DNA of 64,000 nt from Halosegnis marinus. GTDB lineage: Archaea; Halobacteriota; Halobacteria; Halobacteriales; Haloarculaceae. Location: assembly GCF_029338355.1 (NCBI RefSeq), contig NZ_CP119802.1, positions 1,426,001 through 1,490,000 of the forward strand, written 5' to 3'. Under the pieces are notes generated by a model. The model did not search any database, was not told the origin of the DNA, and saw only the letters and a program-made list of their open reading frames with translations. Shown here piece by piece: positions 1-64,000 of the stretch. Made by a program: the position numbers and the translations under genes. The number at the start of each line of letters is the position of its first letter. The first letter of the stretch is position 1.

Positions 1-137
1 TCGGGGAACACGTTCGTCGCCACCGCGACGCCGAGGATGGCGGTGTAGATGTACACCACGACGAACGCCGTGGCGAGGATGGGGACGAGGATGACGAGAC
101 CGCTTGCGAAGTCCCGTTTCCACGAGGAGGGCAGCAT
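1..137 (-). CDS. DUF502-like membrane protein, N-terminal fragment
   Basis: Only the first 45 codons lie in the window; the gene runs off the left edge. The ATG at 137 opens MLPSSWKRDFASGL, followed by a hydrophobic helix (about residues 9-35, ending TAILG). A short basic N-terminus before a long membrane helix of the type 'GLVILVPILAT' resembles the DUF502 family of integral membrane proteins of unknown role. The gene is divergent from hemL. Family call from N-terminal resemblance only. Confidence 0.6.
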   Translation of the reverse strand, partial: MLPSSWKRDFASGLVILVPILATAFVVVYIYTAILGVAVATNVFP

Positions 138-164
138 CTACCCGAACGTCGGAGCGGGGCGTAA

Positions 165-310
165 TCAGCGTGTCGCACCCGGGACCCGAGCGAGCGGCGG
201 GAGCGACGGGTCACGGACCGACGAGCGGGAGCGAACGTCGTGAGCGACACGCGAGCAGGGCGACGCGAGCGGAGCGAGCGTCGCCGAAGGGGAGCGGGAC
301 CGTCGCCGTC
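165..310. repeat. Intergenic GAGCG-type haloarchaeal repeat tract
   Basis: The spacer between the DUF502-like gene and hemL is filled with degenerate copies of GAGCGGAGCGAGC-like units and their complements (for example GCGAGCGGAGCGAGCG near 268-283, and GAGCGAACG near 230). The same vocabulary recurs at about 63540-63650 and, in frame, inside ileS at about 38071-38140. No gene is supported in this stretch. Confidence 0.6.
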
Positions 311-326
311 GGAGGGCGAGCGGGAA

Positions 327-334
327 ACTACTAA
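327..334 (+). promoter_or_regulatory. Candidate TATA element for hemL
   Basis: ACTACTAA lies 26-33 nt upstream of the hemL ATG, the spacing expected for a leaderless haloarchaeal transcript. It is the only AT-rich patch in the repeat-rich spacer. It supports the start at 360 over upstream in-frame codons that would read through the repeat. Confidence 0.4.
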
Positions 335-359
335 CCCCGCCCCGTCCGAACCGCGCCAC

Positions 360-1700
360 ATGACACACGAGCGGACCCGCGAGATATACGACCGGGCGCT
401 GTCCGTCCTCCCGGGCGGGGTGAACTCGGCGGTGCGTGCGGCCCCCCAACCGTACCCCCTGTTCGCGCGGAAGGGCGACGGCGGCCACGTCGTCGACGCC
501 GACGGGAACCGATACGTCGACTGGATACAGGGGCTCGGCCCGCTGCTGTACGGCCACGACCTGCCGGAGCCGGTGACCGCCGCGGTCCAGAAGCGGGTCG
601 CCGAGGGGCCGGTGTTCGGGATGCCGACCGAACTCGAGGTCGAGCACGCGGAGTTCGTGACGCGCCACGTCCCCTCGGTGGAGATGATACGCTTCGTCAA
701 CAGCGGCACGGAGGCGACGGTGTCGGCGGTGCGGCTGGCGCGCGCGGTGACGGAGCGCAACAAGGTCGTCGTGATGCAGGGCGGCTACCACGGCGCGCAG
801 GAATCGACGCTCGTTGAGGGGGACGCCGACCACCCGAAGCCCTCGACGCACGGCATCCCGCAGTCGTTCGCGAAGCACACGCTCCCGGTGCCGTTCAACG
901 ACGCCGAGGCCGCGAAGGACGTGTTCGAGGAGCACGGCGACGATATCGCGGGCGTGCTGGTCGAGCCGGTGCAGGCGAACTCCGGTATCGCCTACCCGGT
1001 CGACGGCTACCACGAGACCCTCGCGGACCTCTGTGAGGAGTACGGCTCGCTGCTCGTCTGGGACGAGGTCATCACGGGCTTCCGGGTCGGCGGCCTCGGC
1101 TGTGCGCAGTCGAAGTTCGACATCGACCCCGACGTGACGACGTTCGGGAAGATAATCGGCGGCGGCTTCCCCGTCGGGGCCATCGGCGGCAAGACCGAGT
1201 ACGTCGAGCAGTTCACCCCCTCGGGCGACGTGTTCCAGGCCGGCACCTTCTCCGGCCACCCGGCCGCGATGGCCGCGGGGCTGGAGGGGCTGAAGTACGC
1301 CGCCGAGCACGACGTGTACGACCACGTCAACGACCTCGGCCGGCGGCTCCGCGAGGGCCTCTCGGAGATCGTCGCCGAGCGCGCCCCCGAGTACACCGTC
1401 GTCGGGACGGACTCGATATTCAAGGTCGCGTTCACCCGCGCGGACGCGCCGCCGCAGGACGACTGCTGTGCGAACGGCTGCCGGCAGGACCCGGAGTGTG
1501 CCCGCTTCGGCGCCTGCCCCAAGCGGGGCACCGACGCGGCGCGGATGGAGACGGACCGCTACGCGCGGCTGTTCCGGCCGGCGATGCGCGACGACGGCGT
1601 CCTCGTCTCGCAGAACCAGTACGAGGCGAACTTCGTCTCGTACGCCCACACGGAGGAGGACGTGGAGCGGACGCTCGACGCGTACCGGGAACACCTGTAG
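360..1700 (+). CDS. hemL: Glutamate-1-semialdehyde 2,1-aminomutase
   Basis: PLP enzyme converting glutamate-1-semialdehyde to 5-aminolevulinate, the last step of the C5 route to tetrapyrroles; cytosolic. 446 aa, full length. Visible features: N-terminal [11 protein letters not shown], the NSGTEA phosphate-binding segment, [10 protein letters not shown], and the PLP-linking lysine in [15 protein letters not shown] (K264). The ATG at 360 is chosen because upstream in-frame sequence is repeat DNA and a TATA-like element sits 26-33 nt before it. Odd: residues 369-386 hold five cysteines (C-C-x3-C-x5-C-x5-C) in a loop absent from the textbook bacterial enzyme. A glutaredoxin and hemC-SUMT-hemD follow. 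Confidence 0.96.
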
Positions 1701-1830
1701 CTCCCCGGTCGGCGGTCCAAAGAACCGAGTTGGAGACGACGGCTCAGGGGGCCGTCGCCTCGCGAGTTCCCGCTCGCATTAGTGCGAACGGCTACCTACG
1801 CATAACCCTTGGGGTGGGGATTCCGCCGTC

Positions 1831-2088
1831 TCAGGCGCTCGCTCCCGCGCCGTACGTCTCCTCCAGGTACGCGACGATGTCGTCGCTCTCGGGCATCCCC
1901 TCGACGCCGTGCTCGGGGTCGACGAGGACGGGGACGCCCGTCTGGCCGCTGACCGCCTCCACCTCGGTGCGCTCGTCGTGCGACCGGGGGACCATGTGGC
2001 TCTCGTACTCCAGGTCGAGTTCGTCCAGCTTGTCGATGACCTTCGCGCAGTAGGGACAGCCTTCCAGCTCGTACAGTTCTAGCGTCAT
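1831..2088 (-). CDS. Glutaredoxin-family thiol-disulfide protein
   Basis: 85-aa thioredoxin-fold protein. It opens MTLELYELEGCPYCAKV with the redox pair CPYC, carries the cis-proline segment TGVPVLVD at about residues 50-57, and ends with the typical glutaredoxin C-terminal helix (SDDIVAYLEETYG). Length and motif order match monothiol/dithiol glutaredoxins of haloarchaea, which may work with gamma-glutamylcysteine since these organisms lack glutathione (family knowledge). It sits between hemL and hemC on the opposite strand. A T-rich element (GCTTTTCC, minus strand of about 2112-2119) lies 24-31 nt upstream. Confidence 0.9.
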   Translation of the reverse strand: MTLELYELEGCPYCAKVIDKLDELDLEYESHMVPRSHDERTEVEAVSGQTGVPVLVDPEHGVEGMPESDDIVAYLEETYGAGASA

Positions 2089-2230
2089 CGCTTCGCCGTA
2101 CGGTGGCGAGCGGGAAAAGCCCTGTCGCGACGTGCGCCCGGCGCGCAGTCCCGGGGCAGCGGCGCCGAGCCGACGGGGCCGTCCGTTCGCCGACGCGCGG
2201 CCGCGACCGGATTTCGTATCCCGATATACA

Positions 2231-2238
2231 CTTTATCG
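2231..2238 (+). promoter_or_regulatory. Candidate TATA element for hemC operon
   Basis: CTTTATCG, the commonest haloarchaeal TATA form, lies 46-53 nt upstream of the hemC ATG. This would leave a leader of roughly 20 nt. It is preceded by a second AT-rich patch, GATATACA (2223-2230). Confidence 0.4.
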
Positions 2239-2283
2239 CCTCGGACCCGAAGGGGGTTTGAGCGTGGCCACCCACCCCCGGAT

Positions 2284-3336
2284 ATGGACATACGGCTCGC
2301 GACACGCGGCTCCGACCTCGCCCTCCGACAGGCGGCGTCGGTGAAGGAGCGGCTCTCGAACCGCCGCCGCTCCGTCGAACTCGTCGAGGTGGAGACGGAG
2401 GGCGACCGCATCGAGGACGAACTCATCCACCGGCTCGGGCGCACCGGGGCGTTCGTCCGCGCGCTGGACGAGCGCGTGCTCGACGGGGACTGCGACGCGG
2501 CGGTCCACTCGATGAAGGACATGCCGACGGAGTTCCCCGAGGGGCTCGTCGTCGCCGGCGTGCCGGACCGCGCGGCCCCCAACGACGTGCTCGTGACGCC
2601 GGACGGCACGGCGCTCGCGGACATGCCCGAGGGCGCGACGATAGGCACCGGGAGCCTCCGGCGGCGGGCGCAGTTGCTCGCCGAGCACCCGGGGCTGACC
2701 GTCGAGCCCGTGCGCGGCAACGTGGACACGCGCGTCGAGAAACTGCTCGCGCCCCACGTCCAGGACGAACACGAGCGCCGGACGGAGATGGTCGAGAACG
2801 GCGAACTCGAACGCGGGGCCGTCGAGGAGTGGTTCGAGGGGCTCTCCGAGATCGAGCGCCGCGCGGCCGAGCGCGACACCGACACGCGGTACGACGCGCT
2901 GGTGATGGCCGAGGCGGGGCTGGACCGCGCGGGCCTGCTCCACCACCTCGACACCGAGTCGCTCGCGACGGACACCTTCGTCCCCGCCCCGGGACAGGGC
3001 GCCATCGCGGTGACGGCCGCGGACGCGTCGGTCATCGAGGCCGTCCGCGACATCGACCACCCGCGGACCCGGGTGGAGACGACCGTCGAGCGGACCGTCC
3101 TCGGGGAGCTGAACGGCGGCTGTATCGCCCCCATCGGCGTCCACGCGGTCGTCCAGGGCCAGCACGTTCACACGGTCGCGCAGGTGCTCGGCCCGGACGG
3201 CGAGGAGTCCGTCCGCGAGACGCGCGACCTCCCGGTCGAGGACCACGCGAACGCCGCGGCCGCGTTCGCCGCCGACCTCGCCGACCGCGGCGCCGACGAA
3301 CTGGTCGAGGCGGCGCGCGAGCGGGCCGATGAGTGA
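2284..3336 (+). CDS. hemC: Hydroxymethylbilane synthase (porphobilinogen deaminase)
   Basis: Condenses four porphobilinogens into hydroxymethylbilane. 350 aa. Visible: N-terminal RLATRGSDLALRQA, the catalytic/cofactor segment AVHSMKDMPTEF, TGSLRRRAQL, PVRGNVDTRVEKL, and the dipyrromethane-binding cysteine in GGCIAPIGVHA (C280). It is longer than the usual ~310 aa owing to an acidic insertion (about residues 158-200) typical of halophilic versions. It heads an operon: its stop overlaps the start of the SUMT gene by 8 nt, and hemD follows. Confidence 0.96.
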   Translation: MDIRLATRGSDLALRQAASVKERLSNRRRSVELVEVETEGDRIEDELIHRLGRTGAFVRALDERVLDGDCDAAVHSMKDMPTEFPEGLVVAGVPDRAAPNDVLVTPDGTALADMPEGATIGTGSLRRRAQLLAEHPGLTVEPVRGNVDTRVEKLLAPHVQDEHERRTEMVENGELERGAVEEWFEGLSEIERRAAERDTDTRYDALVMAEAGLDRAGLLHHLDTESLATDTFVPAPGQGAIAVTAADASVIEAVRDIDHPRTRVETTVERTVLGELNGGCIAPIGVHAVVQGQHVHTVAQVLGPDGEESVRETRDLPVEDHANAAAAFAADLADRGADELVEAARERADE

Positions 3337-4102
3337 CGGCGTCGTCTACCTCGTCGGGAGCGGCCCCGGCGACCCGGACCTGCTGACGGTGAAGGCCCGG
3401 CGGCTCATCGAGGAGGCCGACGTCGTGCTCCACGACAAGCTCCCCGGCCCGTCGCTCGACCTGGTCGACGACGAGCGCGCGGAGGACGTGGGAAAGCGCG
3501 CCGGCGGCGAGCGGACCCCGCAGGAGTACACGAACCGCCGGCTGGTCGAACTCGCGGAGGCGGGCGAGACCGTCGTCCGGCTGAAGGGCGGCGACCCGTT
3601 CGTCTTCGGGCGCGGCGGCGAGGAGATGGAACACCTGGCCGAGCACGGCATCGAGTTCGAGGTCGTGCCGGGCGTGACGGCCGGCGTGGCGGGCCCCGGC
3701 GTCGCGGGCATCCCCGTCACACACCGCGACCACAACTCCAGCGTCTCCTTCGTCACGGGCCACGAGGACCCCACGAAGGCCGAATCGGCGGTGAACTGGG
3801 AGGCGCTCGCGGCGACGGGAGGGACCATCGTGGTGTACATGGGCGTCGGCAAACTGCCCGACTACACCGCCGTCCTGCGCGACGCGGGCATGGCCGCCGA
3901 CACGCCCGTCGCGCTCGTCGAGCGCGGGACGTGGCCCGAGCAACGGGTCGCCGTCGGCACGCTCGACGACATCGTCGCCGTCCGCGACGAGGTCGGCATC
4001 GAACCGCCCGCCGTGACCGTCATCGGCCCGGTCGCGGCCACGAGAGAGCGCGTCCGCGCGTTCCTGCGGTCGCCGTACGAGCGCCCGGACACGGAAGAGT
4101 AA
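3329..4102 (+). CDS. cobA: Uroporphyrinogen-III C-methyltransferase (SUMT)
   Basis: SAM-dependent methyltransferase that makes precorrin-2 from uroporphyrinogen III. 257 aa. Motifs: GSGPGDPDLLTVKA near the N-terminus, VLHDKLPGP, RLKGGDPFVFGRGGEE, and GVTAGVAGPGVAGIPVTHR. The start codon lies inside the end of hemC, so translation is probably coupled. A SUMT within a hem cluster fits the archaeal route in which precorrin-2 and siroheme feed heme synthesis through the Ahb enzymes (established pathway knowledge). It could also serve cobalamin synthesis. Confidence 0.94.
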   Translation: MSDGVVYLVGSGPGDPDLLTVKARRLIEEADVVLHDKLPGPSLDLVDDERAEDVGKRAGGERTPQEYTNRRLVELAEAGETVVRLKGGDPFVFGRGGEEMEHLAEHGIEFEVVPGVTAGVAGPGVAGIPVTHRDHNSSVSFVTGHEDPTKAESAVNWEALAATGGTIVVYMGVGKLPDYTAVLRDAGMAADTPVALVERGTWPEQRVAVGTLDDIVAVRDEVGIEPPAVTVIGPVAATRERVRAFLRSPYERPDTEE

Positions 4103-4117
4103 ATCACATACGACGAT

Positions 4118-4843
4118 ATGAAACCGACCATCGCCGTCTTCCGACCCGACGACGAACGCCTCGCGGACGCGGTCGCCCTGCTGGAGTCGCTGGGCGCGGT
4201 GCCCGTCGGCGACCCGATGCTCGAAGTCGCGCCGACCGGGGCCGCGCCGCGCGGGGACGCCGACTACGCGATACTCACATCGAAGACCGGGGTCGAACTC
4301 GCCGCCGACGCGGGGTGGAACCCCGGCGACGCCCTCGTCTGTGCCATCGGCGAGGCGACCGCCGGCCACCTCGCCGAACACGGCTACCCGGTCGACCTCG
4401 TCCCCGAGGAGTTCTCCTCGGCGGGGCTGGTCGCCGCGCTCGGCGACGACGCGGCCGGCGCGCGCGTCGAGGTAGCCCGCTCGGACCACGGGAGCGACGT
4501 GCTGCTCGACGGCCTGAACAACGCCGGGGCGTACGTCCACGAGACCGTCCTCTACGAACTGACCCGCCCCGAGGGGAGCGGCGAGTCGGCGACGCTGGCC
4601 GCGGCCGGCGACCTCGACGCCGCGCTGTTCACCTCCTCGCTCACGGTCGAGAACTTCCTCGACGCGGCCGCGGCCCGCGGCGTGCGCGACGCGGCGCTCG
4701 CCGGCCTCGACGGCGCGGTCGTCGGCTGTATCGGCGCGCCGACCCGTGAGACGGCGGAGGGCCTCGGCATCGCCGTGGACGTGGTCCCCGACGAGGCCGA
4801 CTTCGGGGCGCTGGCGCGGGCCGTCGCGGCGCGCTTCGACTGA
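4118..4843 (+). CDS. hemD: Uroporphyrinogen-III synthase
   Basis: Cyclises and inverts ring D of hydroxymethylbilane to give uroporphyrinogen III. 241 aa. The family is poorly conserved. Support comes from the two-lobed HemD pattern (N-terminal IAVFRPDDERLADA; YAILTSKTGVELA; VVGCIGAPTRETAEGLGIAVDVVP near the C-terminus) and from position 15 nt after SUMT. This completes hemC-SUMT-hemD in reaction order. Regulation is probably through the hemC promoter. Confidence 0.92.
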   Translation: MKPTIAVFRPDDERLADAVALLESLGAVPVGDPMLEVAPTGAAPRGDADYAILTSKTGVELAADAGWNPGDALVCAIGEATAGHLAEHGYPVDLVPEEFSSAGLVAALGDDAAGARVEVARSDHGSDVLLDGLNNAGAYVHETVLYELTRPEGSGESATLAAAGDLDAALFTSSLTVENFLDAAAARGVRDAALAGLDGAVVGCIGAPTRETAEGLGIAVDVVPDEADFGALARAVAARFD

Positions 4844-4889
4844 TTGCCGGCGTCGCGCCCTTTTCACCCGACGGTCGCGCAGGCCCGGT

Positions 4890-6047
4890 ATGGGTGGCTG
4901 GCGCGCGGTCGGCGCGGTCGCGGGCTGGCAGGCGGCGGCCTCGCTGTGTTACTACTCCGTGTTCGCCGCGACGACGTACTTCCGCGGCACGTTCGGCGTC
5001 TCGCGCACCCTCGTCGGGGTGTTGACCGCCGTCGCGACGCTCGGCTACACGCTCAACCTCTTCCCGAGCGGCGCGGCCGTCGACGGGTTCGGCGAGAAGC
5101 GCGTGATGGTCGTCGGCCTCGGCGGGCTCGCGGCCGCGACGGCGCTGATGGGCCTCGCCCCCACCGTCCTCGCGCTCGGGGGCGCGGTCTTCCTCCTCGG
5201 GACGTTCTACGCGACGGCGATGCCCGCCTCGAACCGCGGCATCGTCAGGAGCGCGCCGCCGGGCCGGGAGAACTCCGCGATGGGGCTGAAGCAGGTCGGC
5301 GTCACCGTCGGCTCGGGGGCCGCCTCGCTCGTCGTCGCGGGGGTCGCGACCGTCGCCGCGTGGCAGTGGGGGTTCGGCGTCGTCGCCGTGCTCGCCGCCG
5401 GCTACGCGGTCGTCTTCCTCCTCACCTACGAGGGCGGCGGGGGCAGCGGCGAGTGGTCGCTGCCCGACGTGGCGAGCCTCCGGGGGAACCGCGCGTACCT
5501 CCTGCTCGTCGTCGCGGGGCTGTTCGTCGGCGCGGTCGTGTTCACGACGGTGAGCTACACCCTGCTGTACGCCGACGAGTCGGTCGGCGTCTCGGCGGCC
5601 GCGGCGGGGGTCGTCCTCGCCGGGGTGCAGGCGACGGGGAGCGTCGGTCGCCTCGGGGCCGGCGCGCTCGCCGACCGCCTCGGCGGGGGCCGCGGCGCCG
5701 CGACGGTGACCGCCGCGCAGGCAGCCCTCGCCGCCGTGCTGTTCGGCGTCCTCGCGTTCGGCTCGCCGTCGCCCGCCGTCGCCGTCGTCCTCCTGCTGGG
5801 CGTAGGGGTCACAATCCTCGGCTCCACGGGCGTGTACTACTCCTGTATGGCCGCGGTCGTCGGCGACGACGAGGTGGGCGCGGCCACCGCCGGCGGACAG
5901 ACGGCCATCAACGCCGGGGGGCTCGTCGTCCCGCCGGCGTTCGGCTACCTCGCCGACACCGCCGGCTACGGCGCGGGGTGGGCGCTGCTCGCGGGCTGTG
6001 GCGTCGCGGCGTTTCTCGCCGTCGCGGCGGTGCGCGCGGTCGGTTAG
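4890..6047 (+). CDS. MFS transporter
   Basis: 385-aa major facilitator superfamily permease with about 12 hydrophobic helices and the MFS loop signature form GFGEKRVMVVG after helix 2. The ATG at 4890 is chosen because the first membrane helix starts within 20 residues (GWRAVGAVAGWQAAASLCYYS) and CCTTTTCA lies 23-30 nt upstream; upstream in-frame codons read the opposite phase of hemD. The substrate cannot be read from sequence. It lies 46 nt after hemD but probably has its own promoter. Confidence 0.88.
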   Translation: MGGWRAVGAVAGWQAAASLCYYSVFAATTYFRGTFGVSRTLVGVLTAVATLGYTLNLFPSGAAVDGFGEKRVMVVGLGGLAAATALMGLAPTVLALGGAVFLLGTFYATAMPASNRGIVRSAPPGRENSAMGLKQVGVTVGSGAASLVVAGVATVAAWQWGFGVVAVLAAGYAVVFLLTYEGGGGSGEWSLPDVASLRGNRAYLLLVVAGLFVGAVVFTTVSYTLLYADESVGVSAAAAGVVLAGVQATGSVGRLGAGALADRLGGGRGAATVTAAQAALAAVLFGVLAFGSPSPAVAVVLLLGVGVTILGSTGVYYSCMAAVVGDDEVGAATAGGQTAINAGGLVVPPAFGYLADTAGYGAGWALLAGCGVAAFLAVAAVRAVG

Positions 6048-6050
6048 AAC

Positions 6051-6764
6051 TCAGTTCGAGGTGGGCCGTGAACGCCCCTCGGTGATGCCCTCGTCGCCCT
6101 CGTCCTGCACGTCCGGGGTCTCGACGCCCTCGACGGCCTCGGCCACGTCCGTCTCCTTCTCCGTATCGACGTGCCAGCGCTCGACCGTGTTCTCGTAGTC
6201 CGCGAGGCGGTTCGAGACGTGTATCTTCAGGTCGTCGTCGTTGACGTTCACCTCCAGGCTGTACTCGTCGCCGCGTCGGCCGACGTTCGCGCTCACGAGT
6301 TCGTTGTCGAAGTAGTACGGCGCGATGCGCGTCATGACGTTCTTGTACACCGCGCCCTCCACCTTGCGGATGGCCTTGCGGCCGGCGGAGTCGGCGGCGC
6401 GCGCGAGGTGGCCGACGGACTCGCGCCACTCGTCGACGGCCTCCTCGGGGTCGTCCAGCTTCCCGTAGGAGTCGGCGAGCTTGTCGCCGGCGGCCTTCAC
6501 GTCCTCGTCGGGGTCGACGCCCTCCTTCTCGCCGGTCCCCTCGCCGACGCTCGCCTGTTCCGCGGTCTTCTCGTTGACGTCCTCGTCCAGCCGCTCGTGC
6601 TGTTTCGGGCGCCACTCGTCCCACGCGTCGAACGCCCCGTCGGGGACGGTCACGTCGTCGCGCTCCCGGCCCACGTCGCGCAGCGCGCGGGTGACGCGCT
6701 CGCCGTGTTCCACGATGTCGCCCCACGTGCCGCGTTCGCTGAACCCGGAGACGCTCTCCTCCAT
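6051..6764 (-). CDS. Haloarchaeal conserved protein (DUF5828-like)
   Basis: 237-aa very acidic soluble protein without membrane helices. The N-terminal half is charged and low in complexity. The C-terminal half has a more globular stretch with RKAIRKVEGAVYKNVMTRI and APYYFDNELVSANVG. It resembles the haloarchaea-only DUF5828 family; function unknown. The start at 6764 has a TATA-like GTTATTCG 24-32 nt upstream (minus strand of about 6788-6796). It converges on the MFS gene with a 3-nt gap. Confidence 0.8.
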   Translation of the reverse strand: MEESVSGFSERGTWGDIVEHGERVTRALRDVGRERDDVTVPDGAFDAWDEWRPKQHERLDEDVNEKTAEQASVGEGTGEKEGVDPDEDVKAAGDKLADSYGKLDDPEEAVDEWRESVGHLARAADSAGRKAIRKVEGAVYKNVMTRIAPYYFDNELVSANVGRRGDEYSLEVNVNDDDLKIHVSNRLADYENTVERWHVDTEKETDVAEAVEGVETPDVQDEGDEGITEGRSRPTSN

Positions 6765-6802
6765 TCTCGGCTCCTACCGTCCCCGTGCGAATAACGGTTC
6801 CG

Positions 6803-7009
6803 TCACCGCCGGCCGTAGGTGAGACCCGTCGCCCACGAGTCGAGCCGGTCCTTGACGCCTTCGAGCCACGCCGCGGGCGACACCGCCCGCGCCTCCGACT
6901 CGTCGAGCTCGATGCGGTCGCCCTCGTACGGGTCCGGCGACTCCTCCATCAGCTCGCTCGTGGTGCTCATCGCACAGCGCCCGCACGATTCGGCCTTCTT
7001 GCCGCCCAT
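6803..7009 (-). CDS. Small haloarchaeal protein of unknown function
   Basis: 68 aa, opening MGGKKAESCGRCAMSTTSEL with a CxxC pair (C9, C12) and an acidic C-terminal half. The ATG at 7009 is favoured because GAGTTAACC (minus strand of about 7032-7041) lies 23-32 nt upstream; a shorter start at 6970 (MSTTSEL) would lose the CxxC. No family recognised. It is divergent from the cupin gene. Confidence 0.65.
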   Translation of the reverse strand: MGGKKAESCGRCAMSTTSELMEESPDPYEGDRIELDESEARAVSPAAWLEGVKDRLDSWATGLTYGRR

Positions 7010-7082
7010 GGCCGCCGTTTACGGCGCGCGTTGGTTAACTCTTGTCGTGGGTGTTTTCTCCCCCCGCGACGGACGGGCCGGT

Positions 7083-7463
7083 ATGGGTTACCACCACGTC
7101 GACGTGTCGGCGCTGGAGCCGGCGCCGGACCGCCCCTCGACGAAGCGCTCCGTCAGCGACGCCTGCGGGCTCGACCACCTCGCGGCGCACGTGTACGAGG
7201 TCGCGCCCGGCGAGGAGATACCGCTCGCGTACCACTACCACGACGAGCAGGAGGAGGTGTTCTACGTGACCGAGGGGGAGCTCCGCGTCGAGACCCCCGA
7301 GGGCGACTACCTCGTGCCCGCGGGCGACGCCTTCGTCTGCGAGCCGGAGAGCCCGCAGTTCGCCGCCGTCCCCGAGGACGGCGAGGCGACGACGGTGTTC
7401 GTCGTCGGCGCGCCGCCCGTCGACGACGCCCACCCGTACGACCCCGACGCCGACGAGCCGTGA
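7083..7463 (+). CDS. Single-domain cupin protein
   Basis: 126-aa cupin. The metal-site histidines and glutamate fall in YHYHDEQEEVFYVTEGEL and the second cupin motif in VPAGDAFVCEPESPQF. The role is unknown; cupins may bind a small ligand or catalyse isomerase/dioxygenase reactions. The ATG at 7083 is preceded by GTGTTTTCTCC at 24-33 nt. Its TGA overlaps the GTG start of the next gene by 3 nt (GTGA), so the two are probably translated together. Confidence 0.87.
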   Translation: MGYHHVDVSALEPAPDRPSTKRSVSDACGLDHLAAHVYEVAPGEEIPLAYHYHDEQEEVFYVTEGELRVETPEGDYLVPAGDAFVCEPESPQFAAVPEDGEATTVFVVGAPPVDDAHPYDPDADEP

Positions 7464-8062
7464 GCCGCGACGACGAGGGGGAGCCGGAGCTCGACCGCCC
7501 GGAGTGGGACGACGAGTACCTCGACCGGGTCGCGGAGCGGCTGATGTACCACTACGACCTGGAGAAGGACGAGCGCGTCCGCGACCGGCGGTTCCCGCTC
7601 GTCGGGCGGCTGCTCATGGAGAGCCGCAAGCAGTTCCTCCACCCGAGCCTGAACTACGCCCGCGAGAACGCCCGCGAACACCTGTTCGTGGACCGCATCG
7701 CCGCCCCGACGGTCGCGGACCTCGACCGCCTCGTCGAGCTCGGTCACGCGCTCGCGGACCTGTGGATCGAGGCCGACGAGGAGCACCGCAGCACCGAGTT
7801 CACCTTCGTCGTCCTCGCCGACGACCTCGGCGACGAGGTGCGCGAGCACGTCTCCGGCTTCCGCGACCGGACCCTGCTGAAGTACGGCTACTACGGCCAC
7901 TACGAGGTGAACCTCGTCGTCGTCGCGCCCGGGGCGGAGGCGTACGTCGCGAGCAGCGAGGCCGACGTGTGGCGCGCGTTCGCCCCGTGGGCCGACGAGG
8001 ACCCCGACCCGGAGCCGGGGCTGGTCGCGCGGCTGCGCGGGCTGTTCGGGCGCTCCGAATAA
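7460..8062 (+). CDS. Conserved haloarchaeal protein, cupin partner
   Basis: 200 aa; GTG start overlaps the cupin stop. Soluble, acidic, with conserved-looking patches RLMYHYDLEKDERV, LLMESRKQFLHPSLNYARE and LLKYGYYGHYEVNLVVVAP. No catalytic motif recognised and no confident family. Translational coupling to the cupin suggests a joint function. It converges on cstA. Confidence 0.78.
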   Translation: MSRDDEGEPELDRPEWDDEYLDRVAERLMYHYDLEKDERVRDRRFPLVGRLLMESRKQFLHPSLNYARENAREHLFVDRIAAPTVADLDRLVELGHALADLWIEADEEHRSTEFTFVVLADDLGDEVREHVSGFRDRTLLKYGYYGHYEVNLVVVAPGAEAYVASSEADVWRAFAPWADEDPDPEPGLVARLRGLFGRSE

Positions 8063-8084
8063 GGAAAACGGGTCGGCGCGTCCG

Positions 8085-9941
8085 TCAGTCGTCCGCCGGT
8101 GCGCCGGTGTAACTGTCGCGGACCTCGTTGATGTTCTTGTAGCCCATGTAGCCGAGCGAGAGCGCCAGTCCCGCGAGCACCAGGGCGAGGACGCTCTGGA
8201 GCGCGTACGAGATGACGTCGAATATCGTCGAGGCGTTCTCGCCGGTCGCGCCGAGGTTGTTGACGGCGTCGAGCGTCGCCAGCGGGTTCCGGTAGAGCCC
8301 GAGGATGAGCAGCGCCGTCAGCGTGACGGCGAGCATCAGCGCCATCGGGACGCCGGTCGAGATGAGCTGCTTGGAGTCGTCCCAGTTGGCGAGCCACAGC
8401 GTCGCGGCCAGGAGCGCCAGCGCGGCGAGCGTCTGGTTCGCCGCGCCGAAGAGGGGCCACAGGCTGGACCACGCGCCCGAGCCGACGAGCAGGTACGCCG
8501 GGAGGCACAGCAGCGCGCCGGAGGCCACGTAGCGGTTCACGGCGAGCTCCTGGGTCTGGGTCTCCGGCACCTCGACGATCTCCTCCATCATGTACCGGCC
8601 GAGGCGGACGGCCGTGTCGGTCGAGGTGAGCAGGAAGCTGACGAAGACGAGCCCGATGAAGGCCGCGCCGGCCGCGATGGGCACGCCGAAGACGGACAGC
8701 GCCGCGGCGCCGCCCGCCGGGAAGTTGGCGAGCGCGCCGGCCGCGCCCGCGCTGAAGTTCGTGAAGCCGATGACGGCGAACGCGCCGATGGCCGTGGTGG
8801 CCAGCAGCCCCTCGCCGAGCATCGCGCCGTAGCCGATGTCGCGCGCGTCGGTCTCCTTGTCGAGCTGCTTCGCGGTCGTCCCCGAGGAGACGAGCGAGTG
8901 GAACCCGGAGATGGTCCCGCAGGCGATGGTGACGAACAGGAACGGGAAGATGGGCCCGAGCGAGCTCGTCAGGCCGCGGAACGCCGGGTAGTTCGTGGTG
9001 AGCGACTCGACCACCTGCGTGTTGCCGCTGACGGAGACCTCCACCGCGGAGAAGCCGAGCAGCGGCGCGGCGATGGCGCCGAGCAGGATGCCGCCGACGC
9101 CGGTGTACAGCAGGCTGGACGTGAGGAAGTCACGGGGCTGGAGCAGCACCCACACGGGGAGCACGCTCGCGACGAAGCCGTAGACGACGACGACCGGCAC
9201 CCACGCCGCGACGTTGACGCCCGAGCCGGCGAGCGGGAGCCAGTCCCACGCCGAGGCCTGCCCGAGGATGACGATGGTGTCCGCGGCAGTCGACTCGGTC
9301 GCGACCATCGCTATCGGGTACTGCAGCCCCACCCAGACGCCGCCGAACACCATCGCGATGAACGCGACGGCGCCGGGGATGAACGGGAGGTCGAGCTGGT
9401 ACAGGTACACGCCGAACAGGACGGCGAGCGCGAGGTAGACGATACTCGCGGTCGCCGCCGACGGGAAGGCGTTGAACACGATGGCCACCACGAAGGCGAA
9501 CACCGCGATGACGAGGATGATGGTGAGGAACGCGAACCACAGGAGCATCTTCTTCCCGCGGTCGCCCACGTACTCCCCGACGATGTAGCCGATGGACTTC
9601 CCGTCGTGTCGGACGCTGGCCGACAGCGACATGAAGTCGTGGACGGCCCCCATCAGGGGGTTGCCGATGGCGATCCACGCGATGGCGGGGAGCCACCCGA
9701 ACGCCGCCCCGGCCGTGATGGGGCCGACGATGGGCGCCCCGCCCGCGATGGAGGAGTAGTGGTGGCCCAACAACACCGGCTTCTTCGACGGGACGTACTC
9801 CTGGCCGTCCTCGTACTTGTGTGCGGGCGTCTCCGCCTCCTCGTCGAGTTCGACGAACTGTGCGAGATACCGCGAATACGCCAGATACCCCACCGTGAAG
9901 GTGACGAGACTGGCGATGACTAGTACGGCTATCTGTACCAT
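8085..9941 (-). CDS. cstA: Carbon starvation protein A family permease
   Basis: 618-aa integral membrane protein with about 16 hydrophobic helices. Family signatures: KKPVLLGHHYSSIAGGAP, AAFGWLPAIAWIAIGNPLMG, FMSLSASVRHDGKSIG, and GCTISGFHSLVSSGTTAKQL-type text near residue 320 (here ACGTISGFHSLVSSGTT). Characterised CstA/BtsT proteins import peptides or pyruvate; the substrate here is unknown. ATG at 9941 is used rather than the in-frame TTG at 9953. CTTTAAG (minus strand of about 9971-9978) lies 30-37 nt upstream. Confidence 0.94.
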   Translation of the reverse strand: MVQIAVLVIASLVTFTVGYLAYSRYLAQFVELDEEAETPAHKYEDGQEYVPSKKPVLLGHHYSSIAGGAPIVGPITAGAAFGWLPAIAWIAIGNPLMGAVHDFMSLSASVRHDGKSIGYIVGEYVGDRGKKMLLWFAFLTIILVIAVFAFVVAIVFNAFPSAATASIVYLALAVLFGVYLYQLDLPFIPGAVAFIAMVFGGVWVGLQYPIAMVATESTAADTIVILGQASAWDWLPLAGSGVNVAAWVPVVVVYGFVASVLPVWVLLQPRDFLTSSLLYTGVGGILLGAIAAPLLGFSAVEVSVSGNTQVVESLTTNYPAFRGLTSSLGPIFPFLFVTIACGTISGFHSLVSSGTTAKQLDKETDARDIGYGAMLGEGLLATTAIGAFAVIGFTNFSAGAAGALANFPAGGAAALSVFGVPIAAGAAFIGLVFVSFLLTSTDTAVRLGRYMMEEIVEVPETQTQELAVNRYVASGALLCLPAYLLVGSGAWSSLWPLFGAANQTLAALALLAATLWLANWDDSKQLISTGVPMALMLAVTLTALLILGLYRNPLATLDAVNNLGATGENASTIFDVISYALQSVLALVLAGLALSLGYMGYKNINEVRDSYTGAPADD

Positions 9942-10068
9942 GGTTCGGTCCAACCCATGACAATTAACAACTTAAAGATTCGGCTTCGCTCGGAACCTTC
10001 CGCGTGAACCCCGTCGATAACCGTTCTCGGGACCGTTCTGAACGAACGGTGAGGCCCGGGCAGAAAGC

Positions 10069-11019
10069 CTATATTGTCGTCTCGATGTCGAGTTCCGCCG
10101 CGACCTCCGCGAGGAACGACCCCTTCACCTCCGAGACGCGGGTCTCGATGGCCGCGAGCAGCGGCGGGTCGAGCGCCTCCAGTTCGGCCAGGCGTTCCTC
10201 CTCCGTGGCGATGCGGTCGCGCAGGAACCGCGCCCCCCGGCCGTTCTCGTCGTCGTCGGGCGCGGGCGTCAGGCGGTTCACGATGACGCCCGCGACCGGC
10301 AGGTCGCGCTCGGCGAGGCTCCCGACGGCCCGCTCCGTCTCGCGGACGGAGAGCTCGTCGGGGTTGGCGACGAGGACGAACTCGGCCTCGTCGCGCAGGG
10401 TCTCGCGGGCGAACTCGAACTTCTCCTTCCGCTCGCGCAGGCGCGCGAGGATGGGGTCGCCGAGCGCCGAGCGCCGCGGCTCCCGGCCGCCGATGGCCGC
10501 CCGCTCGTAGAGGTCGATGGACGCCTCCCGCTTCTCGACGAGCCGGTCTATCCAGCCGCCGAGGTACTCCGGCAGCGACAGCAGCCGGAGGGTCCCCCCG
10601 GTCGGCGAGGTGTCGAAGACGACCCGGTCGTGGTCGGCCTCGCGCATTATCTCGATGAAGCGGTCGAACAGCGCCGACTCGTGAGCGCCCGGCGTCTGGT
10701 GGGCCAGCTCCAGCTGCCGGTCGATCTCGTTGACGATGCCGGCGCTCACCTGGTCGCCGAGCGCCCGCTTCGTCTCCATCAGGTGTTCGGTGACCTCCCG
10801 TTCGGGGTCTATCTCGACGGCCGACAGCGAGTCGTACCCCTCCACCGGCGTCGGTTCGTCGCCGAACTCCTGGTCGAACACGTCGGCCGTCGAGTGGGCC
10901 GGGTCCGTCGAGACGAGCAGGACGGACTCGCCCGCGGTCGCGAGCTTGTGCGCGTAGGCGGCGGACATCGAGGTCTTGCCGACCCCGCCCTTCCCGCCGA
11001 AGAAGACGAACCGTGCCAT
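10069..11019 (-). CDS. arsA: ArsA/Get3-type ATPase
   Basis: 316-aa single-domain P-loop ATPase of the SIMIBI class. It carries the deviant Walker A GGKGGVGKT (residues 8-16), STDPAHSTADVF (switch I-like), VVFDTSPTGGTLRLLSLPE (Walker B/switch II) and LVANPDELSVRETERA. No CxxC pair of eukaryotic Get3 is seen and there is no second ATPase half as in bacterial ArsA. Role could be metalloid efflux or tail-anchored/other protein targeting; no arsB or arsR is nearby, so arsenite export is not supported. Its ATG overlaps the stop of the upstream 98-aa gene (TGATG). Confidence 0.9.
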   Translation of the reverse strand: MARFVFFGGKGGVGKTSMSAAYAHKLATAGESVLLVSTDPAHSTADVFDQEFGDEPTPVEGYDSLSAVEIDPEREVTEHLMETKRALGDQVSAGIVNEIDRQLELAHQTPGAHESALFDRFIEIMREADHDRVVFDTSPTGGTLRLLSLPEYLGGWIDRLVEKREASIDLYERAAIGGREPRRSALGDPILARLRERKEKFEFARETLRDEAEFVLVANPDELSVRETERAVGSLAERDLPVAGVIVNRLTPAPDDDENGRGARFLRDRIATEEERLAELEALDPPLLAAIETRVSEVKGSFLAEVAAELDIETTI

Positions 11020-11315
11020 CAGAAGTGGTACTGCTCGCCCTTGCGTTCGAGCATCGAGTCGCGGTCCCACATCCGCCGCTCCCACTGGGCGAACTCCTCG
11101 GCGAGGTAGGGGAGCAGTTCCGCCGTGTAGTAGGAGACGGGGCTCGGGATGCCGAACGCGTCGGGGAAGCAGGCGAGCAGGAACGCGTCCTCCCGGTCCT
11201 CGGCCTCCTTCTCGATGAGTTCGTAGGCGGGGTGCGACACCATCCCGTGGTAGAGCCCGCGCGCCCACTCCGCTATCCACTCGCGGAACGCCGCGATACG
11301 CTCGGAGAGGTCCAT
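11019..11315 (-). CDS. 98-aa protein co-translated with ArsA-type ATPase
   Basis: Small protein starting MDLSERIAAFREWIAEWARG; rich in aromatics and charged residues, with AFLLACFPDAFGIPSP in the middle and a basic tail ending KGEQYHF. Mostly helical in appearance, no membrane span. Start at 11315 fits the T-rich element CGTTTTCC (minus strand of about 11337-11344) 22-29 nt upstream. Stop-start overlap with the ATPase suggests a partner or regulator of that enzyme. No family recognised. Confidence 0.78.
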   Translation of the reverse strand: MDLSERIAAFREWIAEWARGLYHGMVSHPAYELIEKEAEDREDAFLLACFPDAFGIPSPVSYYTAELLPYLAEEFAQWERRMWDRDSMLERKGEQYHF

Positions 11316-11420
11316 GTGGGCGTGTGGCGCGGGCCGGGGGAAAACGGTGTCCCTCCGCGCGTGTCCGCGCCGCACGCGGACCGCGCGGGGGCTAAGTGCC
11401 CCCCTCCCGAACGGCGGCCC

Positions 11421-12599
11421 ATGAGCGGTATCCCGGTCACGGTTCTCAGCGGGGCGCTGGGGGCCGGCAAGACCACGACGATGAACCACCTGCTGGAGAA
11501 CGCGGGCGGGCGGCGCATCGCCGTCCTCGTCAACGACATGGGGGAGGTGAACGTCGACGCGGAACTCATCGAGAACCGCGAGGGGGGCGTCGCCGAACTG
11601 TCGAACGGCTGTATCTGCTGTGACCTGCGCGACGACCTCGAGGTGGAGGTGAGCCGCCTCGCCCGCGAGCGCGACTTCGAGTACCTCGTCGTCGAGTCGT
11701 CGGGCATCTCGGAGCCGGCCCCCGTCGCCCGGCAGTTCACCACCGGGGCGGCCTCCGCGCCCTACGACCTCGACACGCTCGTCACGCTCGTCAACGCCGA
11801 GACGTTCCTCGACACCGTCGCCGACGGCGAGGAGGTGGAAACGGAGGACGTGCGCCGCACCCGCACGGGACAGGCGGAGCGCGAGACGGAGACGCGCCCG
11901 CTGTCGGACCTGCTCGTCGGGCAGGTCGAGACGGCGGACGTCCTCGTCGTCAACAAGTGCGACCTCGCCGACGAGGCGACGCTCGAAGCCACGGAGGAGC
12001 TGCTCGGGTCGCTCAACCCCGAGGCACGCCTGCTCCGCACGACGGAGGGGGCCGTGGACCCCGGCGACGTGCTGGGAACCGGGCTGTTCGACGCCGACAC
12101 GACGAGCGAGACGGCCGCGTGGCGCCGCGCCGCCGACCACGCCGAGGGCGACCACGCGGACCACGACCACAGCCCCCAGTCGGAGTACGGCATCGACTCG
12201 TTCGTCGTCCGCGCGCGCCGTCCCGTCGCCCCGGCCGCCTTCGCCGACTTCGTGCGCGACCTCCCCGAGGCGACCGTCCGCTCGAAGGGGACGCTGTGGG
12301 TCGCGGGCCGCGAGCACGCCTTCGAGTACGGGCAGGCCGGCCCCTCGGCGCGCGTCGAGCGCGGCGGGCAGTGGGTCGCCGCGATGTCCGAGTCGCGCCG
12401 GGAGATGCAGCGGCGGATGAACCCCGACCTGCCGTGGGACGACGAGCACGGCGACCGCCGGACGGAACTGGTGTTCATCGGGCGCGAACAGGACGAGGAA
12501 GCGATTCGGGCGGCGTTCGAGGCGTGTCTCGTCGCGCCGGGGACGGAGCCCGACGCGGACCCGTTCCCGACCGACGACGAGCCGTCCGCGCTCCGGTAA
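11421..12599 (+). CDS. CobW/COG0523-family metal-chaperone GTPase
   Basis: 392 aa. G1/P-loop GALGAGKT near residue 10; the metal-binding CxCC motif in NGCICCDL (C64, C66, C67); VVESSGISEP; GTP base-recognition NKCD at 178-181; a His-rich stretch HAEGDHADHDHS near 248-259; and a C-terminal CobW_C domain (TLWVAGREHAFEYGQAGP, ELVFIGREQDEEAIRAAF). Members deliver zinc, cobalt or nickel to client enzymes using GTP; the client here is not evident. It is divergent from the ArsA-type operon with a 105-nt spacer and followed by a convergent zinc-ribbon gene. Confidence 0.93.
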   Translation: MSGIPVTVLSGALGAGKTTTMNHLLENAGGRRIAVLVNDMGEVNVDAELIENREGGVAELSNGCICCDLRDDLEVEVSRLARERDFEYLVVESSGISEPAPVARQFTTGAASAPYDLDTLVTLVNAETFLDTVADGEEVETEDVRRTRTGQAERETETRPLSDLLVGQVETADVLVVNKCDLADEATLEATEELLGSLNPEARLLRTTEGAVDPGDVLGTGLFDADTTSETAAWRRAADHAEGDHADHDHSPQSEYGIDSFVVRARRPVAPAAFADFVRDLPEATVRSKGTLWVAGREHAFEYGQAGPSARVERGGQWVAAMSESRREMQRRMNPDLPWDDEHGDRRTELVFIGREQDEEAIRAAFEACLVAPGTEPDADPFPTDDEPSALR

Positions 12600-12818
12600 T
12601 CAGCAGGCGCAGCCGGTCGAGCCGGGCGACCGCTCGAACGCCATCGCGTCGCCGCAGTCCGGGCAGTCCGGCGTCTCGTCGTCGGCGCTCGCGTCGGCGA
12701 CGCGCTCCCCGCAGTCGTGACACCAGTAGGCCCCCTCGACCTCGCCGGCGCCCTCGCCGCGGTTCGTCGACTGGCCGGACGCGCGCAACGCCTCGCTCAC
12801 CGAACGTAGCAGTCCCAT
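12600..12818 (-). CDS. Small zinc-ribbon protein
   Basis: 72 aa. Two CxxC knuckles (WCHDCGER and DCPDCGDAM) separated by 16 residues form a rubredoxin-like zinc ribbon, followed by a Cys-containing tail GCAC. ATG at 12818 chosen (MGLLRSVSEAL); the upstream in-frame extension has no promoter-like sequence. Role unknown; zinc ribbons of this size are common in haloarchaea. The stop abuts the convergent CobW-type gene, whose family handles metals; this may be coincidence. Confidence 0.8.
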   Translation of the reverse strand: MGLLRSVSEALRASGQSTNRGEGAGEVEGAYWCHDCGERVADASADDETPDCPDCGDAMAFERSPGSTGCAC

Positions 12819-12881
12819 ACCGGCGTGTGGGTCGGTCACGCACTTCAATGCCGGCGGGGCTGTCCGCCGGCCGCGCACACC

Positions 12882-13277
12882 CTACGCCTCGTCGGCCAGC
12901 GTCGCCAGCGCCCGCTTCAGTTCGCCCTTGCGCTTCCACGCCGCGAGGCGGTCGAGCAGGCCGGGCCCGCTCGCCTCCACGCTCGACCGGGCCGTCAGGC
13001 GGGTGCCCTCGTCCTCGGCCCGGTAGGTGAGCGTCGTGGTCAGCGTCGCGAGCGGCCCCTCTATCTGTTCGTACTCGAGGCCGTCCTCGCGCTCCTCGAA
13101 CCGGAACAGGAGGCCGACGCCGCGCCGGCCGGCGGCGACGAGCGTCGCGCCGTCCTCCTCGCGCGTCTCGCGGACGGTGAAGCTCCCCTCCGCCTCGACG
13201 ACGCGCTCGGGGGTCAGCGCCCGGGCGACGGCTGCGGGCGGGGCGGCCACGAACCGGTCGGTCTCGACCTCGCGCAT
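12882..13277 (-). CDS. SRPBCC (START-like) domain protein
   Basis: 131 aa with the pattern of the SRPBCC/polyketide-cyclase fold: N-terminal EVETDRFVAAPPAAVARALT, a central run of alternating beta strands (TLTTTLTYRAEDEGTRLTAR), and a long C-terminal helix (LDRLAAWKRKGELKRALATL). These domains bind hydrophobic ligands. No catalytic residues recognised. Starts at an ATG 13277 and sits 63 nt upstream of the zinc-ribbon gene on the same strand. Confidence 0.82.
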   Translation of the reverse strand: MREVETDRFVAAPPAAVARALTPERVVEAEGSFTVRETREEDGATLVAAGRRGVGLLFRFEEREDGLEYEQIEGPLATLTTTLTYRAEDEGTRLTARSSVEASGPGLLDRLAAWKRKGELKRALATLADEA

Positions 13278-13308
13278 ACCCCCCCGTGGCGGGGCCGCCG
13301 TATGAGCC

Positions 13309-13626
13309 TTACCCGAGGTACAACAGCAGGGAGACGCCGAACATCGCCGCGCAGACGACGACCACGCCGAGGACGATGGTCAGCAGGCGGCTCTCGGCCG
13401 GGACCTCCCGGTGGGCCGCGCTGTCGCGCTCCGAGACCATCCGGCGGTAGGCGGCCGCCGCGAACCCCGCGGCCGTCGCGACGCCCGCCGCGAGCCCGAC
13501 GGCGGGCGACGCGCCGAGCTGAACGGCCACGGTGGCGACGAACGAGACGCCGACGAGGAGGCCGAGGGCCGCGACCACGAGGAAGGGAACGGGGTCGACG
13601 GGGTCCCCCTGGCGGTCGGTGAACAC
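13309..13626 (-). CDS. Small membrane protein, three predicted helices
   Basis: 105 aa. Predicted membrane helices at about residues 13-36 (PFLVVAALGLLVGVSFVATV), 40-60 and 82-104, with a charged loop (RRMVSERDSAAHREVPAE) between the second and third. No known family. It lies 31 nt before the SRPBCC gene and could share its transcript. Confidence 0.72.
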   Translation of the reverse strand: MFTDRQGDPVDPVPFLVVAALGLLVGVSFVATVAVQLGASPAVGLAAGVATAAGFAAAAYRRMVSERDSAAHREVPAESRLLTIVLGVVVVCAAMFGVSLLLYLG

Positions 13627-13709
13627 GGGGGACGATACGGGCCGCGGCGACTAAACGGTGTGTGACTACGTGTCGTGACTCCTAAGGCCCCCCTGGCCGG
13701 ACGGGGCGT

Positions 13710-13889
13710 ATGGCACGCGACGGCGACATCCGGGTCCTGCTCGTCCTCGACCTCCTGCTGTCGGCCGCCTTCGCCGGGCTGGTGCTGTGGGGGATGGACT
13801 TCGCGGGCGTCGCCGAGTTCACGCTCCCGAACCTCGCGTTCGCGACGGCGGCGCTCGCGGCGCTCACCTACGTCGTCGTCCTCCGGTGA
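13710..13889 (+). CDS. 59-aa two-helix membrane protein
   Basis: Short frame starting ATG at 13710 and ending TGA at 13887. Begins MARDGDIRVLLVLDLLLSAA, then a hydrophobic helix, a short loop around GMDFAGVAEFTLPN, and a second helix ending TYVVVLR. Clear two-pass membrane topology and haloarchaeal codon use (third position G/C) support coding. It lies 46 nt before upp and could be co-transcribed. Function unknown. Confidence 0.68.
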   Translation: MARDGDIRVLLVLDLLLSAAFAGLVLWGMDFAGVAEFTLPNLAFATAALAALTYVVVLR

Positions 13890-13934
13890 GGCGGTGTCGG
13901 TGATTTCTTGACGCTCGGCGTCGCTCCTCCGGGT

Positions 13935-14609
13935 ATGACCATCGAGGACCGGGACGAGGCGTACGTCGTCGGCCACGCGCTCGCGAAACACACCCTCTCG
14001 CGGCTCCGCTCGCAGGAGACCGAGCAGGTCGGCTTCCGGAAGGGGCTCGTGAAGCTCGGCCGCATCGCCGGCTACGAGATCATCGACGGCGCGATGGAGA
14101 CGGAGTTCGTCTCAATCACCACGCCGCTCGCGGAGACCACCGGCGAGCGCGTGAAGGGCCTCGACGACGTGGTCATCATCAACGTGCTGCGCGCGGCGAC
14201 CCCGTTCGTGGAGGGGCTGTTGAAGGCCTTCCCCCGCGCCAAGCAGGGCGTCATCTCCGCCGGCCGCGACGAGGAGGCCGGCATGGACGAGGACGGGGAG
14301 TTCCCCATCACCGTCGATTACGTGAAGCTCCCCGAAATCTCGGAGGACGACACCGTCATCGTCGCCGACCCGATGCTCGCCACCGGCTCCACGATGGTCA
14401 CCGTCCTCGACCACGTACTCGCGGACGCGAACCCCGAGCGGACGCTCGTGCTGTCGGCCGTTGCGGCCCCGCCCGGGCTGGTCCGCGTCGGCGAGCGGTT
14501 CCCCGAGGTGGACCTGCTCACCGTCGCCGTGGACGAGCGGCTGGACGACGACGGCTTCATCGTCCCGGGACTGGGCGACGCCGGCGACCGCGCGTTCCGC
14601 ACGACGTAA
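13935..14609 (+). CDS. upp: Uracil phosphoribosyltransferase
   Basis: Salvages uracil with PRPP to give UMP. 224 aa. PRPP-binding segment [14 protein letters not shown] (about residues 132-145), N-terminal [38 protein letters not shown], and a C-terminal [14 protein letters not shown] uracil-binding segment typical of Upp. The ATG at 13935 ([10 protein letters not shown]) matches the normal N-terminus; an upstream in-frame TTG would add nine residues. Confidence 0.96.
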
Positions 14610-14793
14610 CGACACCCTCTTGTACCGGACCGGAATACGGAACGGTCCCCACGGCGTTCGCCGGCCGCGAGCGCCGAACCCCCTCCCTTCGCCTGCAGAT
14701 TCCGCCGACTGCGCCCCGATTCCATCTCCAGCGGAAGGTTCGCAAGCCGCGCGTCAGACGCCGCGCCCTCATGCGGTTTCGCCGTCGCGCGCC

Positions 14794-15408
14794 TCAGCCC
14801 GAGTCGAGGTCCACCCGGCCGCTCGTCGCGCTCCTGAGCCGGTCCCGGAGGTCGGCCGCGTCCGCGACCGGCACGCGGGCGTCGAACACGACCCGCTCCC
14901 CGTAGTCGGCGTCGAACTCGACCCCCGCCGATTCGAGCAGCCCCCGAACGGTCCCCGAGTCGTCGTACGCGACGGTCGCCCGGACGCGTTCGTGGGGTTC
15001 GGCCTCGACGACGCCCGCGGCGTCGACGGCCTCCTTCACGGCGCGACCGTAGGCGCGCACCAGCCCCCCGACGCCGAGGTTCGTCCCGCCGTAGTAGCGC
15101 GTGACGACGACGGCGACGTTCTCCAACTCCCGCCCCTGCAGGACGTTCAGCGCCGGCTTTCCCGCGCTCCCCGAGGGCTCGCCGTCGTCGCTCGAATACT
15201 CGCGGAACGGCTCGTCGCGCACCCGGTAGGCGGGGACGTTGTGGGTCGCGTCGGCGTACTCCTCGCGCACCGCGGCGACGAACGCCTCGGCGGCGCCCTC
15301 CGACTCGACGGGCCGGACGTGGCCGAGGAACTCGGAGCCGCGCACGGTGAACGAAGCCGTCGCTTCCCCCGCGACGGTGCGGTACGTCTCCCGGTCGGCG
15401 TCGCTCAC
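14794..15408 (-). CDS. IMPACT/YigZ family protein
   Basis: 204 aa; GTG start at 15408. N-terminal RWD-independent UPF0029 domain with FTVRGSEFLGHVRPVESE, the family signature EYSSDDGEPSGSAGKPAL and VAVVVTRYYGGTNLGVGGLV, followed by the DUF1949-like ferredoxin-fold C-terminus (TVRGLLESAGVEFDADYGE). Family members are linked to translation control or nucleic-acid binding; exact role in archaea is unknown. Confidence 0.92.
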   Translation of the reverse strand: MSDADRETYRTVAGEATASFTVRGSEFLGHVRPVESEGAAEAFVAAVREEYADATHNVPAYRVRDEPFREYSSDDGEPSGSAGKPALNVLQGRELENVAVVVTRYYGGTNLGVGGLVRAYGRAVKEAVDAAGVVEAEPHERVRATVAYDDSGTVRGLLESAGVEFDADYGERVVFDARVPVADAADLRDRLRSATSGRVDLDSG

Positions 15409-15452
15409 GGCCGTCCCTCGGCGGGGGCGGTGAAACGGGTTGCGACCGCGCG

Positions 15453-15845
15453 TCAGAGCCGGCCGAGGTGGGTGTCGCCGAACGCGGTCGGGTACTTCAG
15501 CCCGTAGCCGAGCGCGCGGTCCCCGCCGACGTGGACGACCCACACCAGCGCCGCGTCGACGGCGAGCGGGACGCCGCCGAGCAGGCCGGCCGCGAGCAGG
15601 GCCGCGGGCGCGACGAGCGTGTGCGCGAGGTTGTACGCCGCCGAGCCGACGCGCGGCCCGGCGAGGTAGCCGAGCATCGAGAGGTCGGGCGCGAACAGCA
15701 ACAGCGCGAAGAGGAGCCACGAGGCGTCGCGCACCCAGTAGGCCCCGACGCCCGCGACCGCGAGCGCGACCCCCTCCGCGCCGAGCAGGGTCCGCGGCGC
15801 GAGCGCGAGTCCTCGAACCCCCCGTGTCCCGGTCGAGCTACTCAT
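15453..15845 (-). CDS. DUF4260 family membrane protein
   Basis: 130 aa, four hydrophobic helices. Family-like landmarks are LLLFAPDLSMLGYLAGPRVG, AAYNLAHTLVAPA, and the C-terminal VVHVGGDRALGYGLKYPTAF, matching DUF4260 proteins. Role unknown. Next to the IMPACT gene on the same strand (44-nt gap). Confidence 0.85.
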   Translation of the reverse strand: MSSSTGTRGVRGLALAPRTLLGAEGVALAVAGVGAYWVRDASWLLFALLLFAPDLSMLGYLAGPRVGSAAYNLAHTLVAPAALLAAGLLGGVPLAVDAALVWVVHVGGDRALGYGLKYPTAFGDTHLGRL

Positions 15846-15905
15846 GGCTCGCGTACGTCGCCGGCCGGAATAAACGTCGCTGTGGCGCGTCTACGCCGCC
15901 CGGAG

Positions 15906-16409
15906 TCACTCCAACTCCAGTTTGCGGACGAAGTCGAGCCCCTGTAGCTCCGTCACGAGGTCGCCGGGCAGGGGGTCGTCGGTGACGACGTACAGCTTCG
16001 GCTCGTCGGTGAACTCCGGGTCCTCCGAGACCGTCTGTCGGATGGAGATGCCGTGGTCCGCGATGCGGCCCGTCACCGTCGCCACGATGCCCGGCTCCGT
16101 CTCGTCGGCCACCTGCACCGTCAGCACCGACAGGCCGAGCACCGGCGCGAGGTCCATCAGCGAGGGGACCGCCGAGATGTTGCGGAACACCCGTTCGAGC
16201 TCCGGGTCGTCGAGGATGGCGTCGGTCGTCGCGTCCACGACCCGGCGGTCCACGCCGACCTCGCGGGCGAGCCCCGTGTTGGGAATCTCGATACCCCCCG
16301 AGACGACCCGGCCCTCCTCGTTGACGGAGAAGCCGCGTTCGAGGAGCAGTCGCACGACGGCCCGCTGGCCGGGCGAGTCGGCGAACTTCGCCATTATCTC
16401 GTCGAACAT
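15906..16409 (-). CDS. ACT-domain regulatory protein with N-terminal helix-turn-helix
   Basis: 167 aa. Residues 1-75 look like a winged-helix/HTH domain (GQRAVVRLLLERGFSVNEEG; TGLAREVGVDRRVVDATTDA). Residues 85-167 form an ACT domain (LSVLTVQVADETEPGIVATV; GRIADHGISIRQTV). ACT domains bind amino acids, so this is probably an amino-acid-responsive regulator; the ligand and target are not identifiable. Common as a stand-alone gene in haloarchaea. Confidence 0.88.
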   Translation of the reverse strand: MFDEIMAKFADSPGQRAVVRLLLERGFSVNEEGRVVSGGIEIPNTGLAREVGVDRRVVDATTDAILDDPELERVFRNISAVPSLMDLAPVLGLSVLTVQVADETEPGIVATVTGRIADHGISIRQTVSEDPEFTDEPKLYVVTDDPLPGDLVTELQGLDFVRKLELE

Positions 16410-16469
16410 ACTCGGCGAGTCGGCGGCGGGGGGTTTGTGCGTTCCGCCCGGCGGACGAGGCTCGCCCCG

Positions 16470-17495
16470 TCAGACGCCGACGACGAGCGTCAGAACCGAG
16501 AACAGTAGGTCGCCGTAGGTGACGGCGAGGACGAGGCCGACGAACATCGGGACGATGAACGGAAGTCCCGGGGTGAGCCACACCTCGTCCTCCGCGACGA
16601 GCACCTCCAGCCCGGCGCGGAGGCCGTCGGGGGTGGTGCCGTAGGCGCTCCCGTCGAGGCTCGCGAGGAAGGCGGCCGCGCCCCACGGGTCGTCCACGTC
16701 CGCGACCCGGCGGACGGCCGGGGTGAGCGCCTCGCCGCCGTCGGCCACCGCGGGCCCGGCCGCGAGCGCGCCGTCGGTCGGGTCGCCGCGCTCGCCCTCG
16801 GGGGGAAGCGAGGCGGGGTCGCGGTAGCGGTCGGGGTCGCGCCGCAGGTCGGAGAGCGTCAGCCCGCGCCACCGGAGGTACATCCGGAGCGCGTCGAGGT
16901 CGAGCCCCCGGCGGGTGAAGCCGTCGGGGGTCTCCAGCAGGCTGCCGTAGTCGGTCGCCACGTCGGGGACGCGGGCGGGCCGGCCGACGAACATCGGGAG
17001 CGCGACGTGGCCGGCGAGGACGTTCCGGGCCGCGAGCACGAACGGGAACGCCAGCCCCACGAGCACCGTGTTCGAGAGCACCGTCATCGAGAGCACGCCG
17101 AGCGGCGGGACCACGAGCGGCAGGGTGTCGCCGGGGAGGTAGTAGACGGGGAACTCGGGGAACAGCAGCGCGAGCACCATGATGGCCTTGGCGTCCGCGC
17201 CGCCGAAGCCGCCGACGCGCCAGAACAGGTAGCCGAGCGGCGCGACGATACCGAGCGAGACGGCGGCGTGGACCGCGAACTGCCGGGTCCGGAACGGGTC
17301 GGCCGCCGCCACGCTCGCGTCCGCGACGAACAGCACGGCCCCGACGGAGACGAGCGGGAGCCACAGCACGTTGCGAACCCGCCGGGTGCGGATGTCGCGG
17401 TAGGCCGCGAGCGCGAAGAACGGCACCGCGACCAGCCGGAGCAGGTCCGAAATCGGGCTCGACAGGAGCGATTCGATGGCCGTCGTGGTCGCCAC
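16470..17495 (-). CDS. A24-family prepilin/preflagellin peptidase
   Basis: 341-aa membrane aspartyl protease that cleaves class III signal peptides of archaeal pilins and archaellins. The two catalytic aspartates are visible: one in AAYRDIRTRRVRN (cytoplasmic end of helix 1), one in FGGADAKAI, the archaeal form of the GxGD motif. A long hydrophilic insertion (about residues 185-290) separates the membrane part from the last two helices, making it larger than the minimal ~210-aa FlaK. GTG at 17495 chosen; upstream codons read into the promoter of the divergent lipoprotein gene. A likely substrate is the pilin at 30849. Confidence 0.9.
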   Translation of the reverse strand: MATTTAIESLLSSPISDLLRLVAVPFFALAAYRDIRTRRVRNVLWLPLVSVGAVLFVADASVAAADPFRTRQFAVHAAVSLGIVAPLGYLFWRVGGFGGADAKAIMVLALLFPEFPVYYLPGDTLPLVVPPLGVLSMTVLSNTVLVGLAFPFVLAARNVLAGHVALPMFVGRPARVPDVATDYGSLLETPDGFTRRGLDLDALRMYLRWRGLTLSDLRRDPDRYRDPASLPPEGERGDPTDGALAAGPAVADGGEALTPAVRRVADVDDPWGAAAFLASLDGSAYGTTPDGLRAGLEVLVAEDEVWLTPGLPFIVPMFVGLVLAVTYGDLLFSVLTLVVGV

Positions 17496-17544
17496 GGTCG
17501 GACTGCTCCCCGCTCCGGCTAAGCGATTGGGGTTCCCGGAAAAG

Positions 17545-17552
17545 GAGCCTTT
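17545..17552 (+). promoter_or_regulatory. Candidate TATA element for lipoprotein gene
   Basis: An AT-rich patch, CCTTTATG (about 17548-17555), lies roughly 30-37 nt upstream of the lipoprotein ATG in an otherwise GC-rich 89-nt divergent spacer. Coordinates are approximate by a few bases. Confidence 0.35.
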
Positions 17553-17584
17553 ATGTTCCGCGCACGACAGGTCGGCCCGTATCG

Positions 17585-18496
17585 ATGCAATCACGACGTG
17601 ACGTGCTTCGAGGGGGAGCCGCGCTGGCGGCGACGGGGGTACTGGGCGGACTGGCCGGGTGTTCGGCGATCACCGGCGGCGGGGGCGGGAACTACGCGAA
17701 CTGGATACCGGAGGCCGACGACTACGGCGACCGGGACCACCTCGGGTTCACCACCATCCGGCCGAGCGACATCGCGAGCAACGAGGACGCCTTCTCCGAG
17801 GACTACTTCGACCTGTTGGAGAACACCGAGTCGAACTTCGACGCGACCGGCATCGACTTCGAGGACGTAACCGCCTCGACGTACTTCTCGGGGAGCACCG
17901 TTCTCTCCGGCGGCCTCGACGGCGAGGCGGTCCGTGAGGAACTGGAGGACAACGAGTACGAGGAGGACGACGAGGTCGGCGGCTACCGGCTCTACGTCCC
18001 GGACGGTGTCTCGGATCCGCGGCGGTGTTGGGGCGTCGGCGGGTCCGTGTTCGCCACCAGCGCGGTCGGCGACATGGACGCCGTCGAAACCGCGGAACTA
18101 CTCGTCGAGACGACCGGCGGCGACGGGAGCCGACAGGTCGACGACAGCGAGGCGTTCGGCGCGGTCGTGGACGCGGTCGGCGCGCCCACCATCGGCACCG
18201 GCGGGACCTTCGACGAGGAGGAAGGCGACGAACCAGAGTCGGGGGTGTTCGAACACAGCGTCGGCCGGGGGGCCGCCGTGAACGTCAACGGCGAGACCTC
18301 GGATGTCGCCGCCTACGTCGTGTTCGACGAGGCGGACGACGTCGACACCGGCGACCTGGAGGACTGGGTCGACGAGAACGACGGGAGCGACGGGACCTTC
18401 GACGACGTCGACGACGTCTCGTACAACGCGAACGGCAGGGTCGGTACCGTCTCGGGGACCATCGACACCGACGACCTCGGCGGCCAGTTCCTCTGA
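17585..18496 (+). CDS. Tat-exported lipoprotein, acidic, function unknown
   Basis: 303 aa. Signal MQSRRDVLRGGAALAATGVL carries a twin-arginine motif and is followed by a lipobox ending GGLAGCS, with the lipid-attachment cysteine at residue 26. The mature part is highly acidic (runs such as EEDDEVGG, DEEEGDEPE), predicted extracellular and membrane-anchored. No catalytic motif or recognised domain; two similarly sized halves with FTTIRPSDIASNEDAF and AAYVVFDEADDVDTGD patches. Divergent from the prepilin peptidase. Confidence 0.85.
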   Translation: MQSRRDVLRGGAALAATGVLGGLAGCSAITGGGGGNYANWIPEADDYGDRDHLGFTTIRPSDIASNEDAFSEDYFDLLENTESNFDATGIDFEDVTASTYFSGSTVLSGGLDGEAVREELEDNEYEEDDEVGGYRLYVPDGVSDPRRCWGVGGSVFATSAVGDMDAVETAELLVETTGGDGSRQVDDSEAFGAVVDAVGAPTIGTGGTFDEEEGDEPESGVFEHSVGRGAAVNVNGETSDVAAYVVFDEADDVDTGDLEDWVDENDGSDGTFDDVDDVSYNANGRVGTVSGTIDTDDLGGQFL

Positions 18497-18511
18497 CGCG
18501 ACCGTCGCCCC

Positions 18512-19207
18512 CTACTCGTGGGGCGTGCGGATGTCCTCGGCGCGGAGTTCGTCGTGTGCGCGCCACGTCCGCGGGCGGCAGGCGACGACGAGCGCGCCCG
18601 CGAAGACGACGGCGAGCGTGAGGGTCACGACGACGCCGGGGACCATCCCGACGGCGGCGCTCGCGGGCCACGGCTCGGGCGTGAAGGCCGTCACTCGGAG
18701 CACCCACGCCCCGTCGAGGATGGCGAACAGCGGGAGGTACACCCGCCGCAGCCGGTGGGCGACGGCCTCCTCGGCGGTGATGCGCAGCGCCGGCTGGTGG
18801 TAGTCGGCCGCCAGCCGCTCGCGCCAGTCGGGCGACGGCTCGCGCGAGGGGTCGAGGCCGACGGCGAAGACGTTCCGCTGGAGGGTGCGGACCCGCGAGC
18901 GCCACATGTCGTACGCGCGGTAGCGGCGCGCCTCGATGACGAGGAAGAGGCCGACCGCGAGATTCCCGATGAGCAGCACGTAGTGGGGGTTCGACTCGTT
19001 CGTGAACGCCCACGTCAACACGGCCGCGAGCAGGAGGACGGCCCAGTTCGTCGTGCGGTCCAGCCGCTCGCGCCACAGCTTCATCCGGTGGACCTCGCCG
19101 CGGTAGAGGTGGGCCATCGCCCCCGACGGCCCCATCTCCTCGTCGAGGAGGCCCCGGCCGACGCCGGGGTCGAGGGGCGGGCGCTCCTCGGAGTCGGCGT
19201 CCGTCAT
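18512..19207 (-). CDS. DUF2270 membrane protein
   Basis: 231 aa. Soluble N-terminus with AHLYRGEVHRMKLWRERLD, two adjacent helices (TTNWAVLLLAAVLTWAFTNE; YVLLIGNLAVGLFLVIEARR), a central YRAYDMWRSRVRTLQRNVFA segment, and a C-terminal helix pair. These match DUF2270. Function unknown. Its ATG lies within the last 4 nt of the upstream regulator gene (ATGA overlap), so the two are co-translated. Confidence 0.87.
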   Translation of the reverse strand: MTDADSEERPPLDPGVGRGLLDEEMGPSGAMAHLYRGEVHRMKLWRERLDRTTNWAVLLLAAVLTWAFTNESNPHYVLLIGNLAVGLFLVIEARRYRAYDMWRSRVRTLQRNVFAVGLDPSREPSPDWRERLAADYHQPALRITAEEAVAHRLRRVYLPLFAILDGAWVLRVTAFTPEPWPASAAVGMVPGVVVTLTLAVVFAGALVVACRPRTWRAHDELRAEDIRTPHE

Positions 19208-19617
19208 TCCGGCTCCGGCGGGGCCGCCCGCTCGCCGTCGGCCGCGCCGTCGTACTTCTCGCGGAACTCGGCGATGAGCTGACCCATCTCGGCGTACCAG
19301 TCGTTGAGCATGCGCTGCATCGCGTCGGCCACCTCGTCGGGCGGCGCGGGCGCGAACACGTGGTAGTAGCTCCCCGAGTCGAAGCTCCGCTGCTCCTTCT
19401 CCACGACGCCGGCCTCCGCCAGCCGGCGGAGCGAGCGGTACGCGGTGGTGCGCTCGCGGTCGATCTCCGCGGCGAGTTCGTCCACGGTGAGGGGTCCGTC
19501 GGCCTCGACGAGGATGGCGAACGCGCGCCGATCGAGGTCGGACAGCCCGTGGAAGCAGTCGAGCAGCGACTCGCACTCCAGCTCCCGACCCAGCATCTCC
19601 GCCATCGAGTCGACCAT
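19204..19617 (-). CDS. Winged-helix transcriptional regulator (MarR/TrmB-like)
   Basis: 137 aa. A winged helix at about residues 22-85 (FAILVEADGPLTVDELAAEI; RERTTAYRSLRRLAEAGVVE) and a C-terminal helix (MLNDWYAEMGQLIAEFREKY) likely for dimerisation. Two cysteines, C15 and C21 (LECESLLDC), sit just before the winged helix. It lies 43 nt downstream of the YeeE pair on the same strand, so it could regulate the sulfur operon in which it may be transcribed; this is inference. It overlaps the DUF2270 gene. Confidence 0.83.
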   Translation of the reverse strand: MVDSMAEMLGRELECESLLDCFHGLSDLDRRAFAILVEADGPLTVDELAAEIDRERTTAYRSLRRLAEAGVVEKEQRSFDSGSYYHVFAPAPPDEVADAMQRMLNDWYAEMGQLIAEFREKYDGAADGERAAPPEPE

Positions 19618-19660
19618 CAGCGGACACCTCCGGCGCGGCGGCCGAAAACGCTTGCGCGGC

Positions 19661-20131
19661 TCACGCCTCGGCCCCCGCGCCCGCTCCCGAGCGCGCGCCG
19701 ACCGTCTCGCGGAGCCACCCCTGCAGGTACGCGCCGGCGAACATCCCGCCGACGGCCCACAGGATGGGGAGGTTCCCGACCCCGAGGCTGGCGTACGCGG
19801 CTCCCGGACAGATGCCCGAGAGGCCCCAGCCGGCGCCGAACACGACGCCGCCGACGAGGACGTTCGAGTCGAACGACTTCAGCCGCCGGGCGTACGCGCG
19901 CTCCGTCAGGGGCGCGGTGCCGCCGGCCCGCTCCGCGACGGCGAAGGCGATGCCCGAGACCGTCGCCGCCCCGCCCATCACGAGCAGCAGGCCGAAGTCC
20001 TCGAACTGCAGGAAGTCGAGGACCACCTCCGGGCGGGCCATCTCCGAGACGGCGAGGCCGACGCCGAAGACGAGGCCGCCGACGAACACCGCCGGGAGGA
20101 ACAGCGGGTGTCCCCCGTCGTCGGCGCTCAC
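19661..20131 (-). CDS. YeeE/YedE family protein, second half-size subunit
   Basis: 156 aa; GTG start overlapping the previous gene by 4 nt. About four hydrophobic helices with the family motif GAGWGLSGICPGAAYASLG, whose cysteine aligns with the substrate cysteine of YeeE/TsuA thiosulfate or sulfane-sulfur permeases. Together with the preceding gene it makes a split YeeE transporter, a common arrangement. Predicted to move a reduced sulfur compound across the membrane. Confidence 0.9.
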   Translation of the reverse strand: MSADDGGHPLFLPAVFVGGLVFGVGLAVSEMARPEVVLDFLQFEDFGLLLVMGGAATVSGIAFAVAERAGGTAPLTERAYARRLKSFDSNVLVGGVVFGAGWGLSGICPGAAYASLGVGNLPILWAVGGMFAGAYLQGWLRETVGARSGAGAGAEA

Positions 20132-20607
20132 GGCGTCACCCCCACGGCGGCGACGAGCTGTGCCGTTCCGATCGCCACGGCGAGGAACGTCGCCACGTTC
20201 AGTATCGAGGTGCGCGAGCGCGACCCGACGCCGCAGACGCCGTGGCCGGAGGTACACCCCTTGCCGAGGCGGGTGCCGGCGCCGACGAGGACGCCGCCGA
20301 GCGCCAGCCGCCACGGCTGCACGTCGGTGGTCCACGGCCCCTCGCCGAGCGTGAAGGCGTACGCCGCCGCGCCGAGCACGATGCCGACGGAGAAGACGAC
20401 GCGCCAGTCCCGGGAGGCGCGGTACTTCGCGAACCGCTGCCGGTCGGAGACGTACGACAGCGTCGATTCGAGGAACGTGCTCGCGCCGACCGGAATCGCC
20501 GTCAGCGCGTAGACGAACACGGTTCCCAACCCGATGAGCAGGCCGCCGAGGAGATAGTGGGCGGTGCCGTTCGGGAACAGCCCCGCGAGCGTGGATTCGA
20601 GCGCCAT
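20128..20607 (-). CDS. YeeE/YedE family protein, first half-size subunit
   Basis: 159 aa; ATG at 20607 overlaps the stop of the rhodanese-MBL gene (TGATG). Hydrophobic helices flank the motif RLGKGCTSGHGVCGVGSRS, which carries the conserved cysteine of the GCTSGHG signature. Forms the N-terminal half of a split YeeE/TsuA-type sulfur transporter with the next gene. Order and overlaps indicate one operon: rhodanese-MBL, YeeE-N, YeeE-C, regulator, DUF2270. Confidence 0.92.
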   Translation of the reverse strand: MALESTLAGLFPNGTAHYLLGGLLIGLGTVFVYALTAIPVGASTFLESTLSYVSDRQRFAKYRASRDWRVVFSVGIVLGAAAYAFTLGEGPWTTDVQPWRLALGGVLVGAGTRLGKGCTSGHGVCGVGSRSRTSILNVATFLAVAIGTAQLVAAVGVTP

Positions 20608-21779
20608 CACTCCCCCGCAGCGCAGTTGTTCGGGCCGAGCTCCATCGTGAACGCCTCGTCGTCGTCCGCGGTCTCGCGGCCGAGGTTCGTGGCGATGATG
20701 GACTCGTAGTTCGCCGGCCGGGGCGGCATGTCCGCGAGCACGCGCTCGACGAAGGTCTCCCGGTCGACGCCGAGCAGGTCGAGGTCGTCGACCAGGTCGC
20801 CGACCGTCGCGAGGTAGGCGCCGTCGTCACGCGCCTCGGTGCGCTCGCCGAAGTGTGCCGGCCCGACGAGGGTGTCGTCGGGCAGCGTGAGCAGGCGGTC
20901 GTGGAGCGTGTCGTACAGCGTCCGCGCGGCGTCGGCGGCCCCGGCGTCGCCCTCCTCCAGGTCGGGGCGCGCGACGCTGTCCACGAACAGGGTGTCGCCC
21001 GTCAGCGCGAGCGCGTCGTCCACCCGGTAGGTCGTCATCCCCGAGGTGTGGCCGGGCGTGTGGCGGACGGTCAGGGTCGCGCCGCCGACGGCGAGTTCCT
21101 CGCCGCCCGCGACCGTCCGTACCTCGTCGGCGTAGGTCGCGCCCCGGTCGGCCGCCGCCGCGGGCAGGACCGCCGTCGCGCCCGTCGCCGCGGCGAGTTC
21201 GCGCAGGCCGCTGACGTGGTCGGCGTGGACGTGGGTGTCGAGGACGTGGGTTATCTCGACGCCGAGGTCGTCGGCGTCGGCGACGTAGCGGTCGGTGAAC
21301 GCGCGCAGGGGGTCGATAACGGCCGCTTCGCCCTCCGAGACGACCATGTACGCGAGACAGCCCGAGGAGGGCCGGCGGTACTGCCGGACGACCGTGCCGC
21401 TCGGGAGGTCGAGGTCGGTGTGTTCGTACAGCCGCGCCCAGCCGCGCATCCCGTCGTCGAGGTGGGAGGTCTCGTAGCCCGCGTCGGCGAGCAGGCCGGC
21501 GACGAACTCGCTCGACGTCCCCTTCGCGCAGACGACCACGACCGGCTCGTCGGCCGGTACGTCCGCGACGAGCGACTCGTCGAGCCCGTCGAGGAAGTCG
21601 AAGTAGGGGACGTTCACGGACGTGACGTTCGGCGCGTCGATGTGCCACTCCCCGTAGTCCGCGCGTGCCCGCGTGTCGAGCAGGGTGACCCGCTCGCCCG
21701 CGTCGATGCGGCGCTTCAGGTCGGCCGGCGCGGTCGGCTCTATCTCGGACTCGGTCTCCGGGAACATCGCCTCGTTCAT
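20607..21779 (-). CDS. Rhodanese plus metallo-beta-lactamase fusion (persulfide dioxygenase-like)
   Basis: 390 aa. N-terminal rhodanese domain at about residues 16-120 with active-site C84 in VVVVCAKGTSSE. C-terminal MBL domain at about 128-340 with the metal motif THVHADHVSG (182-191), HTPGHTSG, LTGDTLFVDSVARPDL. The ETHE1/Blh class oxidises glutathione- or low-molecular-weight persulfides to sulfite; domain order here (rhodanese first) differs from the commoner C-terminal rhodanese fusions. Heads the sulfur operon. CCCTTTTGAC (minus strand of about 21802-21811) lies 23-32 nt upstream. Confidence 0.92.
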   Translation of the reverse strand: MNEAMFPETESEIEPTAPADLKRRIDAGERVTLLDTRARADYGEWHIDAPNVTSVNVPYFDFLDGLDESLVADVPADEPVVVVCAKGTSSEFVAGLLADAGYETSHLDDGMRGWARLYEHTDLDLPSGTVVRQYRRPSSGCLAYMVVSEGEAAVIDPLRAFTDRYVADADDLGVEITHVLDTHVHADHVSGLRELAAATGATAVLPAAAADRGATYADEVRTVAGGEELAVGGATLTVRHTPGHTSGMTTYRVDDALALTGDTLFVDSVARPDLEEGDAGAADAARTLYDTLHDRLLTLPDDTLVGPAHFGERTEARDDGAYLATVGDLVDDLDLLGVDRETFVERVLADMPPRPANYESIIATNLGRETADDDEAFTMELGPNNCAAGE

Positions 21780-21947
21780 ACCCGTCACTCGGACAGGTCG
21801 GTCAAAAGGGTTGCGACTGTCTTGCATTTCTGTTACAACGCGGTAACCCGGACACCGCGTCGAAACCGCGCTACTGCCGCGTAAGGCATCTCCGAGCGAC
21901 TGAGCGTTGTACTGCTCACGAAACGCTTTTGTATCGCTCCTCCAAGA

Positions 21948-21964
21948 TTGCACTTACACTGCAA
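21948..21964. promoter_or_regulatory. Inverted repeat between the divergent sulfur operons
   Basis: TTGCACTTACACTGCAA is a perfect 5-bp inverted repeat (TTGCA/TGCAA) around a 7-nt spacer, ending 3 nt before the TusA ATG. A looser TTG...CAA copy, TTGCATTTCTGTTACAA, lies at about 21823-21839 near the promoter of the divergent rhodanese-MBL gene. Position suggests an operator; no regulator binding is known. Confidence 0.4.
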
Positions 21965-21967
21965 ACC

Positions 21968-22219
21968 ATGGACGACACACAACCCACCGAGACGCTGGAC
22001 GTGAAAGGGGAGAACTGTCCGATGCCGGTCGTGCGGACGAAGCAGGCCGTCGACGGCCTCTCGTCGGGCGACCTGCTCGAAGTGCTGGCAACCGACGCCG
22101 GGAGCGTGAGCGACATCGACGGGTGGGCGGCCGGAACCCCGGGCGTCGCGCTCGAATCCCAGAGCGAGCGCGAGGACGGCGACGGGACCGTGTACGTCCA
22201 CCGGGTGCGCGTCGAATGA
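21968..22219 (+). CDS. tusA: TusA-family sulfurtransferase
   Basis: 83 aa. Sulfur-carrier protein with the family motif KGENCPMPVVRTKQAV; C17 is the persulfide-bearing cysteine. ATG at 21968 chosen because it gives the standard N-terminus; an in-frame TTG at 21929 would add 13 residues over promoter DNA. Its TGA overlaps the ATG of the DsrE-like gene. It likely accepts sulfane sulfur imported or handled by the divergent YeeE/rhodanese operon. Confidence 0.94.
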   Translation: MDDTQPTETLDVKGENCPMPVVRTKQAVDGLSSGDLLEVLATDAGSVSDIDGWAAGTPGVALESQSEREDGDGTVYVHRVRVE

Positions 22220-22770
22220 GCGCCGAGGCGGCCGACGCGGACCCGGCCGAGCGCGTGGCCGAGCTGGAGGAACGGGTCGCGGAACTGGAGGCCCAGCGCG
22301 ACGACGACGAGCAAAAGTCGATGGTCATCGTCGCGACGAAGGGGACGCTCGACATGGCGTACCCGCCGCTCATCCTCGCCTCGACGGCCGCCGCGTTCGG
22401 CTGGGACGTGACCGTCTTCCACACGTTCTGGGGGCTCGACATCCTCCACGAGGAGCGCACCGAGGACCTGAAACTGAGCGCCGTGGGCAACCCCAACATG
22501 CCCGTCCCGAACGCCGTCGCGGCGATTCCGGGGATGGACCGCGTGGCGACGACGATGATGGAGCGGCGCATCGCCGACAACGACACCGCCACCGTCTCCG
22601 AACTGCTCGACACCTGCTTCGAGATGGGCGTCGAGCTCCAGGCGTGCCAGATGACTATCGACCTGATGGGCTACGACGAGGACGACTTCCACGACGAGGT
22701 GACCGTCGGCGTCGGCGCGGCCACGGCGCTGTCCCGGATGGCCGACGCGGACGTCCAGCTGCTCGTCTGA
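22216..22770 (+). CDS. DsrE/DsrF/DrsH-like sulfur-relay protein
   Basis: 184 aa; starts inside the tusA stop codon. Residues 1-35 are a short charged coiled-coil (AERVAELEERVAELEAQRDD). The rest is a DsrE fold: MVIVATKGTLDMAYPPLILA, FGWDVTVFHTFWGLDILHEE, and a C-terminal ELQACQMTIDLMGYDEDDF with the candidate persulfide cysteine. TusA-DsrE pairs pass sulfane sulfur between carriers. Cytosolic, possibly membrane-associated through the variable loop (AAIPGMDRVATTMMERRI). Confidence 0.92.
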   Translation: MSAEAADADPAERVAELEERVAELEAQRDDDEQKSMVIVATKGTLDMAYPPLILASTAAAFGWDVTVFHTFWGLDILHEERTEDLKLSAVGNPNMPVPNAVAAIPGMDRVATTMMERRIADNDTATVSELLDTCFEMGVELQACQMTIDLMGYDEDDFHDEVTVGVGAATALSRMADADVQLLV

Positions 22771-22830
22771 GCGTCCCACACCTACACAAGGGCTTTATTC
22801 CGCGGCGGGGAACCCGGCGGTTGGTCCCCG

Positions 22831-23868
22831 ATGCAGCGAACGGTAGCGGTCGCGTACTACCCGGAAGGCGCCGGGCACGCGACACGGATGACGGCGATAG
22901 CACAGGCGCTGGAACGACGCGGCGCGGCGGTTCGGCTGGCCGGCGGCGGCGACGGGAGCCGGTTCGTCGCGCTCAACGGCTACGACGAGTTCGAGCCGAC
23001 GCCCGTCGACTACATCGACACCTACCAGGGCGACGCGCCCCACCGGGTACTCACCGAGAGCCTCCCCGCGACGGCCGCGCGCATCCGCGACTACGTCGGC
23101 TGGCTTCGGCGAATCGATCCGGACGCGCTCGTCACCGACGACATGTTCGCGGCGATGGCCGCCGCGCGCGTCGGCACGCCGCTGTACGTCCTGAAACACG
23201 ACCTCCCGCCGCTGTACGACGACCCGGTGGAGCGGGCCGGCGCGGCCGTCCACACCCGCTTCCAGCGGTCGGCGGCGCGGGCGTTCTTCTTCCCGACGGT
23301 CCGGCCCGACGCCGACATCGCCCCCGACGACGTGACCCGGGTCCCTCCGGTCGCGCTCCCGGGGGACGACGACCCCGACCGCGCGCCCGACGTGGTCTGT
23401 GTCCCGAGCCACTTCTCGTCGTTCGACCGGGTGGCCGACCGACTCTCGCGCGACGGCCGCGACGTCGTGAACGTCGGCGCCGACGACTGGGAGCCGGTGC
23501 CCTCGCTGCTCCCCTATCTCCGGGCGGCTGACCTCGTCGTCTGTTCGGGGTACTCGACGATAATGGACGCCGCCGTCGCCGGCACGCCCTGTGTCGTCCG
23601 CCCGGCGACCGACGAACAGCGCGCCGTCGCCGACTGGCTCGACGGGACCGCGGGGTTCGCCGTCGCCGACGACGCGCTCGACGTGCTCGACGCGGCCGAC
23701 GACCCGCCGGTCTCCCCCGAGTTCGAGAACGGCGGCCGCGAGATCGCGGCGCGCGTGCTCGCCGACCTCGCCGGGCGCGCGAGCGACGCGGCGGACCTCC
23801 CCACGGACGACGGCGCCGGCGGCTGGCGGCGACGGCTCGCCGGCCTCAATGCCCGGACCCTCCTCTGA
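22831..23868 (+). CDS. Glycosyltransferase, GT-B fold (MurG/UGT-like)
   Basis: 345 aa. N-terminal YYPEGAGHATRMTAIAQALE resembles the GxGH-type acceptor loop of GT28/UGT enzymes. The C-terminal half has the nucleotide-sugar site pattern LVVCSGYSTIMDAAVAGTPCVVRPATDEQ, with the G..(T)..EA..aG.P arrangement seen as MDAAVAGTP. Sugar donor and acceptor unknown. A TATA-like GGCTTTATTCC lies 31-40 nt upstream. Monocistronic in appearance. Confidence 0.85.
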   Translation: MQRTVAVAYYPEGAGHATRMTAIAQALERRGAAVRLAGGGDGSRFVALNGYDEFEPTPVDYIDTYQGDAPHRVLTESLPATAARIRDYVGWLRRIDPDALVTDDMFAAMAAARVGTPLYVLKHDLPPLYDDPVERAGAAVHTRFQRSAARAFFFPTVRPDADIAPDDVTRVPPVALPGDDDPDRAPDVVCVPSHFSSFDRVADRLSRDGRDVVNVGADDWEPVPSLLPYLRAADLVVCSGYSTIMDAAVAGTPCVVRPATDEQRAVADWLDGTAGFAVADDALDVLDAADDPPVSPEFENGGREIAARVLADLAGRASDAADLPTDDGAGGWRRRLAGLNARTLL

Positions 23869-24054
23869 GGGCACTCCCTCACATCCGGGGGACGCGCGTC
23901 CGACCGAACCGTGCGGCCCGACTGATGGGGAAACCCCGTCGCGAGCGCGGTCATCGACCGGGCGTTTCTCTCTCCACGGGGTTCCGGCGGCGACCGGTCG
24001 GTCCCCGTACCGGCTTCACCGTCGAGGCCCCGGAGCGCGACGACGCGGCCCGAA

Positions 24055-24357
24055 TCAGGCCCCCTCTTCCGTCGTCCTCTCTCCCTCGGTCGCTGTTCCC
24101 TCTCCGGTCGCCGTCCCCTCCTCGGTTGGTGACGCCTCCTCCGTGGGTGTCTCCTCCTCGGTTTCCGTTTCGGCCTCGGTCGGGGTGTCGGTCTCCACCT
24201 CGGCGGTGGTCGCCGTCGGGTCGCCGGGGGTGCCGCCGACCGCGGTTTCGGTACTGTTGCCGGGCGATTCGGCGTCGCTACAGCCCGCCAGCCCGGCCGC
24301 GACGGCCGCGCCGACCGCGACGACGAACCGACGGCGGGAGCGTTCCGTTCGTTCCAT
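24055..24357 (-). CDS. Tat lipoprotein with Thr/Glu-rich low-complexity body
   Basis: 100 aa. Twin-arginine N-terminus RSRRRFVVAVGAAVAAGLA then lipobox GCS (C near residue 27). The whole mature part is a Thr/Glu/Ala/Pro/Gly linker with repeats of the type TPTEAET, TPTEEAS, TATGEG, and no folded domain follows. Such linkers normally tether an exported domain (for example halocyanin), so this may be a remnant or a stand-alone surface spacer. TATA-like GTGTATAAC (minus strand of about 24388-24397) precedes it. Confidence 0.72.
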   Translation of the reverse strand: MERTERSRRRFVVAVGAAVAAGLAGCSDAESPGNSTETAVGGTPGDPTATTAEVETDTPTEAETETEEETPTEEASPTEEGTATGEGTATEGERTTEEGA

Positions 24358-24548
24358 GCGGTTCGGGCGCTCGCTCGCGGCGCCCATTGTTATACACCGG
24401 GCGCGAGCCGCCGACCGCGGGTAAGCCCGCCGCCCCCGCGAGTACGACGGGCGTACGCACGGGGCCGGACGACCGCGGCCGCGAAACCGCGGCTTACGGC
24501 GCAGCCGCTGTCGGGCGAAAAGGGAGAGAAAGGCGGCGGGTCGCGACC

Positions 24549-24938
24549 TCAGATGACGCGGTTCTGGAGGTAGTCGAGGTGCTTCGCGTTGTAGACGATG
24601 CGGACCTCGTCCGTGGCCGGCGAGCCGATGCAGGTGAGCCGGACGTTCTTCTCCTCGACCTCCTCGTCGGAGAGGATCTGCTGCATGTCCATGTCGATGT
24701 CGCCGTCGACGGCGATGGCGGCGCAGTTCGCACACGCGCCGGCGCGGCAGGAGAACGGCCAGTCGTACCCCTGCGCCTCGGCGGCTTCGAGGATGTACTC
24801 GCCCTCGTTCACGTCCAGCGAGCCGTAGTCCTCGTCGCCGAGCCCGGCGTCCGCGGCCTGCTCGAAGAGGTCGTCGTCGTCCATCTCCCAGCCGTGGTCG
24901 TCGAGCACTTCGTAGTTGAGGTATTCTACCGTGGGCAT
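24549..24938 (-). CDS. fer: Halophilic [2Fe-2S] ferredoxin
   Basis: 129 aa, the size of the classic Halobacterium ferredoxin, which it closely resembles. N-terminal acidic halophilic insertion (residues 12-40), then the plant-type ferredoxin fold with cluster ligands C64, C69, C72 ([12 protein letters not shown]) and C103 (RLTCIGSP), ending [10 protein letters not shown]. Electron carrier for 2-oxoacid:ferredoxin oxidoreductases (known for the family). The ATG at 24938 gives the standard [10 protein letters not shown]-terminus. Confidence 0.97.
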
Positions 24939-24960
24939 CACCGCGGCGATACGAGCCGGC

Positions 24961-24972
24961 CTATGTTAAAGG
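24961..24972 (-). promoter_or_regulatory. TATA element for ferredoxin gene
   Basis: CCTTTAACATAG on the minus strand lies 23-34 nt upstream of the ferredoxin ATG, in a GC-rich setting. Strong match to haloarchaeal TATA boxes and to leaderless spacing. Confidence 0.6.
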
Positions 24973-25028
24973 TCGCCTTTTCTCCGGCTACGGCTCCGTC
25001 TCGGCGCGCCTGCCGTCCGTCGGCGGGG

Positions 25029-26231
25029 TCACAGCGTCACGGAGAAGACCAGGTACGCGCCGAGCGTCGCGACGGAGGGGACGAAGTTCTGCATCAGGAT
25101 GACCCGCGCCGTCCGCCCGGGTTCGAAGAGGTCGTCGGAGCTGGGGAGGTCCTCGGGCTCCTCGTCGCCGATGGGGGGCGAGGGCTCGCCCGGCTCCCCG
25201 TCGGTGCCGGAGCCGTCGGGGCCGATACGCGGGGTTTCGTCGGCGGCCAGCGCGCCGGGCGACATCCCCGGGCGCTCCCCGCGAACCGTCTCGGAGAGGC
25301 GCGCGGTCCGGGTGGCCCGGCCCCACCCCAGCCCGACGATGCTCATCGTGGCGACGACGACGAAGCTCGCGGGGATGCCGAGCGCCGACAGCAGCGTGAT
25401 GATGGTCGCGGAGATGACCGCGACGACGATGGCCGCGGTAATCGGGAGCTCCGTGAGGTCGTTGCCGACCGTTTCGAGGGTTCGCCGGGCGATGGTGAGC
25501 GCGCCCAGCCCGGTCGCGATGCCCGCGAGGAGGATGGCCGGGTTCATGTCCAACTCGCCCGACCCGACGAGCGGCGCGACGGCGTTCGCCGTGTTCGACG
25601 CCCCCGAACTGAACGCCATGAAACAGCCGATGACGACGACGGTGAGCGCGCCGGCCGCCTCGCGCGGCGTCGTCCCCGGACCGAGCGCGGGCCGCGGCAC
25701 GGGGCCCGACCGGTCGAGGGCGAACAGCCCGCCGTCGCTGCGGTCGATGGCGACCCAGCTGTTGATGCGCGGGTAGAAGTAGCGTCCGACGACGCCGGAG
25801 ACCCAGAAGGCGACGAGCGGGGCGACGAGCCACCAGACGACGATGCGGCCCATCACGCCCCAGTTCAGTTGCCCGGTCGCGAGGCCGAGCCCCGCGATGG
25901 CGCCGACGGCCGTCATCGACGTGGAGGCGGGCACGCCGAAGCTGTTGGAGACGAGCAGCGCCGTCCCGATGAAGAAGAGGACGCCGATGGAGACCTCGAG
26001 CGTGAACAGTTCGGCGGGGACGATGCGGCCGCCGAGCGTCTCGACGACGTTGCGCCCGACGGTCCACCCGCCCGCGAAGAAACAGACGGCCATCAGCAGG
26101 CCGGCGGCGAGCTTCGAGAGGACGCCCGCGCCGACCGCCGGGCCGAAGGCGACGCCCGTCGTGGCGCCCCCGACGTTGTAGCCGACGAACGCCGCGACCA
26201 GCAGCCCGACGAGCAGGAGCGCAGAAATCAT
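25029..26231 (-). CDS. Inorganic phosphate transporter, PiT family
   Basis: 400-aa membrane protein with about 10 helices. PiT duplicated signatures are visible: FVGYNVGGATTGVAFGPAVG near the N-terminus and AFSSGASNTANAVAPLVGSG near residue 205 (the GANDVANA-type motif, here GASNTANA and YNVGGATT). A long acidic cytosolic insertion (about 308-370, ending SSDDLFEPGRTARVI) precedes the last helix. Na+ or H+ coupled phosphate import is expected. Confidence 0.92.
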   Translation of the reverse strand: MISALLLVGLLVAAFVGYNVGGATTGVAFGPAVGAGVLSKLAAGLLMAVCFFAGGWTVGRNVVETLGGRIVPAELFTLEVSIGVLFFIGTALLVSNSFGVPASTSMTAVGAIAGLGLATGQLNWGVMGRIVVWWLVAPLVAFWVSGVVGRYFYPRINSWVAIDRSDGGLFALDRSGPVPRPALGPGTTPREAAGALTVVVIGCFMAFSSGASNTANAVAPLVGSGELDMNPAILLAGIATGLGALTIARRTLETVGNDLTELPITAAIVVAVISATIITLLSALGIPASFVVVATMSIVGLGWGRATRTARLSETVRGERPGMSPGALAADETPRIGPDGSGTDGEPGEPSPPIGDEEPEDLPSSDDLFEPGRTARVILMQNFVPSVATLGAYLVFSVTL

Positions 26232-26320
26232 GTGCGGAAATCGGGGACACGCCGACTTAAGCCCCCGGTCCCGGCCGTCGAACCGGCGGCTTTAGGCGGC
26301 GAGGGCGCGCAGTTCCGGCC

Positions 26321-27037
26321 ATGTTCGAGACGTTCGAGGTCGTCCCCGCCGTCGACATGCAGGACGGACAGGTGGTCCAGCTGGTCGGCGGCGAGCGCGG
26401 CACCGGCCGGCGCTACGGCGACCCCGTCGAGGCCGCGGAGCGGTGGGTCGACGCCGGAGCCGAGACGCTCCACCTCGTGGACCTCGACGGCGCGTTCGAG
26501 GGCGAGCGCGTCAACGCCTCCGCGGTCGAGGCCGTCCTCGACGCCGTCGAGGTCGACATCCAACTCGGCGGCGGCATCCGCACGGCCGACGACGCCGTCG
26601 GTCTCCTCGACCGGGGCGTCGACCGGGTCATCCTCGGCACCGCGGCCGTCGAGACGCCGGAAATCGTCGGCGAGATATCGGCCGCCCACCCGGGGAGCGT
26701 GATGGTGAGCCTCGACGCGAAGGGCGGGGAGGTCGTCGTCGCCGGCTGGACCGAGGGGACGGGCCTCGACCCCGCCGAGGCCGCCGCCCGCTACGAGGCC
26801 GAGGGCGCGGGCGCGATACTGTTCACCGACGTGGACGTCGAGGGCCAACTGGAGGGCGTCCGCACCGACCCGGTCGAGCGCGTCGTGGACGCGGTCGATA
26901 TCCCCGTCGTCGCCTCCGGCGGCGTCGCCACGCTGGACGACGTGCGCGCGCTCCGCGGCGCGGGCGCGGCGGCCGTCGTCGTCGGCACCGCGCTCTACGA
27001 GGGGCGGTTCACCCTCGCCGAGGCGCAGGGTATCTGA
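26321..27037 (+). CDS. hisA: Phosphoribosylformimino-5-aminoimidazole carboxamide ribotide isomerase
   Basis: TIM-barrel isomerase of histidine synthesis, 238 aa. N-terminal [18 protein letters not shown] with the catalytic aspartate (VDMQDG), [33 protein letters not shown], and the C-terminal phosphate site [13 protein letters not shown] / [21 protein letters not shown] lies about 27-33 nt upstream. hisB follows after 82 nt. Confidence 0.96.
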
Positions 27038-27119
27038 TTCTCTCGCGCGAACGCCCCGCCCGTGCCTCGGACTCCCGAGGATGCACAACCGTCATAGCCT
27101 CCCCGCGAAAAGCACCCCT

Positions 27120-27707
27120 ATGACAGAGCGGAGCGCCGCGGTGACACGCGAGACCGGCGAGACCGACATCGAGGTCACCTTCGCGGTCGACGGCGAGGGG
27201 GACGCGACCGTCGAGACGGGCGTCGGCTTCTTCGACCACATGCTGACGGCGTTCGCGCGCCACGGCCTGTTCGACCTGACCGTCCGGTGTGACGGGGACC
27301 TCGACATCGACGACCACCACACCGTCGAGGACGTGGGTATCGCGCTGGGCGAGGCGTTCGCGGAGGCCGTCGGCGACAAGCGCGGCGTCGTCCGCTACGC
27401 CGACCGCCGGGTGCCGCTCGACGAGGCCGTCGCCTCCGCCGTGGTGGACCTCTCCGGCCGCCCCTACTTCGAGTGGAGCGGCGAGTTCTCACAGCCGACG
27501 GTCGGCGCGTTCACGAGCGACATGGGCCGGCACTTCTGGGAGTCGTTCGCGATGCACGCCGACGTGACCCTGCACGCGGGCGTGGAGGGGCGCAACGCCC
27601 ACCACGAGGTGGAGGCGCTGTTCAAGTGTCTCGCCCGCGCGCTGGACGACGCGACGCGGCTGGACGAGCGGCGCTCGGACACGCCGAGCACGAAGGGAAC
27701 GCTCTAA
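27120..27707 (+). CDS. hisB: Imidazoleglycerol-phosphate dehydratase
   Basis: 195 aa. Metal-ligand motifs [39 protein letters not shown] and [20 protein letters not shown] are intact. Monofunctional archaeal form without the phosphatase domain. ATG at 27120 ([12 protein letters not shown]) is chosen over the in-frame ATG at 27081. The last 4 nt overlap the end of the convergent gene. Confidence 0.97.
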
Positions 27708-28249
27708 GCGCGGTGTATCTCGTCCTGCAGTAGCTTCAGCCGGCCGTGCGAGGCGGCGTGGTCGATGGCCGCCTCGACGGCCTCGGGTTCGAGGCCGTAG
27801 GCGCCCGACACCATCTCCACGGCGTCCGCTCGCTGGACGGGCATGTCGCGGTTCTCCAGGAAGCGGAGCGTCTTCCGGTACCCCTTCGGGACGCGCGAGG
27901 ACGACCCCGCGCCCGTGGAGGCCATCCGGGCCTCGGCGGCGCGCTCGTCCGCGGGGCCGTCCTCGCCGTCCGCCTTTTCGGCCTCTTCCGCTTCCTCCGC
28001 GGACGCCGTGGCGTCGCTCTCGGCGCTCGACCCCGGTTCCGCGTCGTCCATCACGTCGGCGACGGACGGCTCCACGTCCTCCGACGTCGCGTCGAGCAGG
28101 GGGTCGAGGACGGACGCGAGCGCGTCGCGGCAGTGGTCGCACAGCACCATCCGCTTGCCCTTCCCCTCGGGGTCGTGCTCCGGCGGGAGCACGTCGAAGG
28201 TGCCCGAGGGCGTGTCGCCACAGAAGTCACAGCCGGAGACCTGACGCAT
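27704..28249 (-). CDS. Haloarchaeal zinc-finger protein of unknown function
   Basis: 181 aa. N-terminal zinc knuckle pairs [12 protein letters not shown] and LCDHCRDAL, a long Ala/Glu-rich disordered acidic linker (about 60-115), and a C-terminal helical domain ([40 protein letters not shown]) that resembles a small winged-helix. Widespread in haloarchaea between his genes in my recollection; role unknown. Converges on hisB and is divergent from hisI. Confidence 0.8.
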
Positions 28250-28337
28250 ACGCGGGGCGTCGCGCGGCGGGGGCTAAACCGTGTCGGCCCGGCGGGGTGG
28301 TGAAAAGACCTATTCGGCGCGCCCGCCGACTCCGGGT

Positions 28338-28721
28338 ATGACCGACGCCGACACCGCCCCCGTCTCCGTCGATTTCGGCGACGACGGACTCGTCCCCGCC
28401 GTCGCACAGGACGCCGAGACGGGCGAGGTGTTGATGCTCGCGTACGTCGACGCGGAGGCGCTCGCGGCCACCCGCGAGACGGGCTACGCCCACTACCACT
28501 CGCGGTCGCGCGACGAACTGTGGAAGAAGGGGGGGAACTCCGGGCACACGCAGGCCGTCGAGGAGGTGCGCGTCGATTGTGACGCCGACGCCCTCCTCTA
28601 CCTCGTGGACCAGACCGGCGGCGCGTGCCACACGGGCTACGAGTCCTGCTTCCACCGCACCGTGGACGGCGAGACGGTGGGCGAGCGCGCCTTCGACCCC
28701 GACGAGGTGTACGGGGAGTGA
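28338..28721 (+). CDS. hisI: Phosphoribosyl-AMP cyclohydrolase
   Basis: 127 aa; hydrolyses the adenine ring of PR-AMP. Motifs: [41 protein letters not shown] (GxSG..Q substrate loop), [14 protein letters not shown] with the Cys/Asp metal ligands, and [14 protein letters not shown]. No HisE domain is fused, as usual in archaea. ATG at 28338 fits GACCTATT about 22-29 nt upstream. Stop overlaps the GTG of the next gene (GTGA). Confidence 0.96.
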
Positions 28722-29845
28722 GCGCCCCCGACCCCGAGGCGGTCCGGCGGCGGCTGACCCGCGCGGCCGACGAGTACGAGCGCGTCCGGGGGGAGATGGA
28801 CGACGCGGGCGGCGAGTCCGCGGTCCGGGGGACGGCGGGCGCGTACCACACCTTCCGCCGCCTGCTCGACGGCAACGAGGAGTCCGCGACCGGGTCGGGC
28901 TTCCAGGCGTACATCGAGTTCCAGGAGAAGGTCGCGGACCACACCGACTCGCTGGACGAGGACCTCCCCGCGTACGACGCCTTCGAGGCGGCCGACGACG
29001 CCGTCCACAAGAAGCGGCTCTCGGCGAGCGACTTCGAGGCGGCCCGCGAGGCGCTCGCCCCGGCCCGCGAGTACGCCGACCTGCTCGTCGAGTGGGAGGC
29101 CGCGGAGGACCTCCTGCGCGAGGCGCGTCGGGACGCGCTCGACCGGCTGGACGCCCTCGACGACGAGACCGCGGAGGCCGAACGCCTGCTCGACCTCGGC
29201 GACGCGGACCTCGACGCGCCCGTCGAGCGCCTGCGCGACCCCTTCGAGCGGTACAACGAGGCGGTGGCGGCGGACGTCCGCGAGCTGAAGCGGAACGGCT
29301 CCGCGCGCGAACTGTTCGACGTGGTCGCGGCCGCCGAGTCGTACCCGCTGGTCGACTTCCGCGACCCGCCGACCCGGCTCGCCGAGTACGTCCGCGAGGC
29401 CGACGTGGGCGAGGAGTCCGTCGCCACCCTGCTGGAGTACGCGGACTACTCCGCGGAGAAGCTCTCCCACTACGTCGAGGACCCCGGCGCCCTCTCGCGA
29501 CACGTCGCCACGAACCGGACCTACCTCTCGAACCTCGACGCCTCGCCGCTCGAAGTCCCCTACCCGCCGCCTGACGGGGAGACGCTCCGCTACCGGTGCA
29601 AGGAGTACGCCGCGGTCTGCAACCGCTTCGCGTCCGAGGAGACGCTCGCGGCCCTGCGCGCGGTGCGGTCGCTCCCCGACGAGACCGACTACGAGCGCCT
29701 GCGCGAGGCGGCGGTCGCGCTCGCGGAACTCGGCGAGGAGGGGCGCGAGCGGCTCGTTTCGGGCGACGTGGCCGCCGAACTGGACCGCCTGCGGGCCGAG
29801 CGAGCGGCGCTGTCGGACGCGCTCGCCGCCGCCCCGGAGCCGTAG
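28718..29845 (+). CDS. Coiled-coil haloarchaeal protein coupled to hisI
   Basis: 375 aa; GTG start inside the hisI stop. Mostly helical and acidic, with extended heptad-like stretches ([40 protein letters not shown]). Conserved-looking central patch [20 protein letters not shown] and [17 protein letters not shown], and a Cys pair in [14 protein letters not shown]. No enzyme motif; resembles haloarchaeal DUF7118-type proteins but I cannot confirm the family. Not evidently part of histidine synthesis. Confidence 0.8.
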
Positions 29846-29963
29846 CGGCGGTCGCGTCCGGCGGTAAGCCCGCCGGAGGCGCCGGTACGGCCGCGTTACG
29901 GACGACGGGATGCGGACGGGAGGGTGGAACGGCGACGGAAGCCCCGGTTACCGCCGGCACGGA

Positions 29964-29971
29964 TTGTATAA
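29964..29971 (+). promoter_or_regulatory. TATA element for spondin-like gene
   Basis: TGTATAAC within GGATTGTATAACGAAG lies 31-38 nt upstream of the ATG at 30002. It is the only AT-rich patch in the 156-nt spacer after the coiled-coil gene. Confidence 0.5.
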
Positions 29972-30001
29972 CGAAGCGCGTGGCTCGCGTCCATACGGGA
30001 C

Positions 30002-30808
30002 ATGGCACGACCGAGACGGCCGGCCGACGGGAACGGACCGACGAACACGCCGCGGCTCACCCGGCGACGCGCGCTCGCGGCGGGCGGCGCGGCGCTCGCG
30101 GGTGCCGCGCTCGTCGGCGCGGGCGGGGCGGGCGCGCGGACGGGTGACGACGACACCGACGAGCGGCGCTATCGGGTGACGGTGGCGAACCTCACGCCGG
30201 GCCAGCCCTTCACCCCGCCGGCGGTCGCGGCTCACAGCGCGGACGTGGAGGTGTTCGCGGTCGGCGACCCGGCGAACGAGCCGACGCGGCAGGTCGCGGA
30301 GAACGGGAACCTCGGTCCGCTCGTCGACCTGATAGGGGCGACCGACGAGATACGCGGGGCGGCCGTCGGCGACGCGCCGCTCGTCCCGCGGTCGGACCCC
30401 GGCGACACGGGGTACCCCTCCTACGCCTCGCTGGAGCTGACCGCCGACGAGGAGGCGCCGTACCTGACGTTCGTCGGCATGCTCGTCGCGACGAACGACG
30501 GTATCGTCGGGCTGGACACCGTCCCGCTCCCCGGGGCAGTCAACGCCTCGCGGACGTACTACGCGAACGGCTACGACGTGGGGACGGAGCGGAACACGGA
30601 GCTGTACGAGGACCTCGTCCCCCCGGCGAAGACGCTCATCGTCGGCGGCGAGCCGGAGGGGACGACGGAGAGCGACCCCGACCTCGCCGAGGACGACGTG
30701 GTTCGCCCGCACCCGGGCATCGTCGGGGACGGCGACCTCGACCCCGACGTGTACGGGTGGGACGAGCCGGCGGCGCTGGTTCAGGTCGAGCGGCTCGCGT
30801 CGGAGTGA
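30002..30808 (+). CDS. Tat-exported spondin-domain-like protein
   Basis: 268 aa. Signal with twin arginines (LTRRRALAAGGAALAG) and a hydrophobic core, then a mature domain beginning RRYRVTVANLTPGQPFTPPA and containing HSADVEVFAVGDPANEPTRQ and FVGMLVATNDGIVGLDTVPL, typical of the spondin_N fold of secreted proteins. Predicted extracellular; no lipobox cysteine. Function in archaea unknown. The type IV pilin gene follows after 40 nt. Confidence 0.88.
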   Translation: MARPRRPADGNGPTNTPRLTRRRALAAGGAALAGAALVGAGGAGARTGDDDTDERRYRVTVANLTPGQPFTPPAVAAHSADVEVFAVGDPANEPTRQVAENGNLGPLVDLIGATDEIRGAAVGDAPLVPRSDPGDTGYPSYASLELTADEEAPYLTFVGMLVATNDGIVGLDTVPLPGAVNASRTYYANGYDVGTERNTELYEDLVPPAKTLIVGGEPEGTTESDPDLAEDDVVRPHPGIVGDGDLDPDVYGWDEPAALVQVERLASE

Positions 30809-30848
30809 GTCCCCCGACTTTTTCGCCGATACCCGTGTCGCCGGGGAC

Positions 30849-31655
30849 GTGGACACCCCCCAGCCCGACCGCGCGTTGAGCCCCGTCATCGGGGTCACGA
30901 TACTCGTCGCCATCGTCGTGGTTCTCGCGGCCGGGGTGGGTGCGATAGTTCTCGGCTTCGGCGAGGACCTCACGAGCACGGACCCCGACGCCGTCGCGGC
31001 AACCGACACGGACGCGCCGGCCGAGGCGACGCCGACCCCGGCGGCCGCGGAGCAGGAGGCGCTCGTCTCCAGCCGGAACAACACCGCCGGCGCGAACGGG
31101 ACGCGCAACGTCGCCGTGTTCGACGTGTCCGTCGGCTCGAACACGGCCGGCAACTCGCTGAACTCCATCGAACTCGACTACAACCACACGTCGGGGTTCG
31201 TCGTCTCGAACGACACCCTCGACGCGGTGCTCGTCGCCGGCCTCGACACCGACGGCGACGACGAGACGGAGACGAACCTCAGCACCGACCTCTCCGGCGT
31301 CACCGTCTCTGACAACGGGACGACGGTATCGGTGAACTTCGTCGGCAACTACGGCGTGAACGAGAACGACACGCTCGTGCTGGAGTTCAACGGGGTGGAC
31401 AACCCCACGACCGCCGGCGAGTACACGGTGTCGGTGACCGTCAACGGCGAGGTGACGAGGAACGCGACGATGGAGATCGTCGCGGCCGACGCGCGCGACC
31501 TGGCCGTGCCCGGTCAGCGGTCCCGTGCGTCGGCGAGCGCGTCGCGGAACTCGCTCGCCAGCTCCGTGGCGCGGTCGCGCTCGGCCGCCTCGGCGTACAC
31601 GCGGACGACGGGCTCCGTGCCCGAGGGGCGCGCGAGCACCCACGCGTCGCCGTAG
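30849..31655 (+). CDS. Type IV pilin with N-terminal pilin domain
   Basis: GTG start. Class III signal peptide RALSPVIGVTILVAIVVVLA, the haloarchaeal pilin signature, followed by an acidic T/P linker and a beta-rich ectodomain (LNSIELDYNHTSGFVVSNDT; VSVNFVGNYGVNENDTLVLE) with several N-x-S/T sequons. Expected to be cleaved by the A24 peptidase at 16470. Odd: the natural-looking end is near residue 220 (ATMEIVAADARD), yet no stop codon occurs there; the frame continues 142 nt into the opposite strand of the phosphohexomutase gene, giving a Ser/Arg-rich tail. The stop may have been lost. Confidence 0.85.
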   Translation: MDTPQPDRALSPVIGVTILVAIVVVLAAGVGAIVLGFGEDLTSTDPDAVAATDTDAPAEATPTPAAAEQEALVSSRNNTAGANGTRNVAVFDVSVGSNTAGNSLNSIELDYNHTSGFVVSNDTLDAVLVAGLDTDGDDETETNLSTDLSGVTVSDNGTTVSVNFVGNYGVNENDTLVLEFNGVDNPTTAGEYTVSVTVNGEVTRNATMEIVAADARDLAVPGQRSRASASASRNSLASSVARSRSAASAYTRTTGSVPEGRASTHASP

Positions 31656-32875
31656 TCGAGGCGGTAGCCGTCGATGGTCGTCGGCGTCGCGTCGGCCGAC
31701 CCGGCGTACCGCTCGGCGGCCGCGAGCATCGCCTCGCGCTCGCCGTCCGTGTCGTAGCCGAGGTTCTCGCGCACGTTCGCGTAGCCGTCGTAGTCGGCGA
31801 CGGCCTCGCTCGCCGTCCGGTCCGCGAGCAGTTCGAGGAAGCGCGCGGCGGTGTACGCGCCGTCGCGCGCCAGCCGGTAGTCGGGGAAGAGGACGCCGCC
31901 GTTCCCCTCGCCGGCCACGGGGACGTGGTGGCCCTCGGCCGCGAGTTCGCGGATGCGCGTGATGATGTTCGTCGAGCCGATGGGCGTGAGTTCGAGGGTC
32001 GCACCCGTGCGCTCCGCGACATCGACGAGCCGCTGGGAGACGTTCACCGCCGACACCGTCGTGTCGCCCGCGTCGAGCGCGGCCTCCGAGAGCGCCGCGA
32101 GCGTGGCGTCGCCCTCGATGTACGTGCCCGTCTCGTCGTAGAAGATGGCGCGGTCGGCGTCGCCGTCGTGGGCGACACCCACGTCAGCGTCCGCCGCGCG
32201 CACGAGGTCGCCGAGGTCGCCGAGGTTCGCCGCGACGGGTTCGGGGTCGCGGCCGGGGAAGCGGCCGTCCGGCTGGGCGTTGACGGTGACGACCCGGCAG
32301 CCGAGTTCGCGGAAGAACGCCGGGGAGGTGAGCGCGCCCGCGCCGTGGCCGGGGTCGAGCGCCACGGTGAGGTCCGCGTCCGCGATGCGGTCGCGGTCGA
32401 TGGCGGCGAGCAGCCCCTCGACGTACTCGCGGCGGGCCGACTCCACGCGACGGGACTCGCCGGTCGCGTCCCACGGCACCTCGTCGAACCGCTCCGCGAG
32501 CAGGCGGTCCTCGACGCGTTCGAGCGTGTCGCGCGACAGCTCCACGCCGTCGGCGCCGACGAGCTTCACCCCGTTGTACTCCGGGGGGTTGTGGCTCGCG
32601 GTCACCATCACGACGGGGACGCCCTCGCGCTCGGCGTACGCCTGCGCGCCGGGCGTGGCGAGGACGCCGAGCCGGTGGACGTCGGCCCCGGTCGCCGCCA
32701 GCGCCGCCGCGGCCGCGTCGGCCAGCATCTCACCCGTGCGACGCGTGTCGCGGGCGACCGCGACGGTCCCGGACTCGAACGTCGAGCCGGCGGCCAGCGC
32801 GACGCGGCCGACGAACGCCGGCGTGATCTCCTCGTTCACCACGCCGCGGACGCCGCTCGACCCGAACACCTTCAT
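31514..32875 (-). CDS. glmM: Phosphoglucosamine/phosphohexomutase
   Basis: 453 aa, alpha-D-phosphohexomutase superfamily. Catalytic phosphoserine loop VTASHNPPEYNG (S94), metal loop AHDGDADRAIF (about 236-246), sugar loop GEGNGGVLFPDYR (near 325), phosphate site ARPSGTEPVVRVYAEA near the C-terminus. Interconverts hexose-6-phosphate and hexose-1-phosphate; substrate (glucosamine, mannose or glucose) cannot be fixed from sequence. Converges on and overlaps the pilin reading frame. Confidence 0.93.
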   Translation of the reverse strand: MKVFGSSGVRGVVNEEITPAFVGRVALAAGSTFESGTVAVARDTRRTGEMLADAAAAALAATGADVHRLGVLATPGAQAYAEREGVPVVMVTASHNPPEYNGVKLVGADGVELSRDTLERVEDRLLAERFDEVPWDATGESRRVESARREYVEGLLAAIDRDRIADADLTVALDPGHGAGALTSPAFFRELGCRVVTVNAQPDGRFPGRDPEPVAANLGDLGDLVRAADADVGVAHDGDADRAIFYDETGTYIEGDATLAALSEAALDAGDTTVSAVNVSQRLVDVAERTGATLELTPIGSTNIITRIRELAAEGHHVPVAGEGNGGVLFPDYRLARDGAYTAARFLELLADRTASEAVADYDGYANVRENLGYDTDGEREAMLAAAERYAGSADATPTTIDGYRLDYGDAWVLARPSGTEPVVRVYAEAAERDRATELASEFRDALADARDR

Positions 32876-33041
32876 GACTCACCGTATCGGGAGCGCGCAA
32901 AAATCGGTATCGGTCGGGCGGCGTGGGGGGTACGCGGGGACGCTGTTCGCGGTGGAGGGGCGGGTCAGCGGGTGCAACCGTCCGTAGGGGGGCATCCCTC
33001 CTTACCTCACCCATCGGGGCGTCGTTCGGCCACGGACGTGT

Positions 33042-33058
33042 GTTTCGAGGGTCGAAAC
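33042..33058. promoter_or_regulatory. Perfect palindrome upstream of DUF1724-type regulator
   Basis: GTTTCGAGGGTCGAAAC: 7-bp arms GTTTCGA/TCGAAAC with a 3-nt centre, starting 48 nt and ending 32 nt before the ATG at 33090, immediately upstream of the likely TATA position (AACTTCAACC, about 33060-33069). Arrangement suggests an operator, perhaps autoregulatory. Confidence 0.5.
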
Positions 33059-33089
33059 GAACTTCAACCGAGGGGCCGAAGCGGGGACG

Positions 33090-33854
33090 ATGAGCTGGGC
33101 GTCACCGGACGGGTCGGCGGAGGGAATCGCCGCGGCGGTCGGGACGCGCGCCGGGCTGCTCGGCGCGCTCGCCGACGGCCCGCGAACCAAGCGCGACCTC
33201 CGCGAGGAGCTCGGGGTCGCGCGCTCGACCGTGTACAAGGGGCTGCGCGAGCTGACCGAACTCGACCTCGCGCGCGAGACGGGGGAGGGGTACGTGCTCA
33301 CGGCGCTCGGGGAGCTGGCCCGCGAGGAACGCGAGCGGTACCGCGAGCGGCTCGGGGGGCTGACCGCCGCGCGCGACGTCCTCGCCGACATCCCGGCCTC
33401 GGCCGGCGTTCCGGCGGCGTTCGCGGAGTCGGCCACGGTCGCCACCTCCGAACGCACCGCGCCCGAGCGGGCGCTCGACACGTTCGACGCGATGGTCCGC
33501 GACGCGGAGCGCGTCCGCTCGCTGTCGCCCGCGGCCATCCCCCGGTACATGGCCGACCTCCACGAGGACGTGCTCGCGGGCGAGGACCGCGAGATCGTCG
33601 TGGAGCGACCCGCCGCCGCGGCGCTGCGCGCCGAGTACGACGAGTTCGACGCGGCGGTCGCGGCCGGGCTCGACGTCCGCGTCCTCGACGAGTCGCTCCC
33701 GTTCGGCCTGACGCTGTTCGACGACGAGGGCGCCGCGCTCACCACCTACGAGGCGGGCGGCGTGAGCGGCATCCTGCTCTCGGAGGCGCCCGAGGCCGTC
33801 GCGTGGGCCGAGCGGACGTACGCAGACTACCGCGACCGCGCGGTGGACGCGTGA
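33090..33854 (+). CDS. Winged-helix regulator with DUF1724-like sensor domain
   Basis: 254 aa. N-terminal winged helix (LLGALADGPRTKRDLREELG; ARSTVYKGLRELTELDLARE), then a C-terminal domain of the type found in methanogen/haloarchaeal regulators with DUF1724 (RVRSLSPAAIPRYMADLHED; LPFGLTLFDDEGAALTTYEA). Ligand unknown. Its TGA overlaps the GTG of the beta-propeller gene (GTGA), and prs follows, so it may control this group. Confidence 0.86.
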   Translation: MSWASPDGSAEGIAAAVGTRAGLLGALADGPRTKRDLREELGVARSTVYKGLRELTELDLARETGEGYVLTALGELAREERERYRERLGGLTAARDVLADIPASAGVPAAFAESATVATSERTAPERALDTFDAMVRDAERVRSLSPAAIPRYMADLHEDVLAGEDREIVVERPAAAALRAEYDEFDAAVAAGLDVRVLDESLPFGLTLFDDEGAALTTYEAGGVSGILLSEAPEAVAWAERTYADYRDRAVDA

Positions 33855-34639
33855 GCGCCGACAACGACGTCTCGCTGGACGAGAAGCGCGTCTACGCCGG
33901 CGGCTCCGCGCGCCCCGCCTTCGTCGCGAGCGACGCCGGCCTGGTGGAGCTGTCCGTCTCAGACGACCTCGCCGGCGAGTACGGGCTAGCACGGCGGGGC
34001 GCGACCCGCGACGTCGTCGCCGCGGACGGCCGGGTCGCCGCCGCCACGGACACCGACGCCCTCCTCGCCACCGACGACGGCTTCGCCGACACCGCCTTCG
34101 GCCCCGCGACCGCGGTCGGCTTCGCCGACGGGCTGGTCGCCTGCGGCGAGGGCCGCGTCGCCCGCTACGACGACGGCGCGTGGACGGCGCTCGGCGAGGT
34201 GACCGACGCGCGCGCCGTCGCCGGTGACCTCGTCGCCGCCGCGGGCGGCCTGTTCCGGCTCGACGGCTCGCACGCCGGGCTCGACACCGCCCGCGACGTG
34301 GCGGTCGGGACGGACGTGTTCGCCGCCACCGACGCGGGGCTGTACGCGCTCGCCAACGGCTGGATGCGCCGGCTGGAGGGCGCGTTCCGCGCGGTCGCGT
34401 GCGGCGGGGGGCGGACCGCGGCCGTCCGCGACGACGGCACCCTGTTCGAGCGCCGCGACGGCGAGTGGGCGGACACGGGTGCGCCGGGCGACGTGGCCGA
34501 CGCCGCCCCGGTCGCCGGGGTGCTGTACGCCGTCACGACGGACGGCACCTTCCTCGCCGACGCCGGCGACGGCTGGCGCGAGCGTCTGCTCGGCGTCCCC
34601 GGCTGTCGCCGCATCGCCGTCGTCCCGGACGCCGAGTAG
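33851..34639 (+). CDS. HVO_0234-type beta-propeller protein
   Basis: 262 aa; GTG start overlaps the regulator stop. The sequence is a series of short beta repeats (DVVAADGRVAAATDTDALLA; AVAGDLVAAAGGLFRLDGSH; AVACGGGRTAAVRDDGTLFE), consistent with a beta-propeller scaffold. Haloarchaeal genomes carry this protein next to prs, as here. No catalytic motif; perhaps an interaction platform. Cytosolic (no signal peptide). Confidence 0.85.
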   Translation: MSADNDVSLDEKRVYAGGSARPAFVASDAGLVELSVSDDLAGEYGLARRGATRDVVAADGRVAAATDTDALLATDDGFADTAFGPATAVGFADGLVACGEGRVARYDDGAWTALGEVTDARAVAGDLVAAAGGLFRLDGSHAGLDTARDVAVGTDVFAATDAGLYALANGWMRRLEGAFRAVACGGGRTAAVRDDGTLFERRDGEWADTGAPGDVADAAPVAGVLYAVTTDGTFLADAGDGWRERLLGVPGCRRIAVVPDAE

Positions 34640-34697
34640 GCCGTCGCGCCAGGCCGTGAAGGAAACGCTTGTTATCGCCCGTGTGCCAGCCCCGCGT

Positions 34698-35543
34698 ATG
34701 ATACTGCCGGGGTCGGCGTCGCAGTCGCTCGGGGCGGCGCTCGCCGACGAACTCGACGAGCCGCTCGCCGTGGTCGAGACACAGCGCTTCGCCGACGGCG
34801 AGTTCAAGGTCCGCGTCCCGGACGCGGGCGGCGAGCGCGCCGTCGTCGTCGCGGCCACCGTCTCGGCCGAGGCCCACCTCGAACTGCTCCAGCTCCAGGA
34901 CCTCGCGCGCGCCCACTTCGAGGAGGTGGTGACGGTGCTCCCGTACATGGGCTACGCGCGACAGGACCGCGCGTTCCGCGACGGCGAACCCGTCTCCGCG
35001 CGCGCCGTGGCCCGCGCCGTCTCGACCGGGACCGACCGCGTGCTCGCCGTGAACCCCCACGAGCCTTCCATCGCGGAGTTCTTCGACGTGCCCTTCGAGG
35101 TCGTCGACGCCGCCGCGCGCCTCGCGGAGCCGCTCCCCGACCTCGCGGACCCGCTCTTCTTAGCCCCGGACGAGGGCGCCATCGGCATCGCCGAGACGGT
35201 GTGTGACGCCTACGGCGCCGGCAGCTGTGACCACTTCGAGAAGACCCGCGACTACGACACCGGCGACGTGACCGTCGAACCGGCCGGCGCCGACCCCGAC
35301 GGCCGCGAGGTCGTCCTCGTGGACGACATCGTCGCCACCGGCTCCACGATGAGCGCGGCCATCGCGCGGCTCCACGAGCGCGGCGTCGCCGACGTCTACG
35401 TCACCTGTCTCCACCCGATGTTCGCCGACAACGCCCGGGCGAAGCTCGCCGACGCGGGCGTCGCGGGCGTGTGGGGAACCGACACGATAGAGCGGCCGGT
35501 CAGCGACGTGAGCGTCGCGCCGACCCTCGCGGAGCGACTGTAG
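34698..35543 (+). CDS. prs: Ribose-phosphate pyrophosphokinase (PRPP synthase)
   Basis: 281 aa, the short archaeal class. Makes PRPP from ribose-5-phosphate and ATP. Motifs: RFADGEFKVRVPDAGGERAV, PYMGYARQDRAFRDGEPVSA, NPHEPSIAEFFDVPF, EKTRDYDTGDV and the PRPP loop VLVDDIVATGSTMSAAI. Supplies PRPP for histidine, nucleotide and upp-dependent salvage seen in this window. Stop is immediately adjacent to the convergent ileS stop. Confidence 0.96.
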   Translation: MILPGSASQSLGAALADELDEPLAVVETQRFADGEFKVRVPDAGGERAVVVAATVSAEAHLELLQLQDLARAHFEEVVTVLPYMGYARQDRAFRDGEPVSARAVARAVSTGTDRVLAVNPHEPSIAEFFDVPFEVVDAAARLAEPLPDLADPLFLAPDEGAIGIAETVCDAYGAGSCDHFEKTRDYDTGDVTVEPAGADPDGREVVLVDDIVATGSTMSAAIARLHERGVADVYVTCLHPMFADNARAKLADAGVAGVWGTDTIERPVSDVSVAPTLAERL

Positions 35544-38500
35544 CTACTCCGCGGGCGCGACGCCGACCGTCATCTCGACGCCCTCCACCTCGTACGTCTC
35601 GCGGAAGCCGTCGGTCACGTCGCCGAACGTCGCGCGGGTTTCCTCGGCGACGAGGTCCTCGCGCTCCGCGACCAGCGCGGCCACGCGGTCGTCGGCCACG
35701 TCGAGGTCCAGCACGATCTCGGCGTCGAGGTCGAGGTCGAGGTCCTTGCGCGCCTCCTGGACGCGGCGGATGACCTCCCTCGCGTACCCCTCGGCCTCGA
35801 TGTCGTCGGTGAGTTCGGTGTCCACGTAGACGACGCCGCCCGCGTCGCCGCCGACGCGGAACTCCGTCCCCTCGACGCCGGCGGGCGTCTCGGTGACGAA
35901 CTCCACCATCTCCGGGTCGAGTTCGACCTCGCGGCCGAGCTCCTCCGCGACCGCGGCCTCCAGCGCGTCGAGGTCCTTCGCGGTCACGGTGACGGCGTTG
36001 AGCGCGTTCATCACCTCGCCGGCGTCGCCGCCGAACGCGGGGCCGAGCACGGACATGTCGGCGCGCGCGCCGTAGGCGAGTTCGCCCCAGTCGTCGCCCG
36101 GCTCCACCAGTTCGATGGCGCGGGCGTTGAGCCGCTCGCGCAGCAGGGCGCGCTGGCGGTCCACCGAGTCGGCGACGGCGTCGTCGTTCGCGGCGACGAC
36201 GACGCGCGCGACGGGCCACCGGAGCTTCCGGCCGGCCTGCTGGCGCGCGTTCGCGCCCGCCTCCTCGACGGCGCGGACGGCGTCGATGTCGGCCTCCAGT
36301 TGCGGGTCGTACCACGTCTCGTCGAACTCGGGCCAGTCCCGCATGTGGACGGTCGGGTGGTCGTCCTCGCTCGACAGCGTGCCGTACATCTCCTCGGTGA
36401 CGAGCGGGGCGTACGGCGCGAACAGCGTCACCGCCTCCAGCAGGACGTGGTGGAGCGTCTTGTACGCGGCCGTCTTCGAGGCCGAGTCCGACTCCTCCCA
36501 CATCCGCTCGCGGACGACCTGGATGTAGAAGCGCGACACGTCCTCCACGACGAACTCCAGCAGCACGTCGAGCGCCTCGTCCTGCCGGTAGCGCTCCCAC
36601 GCGGCCGTCATCTCCTCGACGACGGTCTGGAGCCGCGAGAGCAGCCACTCGTCGACGGCCTCCAGTTCGCAGTCGGCGAGCGACACCGCGTCGGGGTCGA
36701 ACCCGTCCATCCGCATGTACGGGAGCGGGAAGCGGAACACGTTCCAGAGGATGTTGAGGTCCCGCTGCATGTTCTCCGTCTCGTCCCACGAGAAGCGCAT
36801 GTCCTCGCCCTGTGGGTTCCGCGACAGGAGGAACAGCCGCATCGGGTCCGCGCCGTGCTCCTCGATGACCTCGCCCGGCTCGACGGTGATGCCCTTCGAC
36901 TTCGACATGCCGCGGCCGTCGGGCATGTTGGCGTAGCCGTGCATCACCACGTCGGAGTAGGGAACCTCGCCGAGCGCGGCGGTGCCCATGCCGAGTTGCG
37001 ACCAGAACCACCCGCGGGTCTGGTCGTGTGCCTCGATGATGAGGTCGGAGGGCCACAGCCGCTCGAACGCCTCCTCGTTGCCCGGGTAGTCGAGCGTCCC
37101 CCACGACGCCGCCGAGGAGTCGATCCACACGTCGAACACGTCGGGGACGCGCTCGTAGGTCGTCCCGTTCTCGGTGACGGTGAGATGGTCCACGGTCGGC
37201 CGGTGGAGGTCCACGTCGGCCGGGTCCACGTCCTGGTCGACGCGCTCGGCGAGTTCCTCGCGGGTGCCGATGACGACGGCCTCGGACATGTCCCCGCTCC
37301 AGTCCTCGGGGAGCCAGATGGGGATGGGGACGCCCCAGTAGCGCTGCCTGGAGACGTTCCAGTCCGGCGAGTCCTCCACGAAGTTGCGGAAGCGGTTGTC
37401 CCGCGCGTCGGCGGGGTACCACTCGCTGTCCTCGATGTTGTCGAGCAGTTCGTCCTTCACGTCGGTGACGGTGATGAACCACTGGTCCGTCGCGAGGAAG
37501 ACGATGTCCGTGTCGCACCGCCAGCACTGCCCGTAGTCGTGGGTGTACGTCTCGCTCGCGAGCAGGCGGCCGTTCGCGTCGAGGTCCGCGATGATGTCGT
37601 CGTTCGCGTCGCGGACGAACTGCCCGGCGTACTTCCCGGCGCGCTCGTCGTAGACGCCGTCGGAGCCGACCGGGCAGAACACGTCCAGTCCAAGCTGCTG
37701 GCCGCGCTCGAAGTCCTCCTCACCGTGGCCCGGCGCGGAGTGGACGAGCCCCGTGCGGTCGACCTCGACGTAGTCGGCGTGGTACACCTGTCCCGCGCCC
37801 TCGAACGCGGGGTGGTCGGGCACCTCCTCGGCGAGCGGGTGGTCGTACGTCCAGCCGAGCATCTCCGCGCCCGGCAGCGTCTCGCGCACCTCGTAGGAGT
37901 CGTAGCGGCCCTTCTTCAGGACCTCCTCGACGACGCCCTCGGCGACGTACAGCAGTTCCGTCTCGCCGTCCTTCGTCGCCTCGACGGCGGCGTAGGTCAC
38001 GTCCTCGTCCACGGCGACGAAGGTGTTCGCGGGGACGGTCCACGGCGTGGTCGTCCACGCCACCAGCGAGCCCTCGCGCGGCTGGCTCGCGGCTTCGCCG
38101 CTCGCTCGGTCCGAGGCCTCGCTTCGCTCGGCCTCGCGCAGCGGGAACTTCACGTAGATGGAGGGGTCCTCGACCTGGTGGTACTCGACCTCGTTCTTCG
38201 CGATGGCCGTCTCGCACCGGGGACACTGGGTGATGGAGCGCTTGCCGCGCTCGACCAGCCCGCGCTCGTGGGCGCGCCCGAACGCCCACCACACCGCCTC
38301 CATGTACTCCGGCGAGACGGTCTTGTAGGGGTTGTCCCAGTCCATCCAGACGCCGAACGACTCGAAGTCGGACTGGAGGCCCTCCAGCTGCTCGTCGGCG
38401 AACTCCTTGCAGGCGTCGATGAACGCCTCCATGCCGTACTCCTCGATGTCCTTCTTGTTCTCGAAGCCGAGCTTCTCCTCCACCTTCGTCTCGATGGGGA

Positions 38501-38801
38501 GCCCGTGCATGTCGTAGCCCGGCCGGTCGGTGACGTTGTAGCCGCGCATCCGCTTGTAGCGGATGTAGGCGTCCTTCAGCGTCTTGTTCCACGTCGTGCC
38601 CATGTGGGCCGCGCCGGAGGTGTACGGCGGCCCGTCCACGAAGAAGAAGTCCTCGCCGTCCGCGCGGTGGCGTCGCGTCCGCTCGTAGGCGTCCGTCTCC
38701 GCCCAGTAGTCGAAGACGCCCGGCTCCAGGTCGTCCGGGTCGTACTGGTCGGGGACCGCCCCGAAGCGCGTTCCAGCGCCGGGGTCGTCGTCGTTGGTCA
38801 T
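35544..38801 (-). CDS. ileS: Isoleucyl-tRNA synthetase
   Basis: 1085 aa class I aminoacyl-tRNA synthetase. ATP-site signature HMGT (SGAAHMGTTWNKTLKDAYIR, the HIGH motif), CP1 editing domain (VAWTTTPWTVPANTF ... THDYGQCWRCDT), WFITVTDVKDEL, KMSKS variant GRGMSKSKGITVEPG, and a C-terminal anticodon-binding domain. Odd: residues ~221-245 (REAERSEASDRASGEAAS) are encoded by a GAGCGAAGCGAG repeat inserted in frame just before the editing-domain motif; it resembles the intergenic repeats of this chromosome. The start at 38801 fits a normal N-terminus. Confidence 0.97.
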   Translation of the reverse strand: MTNDDDPGAGTRFGAVPDQYDPDDLEPGVFDYWAETDAYERTRRHRADGEDFFFVDGPPYTSGAAHMGTTWNKTLKDAYIRYKRMRGYNVTDRPGYDMHGLPIETKVEEKLGFENKKDIEEYGMEAFIDACKEFADEQLEGLQSDFESFGVWMDWDNPYKTVSPEYMEAVWWAFGRAHERGLVERGKRSITQCPRCETAIAKNEVEYHQVEDPSIYVKFPLREAERSEASDRASGEAASQPREGSLVAWTTTPWTVPANTFVAVDEDVTYAAVEATKDGETELLYVAEGVVEEVLKKGRYDSYEVRETLPGAEMLGWTYDHPLAEEVPDHPAFEGAGQVYHADYVEVDRTGLVHSAPGHGEEDFERGQQLGLDVFCPVGSDGVYDERAGKYAGQFVRDANDDIIADLDANGRLLASETYTHDYGQCWRCDTDIVFLATDQWFITVTDVKDELLDNIEDSEWYPADARDNRFRNFVEDSPDWNVSRQRYWGVPIPIWLPEDWSGDMSEAVVIGTREELAERVDQDVDPADVDLHRPTVDHLTVTENGTTYERVPDVFDVWIDSSAASWGTLDYPGNEEAFERLWPSDLIIEAHDQTRGWFWSQLGMGTAALGEVPYSDVVMHGYANMPDGRGMSKSKGITVEPGEVIEEHGADPMRLFLLSRNPQGEDMRFSWDETENMQRDLNILWNVFRFPLPYMRMDGFDPDAVSLADCELEAVDEWLLSRLQTVVEEMTAAWERYRQDEALDVLLEFVVEDVSRFYIQVVRERMWEESDSASKTAAYKTLHHVLLEAVTLFAPYAPLVTEEMYGTLSSEDDHPTVHMRDWPEFDETWYDPQLEADIDAVRAVEEAGANARQQAGRKLRWPVARVVVAANDDAVADSVDRQRALLRERLNARAIELVEPGDDWGELAYGARADMSVLGPAFGGDAGEVMNALNAVTVTAKDLDALEAAVAEELGREVELDPEMVEFVTETPAGVEGTEFRVGGDAGGVVYVDTELTDDIEAEGYAREVIRRVQEARKDLDLDLDAEIVLDLDVADDRVAALVAEREDLVAEETRATFGDVTDGFRETYEVEGVEMTVGVAPAE
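38071..38140 (-). repeat. In-frame GAGCGAAGCGAG-type repeat inside ileS
   Basis: Minus strand reads short units such as GAGCGAAGCGAGGC and GAGCGGCGAAGCCGCGAG, the same vocabulary as the spacers at 165-310 and 63540-63650. It adds about 24 residues (Glu/Arg/Ser/Ala) between KFPL and SLVAWTTTPWT without breaking the frame. Confidence 0.65.
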
Positions 38802-38852
38802 ACCCTCCGGTGGCGTCCCCTGCCTAAAAGACGAATCGGTCTCGCAGGCGGC

Positions 38853-39095
38853 TCACTCCGCGACGACGGCCCGGAGCCGCGGCACCAGCCGCCGGCCGCC
38901 GAAGACGACGATACCGGCGTACAGCGCCACCGCGCCCATGAACCCGGCCCACAGCCCCAGCGCCGTCTGCGTGCCGTACGCCTGCGCGCCGAACAGTTCC
39001 GCCTCGATGCCGACGGCGGTCAACAGGACGGTCACGAGGAGGTCGAACGCCAGCGCGCCGGCCTCGCCGGCGAGCTCGGACAGGGTGCGTTGCAT
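38853..39095 (-). CDS. Small two-helix membrane protein
   Basis: 80 aa. ATG at 39095 (MQRTLSELAGEAGALAFDLL). Hydrophobic helices at about 13-33 and 46-67, with a basic C-terminus GGRRLVPRLRAVVAE. CCATATACGG (minus strand of about 39115-39124) lies 20-29 nt upstream and supports this start over longer frames. Function unknown; divergent from another small membrane gene. Confidence 0.72.
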   Translation of the reverse strand: MQRTLSELAGEAGALAFDLLVTVLLTAVGIEAELFGAQAYGTQTALGLWAGFMGAVALYAGIVVFGGRRLVPRLRAVVAE

Positions 39096-39190
39096 ACCCC
39101 TCCTGACCAGTCGGCCCGTATATGGGTTGTGGGTCGGTGTGTCACACACTCTGACGCAACGCTTACGTCCGAACGCGGGGGTCATCGCGT

Positions 39191-39418
39191 ATGGCACGCA
39201 CCGGAACCACCGACTACGGTCGCCTGACGAAGTCGGGCGTCGCGCTCGGACTCGCGCTGTTGGTCGTCAGCATCGGCGTCGAACTGGCCGCGGCGGGTCT
39301 CCACTACCCGCTGCCCGCGTGGGAGGACACGCTGTTCATGGACCTCGGCGTCATCGGGCTCCTGCTGTTCGTCCTCTCGCCGTTCGTCTTCGGCATCGTC
39401 CTCCCGCTCGTGGAGTGA
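39191..39418 (+). CDS. 75-aa haloarchaeal two-helix membrane protein
   Basis: Opens MARTGTTDYGRLTKSGVALG, then helices LALLVVSIGVELAA and LGVIGLLLFVLSPFVFGIVL separated by a loop PLPAWEDTLFMD; ends PLVE. The WEDT loop and the PLVFGI-type end resemble a small conserved haloarchaeal family. GCTTACGTCC lies 22-31 nt upstream. The uracil-DNA glycosylase gene starts 2 nt after its stop, so the two are probably co-transcribed. Confidence 0.78.
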   Translation: MARTGTTDYGRLTKSGVALGLALLVVSIGVELAAAGLHYPLPAWEDTLFMDLGVIGLLLFVLSPFVFGIVLPLVE

Positions 39419-39419
39419 C

Positions 39420-40028
39420 GTGAACCCGAGCGAGGTCCCCTACCCGGAGGACGGGACGCACGCGCTCGCCGAGGACTGCCGGCGCTGTCCCGCCCTCTGC
39501 GAGTCGCGCACCCGAATCTCGTGGGGGAACGGCCCGCGCGACGCCCGCGTGGTCGTCGTGGGCGAGGCCCCCGCCGCGGGCGACCCGGGAGCCGACCGCT
39601 GGAAGGGCGGGAACCTCACCGGGGCGGCCTACACCTCGCGCGCCTCGGGCCGGAAGGTCCGGGCGCTCGTGGCCGACGCCGGGGTCGGCCCGGCCTACTA
39701 CACGAACGCGGTGAAGTGCCACCCCGCGGGGAACCGCGACCCCACGGAGGAGGAGCGAACCAACTGCCGGCCGTGGCTCCGCGAGGAGGTGGCGACGGTC
39801 GCGCCCGACGCGATACTCCCGACCGGGAAACACGCCACGGCGTCGGTGTTCGCGCTCCTCGGCCGGGACCTCGACGGCTTCCTCGACACCGTGCTCGCCC
39901 CCGTCGACACCGAGTACGGGCGGGTCGTTCCGCTCCTGCACCCGAGCTACGAGGAGGTGTGGCGCTCGCGGCTCGGCCACACGCGGGAGAGCTACGTCGC
40001 GGCGCTGGCCGAGGCCGTCTCGCGGTAG
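39420..40028 (+). CDS. Uracil-DNA glycosylase, Fe-S family (UDG family 4/5-like)
   Basis: 202 aa; GTG start 2 nt after the preceding stop. Excises uracil from DNA. Four cysteines placed as in 4Fe-4S UDGs: C20 and C23 (CRRCPALC), C100 (AVKCHP), C116 (TNCRPWL). Motif A GEAPAAGDPGADRW (about 48-61), motif B LLHPSYEE near the C-terminus. The motif A differs from the GEAPGxxED of classic family 4 enzymes, so the subfamily is uncertain. Its 3' end overlaps the convergent MFS gene by 37 nt. Confidence 0.9.
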   Translation: MNPSEVPYPEDGTHALAEDCRRCPALCESRTRISWGNGPRDARVVVVGEAPAAGDPGADRWKGGNLTGAAYTSRASGRKVRALVADAGVGPAYYTNAVKCHPAGNRDPTEEERTNCRPWLREEVATVAPDAILPTGKHATASVFALLGRDLDGFLDTVLAPVDTEYGRVVPLLHPSYEEVWRSRLGHTRESYVAALAEAVSR

Positions 40029-41281
40029 TGGAGCGCGACGGTACACAGCGTCGCGAGCACGCCCGCGCCCGCCGCGATGGCGAAGGCGACCCGGTAGCCG
40101 CCGGGGGTGTAAACGCGCGCGCCGCCGATGACCTCGCCCGTCCAGTAGGCGTCGAGGACGTACCCCATCACCGAGGGGAGGACGGCCGCGCCGAAGTAGC
40201 CGAGGCTGTTGATGACGCCGGTGACGGTGCCCGCCACGTCCGGCTCGTGGCGCTCCTTCGCGACGGTGAAGGCGAGCGCGACGCCGCCGTTGGCGAACAG
40301 CACGGTGAAGAGGACGAGGCCGACGACGGGGAGCGGCGGCACGACCACCAGCACGCCGTACGCGACGGTGAATACGGCCGCCGACCCGACCATGAGGCTC
40401 GTGCGACGCTCCAGCCGGTCGGAGAGCGCGCCGAAGACGGGCGAGCCGAGGACGAACCCGACGTTGCCGAGCAGGACGAACGTCGAGGCCGTCGCCACCG
40501 ACACCCCGTACACGTCCACGACGAACGGGACGCCCCAGAGCCCGAGGACGGTGAAGTTCGCCCCGAGGACCAGGAACAGCGTGACGCCCATCAGCCACGT
40601 CTCCCCCTCGCCGAGGACGTGGCGGGTGTTCGCGACGACCTGCGACAGCGAGGGCGGGGACGACTCGCCGCCGTCGGACGCGACTCCGACCCGCTCGGCC
40701 AGTCCCCCCGGCGGCCGGTCGCGGACGAACAGCGCGATGCCGACGGCGATGACCGCGCCCGCGACGGCCGAGGCGAGCACCGCGTCGCGCCAGCCGGTCG
40801 CCTCGATGGCGAGCGCCAGCGGCGTGGTGGCGAGGATGCCCCCGACGCCCGCCGCCGCGATGGTCAGCCCCGTCATCGTCGCGTAGGCGTCGGCGCTGAA
40901 CCACGCGGCACAGAAGCGGAGCGTCGCGACGTAGAGGACGCTTCCGCCGAGGCCGACCACCGCCCGCGCGAGGAACGCGCCGGTGAACGACCCGGCGAAG
41001 GCGAACCCGACGACGCCGACGGTCATCGCGCCCAGTCCCACGGAGGCGACGCCGCGCGGGCCGTAGCGGTCCACCAGCAGGCCCGCGGGGAGCTGGAGCC
41101 CCGCGTAGATGTAGAAGAAGGAGGCGTGGAGGAAGCCGAGTTCCGCGGCGTCCGTCTCGAAGGTCCGGGCGAGCGAGTCGGCCAGCACCGCGGTGGCCGT
41201 CCGGTGGAAGTTCACGAGGAGGAAGCCCGCCGCCAGCAGGGTCCACAGCAGCGCGCGGCGACGGCGGGGGGACAGCGACAT
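39992..41281 (-). CDS. MFS transporter
   Basis: 429 aa, 12 hydrophobic helices. MFS signatures: LLVDRYGPRGVASVGLGAM after helix 2 and ALSDRLERRTSLMVGSAA after helix 8, with a central acidic loop (about 190-215). ATG at 41281 begins MSLSPRRRRALLWTLLAAG. Substrate not deducible; resembles nitrate/oxalate-type MFS of archaea only in general architecture. Confidence 0.9.
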   Translation of the reverse strand: MSLSPRRRRALLWTLLAAGFLLVNFHRTATAVLADSLARTFETDAAELGFLHASFFYIYAGLQLPAGLLVDRYGPRGVASVGLGAMTVGVVGFAFAGSFTGAFLARAVVGLGGSVLYVATLRFCAAWFSADAYATMTGLTIAAAGVGGILATTPLALAIEATGWRDAVLASAVAGAVIAVGIALFVRDRPPGGLAERVGVASDGGESSPPSLSQVVANTRHVLGEGETWLMGVTLFLVLGANFTVLGLWGVPFVVDVYGVSVATASTFVLLGNVGFVLGSPVFGALSDRLERRTSLMVGSAAVFTVAYGVLVVVPPLPVVGLVLFTVLFANGGVALAFTVAKERHEPDVAGTVTGVINSLGYFGAAVLPSVMGYVLDAYWTGEVIGGARVYTPGGYRVAFAIAAGAGVLATLCTVALHYRETASASAAT

Positions 41282-41368
41282 GCGTGTAGCTATCGTATCG
41301 CGACCAAATAGCTGGCGCTCGGCGCAGTCGCCGGTGGCTTGAAGCGGCGTCCGGCCCCACGACCGCGC

Positions 41369-41797
41369 ATGTCCGACGACTGTGTCTTCTGTGCCATCGT
41401 CGCCGGGGACATCCCCGGCCGCACCGTGTACGAGGACGACGGGACGCTCGCCTTCCTCGACGCGAACCCGCTCGCGCCCGGCCACACGCTCGTGATTCCG
41501 AAGGAACACCACCAGCACCTGCAGGACCTCGACGACGACCTCGCCGCCGACCTCTACGCGACCCTCCAGCGGGTCGTCCCCGCCGTCGAGGACAGCGTCG
41601 GCGCCGACGCCTCGAACGTCGCGTTCAACAACGGCCCCGCGGCGGGCCAGGAGGTGCCCCACGTCCACGGCCACGTCATCCCGCGGTTCGAGGGCGACGG
41701 CGGCGCGCCCATCCACGCCGTCGCGGGCGACCGCCCGGACCTCTCGGACGACGAACTCGACGACATCGCGGCCGACATCGGCGGCCGGCTCGACTGA
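41369..41797 (+). CDS. HIT-family nucleotide hydrolase
   Basis: 142 aa. N-terminal zinc-type pair DCVFCAIVAGDIPGRTVYED, LDANPLAPGHTLVIPKEHHQ, and the histidine triad EVPHVHGHVIPRF. Hint-type proteins hydrolyse AMP-linked substrates such as AMP-lysine or aminoacyl-adenylates. ATG at 41369 (MSDDCVFC) chosen; a longer frame starts at an upstream codon without a promoter match. Confidence 0.95.
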   Translation: MSDDCVFCAIVAGDIPGRTVYEDDGTLAFLDANPLAPGHTLVIPKEHHQHLQDLDDDLAADLYATLQRVVPAVEDSVGADASNVAFNNGPAAGQEVPHVHGHVIPRFEGDGGAPIHAVAGDRPDLSDDELDDIAADIGGRLD

Positions 41798-41836
41798 ATC
41801 CGAATCCTTTTGCCCGCGAGAACGACGAACTCGGAC

Positions 41837-42550
41837 GTGTCAACGAACGTGACTTCTCTCGTCGGCGCGGTCGGCGGCGCGGGCACGACGCGGCTGTGTA
41901 TCGAACTCGCGGGGCTGTTCGCGGCCGAGGGCGACCGCGCCGTCGTCCTCGACGCCGCCTACGCGACACAGGGGCTCGCGGACCACATGGACGGCCGCAT
42001 CGACCCCGACGCGACGGCCCTCGTCACGGCGGACCGACCGCTCGCGGACGGCCTCGTCGGGCTCGACACGGCCGGCGACGGCACCGTCGAGGCGCTGCCG
42101 GCGCGTGCGTCGTTCGAACGGCTGGCGCGCGCGAAGACCCCGGAGGCCGCCCGCCGCTTCGAGTCGCTCCTCGCCGAGGCGCGCGAGCACGCCGACCGCG
42201 TCCTCGTGGACGTGCCGCCCGTCGCCGCGAACCAGGCCGTCGCGGCCGTGAACGCCGCCGACCGGGTCGCGCTCGTCGCGCCTGGGACGACCCGCGGCGC
42301 GGACGGCGTCGCCCGTCTGCGCGACCGGCTGGCGGATATCGGGACCGAGGCCGACGCCGTCGTCGCGACGCGGGCTGTCGAGTGCGACTTCGCGGACGCG
42401 TGCGTCCCGGCCGACGACGCCGAGCCGGGCGAGACGCCCGTGGCCGACACGGCCGACGGGGCCTTCGCGGCCGGCGTGGCCGCGGCCGCCGAGGTCGCCT
42501 GCGACGCGGAGATAGAGCGGTCGTTCGACGGCGGCCTGCTCCCCCTATAG
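41837..42550 (+). CDS. MinD/ParA-like protein with degenerate P-loop
   Basis: 237 aa. Overall MinD/ParA layout: N-terminal TSLVGAVGGAGTTRLCIELA in the P-loop position, VVLDAAYATQGLADHM (usually DxDxxxG), VLVDVPPVAANQAVAAVNAA (Walker B-like) and VALVAPGTTRGADGVARLRD. The P-loop reads GGAGTTR: both the signature lysine of the deviant Walker A and the catalytic GK lysine are missing, so nucleotide binding may be altered. GTG at 41837 chosen; a TTG lies 27 nt earlier. Its end overlaps the convergent gene by 6 nt. Confidence 0.82.
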   Translation: MSTNVTSLVGAVGGAGTTRLCIELAGLFAAEGDRAVVLDAAYATQGLADHMDGRIDPDATALVTADRPLADGLVGLDTAGDGTVEALPARASFERLARAKTPEAARRFESLLAEAREHADRVLVDVPPVAANQAVAAVNAADRVALVAPGTTRGADGVARLRDRLADIGTEADAVVATRAVECDFADACVPADDAEPGETPVADTADGAFAAGVAAAAEVACDAEIERSFDGGLLPL

Positions 42551-43045
42551 GAGGTCGCCGAGCCCGGAGCGGGCGTCGGCGAGCGGGTCGGACGGCTCGA
42601 CGGCGAGCGCGCCCGCGAGCGCCTCCTCGGCGCCCGGTATCGTCCCGTGGGTCTCGACGTAGACGGCGAGCGCGAAGGCGTCGTCGTCCAGCCGGGTCAG
42701 TTCCTTGGCGTCCGCGCGCGACAGCCGCGCGTCGAGCCAGTCGCGGACCACCTCGCGGCCGCGCGGGGCCAGCGGCGACACGTCCTCGCCGAGCCGGTGG
42801 AGCGCCTTCGCCGCGGTGACGCTCGCCACGCTCGCGTCGCGGGCGGCGTCGCCCACGCTCGCGCCCCCGGCGTAGCTCCCGACGAGCGTCGCGGCCGCCT
42901 CGGGCGTACAGGGCAGGTCCCCGGCGAAGTCGCGCAGGCGCTCGGCGAGGGGCACGTCGGTGTCGTCGGCCACCGCGACGCCCCGGTCGCGCTGGGCCGT
43001 CGTCACCTCCAGGCCGGCGGCGATTTCGTCAAGACTCATTGTCAT
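42545..43045 (-). CDS. Haloarchaeal conserved protein, helical
   Basis: 166 aa, starts MTMSLDEIAAGLEVTTAQRD (a second ATG 6 nt later). Helical, acidic, with RLRDFAGDLPCTPEAAATLV and ARLSRADAKELTRLDDDAFA; weakly helix-turn-helix-like (DAARDASVASVTAAKALHRL). No known family. Lies between the degenerate MinD-like gene and the TFB gene, which read in the other direction. Confidence 0.75.
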   Translation of the reverse strand: MTMSLDEIAAGLEVTTAQRDRGVAVADDTDVPLAERLRDFAGDLPCTPEAAATLVGSYAGGASVGDAARDASVASVTAAKALHRLGEDVSPLAPRGREVVRDWLDARLSRADAKELTRLDDDAFALAVYVETHGTIPGAEEALAGALAVEPSDPLADARSGLGDLL

Positions 43046-43178
43046 GTCGCGCGGTCGCGCCGGTAAATAACTGACGACGTCGAGCGCGCGAACGGGGCGG
43101 AAACCGCCGGAAGGGAACCTACCGGTAACCGGTGGGTTCGCCCGGACGAACTGCCCCCGGTTCCGGCCGTTTCGGCTC

Positions 43179-43188
43179 CCTTTTTAAC
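43179..43188 (+). promoter_or_regulatory. TATA element for TFB gene
   Basis: CCTTTTTAAC (within CTCCCTTTTTAACCCC) lies 25-34 nt upstream of the ATG at 43213. A strong haloarchaeal TATA match with leaderless spacing. Confidence 0.55.
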
Positions 43189-43212
43189 CCCGTTCGGGAC
43201 CCACTTTCGAGT

Positions 43213-44076
43213 ATGAGCACGACGGAGACGACGTGTCCCGAGTGTAGCGGAACAGTCACCCCCGACGGAACCGAGCGCGTCTGTAGCGCGTGCGGCCTCG
43301 TGGTCGGCGAGGACGCCCTGGACCGCGGCCCCGAGTGGCGCTCCTTCGCGGACGACGACACGAACCCCAAGCGCACCGGCGCGCCGCTGACGCGCTCCCG
43401 GCACGACAAGGGGCTCTCGACGGAGATCGGCCGCTCCACGCGGCTGAAGGGGCGCAAGCGCCGCCGCGTCGCCCGGATGCGCCGCCAGCACAACCGCGCG
43501 CGCATCTCGACCAAGCGCGAGCGCAACCAGGTGTACTCCTTCACCGAGATACGCCGGCTGGTAAGCGACCTCGAACTCGGCGAGCCGGTTCGCGAGCAGG
43601 CGTGTGCGCTGTTCGACTCCGCACAGAGCGCCGACCTCCTGCAGGGGCGCTCGCTGGAGGGCTTCGCCGCCGCGGCGGTGTACGCCGTCTGCCGGACGAA
43701 CGGCGTCTCGCGCACCGTCGAGGAGGTCGCCGACCGCGCGAAGGCGACCGCCGACGAGCTCCGGGTGGCCTACGACGCCGTGAACCGCGAACTCGGCCTC
43801 CCGACCGGCCCGGTCCACCCGCGCGAGTACCTCGCCCGGTACGCCTCCGAGTTGGACCTCCCGCGGGCCGTCGAGACGCGCGCGACCGAACTCGCCGAGC
43901 GCGTCCACGAGGAGGGTATCGCCGTCGGGCGCAACCCCTCCGGCGTCGCCGCGGCGTGTCTCTACACCGCCGGCCGCGAGCGCGACGCGCGCCTCTCACA
44001 GGCCGACGCGGCCGCGGTCGCGGGCGTGACGCCCGTCACCCTGCGCAACACCTACACCGACCTGGTCGAGCGCTGA
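43213..44076 (+). CDS. tfb: Transcription initiation factor B (TFB)
   Basis: 287 aa. N-terminal zinc ribbon with C8, C11, C24, C27 (TCPECSG, VCSACGLV), B-finger region around EWRSFADDDTNPKRTGAPLT, then two cyclin-fold repeats (about 110-195 and 205-285; AVYAVCRTNGVSRTVEEVAD and AACLYTAGRERDARLSQADA). Recruits RNA polymerase to TBP-bound promoters. Slightly shorter than the usual ~310-330 aa; haloarchaea carry several paralogues, so this is one of a set. Its 3' end overlaps the convergent minD-type gene by 25 nt. Confidence 0.94.
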   Translation: MSTTETTCPECSGTVTPDGTERVCSACGLVVGEDALDRGPEWRSFADDDTNPKRTGAPLTRSRHDKGLSTEIGRSTRLKGRKRRRVARMRRQHNRARISTKRERNQVYSFTEIRRLVSDLELGEPVREQACALFDSAQSADLLQGRSLEGFAAAAVYAVCRTNGVSRTVEEVADRAKATADELRVAYDAVNRELGLPTGPVHPREYLARYASELDLPRAVETRATELAERVHEEGIAVGRNPSGVAAACLYTAGRERDARLSQADAAAVAGVTPVTLRNTYTDLVER

Positions 44077-44711
44077 ACGAGCGCGGCCACTTCCTCCAGC
44101 CGTTCGGCGACGACCGACTCCGGCGCGACCTCGCCCACGGGAAGCCCGTGGCGTGTCGCGCGCCGCACCGCCTCCGACTCGGGGAGCGCCGTCGCGGGCG
44201 CGCCGAAGCGCCCGCGGAGCGGTCCCGTCTCTTCCGCGAAGTCCACGACCACGCCGACGAGCCCCGCGTCCAGCGCTCGTGCGAGTTCGCGCGTCCGGAG
44301 CGCGTCGGCGACCGCGGCCCGCTCGGCGGTCGTCACGAGCAGACAGGCGTCGGCGGCCGCGAGCGCCGCCCCCGAGTCGCGGCCCAGCCCGGCCGGACAG
44401 TCCACGACGACGCGGCCGTACTCCGCCTCGACGGCCGACAGCGCCGCTCGGAGCGCCCGCGGGTCGCTCGCCCGCGCGCCGGCCAGCGTTCGCCCGCACG
44501 GGAGCAGGTCGACGGGCCCGGACTCGTCCACGGCCTCCACGGCCGCGGCGCGGCCCGCCAGGACGTCGTGGAGGTCCGGCCCGCGCCGCTCCGGCAGGTC
44601 GGCCATCCCGAGGTCGGCGTCCACGCAGACGGCGTCGAGCTCCGCGGCGACCCCGAACGCGACGGTCGACTTCCCGACGCCGCCCTTCCCCCCGACGACG
44701 GCGAGTATCAC
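44052..44711 (-). CDS. MinD/ParA-type ATPase
   Basis: 219 aa; GTG start at 44711. Intact deviant Walker A VVGGKGGVGKSTVAFGVAAE, DADLGMADLPERRG (the DxDxG motif), VVVDCPAGLGRDSGAALAAA (Walker B) and CLLVTTAERAAVADALRTRE. No clear membrane-targeting amphipathic helix at the C-terminus. The start overlaps the stop of the upstream 202-aa gene by 4 nt. Members position chromosomes, divisomes or other cargo; linkage here is to the mcm gene series. Confidence 0.9.
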   Translation of the reverse strand: MILAVVGGKGGVGKSTVAFGVAAELDAVCVDADLGMADLPERRGPDLHDVLAGRAAAVEAVDESGPVDLLPCGRTLAGARASDPRALRAALSAVEAEYGRVVVDCPAGLGRDSGAALAAADACLLVTTAERAAVADALRTRELARALDAGLVGVVVDFAEETGPLRGRFGAPATALPESEAVRRATRHGLPVGEVAPESVVAERLEEVAALVQRSTRSV

Positions 44712-45316
44712 GACAGGCGCGCCAGCCGTTCGACGCGGGGGTCGGCGACCTCGGCCCGCGCCGCCAGCCGCCGCGCCCGGTCGGCGAGCGCCGTCAGTCG
44801 CTTCCGGTCCGCGGCCACCCGCGCGTCGAGGTCGCGGACCGCGTCCAGTCCTCCTTCGCGGGCGAGGGCGTCGGCCGCGCCCGGCACCGTCGTCGCCGCC
44901 GCGACCGCCTCCAGCCGTTCGATGCGCCGCTCGACGGCGTCGAGGTCGGTCGTCGGTTCGGCCCGTTCCGGCTCCGCGTCCGCCCCCACGACCGCCTCGT
45001 GCGGCGGCCGCGGGTCCGAGAGCGCGTCGAGTACCGCCGCCTCGCCCGGGCTGTCGGCGACCGACTCGGTGCCGACGATGGCGGCCGCCGGCTCCGCGGG
45101 CGTCGCCGGCGTCGAGAACCCGGCACCGACGGTCGCCCCCGCCGGGACCGCGACGCGAAGGGTCGCGTCCTCGCTCCGGTGGCGCTCGGGGGCGCGCGCC
45201 GGCCCGTCCAGCCGGTTCTCCACGAGCGCCGCGCGCGGTTCGTCGGCGTCGTTCTCCAGCCGGCAGGCGACGAGCGTGACGCCGTCGGTCCGCCGGGTTC
45301 GTGTCGAGAGTCGCAC
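44708..45316 (-). CDS. 202-aa protein upstream of MinD-type ATPase
   Basis: GTG start. N-terminal half (1-90) appears globular and beta-rich (RTDGVTLVACRLENDADEPR; DATLRVAVPAGATVGAGFST). The C-terminal half is a coiled coil (DLDAVERRIERLEAVAAATT; DLDARVAADRKRLTALADRA). No known family. Overlap with the ATPase gene suggests a dedicated partner. GTTTATCGG on the minus strand (about 45338-45346) lies 22-30 nt upstream and may be an internal promoter. Confidence 0.8.
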   Translation of the reverse strand: MRLSTRTRRTDGVTLVACRLENDADEPRAALVENRLDGPARAPERHRSEDATLRVAVPAGATVGAGFSTPATPAEPAAAIVGTESVADSPGEAAVLDALSDPRPPHEAVVGADAEPERAEPTTDLDAVERRIERLEAVAAATTVPGAADALAREGGLDAVRDLDARVAADRKRLTALADRARRLAARAEVADPRVERLARLS

Positions 45317-45337
45317 GCCGTCGGTGGCCGCGTCCTC

Positions 45338-45346
45338 TCCGATAAA
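45338..45346 (-). promoter_or_regulatory. Candidate internal TATA element before the 202-aa gene
   Basis: GTTTATCGG lies in the 30-nt gap after the coiled-coil gene, 22-30 nt before the GTG at 45316. It could allow separate transcription of the 202-aa protein and the MinD-type ATPase. Confidence 0.4.
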
Positions 45347-46147
45347 CTACAGTACGAGGACGGGGGCGCCGAGCCACGCCGCGGCCGCGTCGGCGTCGCC
45401 GAAGGGACCGCCGGTCAGGACGACCGGGGCGGCGATGACCGCCACCCTGGCTGCGGCCAGCCGTCGGAGACGCGGCTCCGATTCCTCGGGCTCGTTGGTC
45501 AGGTCGGCCAGCGCGCCCTCGAACCGTTCCGCGACCCGCTCCGCCAGCCGGCCCCGCGCGTCCCGTTCGAGGTTAGCGACGCGGTCCTCCAGCCGGAGGC
45601 GCTCGGCGCGGGCGTCGTAGCCGGCCCGTGCCCGTTCGCGCTCGCGGGCCAGCCGCTGGCGCGCGGCCGACTGCTCGGTGGCGGCCTCCGAGAGCGCCCG
45701 GGCCGCGTCGCGGAGCCGGTCGCGCGCGTCCGCGGCGTCGAGGTCCGCCTCCCGTCTGGCCGTTACCTCGCCCCGGCGCTCGGCCACGCGCTCGCGCAGC
45801 CGCTCGATGTCGGCCGTCGCGTCCGCCGCGCGCTCGCGAGCCGCCCGCAGCGCCGTGCCGTCGGCGCCGTGGTCCGCCAGTCGCTCCCGCGCGGCGTCGA
45901 GGTCGTCGAGCACCGGCGGGTACTCGCCGTGCGACCGGGCGACCGCCGCGAGCGTCGCCCTGCGGTCGAAGCCCACACCCGCCCGGACCAGCCCGACGTG
46001 CTCGTGGACCGGTCCGGGCCGCGGACACCGCACCCGGTCGTCGGCCGGGTCGCGGACGGCGCGGACGACACGCTCCGCGTCGAGGTTCGCCTCCCGAACG
46101 TCCAGCGCCCGGCCGCTCCGATCGAGTCCCCCGACCCGGAGCCTCAC
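45347..46147 (-). CDS. Coiled-coil protein of the mcm-linked gene series
   Basis: 266 aa; GTG start within the stop of the upstream gene. Residues 1-75 form a small domain (VCRCPRPGP-like text: RVRCPRPGPVHEHVGLVRAG). Residues about 80-210 are a long Arg/Glu/Ala coiled coil (IERLRERVAERRGEVTARRE; RQRLARERERARAGYDARAE). The last ~40 residues turn hydrophobic (RLAAARVAVIAAPVVLTGGP ... LGAPVLVL), possibly a membrane contact or packed helix. Architecture recalls small SMC/Rad50-like bridging or Min-system topology factors but no homology is claimed. Confidence 0.8.
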   Translation of the reverse strand: MRLRVGGLDRSGRALDVREANLDAERVVRAVRDPADDRVRCPRPGPVHEHVGLVRAGVGFDRRATLAAVARSHGEYPPVLDDLDAARERLADHGADGTALRAARERAADATADIERLRERVAERRGEVTARREADLDAADARDRLRDAARALSEAATEQSAARQRLARERERARAGYDARAERLRLEDRVANLERDARGRLAERVAERFEGALADLTNEPEESEPRLRRLAAARVAVIAAPVVLTGGPFGDADAAAAWLGAPVLVL

Positions 46148-46488
46148 GGGTCGAGCGGCCGCTCTCGCAGCCGCTCGGGGTCGGGGTGGTCGGTGCCCGC
46201 GGCGAAGCGGGCGTAGGGGGTGTGTTTCGACGCCTCGGACTCGTAGGCGCGGGCGGCCTCCCGCACCGCGTCCGGGGCGTCGGCGTACTCGTTGAAGGGG
46301 ACGGTCCGCTCGACGCGTGTGTCGTCGGGGTGGCGCGCCCGGAGCCGGCAGGCCAGCAGCGCGCCGTGCTCGGTCCCCTCGAACAGCGCGGCGCGGCCGA
46401 ACCGACGGACGACGCTCGCCCCGTGGCCCCGACAGAGGTTCCGCAGGGTGGCGCGCGCGTCCCGCGAGTAAGTCACGACGAGCAACAC
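46144..46488 (-). CDS. 114-aa haloarchaeal protein of the mcm-linked series
   Basis: GTG start at 46488, opening (M)LLVVTYSRDARATLRNLCRG. Alpha/beta in appearance, with RRFGRAALFEGTEHGALLAC and RVERTVPFNEYADAPDAVRE. Ends TDHPDPERLRERPLDP. No known family. The start is supported by TTTAAATT 23-30 nt upstream. Its TGA overlaps the GTG of the coiled-coil gene. Confidence 0.78.
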   Translation of the reverse strand: MLLVVTYSRDARATLRNLCRGHGASVVRRFGRAALFEGTEHGALLACRLRARHPDDTRVERTVPFNEYADAPDAVREAARAYESEASKHTPYARFAAGTDHPDPERLRERPLDP

Positions 46489-46510
46489 GTCTCCGCGAAA
46501 CGAGCTACGA

Positions 46511-46518
46511 AATTTAAA
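46511..46518 (-). promoter_or_regulatory. TATA element for the 114-aa gene
   Basis: The minus strand reads GCGTTTAAATTTCG; TTTAAATT lies 23-30 nt before the GTG at 46488. It is the strongest AT-rich element in the 45-50 kb stretch. Confidence 0.55.
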
Positions 46519-46553
46519 CGCATCGACACGAACGCGTCCCCGCGCCGGCGACG

Positions 46554-47165
46554 CTACCGGCGCGTCCGGCCCTCGCCGTCCACGTCGATACGGGCGTCGA
46601 ACAGCGAGGTGACCGCCGCGACGGTCTGCGGGTCGTGCGCCTCGGGGTTGAAGTGGAAATGGGCCGTCGCGTTCGCGTTCCACAGGTGGCCGAGCAGCGA
46701 GTTCAGGAAGGTGTACGCGCGCTTCGTCTCGACGTACTGGAGCATCGTCGTCACGGAGTCGAAACAGACGTGGGCCCCCTCGGAGAGCTGGTCGGTGACG
46801 GCGATGCCGATGCCGGTGAGGTCGTTCGGGTCCGCGACGGAGACGTCGCCGCCCGCCCCGCCGCCGCCGCCGCCCGTCGCGGCCGCGGAGCGGGTTCCGC
46901 CGCCGACGTCCACCGCGGCCTTGCGGTCCGCGGCGAGGCCGGGAAGCTGGTCGAAGCAGTCGTCCGGCGAACGGGTGTAACTCACCCACAACACCGAGTC
47001 GCCGCCCTCCAGCGCGCCGGTACAGGCGTCGCTCACGCCGGCGTCCATCGCGTCGCCGCACAGGAGCGTCGCGCGTCCCCGCCCGACCGGCGCCGACTCC
47101 CCGCCGGCGCTCACCCCGGACACCCCGCGCTCGCTCCCCCGGCTCCCTTCGCCATGGAGCGGCAT
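46554..47165 (-). CDS. RecA/KaiC-like protein without canonical P-loop
   Basis: 203 aa. Core strands follow the RecA/KaiC order: RATLLCGDAMDAGVSDACTG where a P-loop would be (no GxxxxGKT), DSVLWVSYTRSPDDCFDQLP, and GAHVCFDSVTTMLQYVETKR (Walker B-like), then FLNSLLGHLWNANATAHFHF. Resembles haloarchaeal DUF7504-type proteins. A Gly-rich loop (GGGGGGAGG, about residue 97-105) interrupts the middle. Probably a non-hydrolysing paralogue or regulator. ATG at 47165. Confidence 0.8.
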   Translation of the reverse strand: MPLHGEGSRGSERGVSGVSAGGESAPVGRGRATLLCGDAMDAGVSDACTGALEGGDSVLWVSYTRSPDDCFDQLPGLAADRKAAVDVGGGTRSAAATGGGGGGAGGDVSVADPNDLTGIGIAVTDQLSEGAHVCFDSVTTMLQYVETKRAYTFLNSLLGHLWNANATAHFHFNPEAHDPQTVAAVTSLFDARIDVDGEGRTRR

Positions 47166-47190
47166 AGGAACGGCTTCGTAGTAAACCCAA

Positions 47191-47206
47191 CCCTGACAGT
47201 TCAGGG
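47191..47206. promoter_or_regulatory. Inverted repeat at the 91-aa gene/RecA-like gene boundary
   Basis: CCCTGACAGTTCAGGG: perfect 6-bp arms with a 4-nt loop. It spans the stop codon of the 91-aa gene and lies just upstream of the T-rich GGGTTTAC (minus strand of 47181-47188) preceding the RecA-like gene. Could be an operator or an RNA hairpin separating two transcripts. Confidence 0.4.
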
Positions 47207-47476
47207 CTCGACGGCCTCCACCTCGAAGGCCGGGTCGCCCGCGAGCAGGCCGGCGACGCGCTCGCGGGCCGCACCCGCCGAGGGGGCGAGGACGACGACG
47301 CCGTCGGCGGGTTCCTCGCCGACCGCGCGGTACGCCGAGAGGTCGCCGTCGAGGTCGGTCGCGTAGGTGCGGAGGGTGCCGCGGACGCGCCGCTCCAGCC
47401 CGGCGAGGTCCGTCTCGCCCGCCTCGAAGTCCGAGAGGGCGTCCTCGACGTTACGGAGCGCGGAGATGCGGTCCAT
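47201..47476 (-). CDS. 91-aa protein coupled to mcm
   Basis: ATG at 47476 overlaps the mcm stop codon (TGATG). Helical N-terminus MDRISALRNVEDALSDFEAG, then RRVRGTLRTYATDLDGDLSA and a beta-alpha C-terminus ADGVVVLAPSAGAARERVAG. Translational coupling to the replicative helicase suggests a helicase-associated role. No family function known. Confidence 0.82.
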   Translation of the reverse strand: MDRISALRNVEDALSDFEAGETDLAGLERRVRGTLRTYATDLDGDLSAYRAVGEEPADGVVVLAPSAGAARERVAGLLAGDPAFEVEAVEP

Positions 47477-49572
47477 CAGACCGTGCGCAGGTGGTCGGTC
47501 ACCGGCTCGTAGATGTCGCCCTGCCGGCGGAGCTTCTCTATCTCGTGTTCGGCCTTGTCGCGGTCCATGCCGACCTGGTCGGCCCGCTCGAACACCTCCT
47601 CTATCGGCGCGCCGTCGTCGTACTCGTCCTCCAGCTCGTTGATGATGCCCTTGATGTTCTTGATGCGGTCGCGCTGGCTCTTCGAGGTGCCCGCCTCCAC
47701 CATGTCCACGTCGAACTCGCCCGTCTCGGGGTCGACGCCGATGGCCTCCAGCGAGTCGCGCACGATCTCGACCACCTTCTCGGCGTCGCGCTTCTCCACC
47801 GTGTCGGAGAGCCGTACCCGCGCCGACGCCTCGGCGAGCCGCACCAGCGCCTCCAGCTTCCGGGCCGTGACGGGAACGGGGGCGTCCTCGCTCGCACCCT
47901 GCGAGCGGAGGTTCACGTAGAAGTCGCGGATCTCCTTCTTGGCCTCCTCGGTCATCGTCGGGAAGCAGTTCCGCTTGGCGTACGCGATGTACTTGCGCAG
48001 GAGGTCGGCCTCGATGGTCGGCTCGACGTCCTCCGTGACGTTGTCCACCTCCTCCTGAGAGATGTTGGAGGTCGGGACGCTCTCGCGGTGGGTGAACAGC
48101 TCCCCGGCGTAGTTCGTGTTGATGATGTGGTCCGCGAGGCGGCCGTCCTTCTCCTCGTCGGGCTTGTCCGTCACCGTGAAGATGAGGTCGAACCGCGAGA
48201 TGAGCGCGGGTTCGAGGTCGATCTGCTCGCCGATGGGCTCGTACTCGTCGAAGCGGCCGTACTTCGGGTTCGCCGCGCCCAAAAGCGAACACCGCGACTT
48301 CAGCGTCGCGTTGATGCCGGCCTTCGAGATGGAGATGGACTGCTGTTCGAGCGCCTCGTGCATCGCCGAGCGGTCCTCCGGGCGCATCTTGTCGAGCTCG
48401 TCCACCGCCGCGATACCCTGGTCCGCGAGCACGAGCGCGCCCGCTTCGAGGGTCCACTGCTGGCCGTCGCCGAAGTCGTCGCGCACCGCCGCGGCCGTCA
48501 GCCCGGCCGAGGACGACCCCTTGCCGGAGGTGTACACCGAGCGCGGCGCGAGCTTCTTCACGTACTGGAGCAGTTGGGACTTCCCGGTGCCGGGGTCCCC
48601 GATGAGGAGCATGTGGAGGTCGCCGCGGATGCGCGAGCCGTCGGGGAGCGACTTCGCCACGCCCGAGAACAGCTGGAGGATGATGGCGAGCTTCTCGTCG
48701 GGGTAGCCGTAGATGGAGGGCGCCATCGACCCGATCATCTTGTCGTATATCTCCGGGTCGCTCGACAGTTCGACGATGCGTTTCTTGTCCTCCTCGGTGA
48801 TGTCCATCTCCTCGAACTGCTCGTCCTCGATGGTGACGGCCATCCCCTCCATGTAGAAGTCGAAGATGGGGGACTTCTCCTGCTGGTTCCCCTGCTGTTC
48901 GAGCCGGAGGATGCCGGTGACGGTGACGTGGTCGCCGGCGGTGACCTTCCCGGTCACGTCGTCCTCGATGTTGATGTCTATCGCCTGGGGCGTCTCGCCG
49001 CCGCGCAGCCCCTCGGGCGACTCCTGGACCCGGAGCTTCTGGGAGTCGACGAACTCCGACTGGTCGAAGTTTATCTGGAACGGCCCCTGTCGCTCACACC
49101 CCTGACACTCGTGGGGCTCCTGGAAGTCGCCGTCCGACTGCGGGACGCGGGTCATCGTCCCGCAGCGCTGGCACTCGAAGGCGGCGTTGCGCATCTTCGG
49201 GCGTACGTCCGTCGCCTTCCGGACGATGCCCTGCACCGAGACGAGGTTGCCGACGTGGTCGGCGCGGATATCACGGATGCCGGTGTGCTGCCGGAGGTTG
49301 CGGACGCGGACGTGGGCGGAGCCGAGTTTCACGTCCACGGGGAGGTCGTAGAGTCGGAGCGCCTCCTCGGCGTAGTCGCGCATCTGGCTCGGCTGGGCGA
49401 CGAAGTCGTCGGCCATGTCCGAGTCGTAGCGGTAGAGGTCGCCCCAGTCGAGGTACAGGGACTTGCGCTCGTTCGGGTACTTCTGTGCGAGGTCGCCGAT
49501 CTCGTTCCGGTAGTAGGTGCGGTAGAACTCCTCGAACCGGTCGATTATCTCGGCGTTCTCCGCTCTGGCCAT
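47476..49572 (-). CDS. mcm: Replicative DNA helicase MCM
   Basis: 698 aa AAA+ helicase that unwinds DNA at replication forks as a hexamer. N-terminal domain with a zinc motif C134, C137, C156, C159; OB-fold beta hairpin around DVTGKVTAGDHVTVTG; AAA+ core with Walker A GDPGTGKS (325-332), presensor hairpin, Walker B AAVDELDK (D391/E392), sensor 1 GAANPKYGRFD, arginine finger SRFD (459-462); C-terminal winged helix. No intein interrupts the Walker or sensor motifs, although inteins are frequent in haloarchaeal mcm. CGTTCTTACC (minus strand of about 49599-49608) lies 27-36 nt upstream. Confidence 0.98.
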   Translation of the reverse strand: MARAENAEIIDRFEEFYRTYYRNEIGDLAQKYPNERKSLYLDWGDLYRYDSDMADDFVAQPSQMRDYAEEALRLYDLPVDVKLGSAHVRVRNLRQHTGIRDIRADHVGNLVSVQGIVRKATDVRPKMRNAAFECQRCGTMTRVPQSDGDFQEPHECQGCERQGPFQINFDQSEFVDSQKLRVQESPEGLRGGETPQAIDINIEDDVTGKVTAGDHVTVTGILRLEQQGNQQEKSPIFDFYMEGMAVTIEDEQFEEMDITEEDKKRIVELSSDPEIYDKMIGSMAPSIYGYPDEKLAIILQLFSGVAKSLPDGSRIRGDLHMLLIGDPGTGKSQLLQYVKKLAPRSVYTSGKGSSSAGLTAAAVRDDFGDGQQWTLEAGALVLADQGIAAVDELDKMRPEDRSAMHEALEQQSISISKAGINATLKSRCSLLGAANPKYGRFDEYEPIGEQIDLEPALISRFDLIFTVTDKPDEEKDGRLADHIINTNYAGELFTHRESVPTSNISQEEVDNVTEDVEPTIEADLLRKYIAYAKRNCFPTMTEEAKKEIRDFYVNLRSQGASEDAPVPVTARKLEALVRLAEASARVRLSDTVEKRDAEKVVEIVRDSLEAIGVDPETGEFDVDMVEAGTSKSQRDRIKNIKGIINELEDEYDDGAPIEEVFERADQVGMDRDKAEHEIEKLRRQGDIYEPVTDHLRTV

Positions 49573-49884
49573 CTGTCAGCGACCCTTGTGCGTCCTGTGG
49601 TAAGAACGTTCGCAAGGCCGGGTGAAAGTGGTCGCGACCCCCCGTTCGTCGGTCAGGGGTCGCCGGGTCGAGCACCGGAAACGACGGGGGGTGAAGCGTG
49701 CGGACGCCCACCCCGTCACGCGGTCGCGTACCCTGTCGCAACGACAAGGCTTTTTCAGTCGGGTCGGCTACCGACCCGCTACACGTGGCCCACGCCTTTG
49801 CTTCGGACTTAACACAGCGTAGCGACCGCCAACGCCTCCCTCACGGGGGACCGACATGAACGCGGCCCGGGGGGTGACGGCCTG
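49573..49884. other. Divergent spacer between mcm and TauE gene
   Basis: 312 nt holding both promoters. Seen: the mcm TATA at about 49599-49608, a perfect inverted repeat at 49760-49778, an AT-rich patch GGACTTAACA at about 49804-49813, and a 9-codon frame at 49856-49885. No RNA gene recognised. Confidence 0.5.
49760..49778. promoter_or_regulatory. Perfect palindrome upstream of the TauE-UspA operon
   Basis: CGGGTCGGCTACCGACCCG: 8-bp arms with a 3-nt centre. It lies about 27 nt upstream of the TATA-like GGACTTAACA. No T-run follows on either strand, so it is not a terminator; an operator is more likely. Confidence 0.45.
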
Positions 49885-49885
49885 A
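49856..49885 (+). CDS. Possible 9-codon leader cistron before TauE gene
   Basis: ATG at 49856 reads MNAARGVTA and stops with TGA at 49883-49885, whose last base is the A of the TauE ATG (TGATG). GGGGGGTGA (49869-49877) would be a ribosome-binding site for TauE. Could be chance, but the exact stop-start overlap suggests translational coupling. Confidence 0.3.
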   Translation: MNAARGVTA

Positions 49886-51006
49886 TGGCCCCCTCGTCGA
49901 AGACGGTCCAGAAGTCGTTCCTGAAGTACCAGCACCTGTTCGTGTTGACGACGCCGCTCGTGTTCGTCGCGGCGGTGTACGCGTTCGCGCCCACCTCGGG
50001 GACCGGCACCGGCTACTGGCTGGAGTACTGGTGGCTGTTCCCCTTCTTCCTGCTGGGCGCGACGACGGTCAACACCGTCGGTATCTCCGGGTCGGCGCTG
50101 TTCGTCCCGTTCCTCATCTTCGTCTACCCGCTGCTCGCGTCGGGGAGCCTCGACCCGGCCGCGTGGGCAGAGGTGGCGCTCTCGCCCGAGACGCTCGTGA
50201 AGGTCGGTCTCATCAGCGAGTCGTTCGGCCTCTCCTCGTCGGCCGTCGCCTTCATCCAGTACGGGCTGGTGGACCGGCGGCTCGCGCTCGCGCTGGTGGG
50301 CGGCGCGGTGCCGTTCGTCATCGCCGGAGCGCTGCTGTCGTTCGTCATCCCCGAGCCGGCGTTCCACCTCCTCCTGGGACTAGCGCTCGTCGCGGCCTCG
50401 TACCTCCTGTTCAACGCCGACCTCGGCCACGGCGACGAGTCCGAGGACCCGGACGCGGAGGCGGTCGCCGACGGCGGCCCCGACGGCGGCGAGGACCTTC
50501 CCGACGACGAGGGGAAACTCGGCCCCGCGGGCGTCGAGACGGACGACGAGGGGAACGTCACCCGTGTCGACCGGCAGGGCGACGACTACCGCTACACCCG
50601 CGGCGGCTACCTCCGGCGGTTCGCCAACTACGCCGTCGGCGGCACCTTCCAGGGGCTGGCCGGCTTCGGCGTCGGCGAACTCGGCATCGTCTCGATGCTC
50701 TCGACGAAGGTTCCCGTCCGCGTCGCCATCGGCACGAACCACATCGTCGTCGCGCTGACGGCCGTGCTCGCGTCGGTCGTCCACGTCTTCGGCGGGGGGC
50801 TCGTGCCCGGCGGCCACGAGATAGACCTCGCGTCGACGCCGTGGAACATGGTCGTCTTCACCGTCCCCGCGACCGTCACCGGGGGACAGATCGCGCCGTA
50901 CGTCTCCAACGCGCTCGACGTGGAGACCATCAAGAGCGGGGTCGGCGGCCTGTTCGCCGTCATCGCGCTGGCGCTGTTCGCCATGGCCGCGAGCGGGGTG
51001 CTCTGA
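49885..51006 (+). CDS. Sulfite exporter TauE/SafE family permease
   Basis: 373 aa, about 8-9 membrane helices in two halves: FLLGATTVNTVGISGSALFV in the first and GTFQGLAGFGVGELGIVSML in the second, the duplicated TauE signature. A long acidic cytosolic loop (about 180-245) joins the halves. Members export sulfite or sulfonates or other anions. Followed immediately by a UspA gene (0-nt gap), a common haloarchaeal arrangement in which UspA may regulate the transporter. Confidence 0.93.
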   Translation: MAPSSKTVQKSFLKYQHLFVLTTPLVFVAAVYAFAPTSGTGTGYWLEYWWLFPFFLLGATTVNTVGISGSALFVPFLIFVYPLLASGSLDPAAWAEVALSPETLVKVGLISESFGLSSSAVAFIQYGLVDRRLALALVGGAVPFVIAGALLSFVIPEPAFHLLLGLALVAASYLLFNADLGHGDESEDPDAEAVADGGPDGGEDLPDDEGKLGPAGVETDDEGNVTRVDRQGDDYRYTRGGYLRRFANYAVGGTFQGLAGFGVGELGIVSMLSTKVPVRVAIGTNHIVVALTAVLASVVHVFGGGLVPGGHEIDLASTPWNMVVFTVPATVTGGQIAPYVSNALDVETIKSGVGGLFAVIALALFAMAASGVL

Positions 51007-51444
51007 ATGTACGACGACATCCTGCTTCCCGTGGAGGGGAGCGACGCCGCGACGGCCGCGACGAGCCACGCCGCGGAACTCGCGACGACGTACGACGCGA
51101 CGGTCCACGTGCTCGCCGTCGCGGACACGCGTAACCGCTTCGAGAGCCCCACGAGCGGCCTCGCGCCCGACGCGTGGGACGAGGCCCAACACGAGAACGC
51201 CCGCGAGGCCGCCGCCGCGGCGACGGCCGCGCTCCCCGACGGCGTCGCCGTCGAGGAACACCTCGCGGAGGGGATTCCCGAGGACGTCATCCTCGACCGC
51301 GTCGGTGAGCACGCGATAGACCTCGTCGTGATGGGGACCCACGGCCGCACGGGGCTGGACCACTACCTCATCGGGAGTGTGACCGAGGACGTGGTGCGAA
51401 AATCGTCGGCGCCGGTGCTGACGGTGCGGCTCGACGCCGAGTAG
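51007..51444 (+). CDS. Universal stress protein UspA
   Basis: 145 aa. Rossmann-like Usp fold with DDILLPVEGSDAATAATSHA at the N-terminus and the ATP-binding signature VVMGTHGRTGLDHYLIGSVT (G-x2-G-x9-GS). Starts directly after the TauE stop, so co-expressed. ATP-binding Usp proteins often gate partner transporters (known for the family); that role here is inferred. Confidence 0.94.
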   Translation: MYDDILLPVEGSDAATAATSHAAELATTYDATVHVLAVADTRNRFESPTSGLAPDAWDEAQHENAREAAAAATAALPDGVAVEEHLAEGIPEDVILDRVGEHAIDLVVMGTHGRTGLDHYLIGSVTEDVVRKSSAPVLTVRLDAE

Positions 51445-51447
51445 GCC

Positions 51448-51606
51448 TTACCGCTCTCCTTCGAGCGCCCGAACCTGCGTCTCCACGCAGCGTGCCGGCC
51501 ACTCGACGAGGTGTCGCTTCAGTCGGTCGAACGCGGCACCGAGCGGGCCGGTCGGCGTGCCCTCGGGTTCGGGCGCGCGCTCCGACGGTTCCCTGCCGTA
51601 GCTCAT
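51448..51606 (-). CDS. 52-aa charged protein
   Basis: Short frame from ATG 51606 to TAA 51448: starts MSYGREPSERAPEPEGTPTG and has a C-terminal amphipathic helix DRLKRHLVEWPARCVETQVR. TTTATTAG on the minus strand (about 51631-51638) lies 25-32 nt upstream, an excellent leaderless promoter. Function unknown; converges on the UspA gene. Confidence 0.6.
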   Translation of the reverse strand: MSYGREPSERAPEPEGTPTGPLGAAFDRLKRHLVEWPARCVETQVRALEGER

Positions 51607-51696
51607 GTGATATAATGACACGGCCCTTTCCTAATAAACGTTCATGCTCGACGGACGACGCGGCAGGCTTTCGCCCGCGGGGCCCGTAGCCCGCCC

Positions 51697-52446
51697 GTGT
51701 ACGAGACGGTACTCGCTGACCTGCGCGCCCGCGGCTACACGGTGACCCGCGGCGAGGACGCCGGCGAACCGCCCGCGCTCGCGACCGGCGGCGACGCCCC
51801 GGCCGGCCTCGGCGACGCCCCGCTCGCGGTCGAACCCGTCGGCCCGGACCCGACCGAACTCGTCGAGCGGGCCGCCCACGGCGCGCGCCACGACCGCGCG
51901 GTCCTCTACGTCGCCGCGCCCGACGACGCCGGCGCCGTCCGCGAGGTAATCGCGGAGCCGCGGTTCGTCGCCTCGGCGCGCGACGGCCTCCGCGTCTTCC
52001 ACCACGTCCCCGACCGCATCCGCCTCCCCGACGACAGCTACGCCGCGGTGCGCGCGACGCCGCCGACGCCCCGCTACGGCGAGTCCGCCCGCGCCAGCGC
52101 CGACCGCGTCCTCGCCTGGCGGGAGGAGCCCGGCGACGGCGGCGAGTCGCGGCTCGTCCTCGAAGCGAACCGCCGCGTCGTCGCGACGCTCGGTTCGGTC
52201 GATTCCTTGACCTGTCTCGACTCGACCGACGCCTTCCCCTACCGCTACGCGCGCCGCGACGGCTCCTTCCGCGTCCGCAAGGGCGACCGCGAGGTCGGCC
52301 GCTTCCCCGGCGTCGCCGCGATGCGCGAGGGCGGCTACATGCCCGTGCCGGTGCCGCTCGTCCCCGAACACCACCTGCGGTGGGGGACGCCGGCGATGGG
52401 ACTGGCCGTCGCCGGTGAGGGGGGCGTTCGCTACGAGTCGGTCTGA
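51697..52446 (+). CDS. Haloarchaeal conserved protein of unknown function
   Basis: 249 aa; GTG start (MYETVLADLRARGYTVTRGE). Two-part architecture: residues 1-115 alpha/beta (RAVLYVAAPDDAGAVREVIA), residues 130-249 beta-rich (RLVLEANRRVVATLGSVDSL; YARRDGSFRVRKGDREVGRF; PVPVPLVPEHHLRWGTPAMG). No known domain. Its 3' end overlaps the convergent pseudogene by 16 nt. Confidence 0.78.
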   Translation: MYETVLADLRARGYTVTRGEDAGEPPALATGGDAPAGLGDAPLAVEPVGPDPTELVERAAHGARHDRAVLYVAAPDDAGAVREVIAEPRFVASARDGLRVFHHVPDRIRLPDDSYAAVRATPPTPRYGESARASADRVLAWREEPGDGGESRLVLEANRRVVATLGSVDSLTCLDSTDAFPYRYARRDGSFRVRKGDREVGRFPGVAAMREGGYMPVPVPLVPEHHLRWGTPAMGLAVAGEGGVRYESV

Positions 52447-53242
52447 GTCGGCCAGTTTTCCGCGAATCGGTAGTCCCGGGCGCGGCGTATCCGCGAATCG
52501 GGCTTTTTCGGCTCGGTGACTCGAAACGAGGCCGTCTCGTCGGACGCGTCCCTGGCTATCGCGTACACCGCGTCCCGTTCGGCACAGTACACGAGTACGT
52601 CGTCGACCGCCTCGCGCTCGGCCGCCGATTCGTCGGCGCCGCCGGTATCGAACCGAACGCGATCGTCGACGACCCAGCCGCGCTCGAAACGGACCGCGCG
52701 CACGTCGTCCCCGGCCTCCACGAGCGCATCGTACCCCTCGACGTCGTCGGCCGGCAACCACGCCCGAACCCCGTGGTCGGCGACCGCGTCGAGTACCTCG
52801 TCGTCGACCGCCGTCGGCGACGCGACGCCCTCCTCCGGGGGCCAGTTCCGGTCGAACTCGTAGTCGCGAGCCCAGTTGATGCTCGCGTCGGCCTGTTCGG
52901 GCTCCTCGACACGGAGCCACATCCTCGTGTCCAGTCTGACTCGGACAGCAGGTAGAGGCTCTCCGACTCGTGGGCGTAGACGACGAAGTAGTCGGTATCG
53001 CCCTCGTACCGCTTCCGGGTGTTCCCCTCGGCGTTCGTGTGTGTCGAGGCTCCGTCGAACCGTACTGTCCCCTCCCGTAACCGCCCGGTCTTCACCTGAA
53101 GCCGCCAGAGCCCGGCGTCCGACTCCGCGACGAGGTCGTAGCGTTCGTTGTCGCCGACCGGCTTCGCGACCGGTATCCCTCGGCGCTTCAGTTCCGCAAC
53201 GACCAGGGCTTCGGTCAGGTCGCCTTTCCGATGGGGTTCCAT
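52431..53242 (-). pseudogene. Frameshifted PD-(D/E)XK nuclease (group I intron-associated type)
   Basis: From ATG 53242 the frame encodes a PD-(D/E)XK core: GDLTEALVVAELKRRGIPVA, DNERYDLVAE and LQVKTGRL (E...D...QxK). Near 52931-52935 the reading frame is lost after YLLSESD; the rest continues in the next frame (DTRMWLRVEEPEQADASINW ...) to TAG at 52431. One missing base would join ESDxDTRMWLRV into a continuous family-like segment. The C-terminal part has two copies of a motif, WLRVEEPEQ...ARDYEFDRNWP and FRVTEPKKP...ARDYRFAENWP. Lies 48 nt from the 3' end of tRNA-Pro. Confidence 0.82.
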
Positions 53243-53290
53243 CGGAACGCAGTGGCCCCGCTATCGGTGATAAACGTTCGCGGAAAGGAG

Positions 53291-53361
53291 TGGGACCGCT
53301 CGGAGTCGAACCGAGAGCACGAGCACCCAAGGCTCGAAGGTTACCATTACCCCACGGTCCC
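53291..53361 (-). tRNA. tRNA-Pro (TGG)
   Basis: 71-nt cloverleaf read on the minus strand: acceptor GGGACCG/CGGTCCC, positions 8-9 TG, anticodon stem CGAGC/GCTCG with loop CTTGGGT (anticodon TGG), T-arm CTCGG-TTCGACT-CCGAG, discriminator A. CCA not encoded. No intron. Confidence 0.96.
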
Positions 53362-53408
53362 GATACTCGGACTACCACGACGCGGCGTAAACGCGTTTCG
53401 CTCCGGCG

Positions 53409-55262
53409 TCACACCCCGTACAGCACGGCGATGCCGAGCGTCGTCGCCACCGCGAACAGCAGTTGGAGCGGCGCGCCGACCTTCACGTAGTCGGTGAAGC
53501 GGTAGCCGCCGGGACCGTAGACGAACAGGTTCGTCTGGTAGCCGACGGGCGTCATGAACGCCGTCGAGGCCGCGAAGGTGACGGCGAGGATGAACGCGAA
53601 GACGCTCGCGCCCACGTCGGTCGCCACCTGTGCCGCGACGGGGATCATCAACACGACGGCGGCGTTGTTGGAGACGATGTTCGTCAACACGGCGGTGACG
53701 AGGTACATCAGCCCCAGTACGGCCAGTACCGGTAGTGTCCCGGAGACGAGCACGACGAGTTCGGCGAGGAAGTCCGCGCCGCCGGTCGTCTGCATCGCCA
53801 GCCCGAGCGGGATGACGCCGGCCAGCAGGACGATGACGTCCCACTGGACGGAGTCGTACACCTCGGTCGGCTTCAGACAGCCCGTGACGACCATCCCGAG
53901 CGCGCCCGCGAGCGCGGCGACGACGATGGGGATCGGGGTGAGCGCCGCGGCGCCCACGACGGAGAGGATGAGGCCGACGGCGACGGGTATCTTCGACTCG
54001 CGGAAGTCGGGCCGCTCGACCTCCTGTGCGACGATGAAGTTCCGGTTGTTGTTGAGCCGGTCGATGGAGTCGCTCGTCGCCTGGACGAGCAGGGTGTCGC
54101 CGACGCGCAGTTCCATCCGGTCGAGCCGCCGGCGGACGAGTTCGCCGCCGCGCCGGAGCGCGAGGACGGTCGCGTCGTACCGCTGGCGGAAGTTCGTGGA
54201 GGCGAGCGACTCGCCGACGAGGAAGGAGCCGGGCGCGACGACCACCTCGACGAGGTTCTGCGGCCCCTCCGCGAGTTCGAGTTCCGCCTCGTCAACCGTC
54301 GCCTCCGGGACGAGGTCGAGGCCCTCCGCGTCGAGCAGGTCGACGAGCGTGTCCCGGTCGGTGCGGACGGCGAACACGTCGCCCGCCTGGATGGTCTTCG
54401 GCGCGAGCGGTTCGAGGAACACCTCGTCGCCGCGGATGAGCTGGACGAGGTCCACGTCGAACTCCGTCTCCTGGAGCGCCTCCTGGACGGTCGAGCCGAC
54501 GATGGGGGAGTCCTCGCGGACGACCACCTCGGTCAGGTACTCGCCCATCTCGAACTCCTCCGTGAGGTCCTCCTCGGGCTTGATGCGCGCGGGCGTGAGC
54601 CACCGCCCGACCGTGAGCAGGTAGACGGTGCCGACGACGGCGACACACGCGCCCAGCGCCGTGAACTCGAACATCCCGAACGGCCGCCCGAGGTAGTCGA
54701 TGGCGAGTTCGGAGGCGAGGATGTTCGTCGAGGTGCCGATGAGCGTGAGCGTCCCGCCGAACATCGACGCGTACGACAGCGGGAGCAGGAGCTTCGAGGG
54801 CGAGGTGCGCCCCTTGTGCGCGAGGTCGGTCACCATCGGGAGGAGGATGGCGACCGCCGCGGTGTTGTTGATGAGCCCGGAGATGGGGCTGACGACACCG
54901 ATGACCGCGCCGAGCTGTTTCGACTCGGAGTCGCCCGTGAGTTCGGCGATCTTCCGGCCGAGTATCTGGACGACGCCGGTCCGCTGGACGCCGGCGCTCA
55001 GGATGAACATCGCCAGCACGGTGATCGTCGCGCGCGACGCGAACCCGGAGATACCCTGCTCGGGCGTCACGAGTTCGACGGGCGCGGCGAGCAGGCCGGC
55101 GTCGGCGAGCGCCGTCGTCACCGGTCCGAACAGCATCAGCGTCACCATCACGCCCAGTGCGGTGATGTCGATGGGGACCGGCTCCGTGGCGAACAGCGCC
55201 AACGCCGCGAGGATGATGGCGAACACGACCACCATTCCCGCGGTTACCTCCGGGAGTGCCAC
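53409..55262 (-). CDS. SLC13 family permease with two TrkA-C domains
   Basis: 617 aa; GTG start (an in-frame ATG follows 27 nt later). Membrane part typical of the DASS/SLC13 family: SPISGLINNTAAVAILLPMV, GGTLTLIGTSTNILASELAI, and the second-half TNIVSNNAAVVLMIPVAAQV. Between the halves (about 225-400) lie two RCK_C/TrkA_C regulatory domains (VREDSPIVGSTVQEAL; VAPGSFLVGESLASTNFRQR). Sodium-coupled anion or dicarboxylate/sulfate uptake is likely. Confidence 0.93.
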   Translation of the reverse strand: MALPEVTAGMVVVFAIILAALALFATEPVPIDITALGVMVTLMLFGPVTTALADAGLLAAPVELVTPEQGISGFASRATITVLAMFILSAGVQRTGVVQILGRKIAELTGDSESKQLGAVIGVVSPISGLINNTAAVAILLPMVTDLAHKGRTSPSKLLLPLSYASMFGGTLTLIGTSTNILASELAIDYLGRPFGMFEFTALGACVAVVGTVYLLTVGRWLTPARIKPEEDLTEEFEMGEYLTEVVVREDSPIVGSTVQEALQETEFDVDLVQLIRGDEVFLEPLAPKTIQAGDVFAVRTDRDTLVDLLDAEGLDLVPEATVDEAELELAEGPQNLVEVVVAPGSFLVGESLASTNFRQRYDATVLALRRGGELVRRRLDRMELRVGDTLLVQATSDSIDRLNNNRNFIVAQEVERPDFRESKIPVAVGLILSVVGAAALTPIPIVVAALAGALGMVVTGCLKPTEVYDSVQWDVIVLLAGVIPLGLAMQTTGGADFLAELVVLVSGTLPVLAVLGLMYLVTAVLTNIVSNNAAVVLMIPVAAQVATDVGASVFAFILAVTFAASTAFMTPVGYQTNLFVYGPGGYRFTDYVKVGAPLQLLFAVATTLGIAVLYGV

Positions 55263-55319
55263 ACGTTCAGGAGGCCGCGGCGTGGGAAAAAGGCCCCGTT
55301 CGCGGCGTGGCGGCCCCGC

Positions 55320-57392
55320 CTACTCGTTCTCCATCAGTTCGAGGTCCGCCACGATACCGTCCGGGTGTTTCCCCTTCCGGACGCCGTCGAGCATCACGAA
55401 CGCCTGGTCGGGCGCGAGGAAGTGGCGACACACCGCGCGGCCGAGTCGCGTCGGTTCGAGTCCCTCGATGAAGCCGAACTCGAGGAGCTTCCCGAGCGCG
55501 AACTTCGTCGGCACCTCGCCGACCATCCGGTCGTTGAGCGACTTGGCGCGCTTGCCGGCGACGACGAGGTTCGCGAGCGTCTCCTCGACCGCGGTGGACT
55601 CGTCGTAGGTCGTCGTCACCGATTCCATATCCCCCTTCAGCAGCTGGAACGCCACCTCGTCCTCGGTGCGCTCCTGCGAGCCGTGGTAGCTGCCGTCCGG
55701 CTCGACGAGCATGTACACCGTGCCCTCGTCGTGGTAGTCGGGCCGGCCCGCGCGCCCGAGCATCTGCTCGAACTCCTGGACGGTGAGCCACTCGATGCCC
55801 ATCGCCAGCGAGTCGAAGATGACCTGCGAGGCCGGGAAGTCAACCCCGGCCGCGAGCGCCGCGGTCGTGACGACGCAGGCGAGGTCCTGGTCGCCGAACA
55901 TCCGCTCGACCTTCTTCCGCCGGCCGTAGTCCAGCCCGGCGTGGTACGGCGCGGCGTCGTACTCCATCTTGCGCGCCACCTCGTGGCAGCGCCGGCGGGA
56001 GTTGGTGAAGATTATCGTCTGCCCGCGGTACCCCTTCGAGGACTTCCGGTCGAAGGCGCGCTTCACGAGTCGGTTCTCGATGCGGGGCTTCTCCTTCCCG
56101 TCCGCGAAGGTGACGTGGCGCTCGATGGGGACGGGCCGCTCCTCGAACTCCACGAGGTTCGCGCCGAGCTGGCCCGCGAGCTGCTCGGGGTTGCCGACGG
56201 TCGCCGAGAGGTATATCCACTGGGTGTCCATCGGGTCGCGGCCGCCGCCGCGGGCGGCTTCGGTCGTTCCCGTCTCGGTGTAGTGTTTCAGCCGCGAGAT
56301 GAGGCCGTCGAGCCGGTGGCCCCGTCCCTCCTCGCCGAGCGTGTGGACCTCGTCGATGACGACGGTGCCGATGTCGCCGAGGTCCTTCCCCGTGCGGAGC
56401 GCGTGGTCGATACCCTCGTAGGTGCCGACGATGACGTCGGCGCTCGGGTCGAAGCGGTTGCCGTCGTCGTTGATGCGCGACGCGCCCACGCGGATGGTGA
56501 CGTTCGCCACGTCGCCGTAGCGGTCGCGGAAGTCCTCGTGTTTCTGGTTCGCGAGCGCGACGAGGGGGACGAGGAACAGCATCTTCCCCTGGCCGTTCAG
56601 CACGCGGTCGAGGCCGGCCATCTCCCCGATGAGGGTCTTGCCCGTCGCCGTCGCGCTCACGACGAGCTGGTCCTTGCCGTCGGTCGCGCCGTTCTCGACG
56701 GCGAGGCTCTGGACGGGGAGCAGGGTGTCGAAGCGCGATTCGAGCTTCGACTGGATGCCCGGATGGAGGTCGAGCGAGTCCACCGGGACGGGGTCTATCT
56801 CGTCGGTCGTCGCGGAGACGGTGTCGAACCGCGTCACCTCCGGGTCGAGGTTGCCCGAGAGGAGGTCCGAGATGCGTTCGAGGTCCTGCACGTCGAGGAG
56901 GAGTTCCTCCAGCCGCTCGCGGGCGCCCGACCGCAGCCCCCGGAAGTTCGCCTCGCGTTCGAGTTCCCGCATCGCACAGTCCGGACAGATGTGCTCGTCG
57001 TCGGCCCGGATGGCCGTCTCCTCAGTCAGCGGCGAGTAGCGGCCCGAGTTGGCGCAGTAGCGGCAGGTGCGGACGGCCTTCACCTTCCCCTCCAGCTGGT
57101 AGCCGGCGAACATGGCGCGCAGGCGCTCGCGCTGATCGCGGGCGGTCTGTTGGGAGATGCGGATGCGTTTCGCCCGGCGAGCTATCTCGACGAACTGGTC
57201 GGGCGGGCGGGGGACCTCGTCGGAGCCGTCCTTCACGCGGAGGCGCGCGGGCCGCGGGCCGGCGTCCGTCTCCTTCAGTTCGAGCCGCCCGTGGAGCACG
57301 CGCTCGTCGTCCCGCTCCACCGCGACCGTGAAGTCGCCGTCCGACCGCTCGTGGAGGAAGAGCGTGTCGACGGCGGCGACCTGCTGTGACAC
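55320..57392 (-). CDS. DEAD/DEAH-box (Ski2/Hel308-type) helicase with N-terminal zinc finger
   Basis: 690 aa; GTG start. N-terminal ~100 aa halophilic domain, a zinc finger C110, C113, C136, C139, then helicase motifs: I SATATGKT (246-253), Ia PLVALANQK, II DEVH (347-350), III SATVGNP, IV IIFTNSRRRCHEVA, V TTAALAAGVDFPA, VI QMLGRAGRPDYHDEG. The C-terminal part is winged-helix/ratchet-like (FALGKLLEFGFIEGLEPTRL). Related to Hel308/Ski2 enzymes acting in DNA repair or RNA processing; exact role unknown. Product named by motif. Confidence 0.93.
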   Translation of the reverse strand: MSQQVAAVDTLFLHERSDGDFTVAVERDDERVLHGRLELKETDAGPRPARLRVKDGSDEVPRPPDQFVEIARRAKRIRISQQTARDQRERLRAMFAGYQLEGKVKAVRTCRYCANSGRYSPLTEETAIRADDEHICPDCAMRELEREANFRGLRSGARERLEELLLDVQDLERISDLLSGNLDPEVTRFDTVSATTDEIDPVPVDSLDLHPGIQSKLESRFDTLLPVQSLAVENGATDGKDQLVVSATATGKTLIGEMAGLDRVLNGQGKMLFLVPLVALANQKHEDFRDRYGDVANVTIRVGASRINDDGNRFDPSADVIVGTYEGIDHALRTGKDLGDIGTVVIDEVHTLGEEGRGHRLDGLISRLKHYTETGTTEAARGGGRDPMDTQWIYLSATVGNPEQLAGQLGANLVEFEERPVPIERHVTFADGKEKPRIENRLVKRAFDRKSSKGYRGQTIIFTNSRRRCHEVARKMEYDAAPYHAGLDYGRRKKVERMFGDQDLACVVTTAALAAGVDFPASQVIFDSLAMGIEWLTVQEFEQMLGRAGRPDYHDEGTVYMLVEPDGSYHGSQERTEDEVAFQLLKGDMESVTTTYDESTAVEETLANLVVAGKRAKSLNDRMVGEVPTKFALGKLLEFGFIEGLEPTRLGRAVCRHFLAPDQAFVMLDGVRKGKHPDGIVADLELMENE

Positions 57393-57437
57393 GCCGCTAG
57401 CTCCGCGACCGGCGTTGAAAACGGCTCCGGATGTGCC

Positions 57438-57980
57438 TCACTCGCCCTCTATCGCGTCGGCGTGGCGCTCGTCGTCCTCCAGTTTCTCTCTCGTCAGGAC
57501 GCCCGACCGCCCGAGCGCGCCCGCCGCGACGAGGAAGAGGACGCCGCCCGGCACCACCAGTCCGCGTAGAACGACGAAGTACGCCCCGCCGAGCGCGGCG
57601 ACGGTGGCGACGAACAGCATCACGCCCGAACGGAGCTGCTCGCCAGCGGCCGCGTCGAGCAGGAGCCCGGTGCCGACCGTGGCCGCGACGGCCCCGGCGG
57701 CCACGTAGCCGTCGGTCGGACCCGTGACCGCCGCGACGGCGCCGAGGCCGAGCAGGGTCGCGGCGACGCCCGGATACAGCCGCTCCTCGACGACCTGGGG
57801 GGAGACACCGTCCACGCTCACGGCGACGACGGTCGCGAGCAGCAGCACGCCGCCAGCCACGTAGACGACGTTCGACGCGACGACGGCCAGCCAGACGACG
57901 AGCGCGGCGACGACCGGTGCGAGGTACGCCTGCGGCGTACGGACGCGCTCGCGGGCGACCTCGCGGTACGACTGCTCCAT
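57438..57980 (-). CDS. Haloarchaeal membrane protein of unknown function
   Basis: 180 aa. Cytosolic N-terminus MEQSYREVARERVRTPQAYL, then about six hydrophobic helices arranged as three pairs, and a charged C-terminal tail (VLTREKLEDDERHADAIEGE). No known domain. ATG at 57980. 45 nt upstream of the helicase gene on the same strand, so possibly co-transcribed. Confidence 0.77.
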   Translation of the reverse strand: MEQSYREVARERVRTPQAYLAPVVAALVVWLAVVASNVVYVAGGVLLLATVVAVSVDGVSPQVVEERLYPGVAATLLGLGAVAAVTGPTDGYVAAGAVAATVGTGLLLDAAAGEQLRSGVMLFVATVAALGGAYFVVLRGLVVPGGVLFLVAAGALGRSGVLTREKLEDDERHADAIEGE

Positions 57981-58020
57981 GGACCGTTCGAACGCCCGCG
58001 ACGCGGATATAGCAGGGGGG

Positions 58021-58395
58021 CTACTCCGCGAGCTCGATGCTGTCGTCGCCGTTCGGGACGGCACAGAGGAACGCGCCCGGCTCGTCGCCGTCGTTGCGGT
58101 ACCAGTGGACACAGCCGGCGGGGATGTGCAGCGAGTCGCCCGCGGTGACGACGTGCTCCTCCCCGTCCAACCCGACGGTGTACTCGCCCGCGAGGACGTA
58201 CTGTTCGTGTTCTATCTCGTTGGTGTGGCGCGGGACGCTCGCGCCCGGGTCGAGGACGAACCGCCGGAGCGCGAGGGTCGGCGCCCCGTGTTCGGGACCG
58301 ACGAGGACGCCCTTCGACATCCCCGCGGCGGCGTCGACCGTCTCGTACTCGACCTCGTCGGCGCGGCGAACCAGCGGCGTGTCGGAATCGGCCAT
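58021..58395 (-). CDS. Single-domain cupin protein
   Basis: 124 aa. Metal-site motif PRHTNEIEHEQYVLAGEYTV (motif 1: two His, one Glu) and HIPAGCVHWYRNDGDEP (motif 2 with His). N-terminal GVLVGPEHGAPTLALRRFVL is typical of small cupins with a QdoI/ectoine-type barrel. Ligand unknown. Divergent from the site-2 protease gene. Confidence 0.88.
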   Translation of the reverse strand: MADSDTPLVRRADEVEYETVDAAAGMSKGVLVGPEHGAPTLALRRFVLDPGASVPRHTNEIEHEQYVLAGEYTVGLDGEEHVVTAGDSLHIPAGCVHWYRNDGDEPGAFLCAVPNGDDSIELAE

Positions 58396-58440
58396 ACCCG
58401 AGCGGGGTCGCGGCGGGGCAAAAAGCCGCCGTCGCCCGAC

Positions 58441-58450
58441 CCTTAAGTAC
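58441..58450 (+). promoter_or_regulatory. TATA element for site-2 protease gene
   Basis: CCTTAAGTAC lies 21-30 nt upstream of the ATG at 58471, in the 75-nt divergent spacer. Confidence 0.5.
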
Positions 58451-58470
58451 GCTCCGCGGCTACACGGAGT

Positions 58471-59667
58471 ATGCGAAGCTTCCGTATCGGACGCCTCTTC
58501 GGGATTCCGATCGAGTTGGACCTCACCTTCCTGCTCGTCCTCCCGCTGTTCGCGTATCTCATCGGCTCCAGCCTCGGCGAGTACGCGGGGCTGTTGAACG
58601 ACGTGCTCGGGCCGGCGGCGGCCGTGGACATCACGGCGCTGACCGGCGACCCGGTCGTCACCTTCGGCATCGGCACCCTCGCGGCCGTCGGGCTGTTCGC
58701 GGGCGTCGTCCTCCACGAACTCGGCCACTCGCTGACCGCGATGCGCTACGGCTTCCCCATCTCCTCTATCACGCTGTGGCTGTTCGGCGGCGTCGCTCAG
58801 CTGACCGAGATGCCCGAGGACTGGAAACAGGAGCTCAACATCGCCGTCGCCGGCCCCGTCGTGAGCGTCGCGCTCGGCGTCGTCTCCTATGCGGCCTTCA
58901 CCCTCGTCGCCCCCGGCGGTGGCACCGCTGTCGCGGGGCTCCGGTTCCTGCTCGCCTACCTCGCGGTGATGAACGTCGCGCTCGCGATCTTCAACATGCT
59001 CCCGGGGTTCCCGATGGACGGCGGGCGCGTGCTCCGCGCGCTGCTCGCGCGCAACCGGCCGTACGCCCGGGCGACCCAGATAGCCGCCGAGGTCGGCAAG
59101 GTGTTCGCCATCGTGCTCGGCCTCTACGGACTGTTCGGCAACGGCGGACTGTTCCTCGTCGCCATCGCCTTCTTCATCTACATCGGGGCCTCCTCCGAGG
59201 CCCAGCGCACGACGATGACCGCCGCCTTCGAGGGCGTGACCGTCCGCGACATCATGACGCCCGAGCCGGACGTCCACACCGTCTCGCCCGACACGAGCGT
59301 CGCGGAGCTACTCCGCCGGATGTTCACGGAGCGGCACACCGGCTACCCGGTCGTCGAGAACGGGGTCGTCGTCGGCGTCGTCACGCTCGGGGACGCCCAG
59401 TCCGTGAAGGAGGTGGAGCGGGACGCCTACACCGTCGAGGAGGTGATGACGCGCGAACTCCGAACGGTGGGTCCGGACGCCGACGCGATGGACGCGCTCG
59501 ACCGGATGCAGGAGACGGGCGTCGGCCGCCTGCTCGTCATGGAGGGCGACGACCTCGTCGGCATCGTCTCACGGACGGACCTGATGACGGCGCTCGACAT
59601 CATCAAACAGAGCGGGTCGCTCGACGCGGGCGACGGGGGTCCGGCGACCGCCGAGCGCCCGGCCTGA
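58471..59667 (+). CDS. Site-2 protease family protein with CBS domains
   Basis: 398-aa intramembrane zinc metalloprotease (M50). Zinc motif VVLHELGHSLTAM (HELGH, 82-86), third ligand motif NMLPGFPMDGGRVLRALLAR (about 180-199), around six membrane helices. C-terminal pair of CBS domains (about 253-310: IMTPEPDVHTVSPDTSVAEL; 318-378: EVMTRELRTVGPDADAMDAL) that bind adenosyl nucleotides and may gate the protease by energy status. Likely clips membrane-bound regulators. A tRNA-His follows. Confidence 0.95.
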   Translation: MRSFRIGRLFGIPIELDLTFLLVLPLFAYLIGSSLGEYAGLLNDVLGPAAAVDITALTGDPVVTFGIGTLAAVGLFAGVVLHELGHSLTAMRYGFPISSITLWLFGGVAQLTEMPEDWKQELNIAVAGPVVSVALGVVSYAAFTLVAPGGGTAVAGLRFLLAYLAVMNVALAIFNMLPGFPMDGGRVLRALLARNRPYARATQIAAEVGKVFAIVLGLYGLFGNGGLFLVAIAFFIYIGASSEAQRTTMTAAFEGVTVRDIMTPEPDVHTVSPDTSVAELLRRMFTERHTGYPVVENGVVVGVVTLGDAQSVKEVERDAYTVEEVMTRELRTVGPDADAMDALDRMQETGVGRLLVMEGDDLVGIVSRTDLMTALDIIKQSGSLDAGDGGPATAERPA

Positions 59668-59740
59668 CCTCGCGGCGACGCGGTCGGCGGTGCTCGGCGC
59701 GGTGCCGGCGACCGGGCTATCCGTCGGCGACTCGGAGGAA

Positions 59741-59815
59741 GGTCCAGGTGCGAGAATCGAACCCGCGTCTCAGCCTCCACAAGGCTGAAGGATAGTCCAC
59801 TACCCCAACCCGGAC
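59741..59815 (-). tRNA. tRNA-His (GTG)
   Basis: 75-nt cloverleaf on the minus strand: acceptor GTCCGGG/CCTGGAC, anticodon stem CAGCC/GGCTG with loop TTGTGGA (anticodon GTG), T-arm GCGGG-TTCGATT-CTCGC, discriminator C73 as expected for histidine. The base before position 1 is T, so G-1 is not encoded. No intron, CCA not encoded. Confidence 0.96.
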
Positions 59816-59863
59816 ACACCGTTCCGTAGCCTACCGGTATTTGAATACCTTACGGAACCGCCC

Positions 59864-62800
59864 TCAGTCGGCGAGGGCGTCGGCCAACAGCTCCGCCGGG
59901 TGGGCCGGCTCCTCGTCGTACTCCTCCAGTTGCGAGCGGCAGGACGCGCCCGGGGCGGCGACGCGCTCGCCGGGACTGTCCGCGACCTGTCCGGCGAGGA
60001 CGTCGCCGATGGCCGTGCTCATCGACGCGTGTTCGGCCTCGTAGCCGAACGACCCGGCCATTCCGCAGCAGGTGGAGTCGAGCGGGTCGACGGCGTAGCC
60101 CGCCCGCCGGAGGACGCCGACCGCGTGGTGGTCCTTCTTCTCGGCCTTCTGGTGGCAGTGGCCGTGGTACGTCACCGGGCCGTCGCCGGCCCACGCGACG
60201 CCGTCGTCCAGCCGGAAGGCGTCGAGGTACTCGCAGAGGCCGTAGGCGTTCGCCGCCACGGTCTCGGCGTCGGCGCGGGCGTCGTGGTCCGGGCCGACGA
60301 GGTCGAGCGCGTCCGACTGGAACATGACGGCGTCCGAGGGCTCGACGAGCACGACGTCCTTGCCCGATTCGACGTGAGGAGCGAGCGCGCGGGCGTTCGC
60401 CGCGACCTCGGCGCGGGCGCGGTCCACGAACCCCTTGGAGTGGGCCGGGCGGCCGGAGTCGCGCGCCTCGGCGAGTTCGACGCGTACGCCCGCTGCCTCC
60501 AGCACCCGGACGGCGGCCTTCCCGGCCTCGGGGCGGTTGTAGTTCGTGTACGTGTCCGGGAACAGGACGACCGTGCGCTCGGCCTCGACGGGCGACACCC
60601 CCGGTCCCCGCGACTCGAACCACTCGGCGAAGCTCTCGGCGGCGAAGGTGGGGAGCTTCCGGTCGGCGGCGATGCCGAGGGTCCGCTCCAGCACCGTCCG
60701 CGCGCCCGGCAGGTCGGTCGCGCGGTTGGCGAGGGGGGCGAGCGCGCTCCCGACGCGCGAGAGCGCGTCGATGTTCGCGAACACGCGGTCGCGGAGGCTC
60801 GCGCCGTTAGCCTCGTGGTCGGCGTGTTGGACCTCGGCCTTCATCTTCGCGAGGTCGACGCCGGAGGGGCAGTTCACCTTACACCCCTTGCAGCCGACAC
60901 AGAGGTCCAGCACCTCCGTGCCGAACTCGGGGTCGAGCAGTTCGTCCTCGTCGAAATCCCCGTTCATCGCCGACCGGAGCATGTTCGCCCGGCCGCGCGT
61001 GGACTGTATCTCCTCCTCGGCCGCGCGGTAGGTAGGACACATCACACCCCCGGTCGTGTCCTGGTGCCCGCGACAGCCGCCACAGCCGTGACACAGCTCC
61101 ACCATCCCCTGGAAGCCGTTCTCACCTTCCCACGACAGGGCGGGGTCGAAGCCGGCGTCGAACTCGTACTCCGGCGAGAACCGCAGGTGCTCGGTCATGT
61201 CGTGGTCGCCGCAGACGTTCCCCGGGTTGAGGAGCCAGTCGGGGTCGAACGCCGTCTTGAGGTCGCGGAAGGCGCGCCACAGCCGCTCGCCGTACAGCTT
61301 CCGGTTCCACTGGGTCCGCGCGCGGCCGTCGCCGTGCTCGCCCGAGACGCTCCCGCCGTACTCCACGACGAGGTCGGTCACGTCGTCGGCGATGCCCTCC
61401 AACTGCGCCATTCCCTCGACGCCCTTCGTGTTCACGAGCGGGCGGACGTGGAGCACGCCCGGGCCGGCGTGCGCGTAGAAGGAGGCGAAGGTGCCGTGCT
61501 CGTCGAGAACCTCCTGGAAGTCCGCCACGTAGTCGGGGAGGTTCCCGGCGGGGACGGCACAGTCCTCGATGAAGGAGATGTGCTTCGCGTCGGAGGTGCG
61601 CGACAGCAGGATGGGGAGGCCGGCCTTCCGCATCTTCCAGAACCGCGCGCGGGTGTCGGCGTCGTGGGCCTCCATCGCCGCGACGGCGTACCGCTCCTTT
61701 CGGGTCTCGACCCGGCCGGCCGTCGGGTCGGCCTCGGTCGCCGTCCCCGGCGCGCGGTCGGCGACGAGGTCGGCCACCTGCCGGCGGCCGTGGTCGTCGT
61801 CCTCGGCGTAGAACTCCACGAGCAGGACCGAGCCCGTGCCCTCGGGGAGGGTGCCGACCACGTCGGCGAACTCCGGGGTGTCGCGCGCGAGGTCGAGCAG
61901 GGTGTCGTCCATCACCTCGACGGCGCAGGGGCCGTGTTCGAGGATGGGCTCGACGTCCTCCATCGCGTCGAGCAGCGAGTCGTAGGTGAGCAGCGCGACG
62001 GCCTTCGTCCCCGGCGCGGGTTCGAGCGAGACGGTCGCCTCCGTCACGACGGCGAGCGTGCCCTCGGACCCGGCGAGCAGGCGCGCGAGGTTCACGGTGC
62101 CCGCCTCGCTGTCGGGGTCGGTGCCGGTGCCGTCCGGCAGGGGGCGCTCGCCGCGGGCGTCCTCCACGAGCGCGTCGAGGTTGTACCCCGAGACGTTCCG
62201 CTTCAGGTCGGGGTAGCGCGCGTCCACCTCGTCGGTCTCCTCGTCGAGTATCCGCACGACCTCGGCGTAGATGCGGGGGAGGAGGTCGTCGGCCTCGGGG
62301 TCGGCCTCGGCCCTGAGGTCCGCGACCGCGACCTCCCCGAGCCGGGTCACGGTGCCGTCGGCGAGGACCGCCTCCACCTCCTCGACGTAGTAGTCCGTCT
62401 TCCCGTAGACGAGCGAGTGCGACCCGGTGGAGTTGTTGCCGATGGCCCCGCCGAGCGCGCTCTTGTCGCCCCACGCCGGGTCCGGGCCGAAGGTGAGGCC
62501 GTGGTCGGCCGCGGCGTCGTTCAGGTGCGCGATGGTGACGCCCGGCCCGGCCGTCGCCGTCCGCGCGTCGGGGTCCACCTCGCGCACGCCGTCCATGTAC
62601 CGCGAGCAGTCGAGGACGACGGCCTCGTTCACCGACTGGCCGGCGAGCGACGTGCCGCCGCCGCGCGGCAGGACGGGAATCCCCTCCTCGGCGCAGTACG
62701 CCACGACGGCGGCCACGTCCTCGGTCGAGCGCGGGAGGACGACCCCCACCGGAAGCCGCTCGTAGGCGCTGGCGTCCGTCGCGTACAGCTGTCGGGTGTA

Positions 62801-62932
62801 CTCGTCGAACCGCACGTCCCCCGCCACGAGCGGTTCGAGGTCGGCGACGAGGTCCGGGCGCGCCACCTCGCCGCCCGCGTAGTCGTAGTCTGCGGCCCCG
62901 TCCCCGGCGGGGTCCGTCTCCTGCGTTGCCAT
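59864..62932 (-). CDS. dld: FAD-binding/Fe-S oxidoreductase, D-lactate dehydrogenase-type
   Basis: 1022 aa fusion. N-terminal FAD_binding_4 (about 50-260: PVLPRGGGTSLAGQSVNEAV, GGAIGNNSTGSHSLVYGKTD), FAD-oxidase C domain (to about 580: HISFIEDCAVPAGNLPDYVA, VSGEHGDGRARTQWNRKLYG), then ferredoxin-type cysteine clusters (CHGCGGCRG; CVGCKGCKVNCPSGVD) and C-terminal CCG domains (YHGHCHQKAEKKDHHA; STCCGMAGSFGYEAEH). Oxidises D-lactate or a related 2-hydroxyacid and passes electrons to the membrane; substrate not certain. TATA-like GTTTATCC (minus strand of about 62956-62963) lies 24-31 nt upstream. Confidence 0.93.
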   Translation of the reverse strand: MATQETDPAGDGAADYDYAGGEVARPDLVADLEPLVAGDVRFDEYTRQLYATDASAYERLPVGVVLPRSTEDVAAVVAYCAEEGIPVLPRGGGTSLAGQSVNEAVVLDCSRYMDGVREVDPDARTATAGPGVTIAHLNDAAADHGLTFGPDPAWGDKSALGGAIGNNSTGSHSLVYGKTDYYVEEVEAVLADGTVTRLGEVAVADLRAEADPEADDLLPRIYAEVVRILDEETDEVDARYPDLKRNVSGYNLDALVEDARGERPLPDGTGTDPDSEAGTVNLARLLAGSEGTLAVVTEATVSLEPAPGTKAVALLTYDSLLDAMEDVEPILEHGPCAVEVMDDTLLDLARDTPEFADVVGTLPEGTGSVLLVEFYAEDDDHGRRQVADLVADRAPGTATEADPTAGRVETRKERYAVAAMEAHDADTRARFWKMRKAGLPILLSRTSDAKHISFIEDCAVPAGNLPDYVADFQEVLDEHGTFASFYAHAGPGVLHVRPLVNTKGVEGMAQLEGIADDVTDLVVEYGGSVSGEHGDGRARTQWNRKLYGERLWRAFRDLKTAFDPDWLLNPGNVCGDHDMTEHLRFSPEYEFDAGFDPALSWEGENGFQGMVELCHGCGGCRGHQDTTGGVMCPTYRAAEEEIQSTRGRANMLRSAMNGDFDEDELLDPEFGTEVLDLCVGCKGCKVNCPSGVDLAKMKAEVQHADHEANGASLRDRVFANIDALSRVGSALAPLANRATDLPGARTVLERTLGIAADRKLPTFAAESFAEWFESRGPGVSPVEAERTVVLFPDTYTNYNRPEAGKAAVRVLEAAGVRVELAEARDSGRPAHSKGFVDRARAEVAANARALAPHVESGKDVVLVEPSDAVMFQSDALDLVGPDHDARADAETVAANAYGLCEYLDAFRLDDGVAWAGDGPVTYHGHCHQKAEKKDHHAVGVLRRAGYAVDPLDSTCCGMAGSFGYEAEHASMSTAIGDVLAGQVADSPGERVAAPGASCRSQLEEYDEEPAHPAELLADALAD

Positions 62933-63019
62933 ACGCGACGTTCCGACCGGGAGGGGATAAACGCCCGCCCGGCGGCGAGCGCAACGCTTTCGCCGCTCCG
63001 CGCGCTTCCGTCGGTAGGC

Positions 63020-63475
63020 GTGGCCATCACGGACAAGATATACCTGAAGAACCACCGGCAGATAGCCTCGCAGCTGGAGACCTCCATCCCGAAGAGCGCC
63101 TTCTCCGGGGCGACGCTCGACCTGCTGTTCCAGGGCGAACAGCTGTCGAAGCTGGACGAGGCCACACAGGAGCGCGTGCTCGACTTCGCGACCGACTTCC
63201 TCGACTGCGACTGCGAGTCGAACCCCTACTGCGGCCACCCCGAGCGGAAGTTCGTCTCCTACCTGCTCGACCTGCGCGCGCAGGGGCTCGGCCCCGACGC
63301 CATCGTGGACGTGATGGGCGACGACTACATGCTGTACGCCTACTCCGGCGACGTGCTCTCCTTTCTCGACGACTCCGTCCGCTCGCTGGAGGCCATCGAG
63401 GAACTCGCGGACGTGGACGGCCGGAAGGAGGCCGCGGAGGCCGCACGCGAGCGCCGACGCGACCTCTCCGGCTGA
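63020..63475 (+). CDS. DUF5814-like haloarchaeal protein
   Basis: 151 aa; GTG start, opening (M)AITDKIYLKNHRQIASQLET. Four cysteines close together in FLDCDCESNPYCGHPERKF suggest a metal site; further patch DVMGDDYMLYAYSGDVLSFL. Similar sequences are found in haloarchaea as stand-alone proteins or next to/fused with helicases; I equate it with DUF5814 with moderate confidence. Role unknown; divergent from the dld gene. Confidence 0.8.
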   Translation: MAITDKIYLKNHRQIASQLETSIPKSAFSGATLDLLFQGEQLSKLDEATQERVLDFATDFLDCDCESNPYCGHPERKFVSYLLDLRAQGLGPDAIVDVMGDDYMLYAYSGDVLSFLDDSVRSLEAIEELADVDGRKEAAEAARERRRDLSG

Positions 63476-63847
63476 CTCGGTTTTCGGCCTTCCCGGCCCC
63501 CCTCCGTTTCCGGTCCGGCGCGCGCCGGCGAGCCTGTCGTGGCGAGCCAGCGCCGCGCGAGGTGCTCGTGAGCGCCGCGAACGAACGCTCGGAAGGCGAG
63601 CGGAGCGAGCCGTCCGGTGGACGAGTGAGCGGAGCGAACGAGTCGGCTGGGGAGGCGTGTGGGCGGTGCGGTCGCGGTGCTGTTCTCATGGAACCGTGCG
63701 AGCAGGGCGTTTCTGCGACTGTAGCTGAAGACGCCGAGCGAGAGCAGGGCGTTCGCCGGCCCTTACACCGACGGAACCGAACCGCCTACCCGAAGCAGGC
63801 CAGCAGGACAGCGACGCGGTCGGAAAAACCGCGAGAAGAGGGACGGG
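63476..63847. other. 372-nt spacer without a supported gene
   Basis: Contains the repeat tract (about 63540-63650), a run TGTGGGCGGTGCGGTCGCGG (63659-63678), and two copies of GAGCAGGGCGTT (about 63690 and 63741), also present as GAGCAGGGCG near 252. No protein frame with haloarchaeal codon bias and no clear promoter; a small RNA cannot be excluded. Confidence 0.4.
63540..63650. repeat. Intergenic GAGCGGAGCGAGC-type repeat tract
   Basis: GTGAGCGCCGCGAACGAACG, GCGAGCGGAGCGAGCC and GTGAGCGGAGCGAACGAG occur in a row after the DUF5814-like gene. Same units as at 165-310 and inside ileS. Confidence 0.65.
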
Positions 63848-64000
63848 CTACCCCAGCCGGAAGGAGGGTTCGTCCTCCTCCTCGTTGTCGAGGTCCTCCA
63901 GCTGAATCACGTCCTCGTTGTCGTCCTCGTCGAGCTGCTGGGAGAGCTTCGTGACGTAGCGCTTGTACTCGTCCAGCTGTTCGCGGAGGTGTTCGGCCTC
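63848..64000 (-). CDS. C-terminal end of a coiled-coil acidic protein
   Basis: Last 50 codons of a gene that runs off the right edge; stop TAG at 63848. Visible part begins EAEHLREQLDEYKRYVTKLS (coiled coil) and continues to an acidic tail ending EEDEPSFRLG. Family not recognised from this piece; haloarchaeal coiled-coil proteins with such tails are common. Confidence 0.7.
   Translation of the reverse strand, partial: EAEHLREQLDEYKRYVTKLSQQLDEDDNEDVIQLEDLDNEEEDEPSFRLG

Follow-up and report, generated by a model that had tools for sequence, protein, structure and literature searches.

A conserved sulfane-sulfur gene module with a putative two-cysteine TrmB-type regulator and a common promoter dyad in haloarchaea

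Gene content and organization of the locus

Seven intact genes were found at positions 18512-22770 of the window (the 64-kb stretch of Halosegnis marinus contig NZ_CP119802.1 that was analyzed), as judged from open reading frames and curated-family profile scores. A TusA protein and a DsrE2-type carrier are encoded on the plus strand, and a rhodanese-metallo-beta-lactamase (rhodanese-MBL) protein, two YeeE halves, a winged-helix regulator (REG) and a DUF2270 protein on the minus strand. These genes and two predicted operators are as follows (bit scores vs family cut-offs in brackets):

18512..19207, minus strand: DUF2270 membrane protein, 231 aa, sulfur-linked subfamily (225 vs 25)
19204..19617, minus strand: REG, single-domain TrmB-type winged-helix regulator, 137 aa (TrmB, 57.3 vs 25.6)
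19661..20131, minus strand: YeeE half, PmpB-like, DUF6691 (75 vs 27; N-terminal part of PF04143)
20128..20610, minus strand: YeeE half, PmpA-like, start at 20607 or 20610 (PF04143, 52.6 vs 27; C-terminal part)
20607..21779, minus strand: rhodanese (N-terminal)-metallo-beta-lactamase fusion, persulfide dioxygenase type (rhodanese, 44.9 vs 22.2; MBL, 61 vs 22.7)
21822..21838, no strand: predicted operator 1, TTGCATTTCTGTTACAA (dyad match)
21948..21964, no strand: predicted operator 2, TTGCACTTACACTGCAA (dyad match)
21968..22219, plus strand: TusA-family sulfurtransferase, 83 aa (PF01206, 63.1 vs 28.6)
22216..22770, plus strand: DsrE2-type sulfur carrier, 184 aa (PF13686, 167.4 vs 25)

The genes named in an earlier, sequence-only reading of this DNA are real, all having intact reading frames and curated-family scores above cut-off. 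The interval proposed there, 19204-22770, contains module genes, but DUF2270, though named, falls outside it. The same reading held that all junctions but one overlap, and four of the five same-strand junctions (DUF2270/REG, YeeE/YeeE, YeeE/MBL and TusA/DsrE2) do so by 1-4 bases, including 4-base overlaps of REG with DUF2270 and of DsrE2 with tusA; the exception is a 43-base gap between REG and YeeE. The module of many relatives also encodes a TauE/SafE exporter and DUF7512, a protein of 50 aa; both are absent at the H. marinus locus, the only TauE match in this genome lying about 27 kb off and having no dyad.

Transport, oxidation and carrier proteins

The two YeeE genes cover positions 171-306 and 8-111 of the 310 in the PF04143 profile, both above cut-off, and fit a PmpA/PmpB-type split form rather than a broken gene. 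The split transporter proposed earlier is present as two halves, and can now be specified as a PmpA/PmpB-type split spanning both parts of the family. Conserved cysteines were found in the PmpB-like half (C108, 39/39 aligned rows) and in the PmpA-like half (C118, 37/37; C125, 36/37). According to excerpts of PMC11582611, the module proteins resemble the PmpA/PmpB and SoxT/TsuA YeeE transporters in having two short halves that correspond to the two parts of PF04143, and in having a conserved cysteine in each half; the counterparts of these cysteines in TsuA may be C293 and C91. They differ from PmpA/PmpB as described there in being archaeal, in their linkage to a dioxygenase and REG, and in the second cysteine of the PmpA-like half.

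In the rhodanese-MBL protein, the rhodanese cysteine C84 and the metal-site residues H183, H185, D187, H188, H244, D262 and H309 are conserved in a 42-row alignment, and C141 and a C-terminal GPNNC motif are kept in all 42 homologs. The series HxHxDH, H, D, H is the metal-site motif set of persulfide dioxygenases of the ETHE1/PRF type. The dioxygenase domain aligns over the metal site with that of the persulfide dioxygenase-rhodanese fusion BpPRF from Burkholderia (PDB 5ve3), in which the domain order is reversed relative to the module protein. The Blh model for bifunctional sulfur transferase/dioxygenases (NF040641) scored under its cut-off (45.6 vs 625). Among the carriers, TusA contains C17 of the CPMP motif, with a cysteine there in 36 of the 40 proteins of its cluster, and C144 of the DsrE2-type protein is present in 31/31 aligned rows; the latter scores under the cut-off of the narrower DsrE2 model NF047629 (154.1 vs 210) and above that of the broader PF13686.

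From family knowledge, these proteins may import thiosulfate, detoxify persulfide and hand sulfur over to TusA/DsrE, as the sequence-only reading had proposed. A purely assimilatory role, with thiosulfate uptake feeding TusA-dependent biosynthesis and no part in detoxification, has a precedent in E. coli, where the YeeE/TusA-type pair TsuA/TsuB works in this way (excerpts of PMC11582611). We consider such a role very unlikely here, since the NCBIfam thiosulfate-transporter models scored far under their cut-offs (TsuA, 23.9 vs 400; TsuB/YeeD, 21 vs 147.5), the persulfide-dioxygenase-type enzyme and the TauE-type exporter of relatives point to oxidation and removal, and DsrE2 is missing from 24 of the 59 related genomes.

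Conservation and co-occurrence of the module

REG and the sulfur genes remain associated across many haloarchaeal genera. Of 76 REG rows drawn from named genomes and the window, 49 are accompanied within five genes by at least two module genes, by TauE or by both; the other 27 have at most one module gene and lack TauE over that distance. REG was found in 51 of 53 genomes of Halobacteriales, among those listed. DsrE2, present in 35/59 related genomes, occurs in 35 of 45 REG-positive and in none of 14 REG-negative genomes (Fisher p 1.5e-7), with G015, which has a split REG match only, counted as REG-negative. When only the 43 genomes of at least 90% completeness are counted, both genes were found in 30, REG only in 9, DsrE2 only in 0 and neither in 4 (p 0.006). 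Moreover, 30 of 44 DsrE2 genes lie at most 13 kb from REG, with 0.56 expected. Considering the conserved grouping, this co-occurrence, these distances and the dyad described below, a chance neighborhood of unrelated genes is practically impossible.

Five near-identical Haloferax loci (L087, L088, L089, L095 and L110) were removed from the dyad, junction, REG-neighborhood and DUF2270/TauE counts, and kept in the locus map and the cysteine-conservation alignments. Incomplete rows were excluded from the residue-conservation, REG-neighborhood and per-promoter dyad counts. The simple gene finder used for the locus map missed REG in L042 and L075.

A TrmB-type regulator with two near-invariant cysteines

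By profile and model, REG is a single-domain TrmB-type protein of the OxsR kind (putatively arCOG02242), with a winged helix and no C-terminal ligand domain; the PDB structures nearest to its model are 3r0a and 6cmv. The NCBIfam models for Sta1 (64.3 vs 80), Lrs14 (39.8 vs 90) and ArsR-type regulators (NF033788, 25.1 vs 55 bits) scored under cut-off, and Pfam HTH_5 (ArsR) was barely above it (23.1 vs 22), TrmB scoring far better. C15 was found in 80/81 and C21 in 81/81 REG orthologs; among 12 aligned paralogs, a cysteine occurs at the C15 position in none and at the C21 position in 10. C21 aligns with the single cysteine of L199, an OxsR-like paralog in the H. marinus genome, and corresponds to the C24 position of OxsR, through the alignment with 3r0a and the cysteine equated with C24 in excerpts of PMC9426492. 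A REG tree splitting cleanly by partner genes was not obtained, the alignment having few columns and the tree many unresolved forks.

OxsR of Haloferax volcanii (HVO_2970), as described in excerpts of PMC9426492, is likewise a haloarchaeal single-domain TrmB-type regulator with a thiol at the C21 position, and differs in having C24 as its sole cysteine, in its CG-rich motif and in a gene set concerned with oxidative stress. REG departs from this pattern, with its second near-invariant cysteine and a predicted A+T-rich dyad, TTG-N11-CAA, on sulfur genes. REG could still be a general thiol-oxidation sensor like OxsR, responding to hypochlorite or disulfide stress, with the sulfur genes forming one part of a broader response that repairs thiols. 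A shared fold and shared nearest solved relatives (3r0a and 6cmv), the match of C21 to the OxsR cysteine, the thioredoxin, thioredoxin reductase or VKOR genes adjoining some REG genes without sulfur genes, and the dyads that thioredoxin and VKOR promoters at these loci often bear are all consistent with this explanation. We nevertheless regard it as unlikely, although deserving attention, because the second cysteine is absent from all 12 aligned paralogs, no DsrE2 occurs without REG among the 59 genomes, and H. marinus has the separate one-cysteine paralog L199.

A dyad common to the promoters of module genes and REG

A new observation of this analysis is that a 17-bp dyad, TTG-N11-CAA, is enriched in the promoters of module genes and of REG; the sequence-only reading had made no mention of its two sites between the divergent operons. 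It was found 85 times in 78 sulfur-gene promoter regions (3.4 expected) and 30 times in 61 regions upstream of REG (1.8 expected), compared with 13 times in 290 control regions (5.9 expected). When promoters were scored individually (spacer of 11 or 13, within 130 bases), the dyad was present before 32/33 tusA, 29/31 DUF7512-TauE, 16/23 thioredoxin and 5/7 VKOR genes, and before 54/71 REG genes. It was sparser near MBL-rhodanese (16/36), YeeE (3/15), DUF2270 (3/11) and TauE (0/4) promoters with a gap of at least 60 bases. The sequence-only reading of a module with its own regulator is borne out by this common dyad and by the linkage of REG to sulfur genes across genera, and the conservation part of the contrary situation that it had named, in which the sulfur genes lack a conserved tie to the regulator and DUF2270, is not what was found.

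The stricter pattern TTGYR-N7-YRCAA has two matches in the window (0.03 expected from shuffles), both in the 188-base divergent promoter region. Predicted operator 1 lies 43-59 bases upstream of the rhodanese-MBL start and upstream of a TATA-like element. Predicted operator 2, 4-20 bases upstream of the tusA start, begins 21 bases after the start of a TATA-like element and falls at the expected tusA transcription start; in 15 of the 23 tusA promoters with a TATA-like string, the dyad begins 20-21 bases past it, with variable distance to the ATG. REG in the window has no promoter dyad of its own.

Eight strict matches, two of them in the divergent promoter region, were found in the 2.81-Mb genome, compared with 55 for a backwards-pattern control. 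None of the other six is near an obvious sulfur gene: one falls within a transporter-like gene, close to where that gene starts, one lies between divergent chromosomal genes, and four are on the second contig, three of them intragenic (two being the same repeated sequence) and the fourth between two divergent small genes. Strict whole-genome counts did not separate REG-positive genomes (267 vs 217 in the control, 45 genomes) from REG-negative ones (42 vs 38, 14 genomes). Separation (10 vs 30, p 0.0002) appeared only after post hoc removal of the small genomes G035 and G051, and such counts are not taken to prove that the dyad is read by REG.

The dyad might be real but bound by another transcription factor, with REG acting on different targets. 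Its assignment to REG comes from sequence, many of the 59 genomes carry further TrmB-type paralogs, and the strict genome-wide counts do not set REG-positive genomes apart. This explanation seems quite unlikely to us, given that the dyad, scored per promoter with either spacer, also precedes 18/23 REG genes without sulfur neighbors, as expected of autoregulation, compared with 23/423 other genes.

A sulfur-linked DUF2270 subfamily

The DUF2270 model contains four long helices, and an 18-row alignment contains many invariant arginines, four invariant histidines and no invariant cysteine. A fold search with the model returned no match at E <=0.001, so that no mechanism can be drawn from structure. 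A tree was built from 48 rows, comprising 18 from the window and loci fetched through REG and 30 of 49 whole-genome matches; the label of its linked clade is partly built in, as REG was the route to the loci of 17 rows. Another 17 of the 48 rows fall outside the linked clade and none was scored as linked; in 12 of these, about 8 kb on each side was checked and no module gene was found. The tree and these neighborhoods rule out DUF2270 as a whole as a sulfur family. The sulfur context that the sequence-only reading gave to DUF2270 applies to one subfamily and does not extend to the whole family. The neighbors of the 12 checked rows include one thioredoxin-reductase-like and two stress-protein-like genes. 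No paper naming DUF2270 was found in the literature library searched.

At 28 module loci, DUF2270 and TauE were found together in 5, DUF2270 only in 8, TauE only in 12 and neither in 3 (p 0.051), which is only a hint that DUF2270 replaces TauE.

A putative thiol-switch regulon for reactive sulfane sulfur

Bacteria have well-known sensors of persulfide or sulfane sulfur, among them ArsR and MarR types as well as the CsoR type. BigR and SqrR are persulfide sensors of the ArsR type, which let go of DNA once persulfide has modified their cysteines. Archaeal thiol-switch regulators named in excerpts of PMC9426492 are MsvR, SurR and OxsR. SurR of Thermococcales, an ArsR-type protein responding to S0, resembles REG as an archaeal regulator with sulfur-responsive cysteines, and differs in protein family and in its genes, which serve hydrogen production and sulfur metabolism (excerpts of PMC9426492).

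By analogy, the module is best read as an archaeal counterpart of the bigR operon of Xylella and Agrobacterium, with a regulator from another family. According to excerpts of PMC5823870, that operon encodes BigR, which uses Cys42 and Cys108, Blh and a TauE-related transporter. Both systems have a small winged-helix regulator with two key cysteines, a sulfurtransferase-dioxygenase fusion with the sulfurtransferase N-terminal, and a TauE-type exporter, here only in relatives of the locus. As far as those excerpts go, the differences are that REG is of the TrmB type (putatively arCOG02242) with C15 and C21 in its N-terminal segment, that the module has a canonical rhodanese whereas bigR has DUF442, and that it adds the split YeeE, TusA, DsrE2, DUF2270 and its own predicted operator.

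We consider it reasonably probable that the locus forms one thiol-switch regulon of two divergent operons for reactive sulfane sulfur, with REG as the regulator. The PmpAB-type YeeE halves would probably carry thiosulfate or other sulfane-sulfur species through the membrane, with DUF2270 as a probable membrane accessory to this step. The rhodanese domain may load or transfer sulfane sulfur, the fused dioxygenase would convert persulfide and O2 to sulfite, and TusA and DsrE2 would hand sulfane sulfur on to further acceptors; sulfite would be removed by the TauE/SafE exporter that belongs to the gene set in many relatives. REG, probably dimeric, would bind TTG-N11-CAA, which coincides with the predicted start site at tusA and lies upstream at other promoters, and would most likely repress these promoters, although the upstream dyads could equally signal activation, as reported for OxsR. 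Persulfide or polysulfide would modify C21, C15 would close a bridge (disulfide or polysulfide) inside one subunit or across two, and the bridged REG would release DNA, allowing transcription of both operons. Since REG lies inside an operon that it would control, feedback is implied.

More tentatively, a near-universal haloarchaeal TrmB-family two-cysteine sulfane-sulfur sensor may read TTG-N11-CAA and command a persulfide regulon comprising split YeeE, dioxygenase-rhodanese, TusA, DsrE2, TauE, thioredoxin, VKOR and one DUF2270 subfamily. It may have arisen from a one-cysteine redox regulator by gain of the second cysteine, in parallel to bacterial ArsR-type sensors. If true, haloarchaea would have a regulon devoted to sulfane sulfur, whose operator is precise and whose pair of cysteines can be tested, and one DUF2270 subfamily would gain a functional context. 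HVO_1360 of Haloferax volcanii, apparently uncharacterised in excerpts of PMC9426492, has C15, C21 and 28% identity to OxsR, and from this published description is probably the REG ortholog; the regulon would suggest a role for it in a genetically tractable organism.

Gene organization and conservation of the sulfur module

The seven genes of the locus are arranged in two divergent units, exactly as listed in the sequence-only reading, with overlaps at 4 of the 5 same-strand junctions and 43 bases separating YeeE from the regulator gene.

Genes of the locus (minus unit in transcription order, then plus unit)
20607-21779, minus strand, rhodanese-metallo-beta-lactamase (MBL) gene, first
20128-20610, minus strand, YeeE half, second
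19661-20131, minus strand, YeeE half/DUF6691, third
19204-19617, minus strand, regulator gene (REG), fourth
18512-19207, minus strand, DUF2270 gene, last
21968-22219, plus strand, tusA
22216-22770, plus strand, DsrE2-type gene

Module genes were counted by protein clusters in 81 loci, comprising those of the best 80 of 333 REG relatives plus the window, some cut by contig ends and five being near-copies from Haloferax. YeeE was found in 39 loci, MBL-rhodanese in 39, TusA in 38 and DsrE2 in 33; other partners were TauE (40), a 50-aa DUF7512 protein (36), thioredoxin (23) and DUF2270 (18). Since these loci had been selected by likeness to REG, a second count was made from the genome side. Among 59 related genomes, 45 had a REG ortholog (E 1e-30 or better) and 35 had DsrE2, the latter being found in 35 of the 45 REG-positive genomes and in none of the 14 others. 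Moreover, 30 of 44 DsrE2 genes had a REG gene no more than 13 kb away, against 0.56 expected. The gene set is real and conserved, which supports the earlier proposal of a sulfur module with its own regulator; beyond that proposal, the data delineate a predicted regulon with an operator, acting through a mechanism that is likewise predicted.

In a 294-genome sample of the phylum Halobacteriota (cut-off E 1e-20), REG matches were detected in 115 genomes, 51 of the same order and 64 from elsewhere. Among the genomes listed (all but 159 of the non-matching ones), 51 of 53 from the same order had a match, the best in each at E 4.4e-63 or better, while matches in the 64 genomes outside the order were at E 2.5e-32 or weaker.

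REG also occurs without nearby sulfur genes, next to thioredoxin, thioredoxin-reductase-like or VKOR genes (L047, L058, L063, L064, L072, L080 and L094), suggesting that the regulon may extend to thiol-disulfide exchange. The DUF7512 gene (L033 10365-10514 and 35 other loci; 36 loci compared with 40 for TauE) usually stands ahead of TauE. By eye, a PiT/PHO4-type permease look-alike (L074 4245-5420, with similar genes in ten other loci), located inside or adjoining the module or TauE, could be a sulfur-anion permease. In the window's own genome there is a single TauE/SafE match (49885-51006, plus strand), some 27 kb away from the module and lacking the inverted repeat described below.

A predicted operator in the promoters of the putative regulon

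Inspection of the tusA/MBL intergenic DNA pointed to an inverted repeat, TTG-N11-CAA. The 78 sulfur-gene promoter regions held 85 copies, where Markov shuffles predict 3.4, and other spacers were near expectation except 9 (13 vs. 3.7), 13 (12 vs. 3.8), 16 (11 vs. 3.5) and 21 (22 vs. 4.0). Upstream of REG, both the 11-base (30 vs. 1.8) and the 13-base spacer (18 vs. 1.5) were enriched; 290 control regions held 13 copies of TTG-N11-CAA for 5.9 expected. Within the window, the stricter form TTGYR-N7-YRCAA has exactly two matches (0.03 expected), both located between the divergent units in the 188-base region; the 2.81-Mb genome has eight, and 55 of the reversed-pattern control. A third, weaker TTG-N11-CAA at 21929-21945, which begins within the tusA TATA-like element, may be due to chance.

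Counted per promoter (within 130 bases, spacer 11 or 13), the dyad was present at tusA (32/33), DUF7512-TauE (29/31), REG (54/71, and 18/23 where no module gene or TauE lies within five genes), thioredoxin (16/23), VKOR (5/7), MBL-rhodanese (16/36), YeeE (3/15), DUF2270 (3/11) and a stress-protein-like family (3/19). Under the same definition it was absent from TauE (0/4) and PiT-like (0/3) promoters. All other genes gave 23/423, and at least two of these 23 encode sulfur-type domains, one rhodanese and one DsrE-type. The 13-base spacer appears in 25 of 71 REG promoters (e.g., L074, L082 and L104), and the DUF7512 dyad lies mostly 100-110 bases upstream.

In 15 of the 23 tusA promoters bearing a TATA-like string, the dyad starts 20-21 bases past it irrespective of the distance to the ATG, so that it covers the expected transcription start, a placement that points to repression. 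In eight MBL-rhodanese promoters it starts before the string, by 20-22 bases in six and by 31 bases in the window and L033; many REG genes, judged by eye, also carry it just upstream of the TATA-like element. Upstream placement would mean repression through coverage of the BRE, whereas a site shifted outward by roughly one more helical turn, like that of the window, could also activate. For OxsR (HVO_2970), a thiol-switch regulator of Haloferax volcanii, upstream sites are described as activating and downstream sites as repressing (PMC9426492). Counts of one strict pattern across 59 whole genomes did not distinguish genomes with REG from those without, and REG is the putative reader of the dyad.

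Elsewhere in the genome, a strict dyad (G000:C1:2291515-2291531, L174) separates a divergent gene pair in which one member begins, by eye, like a 2-oxoacid oxidoreductase subunit; a distant target or chance are both possible.

The regulator as a putative thiol switch

REG consists of just one domain, a TrmB-type winged helix, and 3r0a and 6cmv, among its best solved relatives by sequence, lead by model. The model has a mean pLDDT of 84 that drops to about 57-60 in residues 1-20, where C15 lies. C15 is present in 80 of 81 aligned rows and C21 in 81 of 81; in 12 more distant paralogs, a cysteine occupies the C15 position in none and the C21 position in 10. Matched via 3r0a, C21 corresponds to OxsR C24. 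REG therefore looks like a redox regulator that has gained a second thiol. HVO_1360, which carries both cysteines and was proposed as a possible OxsR partner (PMC9426492), we infer from these positions to be a REG ortholog. A literature search with this locus tag returned only that paper, the main text of which does not mention persulfide, rhodanese or TauE.

In two same-genus genomes, a second copy of DsrE2 has, 2-3 kb away, a small TrmB-type regulator of a third kind (L200, G002:C9:83500-84500; L201, G004:C1:2364400-2365400), which shares 38% identity with REG and has a cysteine at the C21 position and none at C15.

Of functioning systems, the bigR operon of bacteria comes closest, combining a two-cysteine regulator, a sulfurtransferase-dioxygenase and a sulfite transporter (PMC5823870). 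The haloarchaeal set has a regulator of another family, other cysteine positions and another predicted operator, and differs further in its split YeeE, TusA/DsrE2 and DUF2270. Among the matches listed from mostly open-access literature, there was no published haloarchaeal sulfane-sulfur regulator.

Enzymes and transporter

A 42-row alignment of rhodanese-MBL shows conservation of the dioxygenase residues and of the rhodanese cysteine, and the best solved match is BpPRF. Two further cysteines of this protein, C141, which lies between its domains, and C386, part of a GPNNCA motif at the C-terminus, are present in 42/42 homologs. The YeeE halves, each with an invariant cysteine in the alignments, fit the description of PmpA/PmpB in PMC11582611. 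DsrE2 C144 was aligned in 31/31 rows and the TusA cysteine in 36/40. NCBIfam cut-offs were missed for the equivalog models Blh, DsrE2 and TsuA and for the exception model TsuB, and these names thus mark kinds, not memberships.

A module-linked subfamily of DUF2270

The term 'DUF2270' retrieved no paper in the literature searched. The family was found in 33 of 59 related genomes (49 matches), and 9 of 47 listed matches had a REG gene at most 8 kb away. In the tree, all 25 rows labelled sulfur-linked fell within one well-supported clade of 31, and none of the 17 rows outside it was linked (12 of the 17 checked over wider stretches). The clade also includes six unlinked rows: one lies near YeeE and TusA and two near a rhodanese-MBL-like gene, one of these two (G032) being far from REG and preceded by a dyad at a distance of about 120 bases; the stretches taken for the other three held no module gene. 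Within the module, DUF2270 may follow REG, DsrE2 or MBL-rhodanese, or precede REG, a shifting position that argues for a functional tie rather than a frozen gene order. A fold search of solved structures returned no look-alike for the DUF2270 model, which has four long helices; our guess is that the protein is a membrane accessory.
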